A DNA stretch of 43,776 nt from Fidelibacterota bacterium (GTDB lineage: Bacteria; Fidelibacterota; UBA2242). The stretch lies in the NCBI GenBank assembly GCA_016782645.1, contig JADHYC010000015.1, positions 1 through 43,776 on the forward strand. The letters run 5' to 3'. Positions 1-43,776 of the stretch are shown in pieces. Under the pieces are notes generated by a model. It did no database searches and was not told where the DNA came from. It saw nothing but the letters and a program-made list of their open reading frames with translations. Each line of letters opens with the position of its first letter. Position 1 is the stretch's first letter. Made by a program: the position numbers and the translations under genes.

Positions 1-680
1 CCACTTTCTCTCACTTCAGGTAATTGGTCTACGCCAATTCCAGCCAATTTGCACAATTTCGGATGCCATTGATTACGGTTTCGTCGAGTATCCAGTAGCC
101 ACCATACAACAGCCAGATCAGTTGATTTTACCATATTTCCTGTAAGATTATAAGTGACAAAATCTTTAGCACCGAGATATTTATATGTTTTCAAAAATAT
201 TTCAGGCTTGTTCTCCTGTAGCCATAAAATCTTCCCGATTATATCCTTTCCTGCATGACCAGGAGCTCCCCCAGTGATACGTAAAAACTTCAAAAGGCGA
301 AATATATTGTAGCCTTCAATTCGCGGCGGAGTCCATATTTTCCTGCGCATAATTTCGGCAGCACGAGAATCCAGCCAGGTCATTGCTCGCATGAGTGGTT
401 TACCCTCTTTTGAAATTGGAACAAGACCTTGCATTTGAGATGAAAATGTCATTCCTACAATATCTTCAACCTTAACTCCTGTCTTTTTTAGAACTGAACG
501 GGTCGTATCACAAACAGCATTCCACCAATCAAGGGAATCCTGTTCTGCAAATCCGGGATGAGGATGGTACAAAGGATAATCCCTTTTAGAAGAATCTACT
601 ATTTCGCCATAAATGGTAATTAAAACAGCCTTATCAGCGCTTGTCCCCATGTCATGTGCTATGATGTATTTATCTATCAT
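1..680 (-). CDS. FGGY-family carbohydrate kinase, C-terminus cut by window edge (xylulokinase-like)
   Basis: The reading frame opens with ATG at 680-678 and stays open to the window edge, giving about 226 N-terminal residues of a family that is normally near 500. The start shows the FGGY phosphate-binding loop (AHDMGTSADKAVL, residues 8-20). It is followed by the PLYHPHPGFAEQD segment, the DWWNAV stretch and FSSQMQG, which corresponds to the sugar-contacting SGQMHG region of xylulokinases. Family members phosphorylate a sugar or polyol with ATP in the cytoplasm. The substrate cannot be decided because the C-terminal ATPase half is missing. galE lies just upstream on the same strand, which fits a sugar-metabolism pair, although the 152 bp gap leaves the operon unproven. 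Xylulokinase is the best guess; glycerol, gluconate or other FGGY kinases are not excluded. Confidence 0.85.
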   Translation of the reverse strand, partial: MIDKYIIAHDMGTSADKAVLITIYGEIVDSSKRDYPLYHPHPGFAEQDSLDWWNAVCDTTRSVLKKTGVKVEDIVGMTFSSQMQGLVPISKEGKPLMRAMTWLDSRAAEIMRRKIWTPPRIEGYNIFRLLKFLRITGGAPGHAGKDIIGKILWLQENKPEIFLKTYKYLGAKDFVTYNLTGNMVKSTDLAVVWWLLDTRRNRNQWHPKLCKLAGIGVDQLPEVRES

Positions 681-832
681 AAAATGTACCTTTTAGAAGA
701 TTGTATTTAAAATTTTGTGAAGTGAAGATTCAAAAATGGTAGAAATCCAATTAAGTTTTGTCTTAATGTTGAAAAAAACAGAATTATTTGGATGAGTATA
801 AGAAACGGTTCAAATTTTAAATATTCTGCCAA

Positions 833-1843
833 TTATTCGTAGCCATTTGGATTATTAGACTGCCATCTCCATGTATCAGCACACATATCATCAATATTTC
901 TTTCAGCACACCAGCCTAATTCTTTTTGCGCTTTTGAAGGATCAGTATAGCATATAGCAATATCCCCTGAACGGCGTCCAACGACCTCATAAGGTATTTT
1001 CTTGCCTGAGGCTTTTTCAAAGGCAGTTATCACTTCCAGAACGCTGTGTCCGCGTCCTGTACCAAGATTATAAATGATCAAGCCTGGATTAGTTTTTAGT
1101 TTGTCAAGCGCCACTAAATGTCCTTGTGCCAGGTCAACAACATGGATATAATCTCGGATGCCCGTACCATCGTGAGTTGGATAATCATTTCCATAAACTG
1201 ACAATTTATCGAGTTTTCCAACAGCAACCTGTGAAATGTAGGGCATAAGATTATTGGGGATTCCATTTGGGTCTTCACCAATTCTACCGCTTGGATGAGC
1301 ACCAACCGGATTAAAATAGCGCAATAAAGCAATATTCCAGTATTTATCAGAATGATAGAGGTCCTTTAGAATTGTTTCAATCATTAACTTTGTAGAGCCG
1401 TAAGGATTTGCTGGAGAGAGTGGAAAATCCTCTGTTATTGGAACTTTATGTGGGTCTCCATATATAGTTGCAGATGAGCTGAATACAATATTTTTCACAT
1501 TATGTTTATTCATAATTTCACAAAGGATCATAGTTCCTATGACATTATTATGATAGTAGCGGAGTGGAATGGCTACAGATTCGCCAACTGCCTTAAGACC
1601 TGCAAAATGGACTACAGCATCGAAGGAATATTTATCGAAAACAGCATTTAAAGCTTTCTTATCAAGTAGATCAACTTTATGAAACGATAGAGTTTTCCCT
1701 GTAAGTTCTTGAACCCTTTTTAAAGATTCTTCCTTGCTATTGCTGAGGTTATCAACTACGATTACTTCAAATCCCACTTGCAGAAGTTCCAAACAAGTAT
1801 GACTACCAATGTAACCTGCTCCTCCGGTTACTAATATTTTCAT
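833..1843 (-). CDS. galE: UDP-glucose 4-epimerase
   Basis: A 336-residue protein of the extended short-chain dehydrogenase family that interconverts UDP-glucose and UDP-galactose using tightly bound NAD, in the Leloir pathway and in making precursors for surface polysaccharides. The N-terminal Rossmann motif GGAGYIGS is at residues 7-14. The catalytic set is visible as S124 in FSSSATIYG and the YxxxK pair Y148/K152 in NPYGSTK. Further family marks are [11 protein letters not shown] and [13 protein letters not shown]. Length matches the E. coli enzyme (338). The start is set by the Rossmann fold beginning immediately after Met ([10 protein letters not shown]). An epimerase acting on N-acetylated UDP-sugars is possible in this family, but the overall match is to GalE. 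Confidence 0.95.
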
Positions 1844-2253
1844 GGTACATCCTTCATTAATTTCATAGGTTTAAAAATTCACGTTTTTCCGAAGGGATTC
1901 CTATAAAACATTATTCACTTTTCACTTTAGGCACTTTATACTTTAGTCACTTTCTAGTTGAATATATAGAAGGAAGATTTAATCTCAAAATAAAAATATG
2001 TTGAAGTTTCTTGTTTTACGTTACTAAAGTGGGACTATTAGATTAAAGGAATTTATAAGGAATGAGCGGATATTTTTTTGTAAATAAAAAAACGAGGCGC
2101 TGCTACAATGAGATTGGCGCTCCCAATTATGGGATTAGTGTCAATATTATTGACAGGTCCTGACGCCCTGGTACTATGATCTCAAACCAGTATTTGGACC
2201 CGTAGTCAACGCCTCGTTTATTTCAAAGACACTGTAAATTAGTCAGAATTTTA
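1844..2253. other. Intergenic region with low-complexity CACTTT words
   Basis: No coding frame is convincing here. At about 1915-1955 the word CACTTT recurs several times (cacttttcactttaggcac and onward). It resembles, in reverse orientation, the AAAGTG/AGTGACTAAA words at 19392-19430. The right part holds the structured inverted-repeat element described separately. Confidence 0.5.
2090..2219 (-). terminator. 130-nt branched inverted-repeat element ending in a T-run, downstream of the beta-helix gene
   Basis: Perfect 10-bp arms (aaacgaggcg at 2090-2099, cgcctcgttt at 2210-2219) enclose further nested pairing. CTAC 2103-2106 pairs with GTAG 2202-2205, TGAGAT 2109-2114 with ATCTCA 2179-2184, and GGCG 2116-2119 with CGCC 2164-2167. 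There are two small hairpins, CCCA-ATTA-TGGG (2122-2133) and TGTCAA-TATTA-TTGACA (2139-2155). Read on the minus strand it starts about 35 nt after the stop of the beta-helix gene, and its last stem is followed by seven T, so it can serve as an intrinsic terminator with an unusually large branched loop. A mobile palindromic element or small structured RNA is equally possible. The pairing is seen directly; the function is inferred. Confidence 0.55.
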
Positions 2254-5200
2254 CTATTTCAATAACAATATTTTTCTCGTTTGAATAAAATCACATGCTT
2301 TAAACAAGCATATATACATGCCTGATCCCACGGATTTCCCTGTGTCATCTTTTCCATCCCATTTGACTAATTTATATCCAGGGGGTTGAGTCTCATTCAC
2401 AAGCGTTCGAACCTTTCTGCCAAGGATATCGTACACAATCAATTTTACTATACTCTGTTTGGGTAAGTCATATTTTAAGTTAGTTATTGGATTGAACGGG
2501 TTAGGATAATTGGGGTATAGAGCGAAATGCTCCGGAAATACATCCTCAGTATAAATAGCTGCTGTGTAGGGTGATTCATAGGCTCCCATATCAGGAGCAT
2601 TACCTTTATACGCAGTATCGGGTAGGTTCACAATAGTGTCTCCATTCCACACAAAGAACGCAATTCCAGCGTCAACACACGGAGAATTCTCTGTAAGACA
2701 GTAATCAAATGGATCTCCTCCGACAAACATGGGATCAGCATCAATATTTCCATCCAGCCAGTTAACATAATCGCTGCCGTAAATACCATCATGTCCCCCC
2801 TCTACATCTGAATATGCAACATCAATAGAACTGGAGCTCCTGCAATAAATTTCTTGTGGTGAATCATTCCAGAAGATTGTGTTTATTAAAATCGGATTAG
2901 AATTAAACCAAACGGCAATTCCACCGCCCCGGCTACTTGCAAAATTACCAGTAATGGTTACATTATTCAAAACTGCATTAGACTCTGTAATGTATATCCC
3001 ACCGCCATATTTAGCAGAATCTTCATTAATAACCACATTGGTCAAAGTTGGGCTGGATTTCATACAATAGATTCCACCTCCATATATAGCTGAATTTTCT
3101 CCAATAATAACACTGTCCAAATTAGGGCAGGAAGATTCACAATAAATTCCACCACCACGACTACCAGCAGAATTACTAAATATTTCTGAACTAACCAACT
3201 CTAAATTAGAATTTTCTATACAACAAATAGCCCCACCATATTCTGCCGAATCCTGACTAAATATCACATCGATTAATGTAGGATTGGAATATCTACAGTA
3301 AATCCCTCCACCTTGTGTAGCAGAATTCCCAATCACCGTCAAATTCGTTAAGGCTGGATCGGACTCAAAGCAATAAATCCCGCCACCACTACCAGTAGCC
3401 GTATTCTCACTCACAGTGACGTTCTCTAAACTCGGGTTGGAATTATTCCAACAGTAAATCCCGCCACCAGAACTTGCAACTCCATTTCTAATTGTTAAGT
3501 TCTCAATATCACAATTGTTGACATTAGAACAATCGATAACCCTACTTTCCCCCTCTGCATCTAAAATTGTGGACTGTTCAGATGCTCCTGAAAGAGAAAC
3601 ATAACTTTTCAAATTCAAAGGATAGGTCTCCCCAGTTATTGAGGGGCTGTAGGTCCCCTCAGCAAGATAAATAGTGTGTGGACGCAGACTATCTGCGTAG
3701 ATTAATTTAAGAGCATAAGTAATCGTTTGTAAAGATACGTCTGGAGAAAGGCCGCTGTTGTCGTCATTACCATTCGGGTCTACGTACAAATCCGCTACTG
3801 CTTGTTCTATCTTAAAATTCAGGATATCAAAGGTGAAGTTAGTAACTGGATAAGCGTAATTGTCTGTGGGATACAACACTGTGAAGGTATCCACTACTAC
3901 ATTGATAGTAAGTGTGTCCCAACCAGCATAAAGGTCTTTTCCAACATCATAAGCATTGTTCAAAAAAATATTACAACGGTTGACAGAGTCAAAGGTCGCG
4001 CTGGAATTGTAACCAAAATAAATCCCGCCACCACTATATGCCGTATTCCCGCTTAAAGTGATATTCTCTAAACTCGGGCTGGAATTATTCCAACAGTAAA
4101 TCCCACCACCAGAAGATGCCGAATTTCCAGTAATTGTCACGTTAGTTAAGGTGGGGCTGGATTTCCGACAGAAAATGCCACCACCATCATAATATGTAAC
4201 CCCATTTCTAATCGTTAAGTTCTCAATACCAAAATTGTTGACATTAGAACAATATAGTACCCTGTCCAACCCTTCTGCATCTAAAATTGTCGTCTCTTCA
4301 GCAGCACCGGATAGTGAAACATAGCTTATACAATATAAAGGATAATTCTCACCGGTTGTTGATGGACTGTAAGTTCCTTCAGCAAGGTAAATGGTGTGTG
4401 GATTGAGACTATCCGCATAGATTAATGAGAGAGCACAAGTAATCGTTTGTAAAGGTTCATCTTGAGATAAGCCACTATTATCATTATTACCAAGCGGATC
4501 AACGTACAAATCCGCTTCTGCTTGCTCCACTACGAAATTCAAGATATCGAAGGTGAAATTCTCAGAAGGGTAGGCATAATAGTCTGTTGGATGCATGACC
4601 GTGAAGGTGTCCACAACAACATTAATTATAGAACCAGAATAAAGGTCGTACCCAACAAAACCAGTATTGTTCAAAAAAATATTACAGCGGTTGACAGAGT
4701 CAAAAGTTACACTTGAATTCCAACTGAAATAAATTCCGCCACCATAATCACTTGCCGAATTTCCAGTAATAGTTACTTTAGACAAACACAAGTTGGAGTT
4801 TTTAACCCAAATCCCGCCACCTCTAATACTAGCCGAATTTCCGGTAATCGTCACATTAGTTAAGGTGGGGCTGGAAGATTCACAGTAAATCCCACCGCCA
4901 TAATCTGTCGATCCGTTCTGAATTGTCAAATTCTCAATAACAAAATTGACGTCATTTGAACAATAGAGAACTCCACCTACTCCTTCTGCATCTAAAATAG
5001 TTGTCTCTTCAGCAGCACCGTAAAGGGAAACATAACTCTTCCAATTCAAAGGATAACTCTCCTCATTTATTGATGGACTGTAGGTCCCCCCACCAAGATA
5101 AATAGTGTGTGGATGATAACTGTTCGCAAATATTCTGGCTAATGCAGCGGTAATTGTTTGTAGGGGTTTATCGGGAGTAAGACCACTATTGTCATTACTA

Positions 5201-5352
5201 CCATTAGGATCAACATATAAGTCCGCATCTACCCCAGAGCGTAAATATGCCGGTTCTGTGGTTCGGGTCCAAAACCTGTTGCTATAAAGGAATACCGTTA
5301 TTTGCACTTCCGTCATCAAATGAAACGATATAATAATAGTAGTCATGACCAT
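2254..5352 (-). CDS. Beta-helix surface protein part with three DUF1565-like modules and C-terminal sorting domain (frameshifted continuation of the 5282-7039 gene)
   Basis: A right-handed parallel beta-helix protein, probably exported to the cell surface. It holds three copies of a ~240-residue module, each opening with ADLYVDPxGxxDNSGL (near 5222, 4514 and 3792 in minus-strand direction), then a TIYLxxGTYSPS segment, an ATILDAEG-type segment and GGGIYC / LTNVTITGNSAS helix rungs. The last ~100 residues form a FlgD-like type IX sorting domain (YPNPFNPITNLKYDLP ... ending RKILLLK). The nominal ATG at 5352 has no ribosome binding site, and its first ~23 codons read the Fn3 region of the upstream frame in the wrong phase. 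From YSNRFWTRTTEPAYL (near 5283) the protein continues the upstream Fn3 domain instead. I therefore read it as the second part of one ~1,600-residue protein split by a +1 frameshift. No enzymatic motif is seen; an adhesin or polysaccharide-binding role is a guess. Confidence 0.8.
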   Translation of the reverse strand: MVMTTIIISFHLMTEVQITVFLYSNRFWTRTTEPAYLRSGVDADLYVDPNGSNDNSGLTPDKPLQTITAALARIFANSYHPHTIYLGGGTYSPSINEESYPLNWKSYVSLYGAAEETTILDAEGVGGVLYCSNDVNFVIENLTIQNGSTDYGGGIYCESSSPTLTNVTITGNSASIRGGGIWVKNSNLCLSKVTITGNSASDYGGGIYFSWNSSVTFDSVNRCNIFLNNTGFVGYDLYSGSIINVVVDTFTVMHPTDYYAYPSENFTFDILNFVVEQAEADLYVDPLGNNDNSGLSQDEPLQTITCALSLIYADSLNPHTIYLAEGTYSPSTTGENYPLYCISYVSLSGAAEETTILDAEGLDRVLYCSNVNNFGIENLTIRNGVTYYDGGGIFCRKSSPTLTNVTITGNSASSGGGIYCWNNSSPSLENITLSGNTAYSGGGIYFGYNSSATFDSVNRCNIFLNNAYDVGKDLYAGWDTLTINVVVDTFTVLYPTDNYAYPVTNFTFDILNFKIEQAVADLYVDPNGNDDNSGLSPDVSLQTITYALKLIYADSLRPHTIYLAEGTYSPSITGETYPLNLKSYVSLSGASEQSTILDAEGESRVIDCSNVNNCDIENLTIRNGVASSGGGIYCWNNSNPSLENVTVSENTATGSGGGIYCFESDPALTNLTVIGNSATQGGGIYCRYSNPTLIDVIFSQDSAEYGGAICCIENSNLELVSSEIFSNSAGSRGGGIYCESSCPNLDSVIIGENSAIYGGGIYCMKSSPTLTNVVINEDSAKYGGGIYITESNAVLNNVTITGNFASSRGGGIAVWFNSNPILINTIFWNDSPQEIYCRSSSSIDVAYSDVEGGHDGIYGSDYVNWLDGNIDADPMFVGGDPFDYCLTENSPCVDAGIAFFVWNGDTIVNLPDTAYKGNAPDMGAYESPYTAAIYTEDVFPEHFALYPNYPNPFNPITNLKYDLPKQSIVKLIVYDILGRKVRTLVNETQPPGYKLVKWDGKDDTGKSVGSGMYICLFKACDFIQTRKILLLK

Positions 5353-7039
5353 ATGTCACATCTGTATCTTCGTAACTATTCACGACATCAGGATGATCCG
5401 TGCCCGGACCACAGGCAAAAATTTCCTGAAAGGTGGTATCATATCTCCCTTCGGCACAATAGATTTTGTAGCCGGCAAAACCCGGAGATGATTCCGCACT
5501 ATTGTTCCAAAGGAGTGTAATCCGGTCAGTAAAGGATATTACCTCAAAAATTGAAGGTGGCGGAGGTGGTTGTTGAATATAATAACCCATGTCGTAATTT
5601 CTTTTTGCTCGACTGAATGTTAAAAGGATAGAATCTTTACCAGTACAAACCCATGTGTTTTTAAATACATCTTTGTTATTTGTAGTGGAACTATCCGGTA
5701 ACGTAAATGGCCCTGTATCACCAGGATTGTCATATGCCTGTTTCCATCTTCCACCTATTTCCTCACACATCTGACGACTTAATCCACTTATCCCTTCAGC
5801 TTCGACTATTATAATACTATCACCGTGTGCCAGATCAAACGGACCATAACATATCCATACATTTGTTCCACCACCATCGCCATGAATAGTATAAGGGTCC
5901 ACGGGATCTGTGATTGATGATAAATAAGTTTCATCCATCCTGTCTGTGCCACCCATATTTTCATTAGGATATGGATTTCCACTTAGGAAATTATAAAGTT
6001 TTAAAATATTAATAGAATCCGATGGTGATATATCACCAACCGATGGATATGTATCGCCTGCATGCCATCCTAAAGCTACCGGTTGATTTGGATCATCACT
6101 ATCATCAGTTGCACTTTTATCAACATGAAGAATAGCTATGCCAGCATGCTGCGGAGCGCAAAGCCGCCCATCACTATTTATATCAGCAGCACCAACATTA
6201 TCAAATGAAACCCGTTCTGATTGACCAAACCAGCTGAATCCACATCTGATCCAATCCACAATTGTATAATCATCAGGTATATGATCATTTGCATGAAGAT
6301 GATAATCTTCACCGCGTTTTGTAACCCATGAATGTTTACCCCATATCTGCTGATTATCTATTTTCATAGCACCTTCTCGACATACACTGTAACGTGTTCC
6401 ACATCCAATTCGTACACCCTTTAATGAATCACAAAGTTCAATTTCTTCATCGTAATCTACATTGCCAGTATTCTTAAAAATAAATTCTTTAATAAAATAG
6501 TTATCGTGATATTGCTGACTGAATGCTAAAATTCTTCTGGTCATCGTAAGACCAAGTGTAGTATTTACTATATTAGTAACGATTCGATCTGGAATTTGAT
6601 CAGGATTTATTTTATCTACGTCCCATGCATAAGGGGCAGTTATATTAATACCATCAACATAGACGGTGGGCGGCTCAAATTTTGCAGTTTGTTTCAGCTC
6701 CATAGGATATAGAGAATTTCCGACATAACCTTTTGAAATATACGTACCCCAGTAATCCCAATGGTAACCATTTGCATCAGTAAAATCCCTTGCTGCTATC
6801 CATGCTCGTTTAATAACAGCATTATCCTGATAGGAGTAATCAGCTGGCCAGGCTAAACCTTCATAATAAACATTATTCCATGCTCTTTCAGAACCATAAG
6901 CAGTAAAATGGCTCTGTAAAGAACCTATACGAATGTATCTCTTTTCATTTTCACTAACTTGTGAATAAATTGGTTTTGCTTGATGAAGAATGAGAATCAT
7001 TATAAAGCAAAGCATAATTAATAAATTTAGTTTCTTCAT
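5282..7039 (-). CDS. Exported protein with Fn3 domain, N-terminal part of the frameshifted surface protein
   Basis: 585 residues with a clear signal peptide (residues 1-26, hydrophobic LLIMLCFIMILIL, ending IYSQ). A large region without a recognised enzymatic motif follows, rich in Trp, Tyr and Asp, with segments such as NVYYEGLAWPADYS and DYDEEIELCDSLKG. After a PPPPP hinge comes a fibronectin type III domain (about residues 488-585, FEVISFTDRITLLWNN to YYYYIVSFDDGS). The frame stops at TAG 5284-5282 after NNGIPL, in the last Fn3 strand. The missing YSNRFWTRTTEPAYL strand lies in the +1 frame, directly continuous with the beta-helix part. The junction reads ATT CCT TTA TAG; dropping one T restores the frame. 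This could be an assembly or mutational indel or, less likely, programmed +1 slippage. Location: periplasm, surface or secreted. Confidence 0.85.
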   Translation of the reverse strand: MKKLNLLIMLCFIMILILHQAKPIYSQVSENEKRYIRIGSLQSHFTAYGSERAWNNVYYEGLAWPADYSYQDNAVIKRAWIAARDFTDANGYHWDYWGTYISKGYVGNSLYPMELKQTAKFEPPTVYVDGINITAPYAWDVDKINPDQIPDRIVTNIVNTTLGLTMTRRILAFSQQYHDNYFIKEFIFKNTGNVDYDEEIELCDSLKGVRIGCGTRYSVCREGAMKIDNQQIWGKHSWVTKRGEDYHLHANDHIPDDYTIVDWIRCGFSWFGQSERVSFDNVGAADINSDGRLCAPQHAGIAILHVDKSATDDSDDPNQPVALGWHAGDTYPSVGDISPSDSINILKLYNFLSGNPYPNENMGGTDRMDETYLSSITDPVDPYTIHGDGGGTNVWICYGPFDLAHGDSIIIVEAEGISGLSRQMCEEIGGRWKQAYDNPGDTGPFTLPDSSTTNNKDVFKNTWVCTGKDSILLTFSRAKRNYDMGYYIQQPPPPPSIFEVISFTDRITLLWNNSAESSPGFAGYKIYCAEGRYDTTFQEIFACGPGTDHPDVVNSYEDTDVTYGHDYYYYIVSFDDGSANNGIPL

Positions 7040-7106
7040 TTTTAGACTTTCCTATTTTAACTATAACCGTGTGAAGTTTTAAAACCTTCTCAAGTTTTAA
7101 TTTCTC

Positions 7107-9851
7107 CTATTTCAACAATAACATTTTCTTTGTCACATGGTAGTCACCAAAATCTACACTGTAGAAATAGACACCTGTTGGAACTTCTTCTCCATTCTTG
7201 TTTTTTCCATTCCATGTGATTGTCTTATATCCAGCTTCTTCGTATTCATTCTTTATTATTAATACTTCTCCACCAAGAATGTTATAAATAGAAAGCTTAA
7301 CAAAGCCATTTATCGGTAAATCGTATTGTATTTGTGTAGAAGAATTGAATGGATTCGGAAAGTTTTGATGCAGTAGAAATTCCGACGGGAGTTGTTTCTC
7401 GCTGATTGTATTTACGGGATTGACGACATTTATACTGGTTTTGTAGTATAATCCTGATGAGTAATAATAGATAGTAATGTAAATTTTACCCTCAGTCATT
7501 CCCTCCGTGGAGAAAGTTCCTGCGTGTGAGTTTTCACCGGTTGAGCTTATTGGAAGTTCAAAAGTTTCGATTCCATCGTTTTCGATAATAATAGACATAT
7601 CATGGTATTGAAACCAGATATCCGATAATCCGATATACAGTGTTACTTCGTCTCCTAATTCCGGAGTAGAATCTGAAAAACTGATGCTAAAGGTAAAAAT
7701 TCCTTCATTATAGAGATAATAATAATCAGGGTTATTATTAGAAAGTTCGTAAATCGTGTCAACGAATACCGATGTCCAGTATGGCAGTTGTGGAGGATCT
7801 TCAGAGACAAGCATTTCAGCCCATTCTTCATCTGTTAATCTGTTTGAAAGTGGCTGTATAAATTCATAATAAGAAAAAATACCGCCAACAGTAACTTTTA
7901 ACTCATTTTCAACCTGGCATATAACGAAAATTCTGAAAGGATAACCAACTCCTTCTTCAAGACAGGTTCCGGTATTTGAATCCGTATGGACATCAGCAAT
8001 TACTGGCATTTCATCTTCTGATGAATATGGATCAGGTCCATTTCCCCATTCAGCTTCTTCACCAAAGGTCACAAGATCCTCAATAATTTTACCGAAATCA
8101 CAAATAGTACTATATTCGCCCATTGTAATATTTCCACCTGTTAATTCTTTTTCCGAGATTGATTTCAGAGTCAATAATAATTCTTCTAATGTAGTCAGTT
8201 TTGCTTCCATTTCTTCATTTAGTATTGACAATCCAAGCAATCCTTCACACATTAATTTTGATAATGAAGCAAGACGAGCAAAAAGATATGGGTTGGGTTC
8301 AACATAACCCTGAATATTATTATTCATCAGTTTATCTGATACTAATTCTGTACAGCTCTGTTTTGCATATAGAATTGTATCGTGTCTTAATTCGGTCCAT
8401 GAACCAAGTGCAGTATTTATATCCTTTCGCAGCCAAGCCAGATTTTGCATAAAAGGAGGGAAGCCTTCGCCTTTTTCAAAGAGCAGCGGTATCAAACAAT
8501 AAAGCCAGTTCCAATAAAGATTTTCTGTCCACTGTTCATCAGGATAGTTTTCATATAGATCTTTTAAATAAGCCAATTGCTGGATATATCCAATGTAATT
8601 AGTTTCTCCCATTTCACTTAGAAGATTATAGGCTTCATCTGAATTCATAACTGTAAGAACATCAAGCGATTTTGGCATTAACCTATCAGGAACAAATGGA
8701 AATACAAGTTGATCAAGCATATAGGAATCGGGAATAAATCGCTGTCCCATAAACCGCATACCTTTTGGTGTATTTGTTGTGATTAGTGGTTCAGGGAAAT
8801 ACTCATTTGCCTGAGTTATGAAATCAAGAATTGTAGTTTCAATTAAATTATTTTCAATAGGCTGTTCACTGAAATCTTCTCCGAAATATTGTTTTGCAAA
8901 GGTTAAATAATCCTGTGGAAGCAAGTCATCGGCTTTACCAACAAAAAATACTGTCGGGATATAAATATTGTTCCAATAGGTCCATATTGTCCCTTTGGTT
9001 TGTATGTTCTCTATAAGATGAATTAAAGCAAGTGCAGCACCGGTAAGATCGGGATGTGGGGAGCTGCTATAGTACCATGCATTGAATAGAGTAAATGTCT
9101 GTCTTCCATGCCACATCATTGCCTTAAAATATTTTTTCAATTCTTCTGTTTTTGTATAATGTCCTCTCGGTTTGTACTGGCTGTAATCTTCATCATAAGC
9201 ATTGAAAAGGGGAGATAAGACATAACCCTCGTGTGCATCAATTAGAGTAAGTTCCTGATTTACAATATCGGCGACTGAATCCGGAATGATAAAATTTTCG
9301 TCAAGAATTTTTAGAGGAACTGAAAAATATGCGACTACTTTTCTAAAACATTCTTTTGCAAAATCATCAGAAGAATTATTGTAGTAATTCAAAGCTTCTT
9401 CAAGTAATAGATTGTCCATATGTATCAAGAACTGTATGAAGAAATCTTCTTCCGCAGTCATTAAAATTTTGTCATAAAGTTTGTGGTAAGTATGCAAAAC
9501 AGCATCAGTAGTAATAAACTGCGGAATGTCCTTTTCTCTGGCTTCATTATAAATGTCGTAGATTTCCTTATAGCCAGATGGACTCGAATCTCTACCTGGA
9601 ATAACTAAAAAGTGGTTTTGCAGAAGTTTTGCTTTTTGTGCTTCTGTAAAGTTGAAATCGGTAAAGTTTACAACATTACTGAAATCGGATTCAATTTCAT
9701 ATTGAGCTGCATCAGGTTCAATTTCAACTAAATAGGGAATATAAGTACCAAATTCTGTTTCGACTGATTCTGTTATATCAGCTATCATACTTTCTTGAGC
9801 ATAGCAAAAAATAGGAAGGGTTAAAAGCATTAAGAGAATTGTTCTTTTCAT
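7107..9851 (-). CDS. DUF3160-family exported protein with C-terminal type IX-like sorting domain
   Basis: 914 residues. A signal peptide (MKRTILLMLLTLPIFCYAQ) is followed by a long alpha-rich domain recognised as DUF3160 from segments such as FTEAQKAKLLQNHFLVIPG, DIPQFITTDAVLHTYHKLYD and RFIPDSYMLDQLVFP. An Ig-like stretch follows (about 730-820). The end is a FlgD-like sorting domain (NFPNPFNSSTQIQYDLP ... VTKKMLLLK), nearly the same design as in the neighbouring beta-helix protein. The start is supported by a GAGGAG ribosome binding site 8 nt upstream. The biochemical role of DUF3160 is not known to me. Sharing the C-terminal signal with its neighbour suggests both leave by the same outer-membrane route. 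It is separate from the 7039 gene by 67 bp on the same strand, so co-transcription is possible. Confidence 0.9.
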   Translation of the reverse strand: MKRTILLMLLTLPIFCYAQESMIADITESVETEFGTYIPYLVEIEPDAAQYEIESDFSNVVNFTDFNFTEAQKAKLLQNHFLVIPGRDSSPSGYKEIYDIYNEAREKDIPQFITTDAVLHTYHKLYDKILMTAEEDFFIQFLIHMDNLLLEEALNYYNNSSDDFAKECFRKVVAYFSVPLKILDENFIIPDSVADIVNQELTLIDAHEGYVLSPLFNAYDEDYSQYKPRGHYTKTEELKKYFKAMMWHGRQTFTLFNAWYYSSSPHPDLTGAALALIHLIENIQTKGTIWTYWNNIYIPTVFFVGKADDLLPQDYLTFAKQYFGEDFSEQPIENNLIETTILDFITQANEYFPEPLITTNTPKGMRFMGQRFIPDSYMLDQLVFPFVPDRLMPKSLDVLTVMNSDEAYNLLSEMGETNYIGYIQQLAYLKDLYENYPDEQWTENLYWNWLYCLIPLLFEKGEGFPPFMQNLAWLRKDINTALGSWTELRHDTILYAKQSCTELVSDKLMNNNIQGYVEPNPYLFARLASLSKLMCEGLLGLSILNEEMEAKLTTLEELLLTLKSISEKELTGGNITMGEYSTICDFGKIIEDLVTFGEEAEWGNGPDPYSSEDEMPVIADVHTDSNTGTCLEEGVGYPFRIFVICQVENELKVTVGGIFSYYEFIQPLSNRLTDEEWAEMLVSEDPPQLPYWTSVFVDTIYELSNNNPDYYYLYNEGIFTFSISFSDSTPELGDEVTLYIGLSDIWFQYHDMSIIIENDGIETFELPISSTGENSHAGTFSTEGMTEGKIYITIYYYSSGLYYKTSINVVNPVNTISEKQLPSEFLLHQNFPNPFNSSTQIQYDLPINGFVKLSIYNILGGEVLIIKNEYEEAGYKTITWNGKNKNGEEVPTGVYFYSVDFGDYHVTKKMLLLK

Positions 9852-10346
9852 TTTAACATCTCCTCATTAATATTTTTTACTTAATATATAATAGCATCTA
9901 TTTTTGTAAAAGTCAAATACAGTTTAGTAATTTTGGAAAATAATGCTAAATAATTCATACAAAATCTGTGTTATTGATTAAAATAATTAATAAAATATTT
10001 TTATCTATGAGTAAATAATATTTTACAACAATCCATACCTTGCATTTGCTTTTATTGAGAGATAAATTCAACCAGAGGAAATAGGAGAACAATATGCTAA
10101 GAACCGCTACTTTAGAAGAGATTAAAAATGGAAAACAGGAAGTGAAAAGAAGGGAAAATTCAGGATAAAAAAATATTGGTGAAAATCCTATTAGTTTAAA
10201 AATATGCTAAAAAATAATGGGAAGCCGTCTGAATATTGGAAACACACTAAAACTTCTATGGAACAAGGGAAAATAACTATAGCTTCTCTTAATAACAAAG
10301 AAATCAGAAATTATGTTTTATCGTAAATTAAAGATTTATCATTATT
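9852..10346. other. AT-rich intergenic region with two short decayed reading frames
   Basis: This is a divergent spacer between the DUF3160 gene and archease. The left half is AT-rich with no recognisable feature beyond the ribosome binding site of the minus-strand gene. The right half (10094-10326) carries two short frames described separately. Confidence 0.5.
10094..10326 (+). pseudogene. Possible gene remnant: two short frames
   Basis: An ATG at 10094 with a good AGGAG ribosome binding site opens 24 codons (MLRTATLEEIKNG...) and stops at 10166-10168. A second frame, 10204-10326, gives 40 residues with KPSEYWKHTKTSMEQGK. The ribosome binding site on a 24-codon frame followed by a second, more protein-like frame suggests one decayed small gene or two tiny genes. 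I do not recognise the family. The alternative is that both are chance frames in AT-rich DNA. Confidence 0.25.
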
Positions 10347-10778
10347 ATGTTCTCTAAACCTGATAAAATATATGCTCTTTTTGATCAAACATCTGACCTT
10401 GGAGTAGAGGTTAAAGGGACTGAATTACATAATTTGTTTGAGAATGCCGGTGTTGCTTTATTTGATTTAATGACATCTCTTGAAAAAGTACAGAATAAAG
10501 AGTGTCGTGACATTTCACTTCAAAGTGATGATATAGAATTATTATTAAGAGAATGGCTTGGTGAACTTTTGTATTTGTCAATTGTGGATAAATTTCTTTT
10601 TAAGTCTTTCAATATCAAAGAAATCAGTGAAAATGCACTTTATGCAAAAGTATGTGGTGAGAAATTTGACACTGAGAGACATATTCTTAAAAGAGAAATT
10701 AAAAGTGTGACATATCATCAACTTAAAGTAAAACGTGTTAAAGGCGAATGGAAAGCACGTTTTGTTTTAGATATATAA
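10347..10778 (+). CDS. Archease, RtcB cofactor protein
   Basis: 143 residues matching archease from the N-terminal YALFDQTSDLGVEVKG segment (family form: YE.xEHTADxG) to the C-terminal KREIKSVTYHQLKV, where the family has the conserved K..TYH element, and the ending RFVLDI. Archease helps the RNA ligase RtcB reach and regenerate its guanylylated form and broadens its nucleotide use. rtcB begins 10 bp downstream on the same strand, the usual pairing, so the two are almost certainly one transcript. The ATG at 10347 lacks a strong ribosome binding site, but the homology begins about eight residues after it, so a later start would cut the family core. Confidence 0.92.
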   Translation: MFSKPDKIYALFDQTSDLGVEVKGTELHNLFENAGVALFDLMTSLEKVQNKECRDISLQSDDIELLLREWLGELLYLSIVDKFLFKSFNIKEISENALYAKVCGEKFDTERHILKREIKSVTYHQLKVKRVKGEWKARFVLDI

Positions 10779-10788
10779 GGGGCAAACG

Positions 10789-12234
10789 ATGAACAATCAA
10801 AATTTAACTAAGTTATCTCCTTATTTGTGGGAAATCTCCAAAACTGGTAACATGCGTGTTCCAGGACGGATTTATGCCAGTGAAAAGTTAATGAAGGTTA
10901 TTCTTCATGATGAAAGTCTTAAACAGGTTGCAAACGTCGCTCACTTGCCTGGGATTGTTGGTTATTCTTTTGCAATGCCGGATATACACTGGGGTTATGG
11001 ATTCCCTATTGGCGGTGTTGCTGCCACTGATGTAGAAACCGGAGTAATATCTCCGGGTGGCGTCGGATATGACATCAACTGTGGAGTGCGTCTGATACAT
11101 ACAAATTTAAGAGCAGAAGAAATAAGACCCAAAATTAAGAAAATTGTAGCGTCTCTATTTAACAGTATTCCAACAGGTGTAGGTTCTCATGGGGCTATAA
11201 AGAAACTATCTATTGGTGATGTTAAAAAAGTTTTAATTACCGGAGCAAAATGGTCAGTTGAACATGGATACGGTTTTGCGGATGATTTAAGATTTATTGA
11301 AGAGGGAGGATGTCTTGAGGGTTCTGATCCGGATATGATTTCGCAACGAGCATACCAGCGTGGTACTCCTCAATTGGGTACGCTTGGCTCAGGAAATCAC
11401 TTTGTAGAAGTATCAAAGATTGAGGAGATTTTTTACCCTGAAGCTGCAGAGATATTCGGAGTAAAGCAGGGAGGAGTAGTTGTAATTGTTCATACAGGTT
11501 CACGTGGTTTGGGTTATCAGGTTTGTGATGATTTTCTGAAAGTTACATTAAGAGCAGTTTCGAAGTATGGTATAGAGATTCCTGACCGTCAACTTGCATG
11601 TGCACCTTTATCATCTTCAGAAGGGAAAAATTATTTAGCTGCAATGCGCTCTGCTGCCAACTTTGCTTTTGCTAATCGGCAGGTTATATACGCATTAATA
11701 AAAAAATCTCTGATTTCGTCATTAAATATATCACCTTCTGAATTGGGATTTAAATTGGTCTGGGATATAGCACATAATATTGCAAAAATTGAAGAGCACA
11801 CTTATAAAGGAAAGAAAATCAAGGTTTGTGTTCATAGAAAAGGCGCTACACGTGCATTTGGACCGGGAAGTCCTGATCTACCAGATGAATATAAAGAAAT
11901 CGGTCAACCGGTGCTAATTCCCGGCGATATGGGAACGGAATCATATTTGTGTGTTGGGACAGAAAAGGCAATGCGGGAGACTTTTGGTTCTTCCTGTCAT
12001 GGAGCAGGACGTGTCATGTCACGCAGACAGGCGAAAAAACGAAGTAGAGAAATTGATATATTTTCAGAGATAAGAAAATCAGGTGTATTTGTTATGGCTG
12101 AAGGTAAAGGGACAATTGCCGAGGAGATGCCTTACGCTTATAAAGATGTATCTGAAGTCGTTAATACAATGCATAATGCCGGAATGACTAAAAAGGTTGC
12201 GAGATTTACACCGATGGGAGTGATAAAAGGATAG
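10789..12234 (+). CDS. rtcB: RNA-splicing ligase RtcB (GTP, Mn2+ dependent)
   Basis: 481 residues, the length of the archaeal/human-type enzyme rather than the ~408-residue E. coli form. RtcB joins 2',3'-cyclic phosphate or 3'-phosphate RNA ends to 5'-OH ends, for tRNA splicing or repair of cleaved RNA. The metal and nucleotide residues are visible: D95 and C98 in GGVGYDINCGVR, His near 204 in GSGNHFVEV, His near 235 in VHTGSRGLG, H329 in WDIAHN, and the guanylylated H404 in SSCHGAGR, with the PGSPDLPDEY GTP-site loop at about 369-378. Nothing is missing. A ribosome binding site (AAGGGGC) precedes the ATG. With no introns expected in tRNA genes here, repair of damaged RNA is the likelier role, but the substrate is not shown by the sequence. 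Confidence 0.96.
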   Translation: MNNQNLTKLSPYLWEISKTGNMRVPGRIYASEKLMKVILHDESLKQVANVAHLPGIVGYSFAMPDIHWGYGFPIGGVAATDVETGVISPGGVGYDINCGVRLIHTNLRAEEIRPKIKKIVASLFNSIPTGVGSHGAIKKLSIGDVKKVLITGAKWSVEHGYGFADDLRFIEEGGCLEGSDPDMISQRAYQRGTPQLGTLGSGNHFVEVSKIEEIFYPEAAEIFGVKQGGVVVIVHTGSRGLGYQVCDDFLKVTLRAVSKYGIEIPDRQLACAPLSSSEGKNYLAAMRSAANFAFANRQVIYALIKKSLISSLNISPSELGFKLVWDIAHNIAKIEEHTYKGKKIKVCVHRKGATRAFGPGSPDLPDEYKEIGQPVLIPGDMGTESYLCVGTEKAMRETFGSSCHGAGRVMSRRQAKKRSREIDIFSEIRKSGVFVMAEGKGTIAEEMPYAYKDVSEVVNTMHNAGMTKKVARFTPMGVIKG

Positions 12235-12254
12235 AATATACATTTACGTTTATT

Positions 12255-13865
12255 TTATCGTTCATATACAATTTTTCCATCAACTACAGTTGTCATTACA
12301 CGTGAATTCTGGATTTCTTCAGGTGGAATATTTATAATATCTTTATTGATAATTACAAAGTCTGCCAATTTCCCCGGTTCAAGGGAGCCTTTCAATTTTT
12401 CTTCAAATGTAGCATAAGCAGGATTAATTGTATAACATTTCAGTGCTTCTTCTACACTGATCTTTTGCTCAGATATCCATCCATCGGGATTCTTACCGTC
12501 AAGAGTTTGGCGAGTTACAGCTGCATATATTCCATCCAGCGGAATTGGTGGTTCTACATACCAGTCACTACCGAAAATAATATGAGTTTTGGAATTTAAT
12601 AGAGAATGGAAGACAAAAGATGTTTTCAAACGATTTGATCCAATGACTTTTTCCGCCCACTGTCCGTCGTCAATTGCTTGATAAGGCTGCATACTTGCAA
12701 TAATGCCCGATTTGTTAAAACGCGGAATATCTTTTGGAATAATATGCTGTGCATGTTCAATCCTGAAGCGCCTATCATGGCGAGCATTTTTACGTGCAAC
12801 ACATTCATAAATATTGAGCAATATATTTATAGCACGGTCACCAATGGCGTGAGTGATAATCTGTAATCCGGCTTTATCTGCATGTGAAACTAGATGGTAG
12901 AGTTCCTCTTGTTGAGTGAGCAGAAGCCCGGTATCATTTGGTGCGTCGGTATAAGGTTGAAAAAATGCAGCAGTATGTGATCCTAAAGAGCCGTCCATGA
13001 AAGCTTTTAAAGCACCTATTCGTAGCCATTGGTCGCCATTTCCTTTGGAATTTATTTTATCATATAGCTGTTCCCATGTTTCGAGAGGTACAGCCGAAGA
13101 GATCCGTGTACGCAATTTTCCTGCTTTATGTGCACTCTCAAATACTTTTAGTTCATCCCATGTTCCCATGTTATGAACTGATGTTACACCTTGCCTGGCG
13201 ACGTATTGCATAGCGGATTTTAGGGCTTTGTCTTTCATTTCTTCGGAAGGCTCAGGTATAATGCGAGTAATAAGTTTCATAGCGTTGTCTTTAAAAATAC
13301 CGGTCGGCTCTCCATTTAAGGAACGAACAATTGTTCCACCTTTGATATCCGGTGTGTCTTTAGTGATATTAGCAGCTTTTAGTGCTATGCTATTTGCCAG
13401 AGCCATGTGTCCATCGAGCCGGTTAATCCATATTGGATTATTGGGAGTTACTTTGTCAATCCAGTCACGACACGGTAGTTCTCCACCCCATAGTTCGTGA
13501 TTCCAATCACCACCAGTAATCCATGTCCCAGGTTTAATAGTTTCAGAAAATGATTTAATTCTTATAATGAAATCTTCAGGAGTTCGAGCATTACGAAGTT
13601 GGACTGATTTTAATCGAAGACCTCCTTCGATAAAATGCAGATGTGAATCCGTAAATCCCGGTATTAGAATCTGACCTTTTGCGTCTATTACCAGTGTATT
13701 TTTATTAAGTAATTTTCGGACTTCTTTATTGGAATCAACGGTGGTGATTAAGTTTCCACTTACAGAAATAGCTTCTGCCCGGGGTTTTAGAGGATTAGCA
13801 GTCCAAATCTTTGCATTAATGATAGCAAGTGTAATTTTTTGTTGAGATAAATATTTTTCAGTCAT
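12255..13865 (-). CDS. YtcJ-like amidohydrolase (amidohydrolase 3 family)
   Basis: 536 residues of the metal-dependent amidohydrolase superfamily. The N-terminal beta-sandwich strand carries AKIWTANPLKPRAEAI. The metal motif DSHLHF follows QILIPGFT. Further family marks are GGDWNHELWGG, NRLDGHMALANS, ITHAIGDRAI, RIEHAQHI and FGSDWYVEPP. The C-terminal strands (GKLADFVIINKDI) close the sandwich. YtcJ-type proteins are cytoplasmic hydrolases whose substrates are mostly unknown; no signal peptide is present. The gene converges with rtcB (20 bp between stops) and lies 87 bp downstream of rnz on the same strand. A shared transcript with rnz is plausible without implying a shared function. Confidence 0.88.
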   Translation of the reverse strand: MTEKYLSQQKITLAIINAKIWTANPLKPRAEAISVSGNLITTVDSNKEVRKLLNKNTLVIDAKGQILIPGFTDSHLHFIEGGLRLKSVQLRNARTPEDFIIRIKSFSETIKPGTWITGGDWNHELWGGELPCRDWIDKVTPNNPIWINRLDGHMALANSIALKAANITKDTPDIKGGTIVRSLNGEPTGIFKDNAMKLITRIIPEPSEEMKDKALKSAMQYVARQGVTSVHNMGTWDELKVFESAHKAGKLRTRISSAVPLETWEQLYDKINSKGNGDQWLRIGALKAFMDGSLGSHTAAFFQPYTDAPNDTGLLLTQQEELYHLVSHADKAGLQIITHAIGDRAINILLNIYECVARKNARHDRRFRIEHAQHIIPKDIPRFNKSGIIASMQPYQAIDDGQWAEKVIGSNRLKTSFVFHSLLNSKTHIIFGSDWYVEPPIPLDGIYAAVTRQTLDGKNPDGWISEQKISVEEALKCYTINPAYATFEEKLKGSLEPGKLADFVIINKDIINIPPEEIQNSRVMTTVVDGKIVYER

Positions 13866-13952
13866 TTTTTAACTACTTTAATTTATACAGGATAAATTGA
13901 TATCTTGTCAAGAACAAATTTATTACAGTGGATAAAGAAATCCTTTGGATTT

Positions 13953-14876
13953 TCAATACAATATTCTTTTTCGTTCAGGAAATGTTACAATGTCTCCATC
14001 TTTTACAGCGATAACATTTAAGTGAATTATACTGGCTTCTTTTACAAACTCTTCATTTGATGAATATCTCTGGGAAAAGTGTGTAAGAACCAATTTTTTT
14101 ACATTGGAAGTTTTTGCTATTCCTGCAGCTTGAGATGAAGTTAGATGATAATATTTCTCTGCTTCATTTTCTTCTGATGATAAGTATGTAGATTCACAAA
14201 TCATAAGATCAACTTTCTTAGCAAGTTCATACACAGCAGGGCAGAGGCGAGTATCCATAACAAAAGCCATACTCTGCCCAAGTTTAGGAACACTTACGTC
14301 TTCTAAATATAATGTATGATTATCTATGTTAATTTTCCCAAGCCTTTTAACCTTTCGGACAGCCTCTCCCTTAACTCCAGCAGCAGCCAGTTTTTTCGGA
14401 AGCATAGTGTATCCTTTATTTTCCTGAATTCTAAAACCCCAAGTATCCACTGTATGCTCTAAATTTTTAGTCTCTATTGTAATTTGGTCATTTTTAAATA
14501 TTATTCCGGGAATCGAGATAGGGTGTTCCTGAATGTTGCTTGAACCATGGAAAATGCAGGCTTCTTTTAGATTTTCATAATACTTTTGACCGGAAGCAGG
14601 ATAATAAATTTCAACAGGATGATTTACTTTGTCTAAAGAAATTCGCTGAATGATTCCAGGTAGACCAAGACAGTGATCGCCGTGAAAATGAGTTATAAAG
14701 ATTTTTGTTATATTTGATGATGAAATACCTGCGTAGATCATCTTCCGCTGAGTTCCTTCACCAGGATCAAAAAGAAATCCTTCTTTATCCCATCGAATAA
14801 AGTATCCGTTATGATTTCTATAACGAGTAGGAACTTGAGATGCAGTGCCAAGAATGATTAACTTTCTTTCAGACAT
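13953..14876 (-). CDS. rnz: Ribonuclease Z (tRNA 3'-endonuclease)
   Basis: 307 residues, the normal length of the short-form enzyme. The metallo-beta-lactamase metal motif HFHGDH (H63, H65, D67, H68) follows FDPGEGTQRKMIYAGI, the classic RNase Z segment. Further marks are DTRLCPAVYELAKKVDLMICESTY, HLTSSQAAGIA and VLTHFSQRYS. RNase Z cuts pre-tRNA after the discriminator base so that CCA can be added. The tRNA-Val gene in this window has no encoded CCA, the substrate type this enzyme is needed for. The start ATG at 14876 leads directly into the first strand (MSERKLIILGTAS). The first glycine-rich strand is GTASQVPTR rather than the more usual GTGSxxPT. Confidence 0.94.
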   Translation of the reverse strand: MSERKLIILGTASQVPTRYRNHNGYFIRWDKEGFLFDPGEGTQRKMIYAGISSSNITKIFITHFHGDHCLGLPGIIQRISLDKVNHPVEIYYPASGQKYYENLKEACIFHGSSNIQEHPISIPGIIFKNDQITIETKNLEHTVDTWGFRIQENKGYTMLPKKLAAAGVKGEAVRKVKRLGKINIDNHTLYLEDVSVPKLGQSMAFVMDTRLCPAVYELAKKVDLMICESTYLSSEENEAEKYYHLTSSQAAGIAKTSNVKKLVLTHFSQRYSSNEEFVKEASIIHLNVIAVKDGDIVTFPERKRILY

Positions 14877-15566
14877 TTTTTAATAAACCTCCAGGATATC
14901 AAGTTTTTCCAAATTTATCGAAAATAAATACAAATTACTTTTAAGAAAATCATTATAGCCTGGATTATTCACCACGAATTATCTCAAAGAGATGCCTCCG
15001 GCACACGAATTGTTTATTACACAATTAGTTATGGAACGTTGAGTGAACATTATCTTAGAGTTATTTAAAGTGGACGTTAATTGTTATAAAGTTTTAAAAT
15101 CATTAGTGTTAATTAGCCTGCCTGTGCGAGCACACAGACAGGTGTGATTCCCTTCCCGTTCCGAATCATCGGGATCAGCCATGGTAGATGATGAATTACT
15201 TAGTATAGAAAAAATTTGAAAAGAAAATATTTGTTGATATTTATGAGTTTACTTAAAAAACTAAAATTTATCCCTGTCACACTGAGTAATCACAATTTAT
15301 TGTGATGTTATCGAAGTGTGTTTGGAGGATGTCTCCCTTTCCCGATGGGGACTCCTTTCGGAGCGATGAACTCAGGATGACATCCAATTAATTACTTTTA
15401 CGACCTTTTTTAAGTAGACTCATTAAAAAATCTACCATATTTGTAGAATCATAGTGCTTTAAATTTTACCTTCAAATCGTTAATAAAGGAAATTTTTTAA
15501 AAGTAATAAACAAAGACTCTATTTATCCTTTTATTTTTAGAAAAATCGTTTCAAATTATCAAACAA
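14877..15566. other. 690-bp gene-free region with palindromic repeats
   Basis: No convincing reading frame. Near 14990 there is a small tgcctccggca hairpin. At about 15115-15143 an imperfect stem (CCTGcCTGTG against CACAGaCAGG) surrounds a CGAGCA loop. At 15243-15423 lies a longer inverted-repeat element. Short GC-rich blocks of this kind, scattered among AT-rich spacers, look like dispersed intergenic repeats of this genome. Confidence 0.6.
15243..15423. repeat. 181-bp MITE-like element with 18-bp terminal inverted repeats
   Basis: The ends are atgagtttacttaaaaaa (15243-15260) and ttttttaagtagactcat (15406-15423), inverted copies with one mismatch. Inside are a perfect hairpin (ATCACAAT-tt-ATTGTGAT, about 15289-15306), a CTCAGGATGAC block, and ggatgtc/gacatcc arms. 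No transposase is encoded, so the element would be non-autonomous if mobile. A target-site duplication is not clear. Confidence 0.5.
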
Positions 15567-16565
15567 ATGAAACGTTTAGTTCTAATATATTATCTGACTT
15601 TAATTTTTCTTGTTGTAAGTTGTAGCAAAACCGAAAAAATCTATTTGCTTCCAGAGAGGCAGGAGATTGCAAATGCTTTGATTGATAAAGCACTAAATGA
15701 TGAAGCAATGTCAATTAAAGGGCTTGATGATGGAAAACCAAGATTTTATAATTATGTATCTTCAGCTCTTGGAAAAAGTACTTCTTCCGATACTTTGCCT
15801 TATGATTATTCAAAAATAAAATTTGGGCGAATCATTTCTCAGATTACTGACACAACAATTCTTTGTGAGATACATTGGGATTCTGCTTTTGTTGATTTAA
15901 AGTATTACTTTAAAGGAACGTTTAAAATTGTTTCATACAAAGATATTATAGATTCTACCATTTCCTCTATTGATACAACTATTTCAGATACATCATGGGA
16001 CTATGATACAACTTGTGTACCTTTTGATTCAACTAGCAAATTATTTAATCACATAACTCACCAAAAAGCCATATTTTTAAGAGATCAAAATACGAATAAT
16101 GCAGATAAAGACTGGAAATTAAAATATGTTACGCCTCTTATTATCCAGAATAATTTAGATTCTCTATTGAATATTAAGCATGTTAATATTACTTCTGTTG
16201 TTAATTTTCCATCAATTTCCGGAGCAGATCCATTACAGACATTTTTTAATAGGGAAACATTACCATCTTTAATTTTCAATACAACAATTTCAGTTGATGT
16301 TGAAGTTCAAAATAATTCTCCTTTTGTATATGATCCGGGGGAATTAGTACTGATTCATTTTGGACGTGAAATTAATGTAGATAAAAAACGTGTAGCTTTG
16401 TCTGATATTGACAATAATGGTACTCATTCAGGTAGTTTTACTGTTGATTCACACGGTGAAAAGATTTATCGGCTGTTTATTGATCTTATTGACCTCGAAA
16501 CTATATTTACTTCTAACGGCGATTATAATAGCGAGATATGGATCATACCGTTAAGGGTACCGTAA
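15567..16565 (+). CDS. Lipoprotein of unknown function
   Basis: 332 residues. The N-terminus MKRLVLIYYLTLIFLVVSC is a lipoprotein signal peptide, with a lipobox (LVVSC) and C19 as the lipidated residue. The mature part contains beta-rich segments and several Asp-Thr-Thr/Ser-Asp-Thr tracts (SSIDTTISDTSWDYDTT), but no domain I recognise. The lgt gene for the first step of lipoprotein maturation is also in this window. An inverted repeat (CGTTTCA 15547-15553, TGAAACG 15568-15574) spans the start codon; it could be a control site or chance. The protein is probably anchored to the inner or outer membrane facing the periplasm. Confidence 0.8.
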   Translation: MKRLVLIYYLTLIFLVVSCSKTEKIYLLPERQEIANALIDKALNDEAMSIKGLDDGKPRFYNYVSSALGKSTSSDTLPYDYSKIKFGRIISQITDTTILCEIHWDSAFVDLKYYFKGTFKIVSYKDIIDSTISSIDTTISDTSWDYDTTCVPFDSTSKLFNHITHQKAIFLRDQNTNNADKDWKLKYVTPLIIQNNLDSLLNIKHVNITSVVNFPSISGADPLQTFFNRETLPSLIFNTTISVDVEVQNNSPFVYDPGELVLIHFGREINVDKKRVALSDIDNNGTHSGSFTVDSHGEKIYRLFIDLIDLETIFTSNGDYNSEIWIIPLRVP

Positions 16566-16639
16566 GAGAAGTAGTTGGCAGTAGCAGTATACAGTAGATA
16601 AAAATGAAAATAATATTGAAAAACGCATAAAGTTGAACA

Positions 16640-18085
16640 ATGCTAAATGATTATGAGGTGATTATCGGGTCAGAAGTTCATGCACAGCTACTAACTGAAT
16701 CGAAAATTTTTTACTATTGTAAAAATATATATGGCAAGGAAGCAAATACCCAAACTTGTCCGCTTTGCCTTGGAATGCCAGGACCTTTACCTGTTTTAAA
16801 TAAAAAAGCTGTTGATTTTGCATTGAAAGTGGGATTGGCAACTGGATGTAAGATTGCTCCATTTTCCAGATTTGCCCGAAAAAATTACTACTACCCGGAT
16901 TTACCAAAAAGCTATAAAATTTCACAATATGATGAACCGTTATGTTACGATGGTGAAATTACTATTAAAGTAAAAGAAAGAGAAAATAAGATTGGTATTA
17001 CGCGTATTCATCTTGAGGAAGATGCAGAGAAATCAATTCATAACAATGATGAAACGCTTATAGATTTTAACCAATGTAGTGTGCCACTGATAGAAATTGT
17101 TTCTGAGCCTAACATTAGGTCTCCTGAAGAAGCCTATGCTTACTTGATTAAGTTGAAGCAGGTTCTTGAATATCTTGAAATATACGATTGTAATATGGAG
17201 AAGGGAAGCCTTTGATGTGATGCTAATATTTCTTTAAGTCCAAAAGGACAAGAGAAGATTGGTGTAGAAACTGAAATGAAGGATATGAATTCTTTTCACG
17301 GAGTCAAAAAGGAATTATGATATGAAATTGAAAGGCAGTCGAAAATATTGGACAATGGTAACAAGGTGTTACAGCAAACACTTCTTTGGGATGAGAATAC
17401 AAACACAGTAAAAGTAATGAGAACAAAAGAAGAATCCGATGATTATAGATATTTTCCTGAACCAGACCTTGTCCCACTTGTTGTAGACGAAAAGTGGATT
17501 GAAGAAGTTAAAAATGGTCTTCCTGAACTCCCCGGTGAAAAGTACACTCGATTTCTTAAGCAATACAACCTTAGACCTTATGATTCAAATATTATAACCT
17601 CTGATTTTAAACTGGCTGATTACTTTGAAGCAGTTGTAAAAATAGTTAAAGATTCTTCTTTATCGAGTAAATGGATTCAATCTGAAGTATTAAGAGTGCT
17701 TAAAGATAAAAATATTGATATTTCCCAATTCACTATTTTTCCCGACAGAATAGGTGAGTTACTTAAAATTATTAAAGAAAAAGTCGTCACAGCTTCTGTT
17801 GGAAAAGAAGTGTTTAACAGAATGCTTGGGATTTCTGATTATCCCAGAGAAATTGTTGAGAGGGAGGGGCTGGCTCAGATTAGTGATGAGTCAGAGCTTG
17901 AATCAGTAGTAGAATCAGTAATACAGGAAAATCCTGATAAGGTAGAAAAATATAAAGCAGGTAAAAAAGCACTTTTCGGTTTCTTTATGGGACAGGTGAT
18001 GAAATGTACAAAGTGTAAAGCAAATCCAGGGACAATATCTAAAATATTAAAAAAACTACTTGAAAAGAAAAAAGATGACAATTAG
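16640..18085 (+). pseudogene. gatB: gatB with two in-frame TGA codons (Asp/Glu-tRNA amidotransferase subunit B), probably decayed
   Basis: One continuous 482-codon frame spells a full-length GatB (family ~475) except for TGA at codon 192 (17213-17215) and codon 227 (17318-17320). The first falls in the near-invariant SLRCDAN motif at Arg; the second falls in the (A/G)LEYE segment, usually Glu. Between and after them the family sequence is readable ([16 protein letters not shown], then YEIERQ, then DDYRYFPEPDLVPL). Other conserved sites are also altered: NRxGxPLIEIV reads NQCSVPLIEIV, and KNxNSF reads KDMNSF. GatB, with GatA and GatC, converts Glu-tRNA(Gln) or Asp-tRNA(Asn) to the amide; neither partner is nearby. 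Loss of several invariants favours a decaying gene over readthrough, but no frameshift has accumulated. Product if terminated: 191 residues. Confidence 0.85.
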
Positions 18086-18182
18086 TCACATGTTAATATC
18101 TCGAGCAGTCTTACATTTAAATTTCTTACTGAACTTTTTCTTTATAAATTTTTTCTCTAATATACAATTAAGAGGCAGATAT

Positions 18183-19310
18183 TTGTTTAAAACCCCAATG
18201 CTGATTGTTATTTTTTCAGTTAACATTTTTGCCCAGATCGAATTCCGCAAACTTAATATAGTAACCATAATAAATAACGAATCAATTGCAACAGACCAAT
18301 CTCGGATAGTGGAATTAGGTGATGTAGTGCGTTTATATCTTGTTCTTGAGGCACGAGTTGATGATTATTTCTCATCAATATATATTTCTCCTATAAATTC
18401 AATATCTATTGCAGGTGATACTATACCTTATAATAGAATTAGGCCATGGGACTTTCTTGGATATTCTGATCCTTTAATAAGGTTTTATAAAGTTGAACCG
18501 GACAAACTTGACACGGTTTATATGAATAATTTTAAGAGTCTGTTACCATGGGCAAGGATAAAATATTGTGAAGTTCCGATCCCTGAGTGGAATAATCGCT
18601 GGTCTGTTTCCATGAAGTCATTAAATAATATTGATAATTTTTTCCCCGGTACATTGTGGTTTAAGGCAGAGATAGCATTTCAAGGTCAATATGTTTCTAC
18701 TCCCGGTGTTGAGAGCCGTTATATAGTTATGTCAGGTGATTATGGCGGATTGTCAAAAGATGTTTTTAAATTGACTATGAAGGGTAGAAGTGGGAATCGT
18801 TTTGTGGATTATTTGCTTACTTTTAGAAACTTACCCTATATCGAAAATACAGGCAGCTGGAACAATTATTGGGAGGAGCATCAAACTGTAGAGTGGATAG
18901 GTGGAGATTTACAGACTTTTATTGTTCGAGCTGCTGAATTGGCAGGGAGACCTTTAATAAAATATATTCACAAGATTCCGCTACCGGAGATTAATTTTTA
19001 TGAAGTTACGGATTATTATAGCAGGATGACATTTTTATCATTGGGAAATTATATTACTTTGGATGGTGAACCAGTCTATTTGAATAAATATGCTTATAAT
19101 GTCGGTGATTTCATTGTTAAGGGTAGCAAATGTGCGGTTATGTATAAGGATAGAAGCCCAATAGATTCTAAAGCGAGGGGCAGTCCGAATAGAAGGTTGG
19201 ATGAAGCTGATTTAGTCCTGCTGGTTAATAAAAAATCAATGGAAATTGTCCCGTTAGGTGAAGCCTTTGATGATTCGCTAATTTTAATACGCTGGAAAGT
19301 ACGATGGTAA
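18183..19310 (+). CDS. Exported protein of unknown function
   Basis: The frame is open from 18060 (416 codons), but that start would overlap gatB and give a long odd N-terminus. A TTG at 18183 has a matching AGAGG ribosome binding site (18171-18175, 7-nt spacing) and yields a compact signal peptide, MFKTPMLIVIFSVNIFAQ; the ATG at 18198 is the other choice. The mature part (~360 residues) begins IEFRKLNIVTIINNE and contains ELGDVVRLYLVLEARVDDY, GVESRYIVMSGDYGGLS and a WxGGDLQTFIVRA segment. It ends with a strand-like DDSLILIRWKVRW. I do not recognise the family. It is likely periplasmic or surface-associated. Confidence 0.72.
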   Translation: MFKTPMLIVIFSVNIFAQIEFRKLNIVTIINNESIATDQSRIVELGDVVRLYLVLEARVDDYFSSIYISPINSISIAGDTIPYNRIRPWDFLGYSDPLIRFYKVEPDKLDTVYMNNFKSLLPWARIKYCEVPIPEWNNRWSVSMKSLNNIDNFFPGTLWFKAEIAFQGQYVSTPGVESRYIVMSGDYGGLSKDVFKLTMKGRSGNRFVDYLLTFRNLPYIENTGSWNNYWEEHQTVEWIGGDLQTFIVRAAELAGRPLIKYIHKIPLPEINFYEVTDYYSRMTFLSLGNYITLDGEPVYLNKYAYNVGDFIVKGSKCAVMYKDRSPIDSKARGSPNRRLDEADLVLLVNKKSMEIVPLGEAFDDSLILIRWKVRW

Positions 19311-19353
19311 CCTGATAAATTGAGTTTTAATGGATAAGTGAAAAATGGCTAAA

Positions 19354-19387
19354 GCCTGCCTGATCCCGACGTAGGAGGGCGGGCAGG
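19354..19387. repeat. GC-rich intergenic palindrome
   Basis: Arms GCCTGCC (19354-19360) and GGGCAGG (19381-19387) close a loop of about 20 nt. It resembles the block at 15116-15142, which shares GCCTGCCTG and CAGGTG edges. It lies just downstream of the exported-protein gene, where it could help end transcription, though no T-run follows. AAAGTG-rich filler follows to 19430. Confidence 0.45.
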
Positions 19388-19436
19388 TGATTAAAGTAAA
19401 AAGTGATAAGTGACTAAAATGTAAAGTACAAATTGA

Positions 19437-19715
19437 TTAATTCACGATTTGCAGTTCTTTATCTATTTGTTCTTTTAAAAATATTTTTGTTAATGATTGA
19501 TAAGGAACATCTCGTTTATTTGCTATTGTATGTAACTCTGCAAGCATATAATCAGGTAGTCTTAGTGAAATTGTCTTTGTACTTGGTTTTAATTTTTGGA
19601 AAATAGCCACATTTGATTGATTCCAATTAATATACTTAGTAGAATTGTGTTTTGACCAAAATTCTCTTTCTTCATCTTCGTTTTTAAATGCTGGTATTTT
19701 ATTTTGTTTTTTCAT
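19437..19715 (-). CDS. brnA: BrnA-type antitoxin (ribbon-helix-helix)
   Basis: 92 residues. The N-terminal half (IPAFKNEDEEREFWSKHNSTKYI) is the toxin-binding arm typical of BrnA. The C-terminal half (TISLRLPDYMLAELHTIANK) is a ribbon-helix-helix DNA-binding fold. In the BrnT/BrnA type II system the antitoxin neutralises the RNase toxin and represses the operon. The upstream frame at 20004-19729 is the BrnT partner, in the canonical toxin-first order with 13 bp between. A strong ribosome binding site (GGAGGG) precedes the ATG. The antitoxin is intact while the toxin carries a nonsense codon. Confidence 0.85.
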   Translation of the reverse strand: MKKQNKIPAFKNEDEEREFWSKHNSTKYINWNQSNVAIFQKLKPSTKTISLRLPDYMLAELHTIANKRDVPYQSLTKIFLKEQIDKELQIVN

Positions 19716-19728
19716 TGTAAACCCTCCG

Positions 19729-20004
19729 TTATTTGCGGCTCATATCTCTAGCCGAAATTACATGAATTTTATTATTTCTTATTGTAAATACTACGAACAG
19801 TAGACTTGATTCATCTGTTTTCCCAAGATCATAACATCTAATTTCAGTAATTGAATGTTTTTCATCACTTGCAACAAATAATGGTTGATTAAAAAATAAT
19901 TCCTCACATTCATTTTTGGAGATACCATGTTTATCCGAATTTTTATTGATATTTCCTTCATCTCATGCAAAACCATCACAATTATTTAAAACAATCGCTT
20001 TCAT
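19729..20004 (-). pseudogene. brnT: BrnT-type toxin with in-frame TGA at a conserved Trp codon
   Basis: The frame from ATG 20004-20002 to TAA spells a complete 91-codon BrnT: MKAIVLNNCDGFA, then TGA (19965-19963), then DEGNINKN, KHGISKNECEELFF, FVVFTIRNNKIHVISARDMS. In the family the interrupted motif is F(D/E/A)WDEGN, so TGA sits where TGG (Trp) is expected; a single G-to-A change explains it. The second conserved Trp (KNWxKHG) is also changed, to Ser. BrnT is an RNase of the RelE-like fold. Only 13 residues would be made unless TGA is read through, so the toxin is probably dead. No good alternative start is seen after the TGA. Confidence 0.8.
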
Positions 20005-20153
20005 ATTAGTATATTAAAAACATATAAAATAATTGATTTTTTTTATTTTTCAGGAGAAGTTCTCGTTAAAGTTTTATTAAAGTTTTTCCTTTGCCTGTAT
20101 TCTGATGGTTATTTAAATTAAGTGCCGATTTTTGAAGTATTTATGATTAATGA

Positions 20154-20227
20154 GGGCGATTAGCTCAGGTGGTTAGAGTACTTGCTTGACATGCAAGGGG
20201 TCACTGGTTCAAGTCCAGTATCGCCCA
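20154..20227 (+). tRNA. tRNA-Val, anticodon GAC
   Basis: A full cloverleaf can be drawn. The acceptor GGGCGAT (20154-20160) pairs with ATCGCCC (20220-20226), discriminator A 20227. The D arm contains AGCTCAGGTGGTTAGAG, the anticodon stem CTTGC/GCAAG encloses loop TTGACAT with anticodon GAC, and the T arm CTGGTTCAAGTCCAG is canonical. No CCA is encoded, so CCA must be added after 3' trimming. Confidence 0.95.
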
Positions 20228-20228
20228 C

Positions 20229-20262
20229 TTATTTGAAGGATTTATTACATTCCTTCAAATAA
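20229..20262. terminator. Perfect 12-bp hairpin between tRNA-Val and thrS
   Basis: TTATTTGAAGGA (20229-20240) and TCCTTCAAATAA (20251-20262) are exact inverted copies around a 10-nt loop, starting one base after the tRNA discriminator base and 57 bp before the thrS start codon. No T-run follows on the plus strand, so it is a weak terminator candidate. It could instead be a processing or pausing hairpin that separates the tRNA from the thrS message. Confidence 0.5.
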
Positions 20263-20319
20263 ATTGGTATGATTTTGAAGAGGTTGAGTTGTTAAAAAAG
20301 AGTGAAAAGGAAATAGATT

Positions 20320-22257
20320 TTGGGCCCTATACAGAAAATTACAGTAACACTACCGAACGGCGATACTTTGGAATTAGAGCAAGGTGCATCTGCCGGTGAT
20401 GTTGCAAAATTAATTAGTGAGGGTCTAAGCAATCGTGCTCTTGCAGCAAAGGTCAACGGTCAAATAGTTGATTTATCTGCTCCAATTACAGAAGATTCTG
20501 TAGTAGAAATCCTTACCTATAATTCACCAGAATCGCGTGAAATTTTACTGCATTCTACATCACATGTAATGGCACAGGCAGTGAAACAGCTTTATCCTGA
20601 TGTAAAAATAACAATAGGTCCAGCTATAGAGAACAGGTTTTATTATGATTTTGATATAGAGCCTCCCCTGACAGATGCAGACCTGGGGGAAATTGAGGAG
20701 CGGATGAACGAGATTATAAAGGCAGATTATCCAATCGTTCGGAAGGAATTAAAGAGTGATAAGGTGATAAAATTATTTTCAGACCTTAATGAAGATTATA
20801 AAGTTGAGATAATTAAAGATATCGATGAAGGGGAAACTCTATCTATATATTCACAAGATGATTTTATTGATCTTTGCAGAGGACCGCATATTCCATCAAC
20901 AGGCAGGATAAAAGCGTTTAAGCTTTTGAATGTTGCAGGAGCCTACTGGCGTGGAGATTCGGCTAACAAAATGCTTACGCGTGTTTATGGTACTTCTTTT
21001 CCTTCTAAAAAAGAATTGAAAAAGTACCTTAACTTTTTAGAGGAGGCAAAAAGACGCGATCATAGAAAAATTGGGAAAAGTTTAGAACTTTTTGAAATAA
21101 ATGAGCAGGTAGGACCTGGCCTTGTGCTCTGGTATCCAAATGGTACTACACTGCTTCAAGTAATAAAAGAGTATTGGATCAAGGAGCATCTAAAAAGAGG
21201 ATATCAGCTTGTCCAGACTCCGCATATTGGAAAATCGCAATTGTGGGAAACAAGCGGGCATTTGGATTTTTATCGCGAGTCAATGTTTAACTCAATGAAT
21301 GTTGAAAAAGATGAGTACTACATCAAACCGATGAACTGCCCTTTTCACATAATGATATATAAATCAAAGACTCGAAGTTACCGGGATTTGCCTATCCGGT
21401 ATGCAGAATTAGGAACTGTTTACCGCTATGAATTATCCGGTGTATTACATGGATTAATGCGGGTCAGAGGTTTTACTCAGGATGATGCACATATTATTTG
21501 TTCTTCTGATCAGCTTGACTCAGAGATTGAAAAATTAGTTCAATTTTCATTCGATTTTATTCGTTCATTTGGTTTTTCCGAATTTGTTGTTTATGTTTCA
21601 ACACGTCCAAAAGAGAAATATGTTGGCGAATTTGAAATGTGGGAAGAAGCAACAAATTCCTTAAAATCTGCTCTTGAAAAGTTTGATGTTAAATACTATA
21701 TTGATGAGGGTGGTGGTGTTTTTTATGGTCCGAAAATCGACATAAAGATTCGTGATGCTCTAAATAGATCATGGCAGTGTACAACAATACAATTTGATTT
21801 TAATCTATCCGAGCGATTTAAGATGGAATACATAGATAGTAATGGATTGAAACAGCGTCCATATATGATCCATAGAGCAATAATGGGATCACTTGAAAGA
21901 TTTGTTGGGGTTTTGATTGAGCATACTGTAGGAGATTTTCCAGTTTGGTTAGCTCCAATTCAAGCAGTTGTAATTCCAATCACGGAAAACCAGAATAATG
22001 TTGCAGAGGATTTTTATAAAACTCTTGTTGTAAAAGGTATCCGAGCAGAATTGAATGACAAGAGTGATACAGTTGGTGCGAAAATTCGTGAAGCCGAATT
22101 GAAGAAAATTCCTTATATGTATATTTTGGGAGAGCGTGAATATAAGAATAACACTGTTTCGGTGCGTAGGAGGAAAGTTGGTGATAAAGGAGTTTACACT
22201 TGGGTAGAGGCAGTAAAACTCATTGATGAAGAGATAAAAATAAAAGGGGAGATATAA
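20320..22257 (+). CDS. thrS: Threonyl-tRNA synthetase
   Basis: 645 residues, the standard bacterial length. It charges tRNA(Thr) and clears mischarged Ser. Domains in order: TGS (ITVTLPNGDTLELEQGASAGDVA), the editing domain with its zinc HxxxH (HSTSHVMAQAV) and IGPAIENRFYYDFD, the class II core (EMNCPFH-type KPMNCPFHIMIYKS, RYAELGTVYRYELSGVLHGLMRVRGF, IHRAIMGSLERF) and the C-terminal anticodon-binding domain (IREAELKKIPYMYILGERE). The start is TTG at 20320, preceded by an AAAGG ribosome binding site. The first ATG in frame lies far downstream, inside the family core. It opens the thrS-infC-rpmI-rplT-pheS-pheT cluster. Confidence 0.97.
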   Translation: MGPIQKITVTLPNGDTLELEQGASAGDVAKLISEGLSNRALAAKVNGQIVDLSAPITEDSVVEILTYNSPESREILLHSTSHVMAQAVKQLYPDVKITIGPAIENRFYYDFDIEPPLTDADLGEIEERMNEIIKADYPIVRKELKSDKVIKLFSDLNEDYKVEIIKDIDEGETLSIYSQDDFIDLCRGPHIPSTGRIKAFKLLNVAGAYWRGDSANKMLTRVYGTSFPSKKELKKYLNFLEEAKRRDHRKIGKSLELFEINEQVGPGLVLWYPNGTTLLQVIKEYWIKEHLKRGYQLVQTPHIGKSQLWETSGHLDFYRESMFNSMNVEKDEYYIKPMNCPFHIMIYKSKTRSYRDLPIRYAELGTVYRYELSGVLHGLMRVRGFTQDDAHIICSSDQLDSEIEKLVQFSFDFIRSFGFSEFVVYVSTRPKEKYVGEFEMWEEATNSLKSALEKFDVKYYIDEGGGVFYGPKIDIKIRDALNRSWQCTTIQFDFNLSERFKMEYIDSNGLKQRPYMIHRAIMGSLERFVGVLIEHTVGDFPVWLAPIQAVVIPITENQNNVAEDFYKTLVVKGIRAELNDKSDTVGAKIREAELKKIPYMYILGEREYKNNTVSVRRRKVGDKGVYTWVEAVKLIDEEIKIKGEI

Positions 22258-22766
22258 TTATAGAAAAAAGATTACGCATTAATGAAAGAATTACGTGTCC
22301 GTCTGTGAGACTGATTGATGAAAACGGGAAGCAGGTAGGTATAATCTCTTCAACCGAAGCTTTAAAGATTGCTGAAGAGCACGGTCTTGATCTTGTTGAA
22401 ATTGCACCACAGGCTGATCCGCCAGTTTGTAAAATAATGGATTTCGGCAAATATAAATATCAACAACAGATGAGAGACCGTCAAAGTAAAAAGAAACAGC
22501 ATGTTATAAAATTGAAAGAGCTTCGATTTCGGCCGCGGATAGGTGAGCATGATCTGATTATGAAAATCAATAGAGCCAGAAAGTTTCTTAATGACGGTTG
22601 TAAAGTAAAAATTACACTTATGTTTAGAGGAAGAGAATTAGCTCATAAAGAAGATGGGTTCAATTTAATCGAAAGAGTGGTTGAGGAGCTTTCTGATGTA
22701 AGTGTTGTTGATAAAGCGCCAGTAAGTGAGGGGCGTACTATTATATCATTTCTTATTTCAAAATAG
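22257..22766 (+). CDS. infC: Translation initiation factor IF-3, non-ATG start
   Basis: 169 residues if started at ATT 22257 (ATA at 22260 is the alternative). The ribosome binding site AGGGGAG sits 5-8 nt upstream, and the A of the thrS stop TAA is the first base of ATT. The first GTG in frame (22305) would remove KRLRINERITC, the conserved N-terminal IF-3 segment, so the rare-codon start is strongly favoured. The N-domain contains VRLIDENGKQVGI and LDLVEIAPQADPPVCKIMDFGKYKY; the C-domain has KELRFRPRIGEHDLIMKINRARKFL and VKITLMFRGRE. IF-3 checks start codons and keeps subunits apart. An ATT start lets IF-3 repress its own translation in E. coli; the same logic is likely here. Overlap with thrS implies translational coupling. 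Confidence 0.95.
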   Translation: MIEKRLRINERITCPSVRLIDENGKQVGIISSTEALKIAEEHGLDLVEIAPQADPPVCKIMDFGKYKYQQQMRDRQSKKKQHVIKLKELRFRPRIGEHDLIMKINRARKFLNDGCKVKITLMFRGRELAHKEDGFNLIERVVEELSDVSVVDKAPVSEGRTIISFLISK

Positions 22767-22779
22767 GAGTTAGGTTGTT

Positions 22780-22974
22780 ATGCCAAAGATGAGAACTAGA
22801 CGATCTGCAGCAAAAAGATTTAAATTAACCGGAACTGGTAAGATTAAGAGAAACAAGGCTAATTTCTCTCATATTCTTACAAAAAAATCACCTAAAAGAA
22901 AGAGAAATTTAGGTCAATCGGGATTAGTTGCTGCAAGTGATGTGAAACGTGTAAAACGAATGATTGTAACATAG
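22780..22974 (+). CDS. rpmI: 50S ribosomal protein bL35
   Basis: 64 residues, highly basic, starting [18 protein letters not shown], with the family segments [22 protein letters not shown] and [11 protein letters not shown]. It binds 23S rRNA in the large subunit. It sits 13 bp after infC and 10 bp before rplT, the universal infC-rpmI-rplT order. An AGGAG-type site precedes the ATG. Confidence 0.97.
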
Positions 22975-22984
22975 GAGTAGGACA

Positions 22985-23332
22985 ATGCCAAGAGCAAACA
23001 GTTCAGTAGTACATCATAGAAAACATAAAAAAATTATGAAGATGGCTAAAGGGTATCGAGGTGCTCGAAGCAAACTTTATGTTAATGCAAAAGATGCTGT
23101 CGAAAAAGCCCTACAATATGCGTATAGAGATAGACGCACTAAAAAAAGAACTTTCAGAGCACTTTGGATAGCCAGAATAAATGCCGGTGTACGTCAACAT
23201 GGTCTGTCGTATAGTAAATTCATTCATGGTTTGAAGGAAAATAGTGTCAACCTTGACCGAAAAATTCTTGCGCAAATTGCTGTTAAGGACCCTGATGGTT
23301 TTGCAAAATTAGTAAAAATAGCAAAGGCTTAG
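22985..23332 (+). CDS. rplT: 50S ribosomal protein bL20
   Basis: 115 residues, the usual length. It starts [21 protein letters not shown] and contains [40 protein letters not shown] and the C-terminal globular part [16 protein letters not shown]. It is an early assembly protein of the large subunit and, in studied bacteria, represses its own operon by binding the mRNA. I could not identify such an operator here by eye. An AGGAGTAGG ribosome binding site precedes the start. Confidence 0.97.
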
Positions 23333-23336
23333 ATTC

Positions 23337-24353
23337 ATGAACCTCTTGGATCGTGCCGAGGAAGTTCGTTTTCAATTTAAAAAGGACCTCTTTAAAGTTA
23401 AAATAGATATTCAATCTGTCGAAAATTTTCGACTCAGATATTTGGGTAAGAAGGGGTATATCCCCGCTCTTTTCCGTGAATTCACTTCTCTAAGTGTTGA
23501 GGATAAACATAAATGTGGTAAAATTTTAAATCAGATAAAAAAAGAATCTGAGAATTCCATAGATACACTAAAACAGCGCTTGAATAGTATCGGTATTGAC
23601 GAGGATTTCTTTGATTATACTTTACCTGGGAAGCTTCCAAGGTTAGGGCATTTACATCCAGTTACTCAAACGATGAACGAAATCTGTTCGATTTTTAGAG
23701 AGATGGGATTCGGCATAGAATTTGGTCCGGAAGTGGAGACTGATTATTATAATTTTCAGGCGTTGAATTTCCCCAAGAATCATCCTGCGAGAGACATGCA
23801 AGATACTTTTTTTATTGGTGATTCAATCTTATTGCGCACCCATACCTCACCAATTCAAATTAGAGCAATGGAGAAGCAAAAACCGCCTATCAGGATTCTT
23901 GCACCTGGTAGAGTATATCGTAATGAGGCGATTAGCGCTCGCAGTTTTTGTACTTTTCATCAGGTTGAGGGTTTGTATGTAGATGAGAATGTTACTTTTT
24001 GTGAATTGAAAGGCACTCTTGAAATATTTGCAAAGCGCTATTTTGGTAAAGATGTTAAACTTAGGTTCCGTCCTAGCTATTTCCCATTCACTGAACCAAG
24101 TGCTGAAGTTGATATTTCATGTTTTATTTGTGGCGGCTCCGGTTGCCGTGTATGTAAGCATACTGGTTGGTTGGAAATTTTGGGCTGCGGTATGGTTGAT
24201 CCTAACGTTTTCATATCTGTTGGAATTGATCCGGAAAAATATACCGGGTATGCATTTGGAATGGGACCTGACCGGATTGCAATGTTAAAGTATGGAATTG
24301 ATGATATTAGACTGTTTTTTGAAGGCGATATTCGTTTTCTGAATCAATTTTAA
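23337..24353 (+). CDS. pheS: Phenylalanyl-tRNA synthetase alpha subunit
   Basis: 338 residues, the normal PheS length. It has an N-terminal coiled-coil arm (residues ~1-85), then the class II catalytic core with [71 protein letters not shown] and the C-terminal [21 protein letters not shown]. With PheT it forms the alpha2-beta2 enzyme that charges tRNA(Phe). A [17 protein letters not shown] segment in the core ([16 protein letters not shown]) is the cysteine loop common in bacterial PheS. It follows rplT by 4 bp. Confidence 0.97.
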
Positions 24354-24464
24354 AGATTGAAAAGCGAATATTGAAAATTTAAGAGTAAAGAGTGAATAAC
24401 AAAGAATTGGGAAAATGGTCAATAATCAATAGACAATCGTCAATAATCAATATTCAATAATTGT
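24354..24464. repeat. pheS-pheT spacer with 13-bp direct repeats
   Basis: 111 bp separate two genes that are usually adjacent. The word gtcaataatcaat occurs at 24418-24430 and 24439-24451, followed by a third partial copy (tattcaataat). Upstream are AGAGTAAAGAGTGAATAA-type words like the fillers at 19392-19430. No ribosome binding site is visible before pheT at 24465. Confidence 0.6.
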
Positions 24465-26852
24465 ATGATAGTTAATACGAAATGGTTGGAAAAATATATT
24501 GATATTCCATATTCTCCAGAGGAATTGGAGGAACATCTTACCTATATTGGGCTGGAATCAAAAATACAGAAAAGCCCTGTTGATAAAATTAGAGGAGTCA
24601 TTATTGCTGAGGTATTGGATGTTTCACCTCATCCAAATGCGGACAGGTTGTCTATTTGTAAAGTCTCAACCGGTTTTGATATGCAGGATGTAGTTTGTGG
24701 TGCTCCGAATGTTGCAAAAGGGCAAAAAGTGCCTTTGGCATTGTTAGGAACTGTTTTACCTAATGGTATGGAATTAAAACCAGTTAAAATACGGGGTATT
24801 AATTCTGAGGGAATGATTTGTGCTGAGGATGAGTTAGGAATTTCCAGCGATCATAGTGGTATTATGGTTTTAGATGAAAAAGCGCCATTGGGAATGGAAT
24901 TGTCTGAATATTTATCAGGGGAAGGAACGAGCATTGATATAGACCTTACTCCAAACCGTCCTGATTGTACATCCCATATTGGTGTTGCACGCGAAATTTC
25001 TATATTGACTCAAGGAGAACTGAAAATTCCGGAAATTAAGTTTAAAGAATCTGAAGAATCTACTGAAGATTATATTGATGTCGAAATTGAAAATATTGAT
25101 GGTTGTCCTCGATATGCAGCGAGAGTTATAAAGAATGTTAAAATTGCACCATCACCTCAATGGCTAATAAATCACCTAAAAAGTGTCGGAATTCGCTCTA
25201 TTAATAATATAGTTGATGCATCGAGTTTTGTATTAATGGAAACAGGTCAGCCATTACATACATTTGATTACAGGAAAATAGAGGGAAAGAAAATTGTTGT
25301 AAGGAACGCTGAAGAGGGAGAGCTGGTCGAGACTCTCGATGGTATTAAACGAGCTCTATCAAAGGATATTTTACTTATATGTGATGCTAAACATCCTGTA
25401 GCAATTGCGGGAGTTATGGGCTTGAGTAATTCTGAAATTACTCCTGAAACGAAAGATATACTTATTGAGAGCGCCTACTTTAGTTCTACAACTATAAGGA
25501 ACGGATCGAAATATTTAGGATTATCTACTGAAGCGTCTTACAGATTTGAGCGCGGAGTTGATCCTGAGGGAATAATTAATGCAGTTAATAGAATCACAGA
25601 TATAATTATTGAGCTTGCTGGCGGTAAAGTATGCAAAGGAATTGTTGATAAATATCCTAAAAAAATTTCACCTGCAGAAGTTAAGGTTCGCTTCAAACGA
25701 ATAAACAGGTTAATTGGAATTGACATTGAAAAGAGTTGGGTTAAGGAAATATTTGAAAAGTTAGGTTGCAGGATACTTAAGAGTGATGATGAGAGTGTTC
25801 AAGTTCTTTCTCCTACATGGCGGCCTGATCTGGAAAGGGAAGCTGATTATATAGAAGAAGTTATTCGGATTTATGGAATGCATAAAATTCCTTCAGCGAA
25901 AAGGCTACAAATTAAACCTTCGAATGAAGTAAATTCCCGTTATGATTTAATAGAGAAACTTCGTTCAATTCTTTGTTCTTATGGTTATTTTGAAGTTTTT
26001 AATAATTCTCTTGTTAGTGAAAAACAGACCCAATTCACTTTTAAGCCTGTAAAACCAGTAAAACTACGGAATCCGCTGAGTTTGGATATGGCTTATTTAA
26101 GGACGTCACTAATTCCTGGCTTGATAAATACCGCCAGACGGAATATAAATAGAAGAAATTGTGATCTACAGATTTTTGAACTGGGGTTTATTCAATATTT
26201 CGATCCTGATTCTGAGACTCATGCTATGGAAATCCTTAAGTTTTCAGTACTCATAACTGGAGCCATTGAGGATGAACACTGGGGATACCAGATAAGAAAA
26301 AGTGATGTTTTTATATTGAAGGGAGTAATTGAGGATCTTACACACCGGTTTGGTATTGAATCCCTGAAATTTGAAAAATGTAAGAATAACTATTTTAGAC
26401 ATCTTTTAGGAACTAATATTAATGGGAAGGAATTTTGCTATTTAGGACAGATTAATCAGGAATATCTGCAAAGTGAATGGAGTATCGAAGTACCTATTTA
26501 TGTTTTAGATGCTAATGCTTCCGTATTATTGGATCAAGCAAAATTTGAAATAAGATATAAGCCTTTACCTATTTATCCTGCTATTGAGAGGGATGTCTCG
26601 ATATTATTACCAGAGAAAATTCCAATTGAAGAGGTAAATCAAAAAATTATAAGAGAAGGCGGTGAATTACTTAGAGAAGTTAAATTTTATGATCTATACT
26701 ATGGAAAAAATGTTGACAACGGCTTAAAAAGTATTACATTTAATTTAGTTTTTCAGGTAGCTGATAGAACTTTGAAAGATAAAGAAGTTGATAAGAGGAT
26801 GTTAGCAATTCATGAAGTTCTTAAAAATGATCTTAATGCAAAACTGCGCTAA
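24465..26852 (+). CDS. pheT: Phenylalanyl-tRNA synthetase beta subunit
   Basis: 795 residues, the full bacterial length. Domains in order: N-terminal B1 region (MIVNTKWLEKYIDI), tRNA-binding EMAP-like domain (about 40-150, IIAEVLDVSPHPNADRLSICKV and VVCGAPNVAKGQKVPLALLG), B3/B4 editing region (DIDLTPNRPDCTSHIG, SSFVLMETGQPLHTFDY), B5 domain (KVRFKRINRLIGIDI, SPTWRPDLEREADYIEEVIRIYG), catalytic-like domain (LRNPLSLDMAYLRTSLIPGL) and the C-terminal FDX-ACB domain (YPAIERDVSILLPE). It forms the PheRS tetramer with PheS. It has no clear ribosome binding site; the repeat-rich spacer may have displaced the usual coupling with pheS. Confidence 0.96.
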   Translation: MIVNTKWLEKYIDIPYSPEELEEHLTYIGLESKIQKSPVDKIRGVIIAEVLDVSPHPNADRLSICKVSTGFDMQDVVCGAPNVAKGQKVPLALLGTVLPNGMELKPVKIRGINSEGMICAEDELGISSDHSGIMVLDEKAPLGMELSEYLSGEGTSIDIDLTPNRPDCTSHIGVAREISILTQGELKIPEIKFKESEESTEDYIDVEIENIDGCPRYAARVIKNVKIAPSPQWLINHLKSVGIRSINNIVDASSFVLMETGQPLHTFDYRKIEGKKIVVRNAEEGELVETLDGIKRALSKDILLICDAKHPVAIAGVMGLSNSEITPETKDILIESAYFSSTTIRNGSKYLGLSTEASYRFERGVDPEGIINAVNRITDIIIELAGGKVCKGIVDKYPKKISPAEVKVRFKRINRLIGIDIEKSWVKEIFEKLGCRILKSDDESVQVLSPTWRPDLEREADYIEEVIRIYGMHKIPSAKRLQIKPSNEVNSRYDLIEKLRSILCSYGYFEVFNNSLVSEKQTQFTFKPVKPVKLRNPLSLDMAYLRTSLIPGLINTARRNINRRNCDLQIFELGFIQYFDPDSETHAMEILKFSVLITGAIEDEHWGYQIRKSDVFILKGVIEDLTHRFGIESLKFEKCKNNYFRHLLGTNINGKEFCYLGQINQEYLQSEWSIEVPIYVLDANASVLLDQAKFEIRYKPLPIYPAIERDVSILLPEKIPIEEVNQKIIREGGELLREVKFYDLYYGKNVDNGLKSITFNLVFQVADRTLKDKEVDKRMLAIHEVLKNDLNAKLR

Positions 26853-26861
26853 GGGTGTATT

Positions 26862-27062
26862 ATGGAATTAACGTCCTTAAATTTGTTAGAGGAAAAAATT
26901 AGAAATTTTTTATCGCTTGTTGTTGACTTACGAGCAAAAAATAAAAGGTTAATGGAGAAATTGGAAGTAAGTACTTCTATTGAGACAGAAATAAATGATA
27001 AAGAACGTCAACAATTAAGAAAAAAAATAGAGGGCATGCTGGAACTTTTAGAAAAGTTTTAA
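26862..27062 (+). CDS. Small coiled-coil protein, ZapB-like
   Basis: 66 residues, almost entirely one predicted coiled coil (LNLLEEKIRNFLSLVVDLRA and the Glu/Lys-rich ELEVSTSIETEINDKERQQL-like tail). It lies 9 bp after pheT and 53 bp before zapA. Small coiled-coil proteins of this size next to zapA are often ZapB-like division factors that bundle at the Z-ring. The sequence is too simple for a firm family call. Confidence 0.65.
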   Translation: MELTSLNLLEEKIRNFLSLVVDLRAKNKRLMEKLEVSTSIETEINDKERQQLRKKIEGMLELLEKF

Positions 27063-27115
27063 GCTCCTCAGTAACTTTAAATAGGTGATATTTGAAAATA
27101 TAAAATAAATGAAAG

Positions 27116-27421
27116 ATGGAAGAGTCTAAAGATAATTTAGTTCGTGTAACAATATATGGTCAAAAATATACAGTCAAAGGTGAGGCTGAGGCTTCATATA
27201 TTACCAGTGTCGCTAAACATGTAAATGATAAGATGGAAGAAGTTGAGAATTCCTTAACAACTGTTCAGTCTCCTTTGCGTGTTGCCATATTAGCTTCCAT
27301 GAATATTACTGATGAGTTTTTTAGCTGTAATAAAGATAAAGATAACTTTTTACGAAATGTTGATGAGAAAGCAAAATTTCTTGTTGACATTATTGATGAA
27401 GAATTAAACGAGCAAATATAA
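27116..27421 (+). CDS. zapA: Cell division protein ZapA
   Basis: 101 residues matching ZapA. The N-terminal beta-hairpin (LVRVTIYGQKYTVKGEAEASYI) leads into helices VAKHVNDKMEEVENSL and RVAILASMNITDEFF, followed by a C-terminal coiled coil. ZapA stabilises FtsZ filament bundles at mid-cell. It follows the small coiled-coil gene and is closed by a strong terminator before rny, so pheT, the coiled-coil gene and zapA may end one transcript. Confidence 0.9.
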   Translation: MEESKDNLVRVTIYGQKYTVKGEAEASYITSVAKHVNDKMEEVENSLTTVQSPLRVAILASMNITDEFFSCNKDKDNFLRNVDEKAKFLVDIIDEELNEQI

Positions 27422-27448
27422 TCCATCTTTCATAAATATTAGTAAATA

Positions 27449-27505
27449 CTCTACTTAATTTTATTTCCGTTTAAAGTAGTACATTTATTAAGTAGAGGGT
27501 TTTTT
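27449..27505 (+). terminator. Intrinsic terminator after zapA
   Basis: CTCTACTTAAT (27449-27459) pairs perfectly with ATTAAGTAGAG (27487-27497) around a 27-nt loop that itself holds TTTAAA/TTTA pairing, followed by GGTTTTTTAT with six T at 27500-27505. It separates zapA from rny. Confidence 0.8.
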
Positions 27506-27530
27506 ATCTAAAAATTAAAGGAGTAGTACA

Positions 27531-29078
27531 ATGTACTGGATTTATATTATAATAGGAGTAGGTGGTGCTGCAATAGGCGCTTTTATTGGACTTTATTTTT
27601 ACATCCAAAAATTAAAACATACTCGCTCTTCTGTATCTGAAATTGTTGCAAATGCAAAGAAAGAAGCATCGGATATCAGACGTGAAGCCTGTCTTGAAGC
27701 TAAAGATGAAGCACTCAGAATTAAACATAGGGCAGAGGATCTATCAAGAATTAAATTAAGAGAAATTCGGGACCTTGAGAAAAAGTTGGTAAAAAGAGAA
27801 TTCTATCTTGAGAGAAAAATGGAGGTCGCAGAAAAAAAATTAGATGATATTGAGATAAAGGAAGACAATCTAAAAAAGCAAAAAGAACAGCTTGCTCACA
27901 AAGAGAATGAACTTCAAAATATTATTGAACGCCAAACTGATAGATTAGAACGCATTGCAGGTCTTTCTAGGAAAGAGGCTGAAGAAATCCTTATGGAAAA
28001 TCTAATGGAAAAGGCTAAAAAGAGCATATCTAAGAAAGTTAAGGAGATTAAAGATATTGCAATAGCAGAGGCAAATCGCGAGTCTAAGAAAATAATTATA
28101 TCTGCTATACAGCGTTCAGCAGCAGACCATACCGCTGAGACTACAGTCTCCGTTGTGAATTTACCAAATGATAATATGAAGGGTAGAATTATAGGTCGTG
28201 AAGGTAGAAATATTCGACATTTTGAATCTTTAACCGGTGTCGAAATTATAGTAGATGATACGCCTGAGGCTGTTGTTCTTTCCGGGTTTGACCCTGTACG
28301 TAGAGAGATTGCCAGAGTTGCTCTGGAGAAACTTGTTCTTGATGGTAGAATTCACCCGGCCAGGATTGAAGAAATTGTAGAAAAGGCAAAGAAGGAAGTT
28401 GAAGAATCTATAATTCAAGCAGCCGAAGAGGCAATAGATAAAGTAAATCTTCCACCTTTTCAACCTGAACTTATGAAATTAATTGGAAAATTAAGATATC
28501 GAACTTCTTATGGTCAGAATGTCTTAAATCATTCAATTGAAGTTGCGTGGTTATCCGGTTTAATGGCATCAGAGTTGGGATTAAATGGTGAACTTGCAAA
28601 GAGAGCCGGATTATTGCATGACATTGGAAAAGCTATTGATAGAAATGTTACTGGTACACATGCTTCAATAGGTGCAGAAATAGGCAAAAAGTATAAAGAA
28701 AACAAAATTGTTATTAATGCTATTGCTTCTCACCACGAAGAGGTTGAGGCAACTCATCCTATATCAGTGCTAATACAAGCAGCAGACCAGATAAGCGGTT
28801 CCAGAAGAGGAGCCAGGGGTGATACTCTTGAAAGTTATATCCAAAGACTTGAAAAATTAGAGGAAGTTGCTAATTCGTTTGACGGTGTTTCGAAAACTTT
28901 TGCTATTCAAGCGGGTCGTGAAGTAAGAGTTATTGTAGAAAATGAAATAGTAGATGATTTGGGAACAGATAGTCTGGCAGAAGATATTGCAGATAAGATT
29001 CAGTCTGAATTAAATTATCCCGGTCAGGTGAAAGTTGTCGTAGTTAGAGAACATAGAAGCGTGAGCTATGCAAAATGA
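27531..29078 (+). CDS. rny: Ribonuclease Y
   Basis: 515 residues, the typical length. One N-terminal membrane helix (IYIIIGVGGAAIGAFIGLYF) is followed by a long charged coiled coil (~30-200), a KH RNA-binding domain (MKGRIIGREGRNIRHFE, about residues 210-226) and an HD phosphohydrolase domain (NHSIEVAWLSGLMA and GLLHDIGKAID, about 330-365, then ASHHEEVEA). It is the membrane-anchored endonuclease that starts mRNA turnover in many bacteria lacking RNase E. An AAAGGAG ribosome binding site precedes the ATG. Its TGA stop overlaps the folD start as ATGA, so the two are translationally coupled. Confidence 0.97.
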   Translation: MYWIYIIIGVGGAAIGAFIGLYFYIQKLKHTRSSVSEIVANAKKEASDIRREACLEAKDEALRIKHRAEDLSRIKLREIRDLEKKLVKREFYLERKMEVAEKKLDDIEIKEDNLKKQKEQLAHKENELQNIIERQTDRLERIAGLSRKEAEEILMENLMEKAKKSISKKVKEIKDIAIAEANRESKKIIISAIQRSAADHTAETTVSVVNLPNDNMKGRIIGREGRNIRHFESLTGVEIIVDDTPEAVVLSGFDPVRREIARVALEKLVLDGRIHPARIEEIVEKAKKEVEESIIQAAEEAIDKVNLPPFQPELMKLIGKLRYRTSYGQNVLNHSIEVAWLSGLMASELGLNGELAKRAGLLHDIGKAIDRNVTGTHASIGAEIGKKYKENKIVINAIASHHEEVEATHPISVLIQAADQISGSRRGARGDTLESYIQRLEKLEEVANSFDGVSKTFAIQAGREVRVIVENEIVDDLGTDSLAEDIADKIQSELNYPGQVKVVVVREHRSVSYAK

Positions 29079-29992
29079 GTGATTTTATGATTATTGATGG
29101 CAAAGAAATATCTAAGAAAGTAAAAGATTCTTTACTTCTTCGGATAGAGTGTCTTTCCAAGAAAGGAATAGTTCCAGGATTGGCTGTGGTCCTTATTGGA
29201 GATGATCCCGCATCAAAAGTGTATGTCAGCATGAAATCTAAAGCTTTTATGTCTATGAACCTTGTTTCAGAGACTTTCAGATTGCCAGCTGATATTGATC
29301 AAGAATCAGTTTTATCTTTGATAGATGATTTGAATAAAAGTGAAAAATTCCATGGAATTCTCGTGCAGCTACCTGTACCAGATCATTTGGATAGTATGGA
29401 AATCCTGCAAGCGATTGATCCTGATAAAGATGCTGATGGATTACACCCTACAAATATGGGTCGAATGTTATTAGGGATAGAATGTCCTTTAGCCTGTACT
29501 CCTCATGGTATAATAATGTTGTTAAAATATTCGAAAATAGATACTTCAGGTCAACACATTATTGTCCTTGGTAGAAGTAATATCGTAGGAAAACCTATTG
29601 CTAATCTTTTAATACAGAAGAGAGAAATGGGTAATGCTACTGTTACTCTCTGCCATACCCGAACCCGTAATCTTAAAGAAATTACACGTCAGGCTGATAT
29701 TTTGATTGCAGCAATTGGTAAACCCGAGTTTGTTGATAGATCGTTTGTAAAGAAGGGTGTTGTTATAATTGATGTTGGAGTTAATAGAGTTGATGATCCG
29801 ACATCAAAGAGAGGCTACAGATTGGTTGGAGATGTTAAATTTGATGAAGTAAAAGAAATCGCGGATGCAATCACTCCGGTTCCTGGAGGAGTTGGTCCAA
29901 TGACGATTTCAATGCTTATTGCTAATACACTATACCTAGCAGAGAGATACGAAACAAAAAGAAGTGGGGGGATTAACTATGAATATTATTGA
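29075..29992 (+). CDS. folD: FolD, methylene-THF dehydrogenase / cyclohydrolase
   Basis: 305 residues. FolD oxidises 5,10-methylene-THF and hydrolyses the product to 10-formyl-THF, feeding purine and formyl-Met synthesis. Family marks: VVLIGDDPASKVYVSMKSKA with the catalytic Lys, ILVQLPVPDHL, DKDADGLHPTNMGRM, CTPHGIIMLL, VLGRSNIVGKPIANLL (dinucleotide site) and the C-terminal PVPGGVGPMTISMLI. All key motifs are present. It starts in the rny stop (ATGA), ends in TGA inside the start of the cNMP-binding gene, and so belongs to a tightly packed three-gene unit. Confidence 0.97.
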   Translation: MSDFMIIDGKEISKKVKDSLLLRIECLSKKGIVPGLAVVLIGDDPASKVYVSMKSKAFMSMNLVSETFRLPADIDQESVLSLIDDLNKSEKFHGILVQLPVPDHLDSMEILQAIDPDKDADGLHPTNMGRMLLGIECPLACTPHGIIMLLKYSKIDTSGQHIIVLGRSNIVGKPIANLLIQKREMGNATVTLCHTRTRNLKEITRQADILIAAIGKPEFVDRSFVKKGVVIIDVGVNRVDDPTSKRGYRLVGDVKFDEVKEIADAITPVPGGVGPMTISMLIANTLYLAERYETKRSGGINYEYY

Positions 29993-30434
29993 TGCTTTAA
30001 GGAGGAATGAGCTTGCTCATGGTTTGAATGACTCAGAAATTGAAGATTTGGGGAAAATTTTTCATAGCAAACATGCTAGAAAAGATGAAGTAATAATTCG
30101 TGAGGGTGATCCGAGTAGTGAGCTCTATATTATTTCTAAAGGTCGCGTTGGAGTATTGATTTACTCAAGTTCCCAACCGGGAGAAAAAGAAAAAATTACA
30201 ACACTTAGAGATAACGACATTTTTGGCGAATTTTCTATGATAGATGGAACTTCAAGATCAGCGACAGTAGTAACTGATGAGGATTCTGATTTAATTTTCG
30301 TTGATTACCTGGATTTTCATCGTTACTTAGAAGAAAAGGAGCATGTCGGTTTTATTGTGATGAGAAATATAGCAAAAATTCTAACAGCAAAACTTCGAAT
30401 GATGAATTTTGAAGTTAGAAATACTATTATTTAA
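29979..30434 (+). CDS. Cyclic-nucleotide-binding domain protein without DNA-binding domain
   Basis: 151 residues from ATG 29979, chosen because GGGGGGA lies 6 nt upstream; a GTG at 29964 would add five residues. The single domain is a CAP-type beta-roll with VIIREGDPSSELYIISKGRVGVL and the phosphate-binding cassette FGEFSMIDGTSRSATV (canonical FGExxxxxxxxRxA). It ends in a helix with no helix-turn-helix, so it is a sensor or adaptor rather than a CRP-like regulator. It overlaps folD by 14 bp. The ligand (cAMP, cGMP, c-di-GMP or none) is not decidable by sight. Confidence 0.88.
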   Translation: MNIIDALRRNELAHGLNDSEIEDLGKIFHSKHARKDEVIIREGDPSSELYIISKGRVGVLIYSSSQPGEKEKITTLRDNDIFGEFSMIDGTSRSATVVTDEDSDLIFVDYLDFHRYLEEKEHVGFIVMRNIAKILTAKLRMMNFEVRNTII

Positions 30435-30802
30435 GTAATTCGTACTAATATTATTGTAGGTAAACATTCAATACGCTAATTAACAGTACTATTTACAATA
30501 AGTTTTAACTAATCAAGTTTTGTAGAGAAAAATCTGTCTTTGACAATTGATTGTAACAAACCTTAAAACAATTGATTTTCCCGACACGTCGGGATCGATA
30601 ACCATTAACCACCCCTTTTCCCCTCCTTTGTAAGGAGGGGATAGCTCACGCAGGAGTTCCTTTGGAAAGGGGAGGTGATTTGAACAGCAAAGCTAGTGAT
30701 AAAAGTTTTTAATAGGAAAACAAAGTGAAAAAGTATGACAGAGGCTGAAATTTATTTATGTGGGAAACTTAAGTTAATTTCTATATAAGCATGGAGTAAT
30801 TA
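30435..30802. other. Intergenic region with nested GC-rich palindromes
   Basis: No reading frame is supported. At 30580-30593 CCCGAC-AC-GTCGGG is a perfect palindrome. At 30620-30640 CCCCTCCTT-TGT-AAGGAGGGG forms a perfect 9-bp hairpin, and imperfect outer arms (CACCCC near 30610, GGGGAGGTG near 30669-30677) enclose it. These look like dispersed intergenic repeats and may also act as a transcript end for the rny-folD-cNMP unit. Confidence 0.6.
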
Positions 30803-31402
30803 ATGGTAAAAAGTGAAGAAATATTGGTTTTGATAAATTCAAGAAGGACAATACGTCAATTCAAACAGGATTCAATTTCTCTTGAAGATTTAATAAAGTG
30901 CATCAAATCCGCTGGATTGGCTCCCTCGGCAGCAAATCTTCAGCCTATTGAGTATCTTTTGATTACTGATTCTGAAAAGGTAAAGGCTATTTTTCCACTA
31001 TTAAAATGGGCTGGGTATATTGCACCTGACGGAAATCCTGAAGAGGGGAGAAGACCTATAGCTTACCTGATTGTTTTGGTGAATAAGTCAATAAGAAAAA
31101 CCGGAGTGGAGCATGATGCTGGAGCTGCTATTGAAAATTTTATTCTATCTGCCTGGAGTCTTGGAATTGGTTCTTGTTGGTTAGCATCCGTAAATAGAGA
31201 AAAATTACAAAATTCTTTTAATATTCCTGATAGTTATTCGATTGATTCAGTTATAGCATTGGGTTATCCGGATGAATCCCCTGTTGTTGAAATGGCTATT
31301 GATGATATAAAATATTGGAAGGATAAAGTTGGGGTTTTACATGTTCCAAAAAGATCTGTAAAAGATATTCTACAGATTAATGAATGGAAGAAAGATAATT
31401 AG
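30803..31402 (+). CDS. Nitroreductase-family protein
   Basis: 199 residues of the FMN-dependent nitroreductase fold. The N-terminal INSRRTIRQFK is the family signature for FMN phosphate binding, followed by LAPSAANLQPIEYLLI (SPSAxNxQPW-type), DAGAAIENFILSAWSLGIGSCW and VIALGYPDE. These enzymes reduce nitro groups, quinones or flavins with NAD(P)H; the substrate is unknown. A C-terminal extension KYWKDKVGVLHVPKRSVKDIL is typical of the smaller subgroup. It lies 49 bp before lgt on the same strand, with no clear functional link. Confidence 0.9.
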   Translation: MVKSEEILVLINSRRTIRQFKQDSISLEDLIKCIKSAGLAPSAANLQPIEYLLITDSEKVKAIFPLLKWAGYIAPDGNPEEGRRPIAYLIVLVNKSIRKTGVEHDAGAAIENFILSAWSLGIGSCWLASVNREKLQNSFNIPDSYSIDSVIALGYPDESPVVEMAIDDIKYWKDKVGVLHVPKRSVKDILQINEWKKDN

Positions 31403-31451
31403 ATGATTTCCAAATCATATTTATTGAAATGAATTAAGAGTTGAGACTGAT

Positions 31452-32207
31452 ATGCATCCAGTGCTTTTAAAATTAGGACCTGTCACTATCTACACTTATG
31501 GCTTTATGATGGCTACGGCATTTTTAACCGGTTATTTTGTATTGAAATGGGAAATAAAGCGAATTGGAGGTAGTCCTGATTTTGCCAGTAGTATTGTGTT
31601 TTGGGCAGCTGTTGGTGGGATAGTAGGATCTAAAATTTTCTATCTGCTTGAGAACATCCCATTTATAGTCGAAGACCCTGTAGGAATGATCTTTTCCGGC
31701 GCTGGTCTTGTATTTCATGGTGGAATTATTGGGGGTGCCATTGCGGTCGTTTGTCTTATTATTAAATCAAAATTACCACTTGGTGTTTATGCGGATTTTA
31801 TCGGTCCGGTTCTTCTACTTGGACAAGGTATAGGCAGGATAGGTTGCTTTTTTGCCGGATGCTGCCATGGATGTGCAAGCAGTCTACCCTGGGCTGTTGT
31901 TTTTCCAAATGCTGCACCTCCAGCAAATTACCCGGTCCATCCAACTCAATTATATGAAACAATATTAAATTTCACTTTCTTTTTTATCCTGATAAAAGTT
32001 ATAAGACCAAGAATGAAAATGAATGGATCAACATTTGCTATCTATTTAGTTTTTGCAGGTGTTGAACGCTTTTTTTTAGAATTTATTCGAGTTAATCCAA
32101 AAGTAGCTATGGGATTAACTAACTATCAATTCAGTTCAATTGCACTGGTTTTAGCAGGTATTATACTTTTGTTGTTTTTTGTAAAACAACCGAAGATGGT
32201 TAAATAA
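31452..32207 (+). CDS. lgt: Prolipoprotein diacylglyceryl transferase
   Basis: 251 residues with about seven membrane helices. Lgt transfers diacylglycerol from phosphatidylglycerol to the lipobox Cys of prolipoproteins at the inner membrane. Visible motifs: MHPVLLKLGPVTIYTYGFM, the HGG loop (GLVFHGGIIGGA), the signature GRIGCFFAGCCHG, HPTQLYE, and ERFFLEFIR with its conserved Glu and Arg. The Cys-rich signature is a common variant of GRxGNFxxGE. Its substrate class is represented in the window by the lipoprotein at 15567. Confidence 0.96.
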   Translation: MHPVLLKLGPVTIYTYGFMMATAFLTGYFVLKWEIKRIGGSPDFASSIVFWAAVGGIVGSKIFYLLENIPFIVEDPVGMIFSGAGLVFHGGIIGGAIAVVCLIIKSKLPLGVYADFIGPVLLLGQGIGRIGCFFAGCCHGCASSLPWAVVFPNAAPPANYPVHPTQLYETILNFTFFFILIKVIRPRMKMNGSTFAIYLVFAGVERFFLEFIRVNPKVAMGLTNYQFSSIALVLAGIILLLFFVKQPKMVK

Positions 32208-32805
32208 AAATCAAACCTTAATATTTGCTTGTATAAGAATCAATAATCCCGTTTGGTCTCTGTCGGCTGACCATGGGCGTCAGCTTGGGACTTTTTTAAA
32301 AGTAGTTTGAATTAACAGCGTTTTCTTTTACCTATTCGTCATCACTTATTCCAACCGGATAAAGCCGGTAAAGAGGGTAGCACTTCTGTCCATCCGGTGA
32401 ACCGGATGGTTATTGTTGTTATAATATTACAGAGTAAGTGATTATTCTCTATGATAATGTGATAAATATTAGTATGTCAATTTCGAGTAAAAAGTCTTTT
32501 ATCAAGACTTGAATTAACATGGTTACAACCGTCAACCTTAAGTCAAGTTCGCTACATTAATTTTTAAAATTCTAAAAGCATTATCTTATCTCGAAGATAT
32601 ATTTCTAAAATATAGACACCCTACTGAAAAAGCGAACTTAATCCAAGTTTTTAATACCAACGTGGTATATTCGTTGCGTCTTATTGTAAAGAAAATCTCT
32701 TTGAATTTTCCTCCACTTAGTTTAAAATAATTTGTGCTTCGTTTTGATTTAAAATATAGAAATTATTTAAAAAGTGTTTTAATCTATTGGAATCGGGATG
32801 GATAA
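32208..32805. other. 598-bp intergenic region with palindromes
   Basis: No reading frame is supported. Contents: a terminator-like hairpin (32266-32297); a perfect palindrome CCATCCGGT-GA-ACCGGATGG at 32390-32409, preceded by accggataaagccggt; a TACCAACGTGGTA palindrome near 32666; and matching AAGTTCGCT / AGCGAACTT arms near 32546 and 32632. The 3' end is AT-rich and could hold the antiporter promoter, which I cannot place. Confidence 0.55.
32266..32297 (+). terminator. Possible intrinsic terminator after lgt
   Basis: GCTGAC (32266-32271) pairs with GTCAGC (32279-32284) around a 7-nt loop. After ttgggac a run of six T follows (32292-32297). The T-run is 7 nt from the stem, which weakens the call, although an outer GTC/GAC pairing would bring it next to the structure. 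Confidence 0.4.
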
Positions 32806-34059
32806 ATGGATGTGTTTATTAGTTTATTAGAAAATTTTAAAGACCTTTTCGGACATCATGTTGTTTTTAGTACGGGAATGTTGTTGTTAATCGGATATTT
32901 TACAGGAAAATTGTCAGAGAAAATAAGGCTACCGTCAATAACAGGATATATCATCGCTGGTCTGCTTTTAGGTAGCTCAGTAACCAATATTATCCATGAG
33001 GATATGGCTTATCGGCTTACAAGTGTTACGGAAATAGCGCTTGGTTTGATTGCAATTACAATAGGTGCTGAGTTTGATATTGCAAAACTTAAGAAAACTG
33101 GTAGAACAATAATTATTATTACATTTTTTCAGGTTTTTTTTACTTTCATATTCGTAGTGATTGCTCTTTTCATAATAGGCATGGAGTTAAGATATGTTCT
33201 CATTCTTGGTGCAATTGCTACTGCAACTGCACCTGCTGCTACAGTCATCATTGTTAGAGAATTACGTGCTCGCGGTAAATTTGTTGATTACCTTTATGGT
33301 GTTGTTGCTTTTGATGATGCTTTATGTATTATCCTTTTCAGTATTGTATTTGCATTAGTTACACCGATGTTAATAGGCACAGCAATTCAAACTGCAGTCG
33401 GTATGCTTACAGGTTTGGTTCATGCAATTACTGATCTCTTCTTTTCATGTTTACTTGGATTTATTAGTGGAATTCTCCTTCATTTATTCACGAGAAAAAA
33501 GTACAAACTTAATGAAATATTGATCATATCAATTGCTGTTATTTTCCTGATTACTTCCATAGCAATAGTATTAAATCTTTCTCTATTGATTGCAAATATG
33601 GTTCTTGGAGCGATGCTTGTAAACTTGTCAGTAAAAAATAAAAGAATATTTCGTATTATAGAGCCTATTACACCTCCGTTATTTGCAATGTTTTTTGTAT
33701 TAGCTGGAACTGAGATTGATATTAGTGTTTTTGCTAAGGGTATAGTGATTGTTTATGGATTAGTATATATCATAAGCCGTTTTGTAGGGAAGTATGCAGG
33801 GACGTATTTTTCAGCAGCAATAACAAAGACGGATAAAAACATTAGGAATTATTTAGGCTTCTGTCTTTTTCCTCAAGCGGGAGTCGCTATAGGTCTTGTA
33901 TTGCTTGTGCAGACATCACCGGTATTGGAATATGCTCCACCTGTTGTAAAAGAAATTCTTGTTTTAGTAGTGAATATTGTACTTTTCAGCATTTTTATTA
34001 ATGAATTAGTCGGTCCTGCAATTACAAAATACGGAATTAAAAAAGGGGCTGATTTATAA
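32806..34059 (+). CDS. CPA2-type cation:proton antiporter
   Basis: 417 residues, about 12-13 membrane helices throughout. It belongs to the monovalent cation:proton antiporter-2 family: LSEKIRLPSITGYIIAGLLLG at the N-terminus, LIAITIGAEFD, the unwound-helix region ATATAPAATVIIVRELRA, and the DD ion-binding pair (D170, D171 in VAFDDALCIIL). No C-terminal cytoplasmic TrkA-type domain is attached. Instead a separate soluble protein follows 17 bp downstream with EIIA and PII-like domains, which may supply regulation. Probable function: Na+ or K+ exchange for protons across the inner membrane. Confidence 0.9.
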   Translation: MDVFISLLENFKDLFGHHVVFSTGMLLLIGYFTGKLSEKIRLPSITGYIIAGLLLGSSVTNIIHEDMAYRLTSVTEIALGLIAITIGAEFDIAKLKKTGRTIIIITFFQVFFTFIFVVIALFIIGMELRYVLILGAIATATAPAATVIIVRELRARGKFVDYLYGVVAFDDALCIILFSIVFALVTPMLIGTAIQTAVGMLTGLVHAITDLFFSCLLGFISGILLHLFTRKKYKLNEILIISIAVIFLITSIAIVLNLSLLIANMVLGAMLVNLSVKNKRIFRIIEPITPPLFAMFFVLAGTEIDISVFAKGIVIVYGLVYIISRFVGKYAGTYFSAAITKTDKNIRNYLGFCLFPQAGVAIGLVLLVQTSPVLEYAPPVVKEILVLVVNIVLFSIFINELVGPAITKYGIKKGADL

Positions 34060-34076
34060 TTTAGGATGGGTTGATT

Positions 34077-34892
34077 ATGGATATTTTTAATATTTTAAAT
34101 GATAAATCGTGTACAACGAATTTGGTCGCAAGAAATAAAGATGACTGTTTGAAAAAGTTATCACATTTATTGTCTACAAATGTTGAGAATGCATCAGAAC
34201 AGGATATATATGATTCACTTATGGAAAGAGAGAAATTAGGGTCCACCGGTTTTGAGGACGGTGTAGCAATTCCTCATGCGAAAATGAAAGGCTTGAGCGA
34301 ATTTGCTATGAGCATTGCCATATCCAAAAAAGGTGTTGATTTTAACAGTATAGATGGTAAAAAAACACATATACTTTTTACTGTTATCGGTCCGGAAGAA
34401 GAAACAGAGGGACACTTGCAAATTCTTGCACAAATATCAAGAATCTCAAGAAATCACAACGCTCATAGAGAAATGTTGAATGCTTCAACTGCTTTAGTAT
34501 TAAGAGAAGCATTTATCCGGTATGTTTCAGGTGCTGAAATTAAGAAAGAGGAAAAAGGTAAAAATAAACTTTTAATGATAGTTTTATATGAAATACGGTT
34601 TTTTGAAGACATTATAGAGTTGTTTCTTGAAAAAGGAATCCGTGGTGTAAATATTTTAGAATCAACCGGAATCAAAGACCAACTTTCAAATATTCCACTC
34701 TTCAGCGGTTTTCTGGATTTTTTAGGAGAGCGTAAAGAAGTCAGCAAAACAATCATGGCTATTGTAGATGAAAGTGATGTATCCAGCGTTGTTGAAGGTG
34801 TCGAAGAAATCATGGGGAACCTTGATACTCACACAGGCGCAATGATTATGGTACTGGATATTTTCTTTACAAAAGGTTCGATGGAAGTGTGA
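34077..34892 (+). CDS. PTS EIIA-type domain fused to a PII-like domain, probable regulator of the adjacent antiporter
   Basis: 271 residues from ATG 34077 (AGGATGGG ribosome binding site; a TTG at 34071 is possible). The N-terminal ~150 residues are a PTS EIIA-2/PtsN domain with the phosphorylatable His in DGVAIPHAKMKG (H67) and ILFTVIGPEEETEGHLQILA. After a Lys/Glu-rich linker (KKEEKGKNK) the C-terminal ~100 residues look like a ferredoxin-fold PII-type domain: strand KLLMIVLYE, helix FFEDIIELFLEKGIRGVNIL, a T-loop-like stretch, strand KTIMAIVDES, helix DVSSVVEGVEEIMG, strand GAMIMVLDI. No sugar permease is nearby. The gene directly follows the antiporter, so a regulatory role in ion transport is inferred, not shown. 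Confidence 0.82.
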   Translation: MDIFNILNDKSCTTNLVARNKDDCLKKLSHLLSTNVENASEQDIYDSLMEREKLGSTGFEDGVAIPHAKMKGLSEFAMSIAISKKGVDFNSIDGKKTHILFTVIGPEEETEGHLQILAQISRISRNHNAHREMLNASTALVLREAFIRYVSGAEIKKEEKGKNKLLMIVLYEIRFFEDIIELFLEKGIRGVNILESTGIKDQLSNIPLFSGFLDFLGERKEVSKTIMAIVDESDVSSVVEGVEEIMGNLDTHTGAMIMVLDIFFTKGSMEV

Positions 34893-34912
34893 AATCGAAA
34901 AAGAATCTAAGT

Positions 34913-34930
34913 ATGAAAACCCGTTTTCAT
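34913..34930 (+). terminator. Hairpin downstream of the EIIA/PII gene
   Basis: ATGAAAAC (34913-34920) and GTTTTCAT (34923-34930) are exact inverted copies with a 2-nt loop, 20 nt after the stop codon. The stem is AT-rich with no separate T-run, so termination is only possible. Confidence 0.35.
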
Positions 34931-35097
34931 TAGGCGGCACACAAAAAATGAACTTTGTCGATATAGAAGGAATTTTCAGAATCTTTTCAGTTTCGTCAGG
35001 TCCTCAGATCTGACGAAACTGAAAATTCGTATAGTTGATGAGTCAGGAGATGATTATTTATATACTGAAAAGTCTGTTCTACGTTTGTGCCGCCTAA
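34930..35097. repeat. 168-bp inverted-repeat element with nested, partly alternative stems
   Basis: The outer arms TTAGGCGGCAC (34930-34940) and GTGCCGCCTAA (35087-35097) are perfect. Inside, TTTTCAGTTTCGTCAG (34984-34999) and CTGACGAAACTGAAAA (35010-35025) form a perfect 16-bp stem with a 10-nt loop. GAATTTTCAG (34970-34979) could instead pair with CTGAAAATTC (35019-35028), and CTTTTCAGT (34983-34991) with ACTGAAAAG (about 35064-35072), so alternative folds exist. No protein is encoded. MITE-like element or structured RNA; undecided. Confidence 0.6.
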
Positions 35098-35177
35098 AGT
35101 TAAGATAACAATAGCAAAATTTATGGAATAAATATTTCACGGTAAAAATCTATGTGATATTTTTTATGAAAATATTC

Positions 35178-35235
35178 TTGACAAATATAAAGGTTAATTA
35201 GTAAATTGGAAACGTATGGAACTAAAAACGTTTCC
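35178..35235 (+). promoter_or_regulatory. Candidate promoter and operator over the tetR start codon
   Basis: TTGACA (35178-35183) is followed after about 20 nt by TAAATTGG (35202-35209), close to the FCB-type TAnnTTTG -7 box. This would place the transcript start at or next to the ATG (35216). No ribosome binding site is present, which fits a leaderless mRNA. An inverted repeat GGAAACGT (35208-35215) / ACGTTTCC (35228-35235), arms perfect, spans the start codon and is a good candidate TetR autoregulatory operator. The match is by eye. Confidence 0.4.
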
Positions 35236-35854
35236 AGTGGGCAATAAAGAACTACCTGAGAAATTCAGACCAATTATTGAATATGCCAGACAAAAAATTA
35301 TGGCTTATGGCATAAGAAATTTTACTGTAGAAAAATTTGTTTCTGATCTACATATCAGCAAAAAAACAATTTATAAATATTTCAGTACAAAAGAAGAATT
35401 CATCGAAGCAGTTTTGTTTTACAATTATAACGAGCTTTTTTCAAGTGTAGATGCAATCCAACCTGATGATAAAGACCCGTTAAAAACGGTATTTATGGTA
35501 TTACAAGAGATTTTTAATAATATATCGAAAATGAGTTCAGAGTTAGTGTACGATGTAAAGCTTTTCTATCCAAAGGTATGGAACAGTATTGAGAAATTTA
35601 GGGAAGAAGTAATTGACAAAATTTATAATTCTTTCATTATAGCTCAGGGAATGGGATTAATTCGAAAAGATATTGATTTAAAGTTCAATGCAAATCTGAT
35701 TATGAAAATTATCCAAACTGTTTTTCAACCTGAATTTTTAATTTGTTCGTCTTATTCATTGTCCGATATAATAAAAATGTTTATAGACCTTATGATGAAT
35801 GGACTTATGGAAAAAGATAAGTCCTTTGACTTTTCTTTAATTGAGGATAAATAG
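35216..35854 (+). CDS. TetR-family transcriptional regulator
   Basis: 212 residues. The N-terminal TetR helix-turn-helix is clear: IIEYARQKIMAYGIRNFTVE, then VSDLHISKKTIYKYFSTKEEF (residues ~20-65). The C-terminal ~140 residues are the helical ligand-binding and dimer domain, which names no ligand. The gene immediately precedes the RND pump cluster on the same strand (64 bp gap). TetR proteins next to RND/MMPL genes usually repress them and respond to a lipid or other hydrophobic compound; here that is inference. Start ATG 35216 lacks a ribosome binding site and is overlapped by a palindrome. Confidence 0.92.
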   Translation: MELKTFPVGNKELPEKFRPIIEYARQKIMAYGIRNFTVEKFVSDLHISKKTIYKYFSTKEEFIEAVLFYNYNELFSSVDAIQPDDKDPLKTVFMVLQEIFNNISKMSSELVYDVKLFYPKVWNSIEKFREEVIDKIYNSFIIAQGMGLIRKDIDLKFNANLIMKIIQTVFQPEFLICSSYSLSDIIKMFIDLMMNGLMEKDKSFDFSLIEDK

Positions 35855-35918
35855 TGATTATTAGCAGGTTGGAGAATAAAAACCATGAATATTATAACCA
35901 TAACTTAGAGAATTATTT

Positions 35919-38210
35919 ATGAAATCCTGGATTGATTTTGTATTAAAATATCCGAAAACTATTATTGCTTTCTGCATTTTAATAACGGTTTTAATGGGAT
36001 GGAATATTCCAAAACTTGAGATCGAACCAGATTTGAAAGCAATGTTTCCCAAGGATTTTGACATAATTGTTTCTATGAATGAAATGGAGGATATATTTGG
36101 CGGCTCAGAACTAATAGTCATGTCAATTTCTTCTGATGATATTTTTAATAAAAGCACTCTTAAAAAAATTGATGACATAACAGAGGAAATAGAAGAAATC
36201 GAAATGGTCGAGAAAGTCTTATCATTGACTAATGCTGTTGATATAAAGGCTACTGAAGATGGATTTGAAGTTGGTGAACTTTTTGAGGATTATCCGGAAA
36301 CCACGGAAGAAGTAACGGCAATCAAACAACGCATTATTGACAATGAAATGCTTTATGGCAACATTGTGTCGAAAGATTTTAAGAAGTCGGCTATAATTTC
36401 CATATTGGAAGTAACAACCGGAGATAGTGATGATGATGAAATATCATTTTTATTTAATAAGGTAATTAAAAAATATGAAGGATCTGAACAGATTCATATT
36501 GCCGGAATGCCTCTTACACGTTATGAAGTCACTAATACAATGCAGTCAGACATAAAAACACTTTTCCCATTCGGGATTGTCTTGATGATATTTTTATTAG
36601 TTTTTTGTTTTCGGAGCTGGATCGGTGCCTTTTTACCTTTCATAGTTGTTATTATGAGCATTATTAATATGATTGGACTGATGGCATTGCTCAGGATAAA
36701 ATTTACTTTTATTGGGATAATGACTCCGGTAATGTTGATCGCCATTGCTAACGATTATAGTATTCATATTGTTGCTCATTATTTTGAAGAGTATAAAAAT
36801 CGTGATTATAGGAGTAAAGACCTAATAATCAAATCAACACTTCAACATCTCCAAACCCCGGTATTTTTGGCTGGTATTACTACTATTATTGGATTTTTAA
36901 GTCTTCAATCACATATTCTCCCACCAGTAAGGCAATTAGGTTTATTTGTGTCTTTTGGAATTACAATAGCTTTTATTTTAAGTCTTACTTTTGTACCGGC
37001 AGCTTTAAAACTCTTGGATTATCCGGTTTTTTTGACGACAGGAAATTCAACAGAGAAAATGAACAGATTTCTAAGAAAATGGGGAAATTTATTTACTCGA
37101 CATAAATCAAGTTTTTTACTGATTGTTGCTCTAACCAGTCTGGTTATTTCGACAGGGATAACCAGGATCAATGTGGATACAAATCCAATTTACTTCTTTA
37201 GAGAATCGTCGGAGATTCGTAGAGGTAATGAGGTGATAGATAAAGTATTTGGTGGTTCATCGCAGCTAGCAATCCTGGCAAAAGGTGATATAAAATCGCC
37301 GGATTTTTTAAAAAAAATAGAGCAATTAACCAACTTTCTTGATGAAAAGAATAATATAACTCAAACATCTTCTATCATTGACCAGCTTAAATTAATGAAT
37401 AAATCCTTTCACAGTGATAGTACTGAATATAAAGTAATTCCCAAAACTCGCGATGAAGTTGCTCAATATCTATTTCTCTATTCTCTAACAGGTGATCCTG
37501 AGGACCTGGATCATTTTGTGGATTATGATTATGAGCAGGCACAGATATTGGTGAGAGTAAATGAAACCGGTTCGGCAGCGTCGTTTAAATTATATAATGA
37601 AGCAAAAGTGTTCGTTAAAAATGAGCTGGGTGAAGAAAATTTCCCGTCTATTACAGGTGTTACAGCTTTTATCGGTGTATTATCGGATTTGGTAATTAAG
37701 GGTCAGATTAGAAGTCTTATACTTTCAATCTTTTTTGTCTGCCTGGTAAGCGCAATAATCTTTAGGTCAATCATAGGTGGATTATTATCAATTGTTCCTC
37801 TCGGTGGTGCAATTGTTATAGTTTTTGGATTAATGGGCTACTTACATATTGATTTAAATATGGCGACAGTAATGCTTTCAAGTATAATGATAGGAGTTGG
37901 AATTGATTATACGATTCACTTCTTATATCGGTATAGGCTGGAAGTTAAAAAAGGTGCTAGTGCGGAAGAGGCAGTTACACTAACTCTAACAACTAGCGGA
38001 AAGGGAATTATCTATAATGCACTTTCGGTTATTGTTGGATTTTCAGTATTGATGATCTCCGGATTTCTACCCATCTATTTTTTCGGGTTTTTAATCGTAT
38101 TTTCAATTACCGGTTGTTTACTTGGAGCATTATCGGTAATGCCTGCACTGTTGGTACTTTTTAAACCGGCTTTCATTTTCAGTAAAAAGAGGAATATCGA
38201 TGACAGATAA
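35919..38210 (+). CDS. MMPL/RND-superfamily transporter
   Basis: 763 residues with the duplicated RND layout: helix 1 (YPKTIIAFCILITVLMGWN), a periplasmic loop (~30-220), five helices with the GIMTPVMLIAIANDYSIHIV segment, then a second half starting at FLLIVALTSLVISTGITRI, with its loop and the matching SSIMIGVGIDYTIHFLYRY. The paired ANDYSIH / GIDYTIH motifs carry the Asp-Tyr pairs of MMPL pumps such as MmpL3. At 763 residues it lacks the large docking subdomains of AcrB and is closer to hydrophobe/lipid exporters. No membrane-fusion adaptor is encoded nearby; a LolA-like carrier and an outer-membrane protein follow in the same operon. Its stop overlaps the next gene by 11 bp. Confidence 0.92.
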   Translation: MKSWIDFVLKYPKTIIAFCILITVLMGWNIPKLEIEPDLKAMFPKDFDIIVSMNEMEDIFGGSELIVMSISSDDIFNKSTLKKIDDITEEIEEIEMVEKVLSLTNAVDIKATEDGFEVGELFEDYPETTEEVTAIKQRIIDNEMLYGNIVSKDFKKSAIISILEVTTGDSDDDEISFLFNKVIKKYEGSEQIHIAGMPLTRYEVTNTMQSDIKTLFPFGIVLMIFLLVFCFRSWIGAFLPFIVVIMSIINMIGLMALLRIKFTFIGIMTPVMLIAIANDYSIHIVAHYFEEYKNRDYRSKDLIIKSTLQHLQTPVFLAGITTIIGFLSLQSHILPPVRQLGLFVSFGITIAFILSLTFVPAALKLLDYPVFLTTGNSTEKMNRFLRKWGNLFTRHKSSFLLIVALTSLVISTGITRINVDTNPIYFFRESSEIRRGNEVIDKVFGGSSQLAILAKGDIKSPDFLKKIEQLTNFLDEKNNITQTSSIIDQLKLMNKSFHSDSTEYKVIPKTRDEVAQYLFLYSLTGDPEDLDHFVDYDYEQAQILVRVNETGSAASFKLYNEAKVFVKNELGEENFPSITGVTAFIGVLSDLVIKGQIRSLILSIFFVCLVSAIIFRSIIGGLLSIVPLGGAIVIVFGLMGYLHIDLNMATVMLSSIMIGVGIDYTIHFLYRYRLEVKKGASAEEAVTLTLTTSGKGIIYNALSVIVGFSVLMISGFLPIYFFGFLIVFSITGCLLGALSVMPALLVLFKPAFIFSKKRNIDDR

Positions 38211-38568
38211 AAGAGATGAAATATTTTCAAAAATTTTCTTCGTTCCTACAATATTAATAGTAATTTATTGGATCATAACGGAGTTGATAAAGTTATATAA
38301 TTGGCTATCAGGACTTTCTTCTTATAATTCTGGATGGTGGTTGAGTATTGGAAATTTCTGCTTGAGTAATCTGAGTATTATTATTGTGATTTATATAATT
38401 ATATGCCTGCAAGCAGCTGGTATTGCTGAGTTTAAATACAGGAAAAATTTCTTGAAGGCGTTTTTTCTTGGATTGATAATGACACCACTGGTTATGATAG
38501 CTGCATGGGGAAGAAAGAGAAATACTAATCCTTCCGAAGGTTTTCCCAGAGGGATTCCTTTGGAATGA
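38200..38568 (+). CDS. Small three-helix membrane protein
   Basis: 122 residues with three hydrophobic segments (FFVPTILIVIYWIITELI, LSNLSIIIVIYIIICLQ, FLKAFFLGLIMTPLVMIAAW) and a short basic/polar tail. I recognise no family. It overlaps the transporter stop by 11 bp and shares its last ATGA with the following frame, so it is firmly inside the operon and translationally coupled on both sides. An accessory role in the pump complex is a reasonable inference with no direct motif support. Confidence 0.8.
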   Translation: MTDKRDEIFSKIFFVPTILIVIYWIITELIKLYNWLSGLSSYNSGWWLSIGNFCLSNLSIIIVIYIIICLQAAGIAEFKYRKNFLKAFFLGLIMTPLVMIAAWGRKRNTNPSEGFPRGIPLE

Positions 38569-38603
38569 ACCTTTGGAAGGATGATATAGAATTGGAGGTT
38601 GAA

Positions 38604-39401
38604 ATGAAAAAAGTATTTATAATTTTTATTATAACAATATTGCTACTTTCTCTCAATAAGTTTGGTTATTCTCAGTTAACTGGACGGGATATAATGATAA
38701 AAGTAGATGAACAGCAGGATGTAAAAAGTCAATATGCCAAAACCAAAATGACATTAATCAATAAGAGAGGTAAAACACGCATACGTGATGTTTTGAGATA
38801 CGAAAAATCATACTATGGTGAGAAAGGCATTGATACTAAGACTCTTATATTCTTCGAATATCCACCTGATATACGAGGCACAGGTCTGCTTTTATGGAGC
38901 TATGAAGACATTAAGAAAGACGATGATCGCTGGCTCTATTTACCTGCATTAAAGAAAATAAAGCGGATTGCTGGAGAAAGTAAGAATAACTATTTTATGG
39001 GAACAGATTTCACTTATGATGATATGGGTGGACGTGAGGTAGATGAAGATACTCACGAACTTTTAGGACAAGATGAAATTGATGGTATCAATTGCTATAA
39101 AGTTCAGTCAATACCTGTTGATAAAAATGATATGTACAGTAAAAAATTTGGTTGGGTGATACCCGAAAAATGGGTTGTGTTCAAAGTTGATTTTTACGAT
39201 AAGAGAGGAAAACTAATTAAAGAATTAAGAGCAAGTGATTTTCGGGAAGTTAGTAATATATGGACTACTTTTAAGCTTCACATGAATAATTTTGGTAAAA
39301 ACCATCAGACCGTAATTGAAGTTGAAGATATGAAATATAATATTGAAATAAAAGATCAAGTATTTATGAAAACAACACTACAGCGGGGCAGGGTAAAATG
39401 A
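38604..39401 (+). CDS. LolA-like outer membrane lipoprotein-sorting protein
   Basis: 265 residues from ATG 38604, chosen because GGAGG lies 7 nt upstream and a signal peptide starts there (MKKVFIIFIITILLLSL... to GYSQ). An in-frame ATG at 38565 overlapping the previous stop would add 13 charged residues. The mature protein matches the LolA-like 'outer membrane lipoprotein-sorting' family: SQYAKTKMTLINKRGKTR, DTKTLIFFEYPPDIRGTG, DDRWLYLPALKKIKRIAG, FMGTDFTYDDM and a KFGWVIPEKWVVFKVDFYD segment. The fold is a beta-half-barrel that shields a hydrophobic ligand in the periplasm. Sitting between an MMPL pump and an outer-membrane protein, it is a plausible lipid shuttle. Confidence 0.9.
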   Translation: MKKVFIIFIITILLLSLNKFGYSQLTGRDIMIKVDEQQDVKSQYAKTKMTLINKRGKTRIRDVLRYEKSYYGEKGIDTKTLIFFEYPPDIRGTGLLLWSYEDIKKDDDRWLYLPALKKIKRIAGESKNNYFMGTDFTYDDMGGREVDEDTHELLGQDEIDGINCYKVQSIPVDKNDMYSKKFGWVIPEKWVVFKVDFYDKRGKLIKELRASDFREVSNIWTTFKLHMNNFGKNHQTVIEVEDMKYNIEIKDQVFMKTTLQRGRVK

Positions 39402-40699
39402 ATCAAAGAAAGAGGTGTGTTTTAATAATATTTGTGATAATGTTTATTAATCTCTCTGTTTTTACTGATCTTTTTGCACAGGTTGAATTTCATGGGTTTG
39501 TGAGAAATCACAGTGCTTTTAGAGTGGATAAGCCAAATGATGCTATGCTCCTGCGTAATAGACTTCGATTAAATTCTGAGCTCTGGGGTGATAATGTTTA
39601 TGCTTTTGCTTCATTTGATATTTTAAATGACGTAGCTGACTCAGCTATAAATATTCTGAACTTAAGAGAAGCTTATCTGGATATCTACAGTTCATTTGTT
39701 GATTTCAGGATTGGTAAGCAGCAGGTAGTTTGGGGAAAAGCAGATGGATATTTTATTAATGATATTGTGAACCCACTTGATCTATCCTATTTTCTTCTAC
39801 AAGATTTTGATGATATTCGTATGGCAACAACTATGCTTAACACTAAGTTATACTTTGGAAATCACTCACTGGAAGTATTAGTAATTCCTGAATTCAAACT
39901 CACTAAAATAAGTTTTAAAGGAGATTGGGGATTTGAGAGACCTGATTCAATTGACATACTAATCGATCCAATTAATTCAATTATTGTCAGTTTGCCCTTG
40001 AGTTATCAACAGGATAAAATACAAGAAAAATCTATTCGTAAAGCTGAATATGGATTTAAATTTAATACATTCTTGCTCGGCACAGATTTATCAATAATAT
40101 ATCTTAAAGTAAGGGAAGATAAGCTAATATATTTAAAACAAATAGTGGCAGATAATTACGGTTTACATAATGGAGTAAACCTTACTCCATCCCATCCATG
40201 GGTTACATTTTACGGTGCGAACTTTTCCAGACCTTTTGGGACCTCTGTTTTTCGAGGAGAGGGAGGATATTACACGAAGCGACTTTTTGATACAGAAGGT
40301 GTGAAATATATAAATGAAGGAATGCTGGTGGAAAAAGGGTTTGTTCAAGGCATGCTCGGAATAGACTACCAGCTAACCGGTGATATTGATATAGGGGTTC
40401 AGGCAATTCATGAGAGGATACTTGACTATGAAGATGGAATAGTTAATGACGATGCGAATTCTATTGGAACTTTTTTAATTCGTGGAAGATTCTTTAATGA
40501 GACGGTTCTCCCGATGATTTTAACATTATATAACATCGATAATAAATCCTCACTTTCACGAATTATGGTAGATTGGAACTATTCAGACAGTTTTATAATT
40601 ACTTTTGGCATAGATATTTTAGAAGGAGATAGCGATACTATTTTCGGGCAGTTTAACAGAAATGATAATGTGTATTTGAAAGTAAAGTATAGCTTTTAA
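39398..40699 (+). CDS. DUF1302-like outer-membrane beta-barrel protein
   Basis: 433 residues with a signal peptide (VLIIFVIMFINLSVFTDLFAQ) and alternating amphipathic strands to the end (DNVYLKVKYSF, a C-terminal Phe as in many outer-membrane barrels). Segments LRNRLRLNSELWGDN, NLREAYLDIYSSFVDFRIGKQQVVWGKADGYFINDIVNPLDLS and RPFGTSVFRGEGGYY agree with the DUF1302 family (the GKQxVxWG...xxDVxNPxD element). It overlaps the LolA-like gene by 4 bp (ATGA). Family members occur with LolA-like proteins and RND/MMPL pumps. A pore or acceptor in the outer membrane for the same cargo is inferred. Confidence 0.85.
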   Translation: MNQRKRCVLIIFVIMFINLSVFTDLFAQVEFHGFVRNHSAFRVDKPNDAMLLRNRLRLNSELWGDNVYAFASFDILNDVADSAINILNLREAYLDIYSSFVDFRIGKQQVVWGKADGYFINDIVNPLDLSYFLLQDFDDIRMATTMLNTKLYFGNHSLEVLVIPEFKLTKISFKGDWGFERPDSIDILIDPINSIIVSLPLSYQQDKIQEKSIRKAEYGFKFNTFLLGTDLSIIYLKVREDKLIYLKQIVADNYGLHNGVNLTPSHPWVTFYGANFSRPFGTSVFRGEGGYYTKRLFDTEGVKYINEGMLVEKGFVQGMLGIDYQLTGDIDIGVQAIHERILDYEDGIVNDDANSIGTFLIRGRFFNETVLPMILTLYNIDNKSSLSRIMVDWNYSDSFIITFGIDILEGDSDTIFGQFNRNDNVYLKVKYSF

Positions 40700-41272
40700 G
40701 GGCGTTCTCAGTATCGTGAAAAATAAACCGTACCCCGAACCTCCAGGTTCGGAACTAATAGCGAAACTTGAATGTGTAATTACAAACTGTCCAATTTGAA
40801 TATCTAATTCGGCAGTTGCAGGCTCGACGATAATTTATAAAGTTGGTATTTAATTACCGCAATGTGTCCTGGCTCTATGTATTATGATGCAAAGGCAAGT
40901 AAATTTTTAATATTCTATTAGCGCGAGTTCACTTATAGCAGAACTTGTTAATAAAATTTAAGTTTCAATCTTAATGATTTGTAACAGAACCTTGTGAAGG
41001 TTTGCTCCAAATACCATATAAATTTCTACTCTGTACAAAAATGCTATCTATTGGGACGGGATTTTTTATGTAAGAAATTCCTTTGGAAAAGGTCAAAAAC
41101 ATCGAAAGGGCTTAACCTCTCCTTAGTATAATGTATTGCATTATAGAAAGGTAAATCCTTGCTTCTCAAGTTACTAAAAAATAACTTAACAACTTGAAAA
41201 ATGGATTATTTAATTGAAATTTTATTTATATTTAAATTTCAGAAAATTTGAAAATTCTCATTCAGGGGTATA
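40700..41272. other. 573-bp intergenic region upstream of alaS with several hairpins
   Basis: No reading frame is supported. At 40735-40752 CCGAACCT-CC-AGGTTCGG is a perfect 8-bp hairpin. Near 40990 AACCTT-GTG-AAGGTT is a small one, at 41127-41145 TATAATG-TATTG-CATTATA, and at 41168-41187 AAGTTA/TAACTT, overlapped by CAAGTT/AACTTG (41167-41196). No T-box consensus is seen. The first hairpin may lie at the end of the envelope operon; the last three could sit in an alaS leader. Confidence 0.5.
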
Positions 41273-43776
41273 ATGAAAACATCTCGAGAAATAAGAGAAG
41301 ATTTTATTGACTTTTTTAGAAATCACGATCACAAAATAGTAAAAAGTGCGCCTGTGATTCCACAAAACGATCCTACGTTACTTTTTACTAATGCAGGAAT
41401 GAATCAATTTAAAGGAATATTCTTAGGAGAAGAAAATCCAAAATATCCTCGAATTGCTAATTCACAGAAATGTATACGTGTCAGTGGAAAACATAATGAT
41501 CTTGAGGAAGTAGGTAAAGATACATATCATCATACTTTTTTTGAGATGTTGGGTAATTGGTCATTTGGTGATTATTATAAAGAAAAAGCAATAGAATTAG
41601 CCTGGGAACTATTAACTGAGGTCTGGAAATTCCAGAAAGAACGTCTCTGGGTCTCTATTTACAAGAAAGATGATGAAAGTGCGAAAATTTGGAAAGAGGT
41701 AACCGATATTCCCTCGAAAAGGATCTTAAGATTTGGTGAAAAGCATAACTTTTGGGAAATGGGGAATACCGGCCCATGTGGTCCTTGTTCTGAAATACAT
41801 TACTATATTGGTAATTCACCCGAGAAGCAAGATGCAAGGAATATAAATATTGGTGATCCAGAATATATAGAACTCTGGAATTTGGTTTTTATTCAATATG
41901 ATCGAGATGAAAAAGGCGTTTTACATAATTTACCATCCAAGCATGTTGATACAGGAGCAGGTTTTGAACGAATAGTTGCTGCATTACAGGAGAAAAAGTC
42001 TAATTATGATACTGATCTTTTTGCTCCTTTAATTAAAAGAATTTCAGAGATAACAGGTATTGATTACACACAAGAAAAAGGAATACCGCATCGTGTAATA
42101 GCAGACCATATAAGGATGCTTTCTTTTTCAATTGCTGATGGTGGAATGCCATCAAATGAGGGTAGAGGATATGTGATCCGGCGAGTTTTAAGAAGGGCAG
42201 CGCGATTTAGTCGGATGTTAAATATGCATAAACCTTTTATGTTTCAACTTGTGGAGCCAGTGACTGAGATATTTGGAGATATTTATCCTGAAATATTAGA
42301 GAGAAAAATCCATATTCAGAGAGTTATTAAAACTGAAGAAGAATCCTTTAGTGGGATTCTTGATAGAGGTCTGGAACTCTTTTCAACAATCACGGAAGAA
42401 TTAAAAGCCAAGAAAAAAAATGTAATTCCGGGTCCCGATGTTTTTAAACTTTATGACACTTATGGGTTTCCATTTGATCTTACTGCTCTTCTTGCTGAAG
42501 AGAAAAGATTTAGTATTGACGAAAATGGCTTTTTTAACGAGATGGAAAAACAGCGAGAACGAGCTCGAGCCAGAGTATCATTTCAGGTAAATAAAAAATG
42601 TAGTATTGATAAATGGATTGTAATAACAGAGGGAAAGGATTCAGAATTCGTTGGTTGTGAATCGGAAAGTTCCAATGCAATAATTCTCCGTTATCTGATC
42701 GATGGAGATGAAATCCAAATTGTTCTCGACAGAACTCCATTTTATGCTGAATCTGGAGGACAGGTAGGAGACACAGGAATAATAACTGGGAAAGATTTTA
42801 CTATAAATGTTGAAAACACCTTTAAATCCAACGATTTCATCATTCACCTTGGAAAATTAGAGAATGGAAAAATCAGTGATAACCCAGAAGTATTCGCTAA
42901 AATAGATAAAGAACACCGCCAGAAGATTAGATTAAATCATACTGCTACACATCTTCTTCATTCCGCATTAAGAAAAGTACTTGGTGATCATGTTCATCAG
43001 TCGGGTTCTCTTGTGTCCCCTGATAGACTTAGATTCGATCTGACACATTATTTAAAAATATCTCCAGAAGAATTAAAAGAAGTAGAAGATATAGTGAATC
43101 AAAAAATTAGAGAAAATATAAAAGTTGACATTCAGAATAGGGATTATGAAGAAGCAAAGAAATCCGGCGCTATGGCTCTCTTTGGTGAGAAGTATAGTGA
43201 TATTGTAAGAGTTATTACAATAGGTGAATATTCACAAGAATTATGTGGTGGAACACATGTAAATAGAACAGGCGATATTGGATATTTTAAAATCATATCT
43301 GAATCATCTGTAGCTGCTGGTATTCGTCGTATTGAAGCAATTACAGGTGAAGCAGCAATTGAAGAAGCCAGACGTAGTGAAAATATTATTAGCAGTCTTG
43401 AAAGAATAACTAATATTTCCAAAGATAAATTAGAAAAGAAAATTGAGAGATTATTAAAAGATATCAAAACTTTAGAAAAAGAACTTGAGAAACAAAACAA
43501 AATAGCTTTGGAGTTTCAGCTAAAAGAGAGAATAGATAACTCTCCATCAGTGGGTGAACTTAAAATTTTCACTCAACAGGTTGATTCGAAAAATATTGAC
43601 GAATTCAAGAGAATGGGAGATATTGTAAGGTCTAATCTTAAAGAAGGTGTTGGAGTTCTTGCTACAGTTATTGAGAATGAACCTCTTATTGTAGTGGTTG
43701 TAGCAGATTCAACTATAAAGAAATATAGAATAAAAGCAGGTGATTTAGTTAAGACACTCGGGAAAATACTAGGCGG
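41273..43776 (+). CDS. alaS: Alanyl-tRNA synthetase, C-terminus cut by window edge
   Basis: 834 complete codons of a protein normally near 875 residues, open to the window edge. An AGGGG ribosome binding site precedes ATG 41273. Domains in order: class II core (REDFIDFFRNHDHKIVKSAP, LLFTNAGMNQFKGIFLG, HHTFFEMLGNWSFGDYYK, FWEMGNTGPCGPCSEIHY, DTGAGFERI), the tRNA-recognition helices (EGRGYVIRRVLRRAARF), the editing domain with its zinc ligands (LNHTATHLLHSALRKVLG and ELCGGTHVNRTGDIG) and part of the C-terminal oligomerisation/DHHA1 region. It charges tRNA(Ala) and clears Ser/Gly errors. All key residues are present. Confidence 0.97.
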   Translation, partial: MKTSREIREDFIDFFRNHDHKIVKSAPVIPQNDPTLLFTNAGMNQFKGIFLGEENPKYPRIANSQKCIRVSGKHNDLEEVGKDTYHHTFFEMLGNWSFGDYYKEKAIELAWELLTEVWKFQKERLWVSIYKKDDESAKIWKEVTDIPSKRILRFGEKHNFWEMGNTGPCGPCSEIHYYIGNSPEKQDARNINIGDPEYIELWNLVFIQYDRDEKGVLHNLPSKHVDTGAGFERIVAALQEKKSNYDTDLFAPLIKRISEITGIDYTQEKGIPHRVIADHIRMLSFSIADGGMPSNEGRGYVIRRVLRRAARFSRMLNMHKPFMFQLVEPVTEIFGDIYPEILERKIHIQRVIKTEEESFSGILDRGLELFSTITEELKAKKKNVIPGPDVFKLYDTYGFPFDLTALLAEEKRFSIDENGFFNEMEKQRERARARVSFQVNKKCSIDKWIVITEGKDSEFVGCESESSNAIILRYLIDGDEIQIVLDRTPFYAESGGQVGDTGIITGKDFTINVENTFKSNDFIIHLGKLENGKISDNPEVFAKIDKEHRQKIRLNHTATHLLHSALRKVLGDHVHQSGSLVSPDRLRFDLTHYLKISPEELKEVEDIVNQKIRENIKVDIQNRDYEEAKKSGAMALFGEKYSDIVRVITIGEYSQELCGGTHVNRTGDIGYFKIISESSVAAGIRRIEAITGEAAIEEARRSENIISSLERITNISKDKLEKKIERLLKDIKTLEKELEKQNKIALEFQLKERIDNSPSVGELKIFTQQVDSKNIDEFKRMGDIVRSNLKEGVGVLATVIENEPLIVVVVADSTIKKYRIKAGDLVKTLGKILG

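Follow-up and report, generated by a model that had tools for sequence, protein, structure and literature searches.

The small membrane protein (hereafter SMP) encoded in an envelope gene cluster of a Fidelibacterota bacterium is a new element, which occurs across the phylum and is tied to one clade of MMPL pumps. The cluster lies on contig JADHYC010000015.1, in a stretch of 43,776 nucleotides (hereafter the window). On balance, we lean slightly towards the view that the cluster exports a lipid or another hydrophobe along a shuttle-type route driven by protons, in which SMP would operate as an accessory subunit of the pump.

The ORF list of the window and the Pfam matches delineate five genes on the + strand, forming one cluster: a TetR-family regulator (35216..35854, 212 aa; Pfam TetR_N, 5.7e-8); an MMPL/RND inner-membrane pump (35919..38210, 763 aa; Pfam MMPL, 2.2e-47); SMP (38200..38568, 122 aa, three predicted membrane helices; no credible Pfam or PDB family); a putative periplasmic carrier of the LolA_like family PF17131 (38604..39401, 265 aa from the second ATG; 1.4e-61); and a DUF1302 outer-membrane barrel (39398..40699, 433 aa; Pfam DUF1302, 1.2e-13). 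A sequence-only reading of this DNA had claimed this cluster with overlaps of 4-11 bp or spacings within 40 bp, these four families and the absence of a membrane-fusion adaptor and of TolC, and it was right on each count. All four Pfam matches are above their cut-offs; MMPL and SMP overlap by 11 bp, and LolA_like and DUF1302 by 4 bp; and none of the five proteins is a membrane-fusion protein or a TolC according to Pfam, so that the cluster does not qualify as a classical tripartite RND pump (HAE1), which comprises both. SMP and LolA_like either overlap by 4 bp (first LolA_like ATG) or are separated by 35 bp (second ATG, at 38604), the latter start being preferred because most homologues begin there. 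The gap between TetR and MMPL is 64 bp, and TetR is therefore less tightly packed than the other four genes. Behind the cluster stand a terminator-like hairpin (40732..40755, a strandless match to the consensus only) and then the gene alaS, at 41273. Terminator-like sites in the region numbered seven versus a mean of 2.3 in shuffles, and promoter-like sites 39 versus 32.6 expected (sd 6.8), i.e., not above expectation. Beside the window's own cluster there is no substrate gene, and no catabolic genes adjoin it.

SMP is present in 13 of the 23 genomes of the class, the window's included, and in all 12 others it resides inside the same cluster, contig ends allowing. Between the window SMP and the copy from the same genus, dN is 0.074 and dS 0.290, and the resulting dN/dS of about 0.26 indicates that the gene is under constraint. 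Because of this recurrence and this divergence, we regard the cluster as more than a chance assembly. A profile of the 13 SMPs matched 55 of the 245 genomes of the phylum, 53 of which were counted as credible; the hits in G114 (E 0.005) and G179 (E 0.0025) are interrupted by stops and do not enter the SMP counts. The 53 genomes hold 54 SMP places, 53 of which are covered by the neighbourhood counts, the last one (L147) having been read separately. MMPL is the immediate 5' neighbour of SMP in 52/53 places and in L147, i.e., in 53/54. The script had given 50/53, and L094 and L098, where the SMP stretch that it delimited extended into the MMPL gene, were added from the overlap in the ORF table. 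The exception (L021) has MMPL directly 3' and overlapping SMP; TetR and MMPL1 are missing there, and SMP runs into MMPL2. On the 3' side of SMP, the next family member is LolA in 44/53 places (at a distance of 722 bp in L077), MMPL in six and none in three (L078-L080). LolA is found somewhere in the run in 51/53 places, the runs of L022 and L079 being cut by contig ends, while TetR is the first gene of the run in 17/53 and DUF1302 (E<=1e-10) occurs in 21/53. From these linkage counts we consider MMPL, SMP and LolA to be the core, and TetR and DUF1302 to be optional. Hence, the claim that these genes belong together stood for MMPL-SMP-LolA, mostly kept together in relatives, but failed for TetR and DUF1302, which the run lacks at most loci outside the class.

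A FastTree phylogeny of 74 MMPLs placed the 55 with an adjoining SMP in one group (support 87), and the 19 without SMP outside it. These proteins, of at least 600 residues, were drawn from the SMP loci and from 20 loci chosen by LolA, a choice that biases the tree; in addition, FastTree issued a warning about long branches beyond the SMP group, and L094 is counted among the 55, as its 'none' label is an artefact. The converse test provides a check free of this bias: in the 245 genomes, 55 have a match of at least 861 bits to the clade profile, a line set after seeing the list (next match, 827 bits), and 51 of these 55 carry SMP. In one of the four others (G051), the contig stops at the 3' end of MMPL. 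The remaining three (G054, G056 and G057, from one family; loci L136-L138) have a GDSL lipase/acylhydrolase of 231-256 residues in the SMP slot; this lipase has a signal-peptide-like start and sits between MMPL and LolA. A gene for a KAS III-like synthase was observed beside the MMPL-SMP-LolA core in L097, L103 and similar loci of family f21, and another near the Haliovirga cluster (L151:2074-3108). Together, the GDSL lipase in the SMP slot and the KAS III neighbours point to acyl substrates. In other MMPL-LolA-DUF1302 clusters of the phylum, the SMP slot is empty or holds two half-size ArsP_1 permease proteins, and one genome (G016) has both cluster types, with SMP (L025) and without it (L115). 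The two half-size ArsP_1-like proteins stand between MMPL and LolA in L115 (according to Pfam) and L119 (by similar reading), and the same arrangement probably occurs in L116 and L122, also by similar reading, both loci being cut by contig ends.

The three hydrophobic stretches of SMP match the three membrane helices predicted with low confidence by AlphaFold (3-37, 45-56/58-80 and 84-109; mean pLDDT 63.9). In an alignment of 26 of the 53 members, D6, Y65, G74, E77 and P96 are invariant, and C69, Q71 and T95 nearly so; a positive stretch suggests that the loop after E77 is cytoplasmic. The window SMP has no credible Pfam family at E<=1, and a Pfam scan of the 26 members gave a best value of 0.00042 (DUF5360, in 2/26), with no family common to more than 4/26. 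The search of PDB profiles yielded no family (best E 3.2), and the fold search with the SMP model no match (best Foldseek E 2.7). In these Pfam and PDB searches, SMP thus matched no described family of small RND accessory proteins. Both this lack of a Pfam or PDB family and the tie to MMPL in the phylum bear out the sequence-only reading, which had singled out the small three-helix protein as a possible undescribed component. SMP was not found at E<=1 in 72,556 plasmid records, nor in five records of MMPL-LolA-DUF1302 clusters from other phyla. A strict-pattern scan of genome contigs, which misses more distant members and is too strict to demonstrate absence outside the phylum, detected SMP in 12 loci (11 from the window's class and one from family f31).

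The window pump exceeds the gathering cut-off of PF03176 (162.1 bits versus 20.5, in two stretches) and its genome has no other strong MMPL match, the two further hits being far weaker. It reaches 307.5 bits against TIGR00921 (HAE3), aligned over 10-747 of 763, versus a curated cut-off of 351.9, and we therefore describe it as HAE3-like without filing it as a member. It possesses the two Asp-Tyr pairs of an MmpL3-type relay, in the motifs ANDY (D279-Y280) and GIDY (D663-Y664), which, by analogy with MmpL3-type pumps, we presume to lie on TM4 and TM10, respectively, and to serve in proton relay. The C-terminal half aligns with MmpL3 over equal lengths (652-750 on 245-343), so that D663 falls on MmpL3 residue 256, which we take to be a proton-relay residue. 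The TM10 Asp (663) is conserved in 74/74 MMPLs. In five relatives (L022-L026), SMP is flanked by an MMPL gene on either side, and the pump encoded by the first of them lacks the TM4 Asp; these clusters run TetR-MMPL1-SMP-MMPL2, with LolA-DUF1302 behind in the four uncut loci. In the double clusters, position 279 is Ser (TSSY) in 5/5 MMPL1 and Asp (ANDY) in 6/6 MMPL2. Elsewhere, L029 and L031, with a single MMPL each, have Ser there, and Asn prevails in family f21. The nearest MMPL found outside the phylum is that of Haliovirga abyssi (41.8% identity over 98%).

The LolA_like protein scores 207.9 bits against PF17131 (gathering cut-off, 30), also matches DUF1329 (8.1e-12) and starts with a signal-peptide-like stretch. 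Its predicted model (mean pLDDT 57.5, residues 63-143 under 50) is too weak to judge a cavity, and therefore we used the crystal structure of the closest solved homologue, P. gingivalis LolA3 (9TP6; profile E 9e-84; 43% identity over the mature protein and same fold). LolA3 (PGN0947), which is kept apart here from the LolA gene of the iron-responsive operon of P. gingivalis, was reported to have a hydrophobic groove, to lack the signature residues of both LolA and LolB as well as the beta2-beta3 Arg of Lol-pathway LolA, and to bind LolB weakly; its authors suggest a separate function (PMC13103446). The groove, the missing signatures and the weak LolB binding support a carrier of non-lipoprotein cargo. 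The DUF1302 protein reaches 51.4 bits against PF06980 (gathering cut-off, 23.2), over profile positions 134-365 of 541 only. It has a signal-peptide-like N terminus and ends in ...YLKVKYSF, the final residue being Phe in 11/12 of the members compared.

The TetR regulator weakly resembles the FadR model (1.6e-7, far below its cut-off) and likely represses the operon. Nested inverted repeats at 34930-35097, which precede TetR closely and combine 12-nt outer arms (TTAGGCGGCACA) with a 19-bp hairpin (34984-35025), were considered as a mobile element, a candidate that was dropped because the assembly holds one copy only, not counting the match of the repeats to their own self-complementary hairpin. 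In L025, TetR is preceded by a gene for a response regulator whose C-terminal part is unknown (L025:9618-10376, the only one analysed with Pfam); similar genes occur in L022, L023, L026 and L030, but no such gene precedes TetR in the window. The genome of the window has a second TetR-LolA_like pair (L002:639-2046, on C68), with no MMPL within the 2.1 kb of sequence available there.

By analogy with MmpL3-type pumps, we propose that the MMPL pump would lift a compound out of the inner membrane through its paired Asp-Tyr motifs, at the expense of protons. LolA_like would take this compound into a hydrophobic groove, like that of its 43% identical homologue, and cross the periplasm with it; the DUF1302 barrel, where present, may receive or release it at the outer membrane; and TetR would switch the operon. 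SMP, as a putative lineage-specific accessory subunit that presumably binds the pumps of this clade in the inner membrane, could aid their assembly, the loading of the substrate or its hand-over to LolA. A bolder possibility, which we put forward tentatively and with more doubt than conviction, is that SMP represents a new class of obligate subunits of RND lipid pumps, loading the substrate or docking LolA, and that MMPL1-SMP-MMPL2 is a hetero-oligomer of one pump without the TM4 Asp (MMPL1) and one with it (MMPL2), SMP being at the joint. Conversely, SMP might be a mere conserved operon neighbour outside the pump, e.g., a membrane enzyme or a stress protein acting alone. The evidence for its interaction with the pump is indeed linkage, and the core occurs without SMP both in family f15 and in the five clusters from other phyla, which implies that it can work without SMP. 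Nevertheless, we find such a bystander rather unlikely, because the adjacency to one MMPL clade is kept down to about 21% SMP identity and because, in one family (L078 and L080), SMP stays with MMPL while LolA is on the other side.

Concerning the route itself, the sequence-only reading had claimed a shuttle-type export of lipids or hydrophobes. The likeness to a shuttle stands, whereas lipid export is still a proposal, as related sets have been linked to other roles, namely monoterpene tolerance, growth on Tween 20 and iron/heme limitation. MmpL3 and HpnN, the characterised representatives of the pump types closest to this one among solved structures, move lipids outwards, and this speaks against uptake or recycling, in which a hydrophobe of external or outer-membrane origin would travel through DUF1302 and LolA to the inner membrane. 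We judge this reverse direction quite unlikely, even though two observations favour it and count against our export proposal. In P. putida, growth on Tween 20 was reported to require PP_0765 (DUF1302) and PP_0766 (DUF1329), which correlate with the efflux transporter PP_2019 (PMC10866462); this requirement fits uptake as well. Furthermore, TetR-MMPL-LolA operons were reported to be induced 13- to 136-fold when P. gingivalis is short of iron, with a strong rise in P. intermedia too (PMC10434189), and to rank with the most strongly under-expressed genes when hemin is in excess (PMC10470040), a response not expected of a simple lipid exporter. The lack of a substrate gene beside the cluster and the score below the HAE3 cut-off also count against the export proposal. 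It is also unlikely that the cluster is an export/tolerance pump for toxic small hydrophobes, with proteins forming or approaching a trans-envelope channel and a TetR sensing the compound, as might be thought from the AmeABCD system of Castellaniella defragrans. The reported system combines DUF1302, DUF1329 and HAE3 proteins, its deletion lowers monoterpene tolerance (PMC6394551), and the window LolA_like also matches DUF1329; however, the cluster has no AmeC/YCF48-like protein and no adjoining catabolic genes. A branch of lipoprotein sorting (Lol), evoked by the LolA fold and the family name, appears highly improbable: LolA_like is paired here with an RND pump, P. gingivalis LolA3 without signature residues was reported hardly to bind LolB (PMC13103446), and the deletion of lolA3 in F. 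johnsoniae reportedly left gliding and amylase secretion unaffected (PMC11885536).

Our preferred reading, the export shuttle with an accessory SMP, bears on a poorly known process, i.e., the transit of lipids and other hydrophobes to the outer membrane without a tube, for which the MMPL-LolA-DUF1302 sets of several phyla give conflicting hints as to the substrate. As SMP tracks one pump clade across the phylum, it offers a handle on the meeting of pump and carrier, and the double-MMPL clusters, in which one half of the relay is lost, amount to a natural experiment on asymmetry in RND pumps.

Similar MMPL, LolA-like and DUF1302 neighbours had been anticipated in other bacteria, and they do occur. 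Similarly to the window's cluster, AmeABCD comprises a DUF1302 protein, a LolA-superfamily periplasmic protein and an HAE3 pump, which are co-expressed, and neither system has a classical adaptor or a TolC, as far as the available text of PMC6394551 goes. It differs by its YCF48-like AmeC, absent from the window's five proteins, which keeps the cluster out of a subfamily defined by AmeA, AmeB, AmeC and AmeD in one cassette; by its LolA partner, a 451-aa DUF1329 protein in place of PF17131; and by the lack of any mention of an SMP in that text (PMC6394551). The operons of P. gingivalis and P. intermedia are reported to have MMPL and LolA_like in the same order, together with TetR and with ABC-transporter genes added (PMC10434189, PMC10470040). 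In the P. putida set PP_0765/PP_0766/PP_2018/PP_2019, a phenotype links DUF1302 and DUF1329 proteins to an efflux transporter, but the genes lie in two separate loci, are needed on Tween 20 and come with no mention of an SMP in the available part of the paper (PMC10866462). As for P. gingivalis LolA3 (9TP6), neither operon nor cargo is given in the accessible part of its report (PMC13103446). The Prevotella nigrescens plasmid NZ_CP082843 carries MMPL, LolA_like (41.8% identical) and then DUF1302, but no SMP, and its MMPL is only 23.4% identical. The Haliovirga abyssi plasmid pHIC has the same three families in a different order (DUF1302-MMPL-LolA, with MMPL between the other two) and no SMP. 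AcrZ, the accessory protein of AcrB, is a single helix. Like SMP in our proposal, this small membrane protein assists an RND pump (PMC7267776), but its partner is a tripartite drug pump and the PDB profile search revealed no sequence likeness to SMP. Our literature search found no paper naming both Marinimicrobia and MMPL. Together, these comparisons show that the MMPL-LolA-DUF1302 layout is already known, widespread and little understood, and that SMP is its new part.
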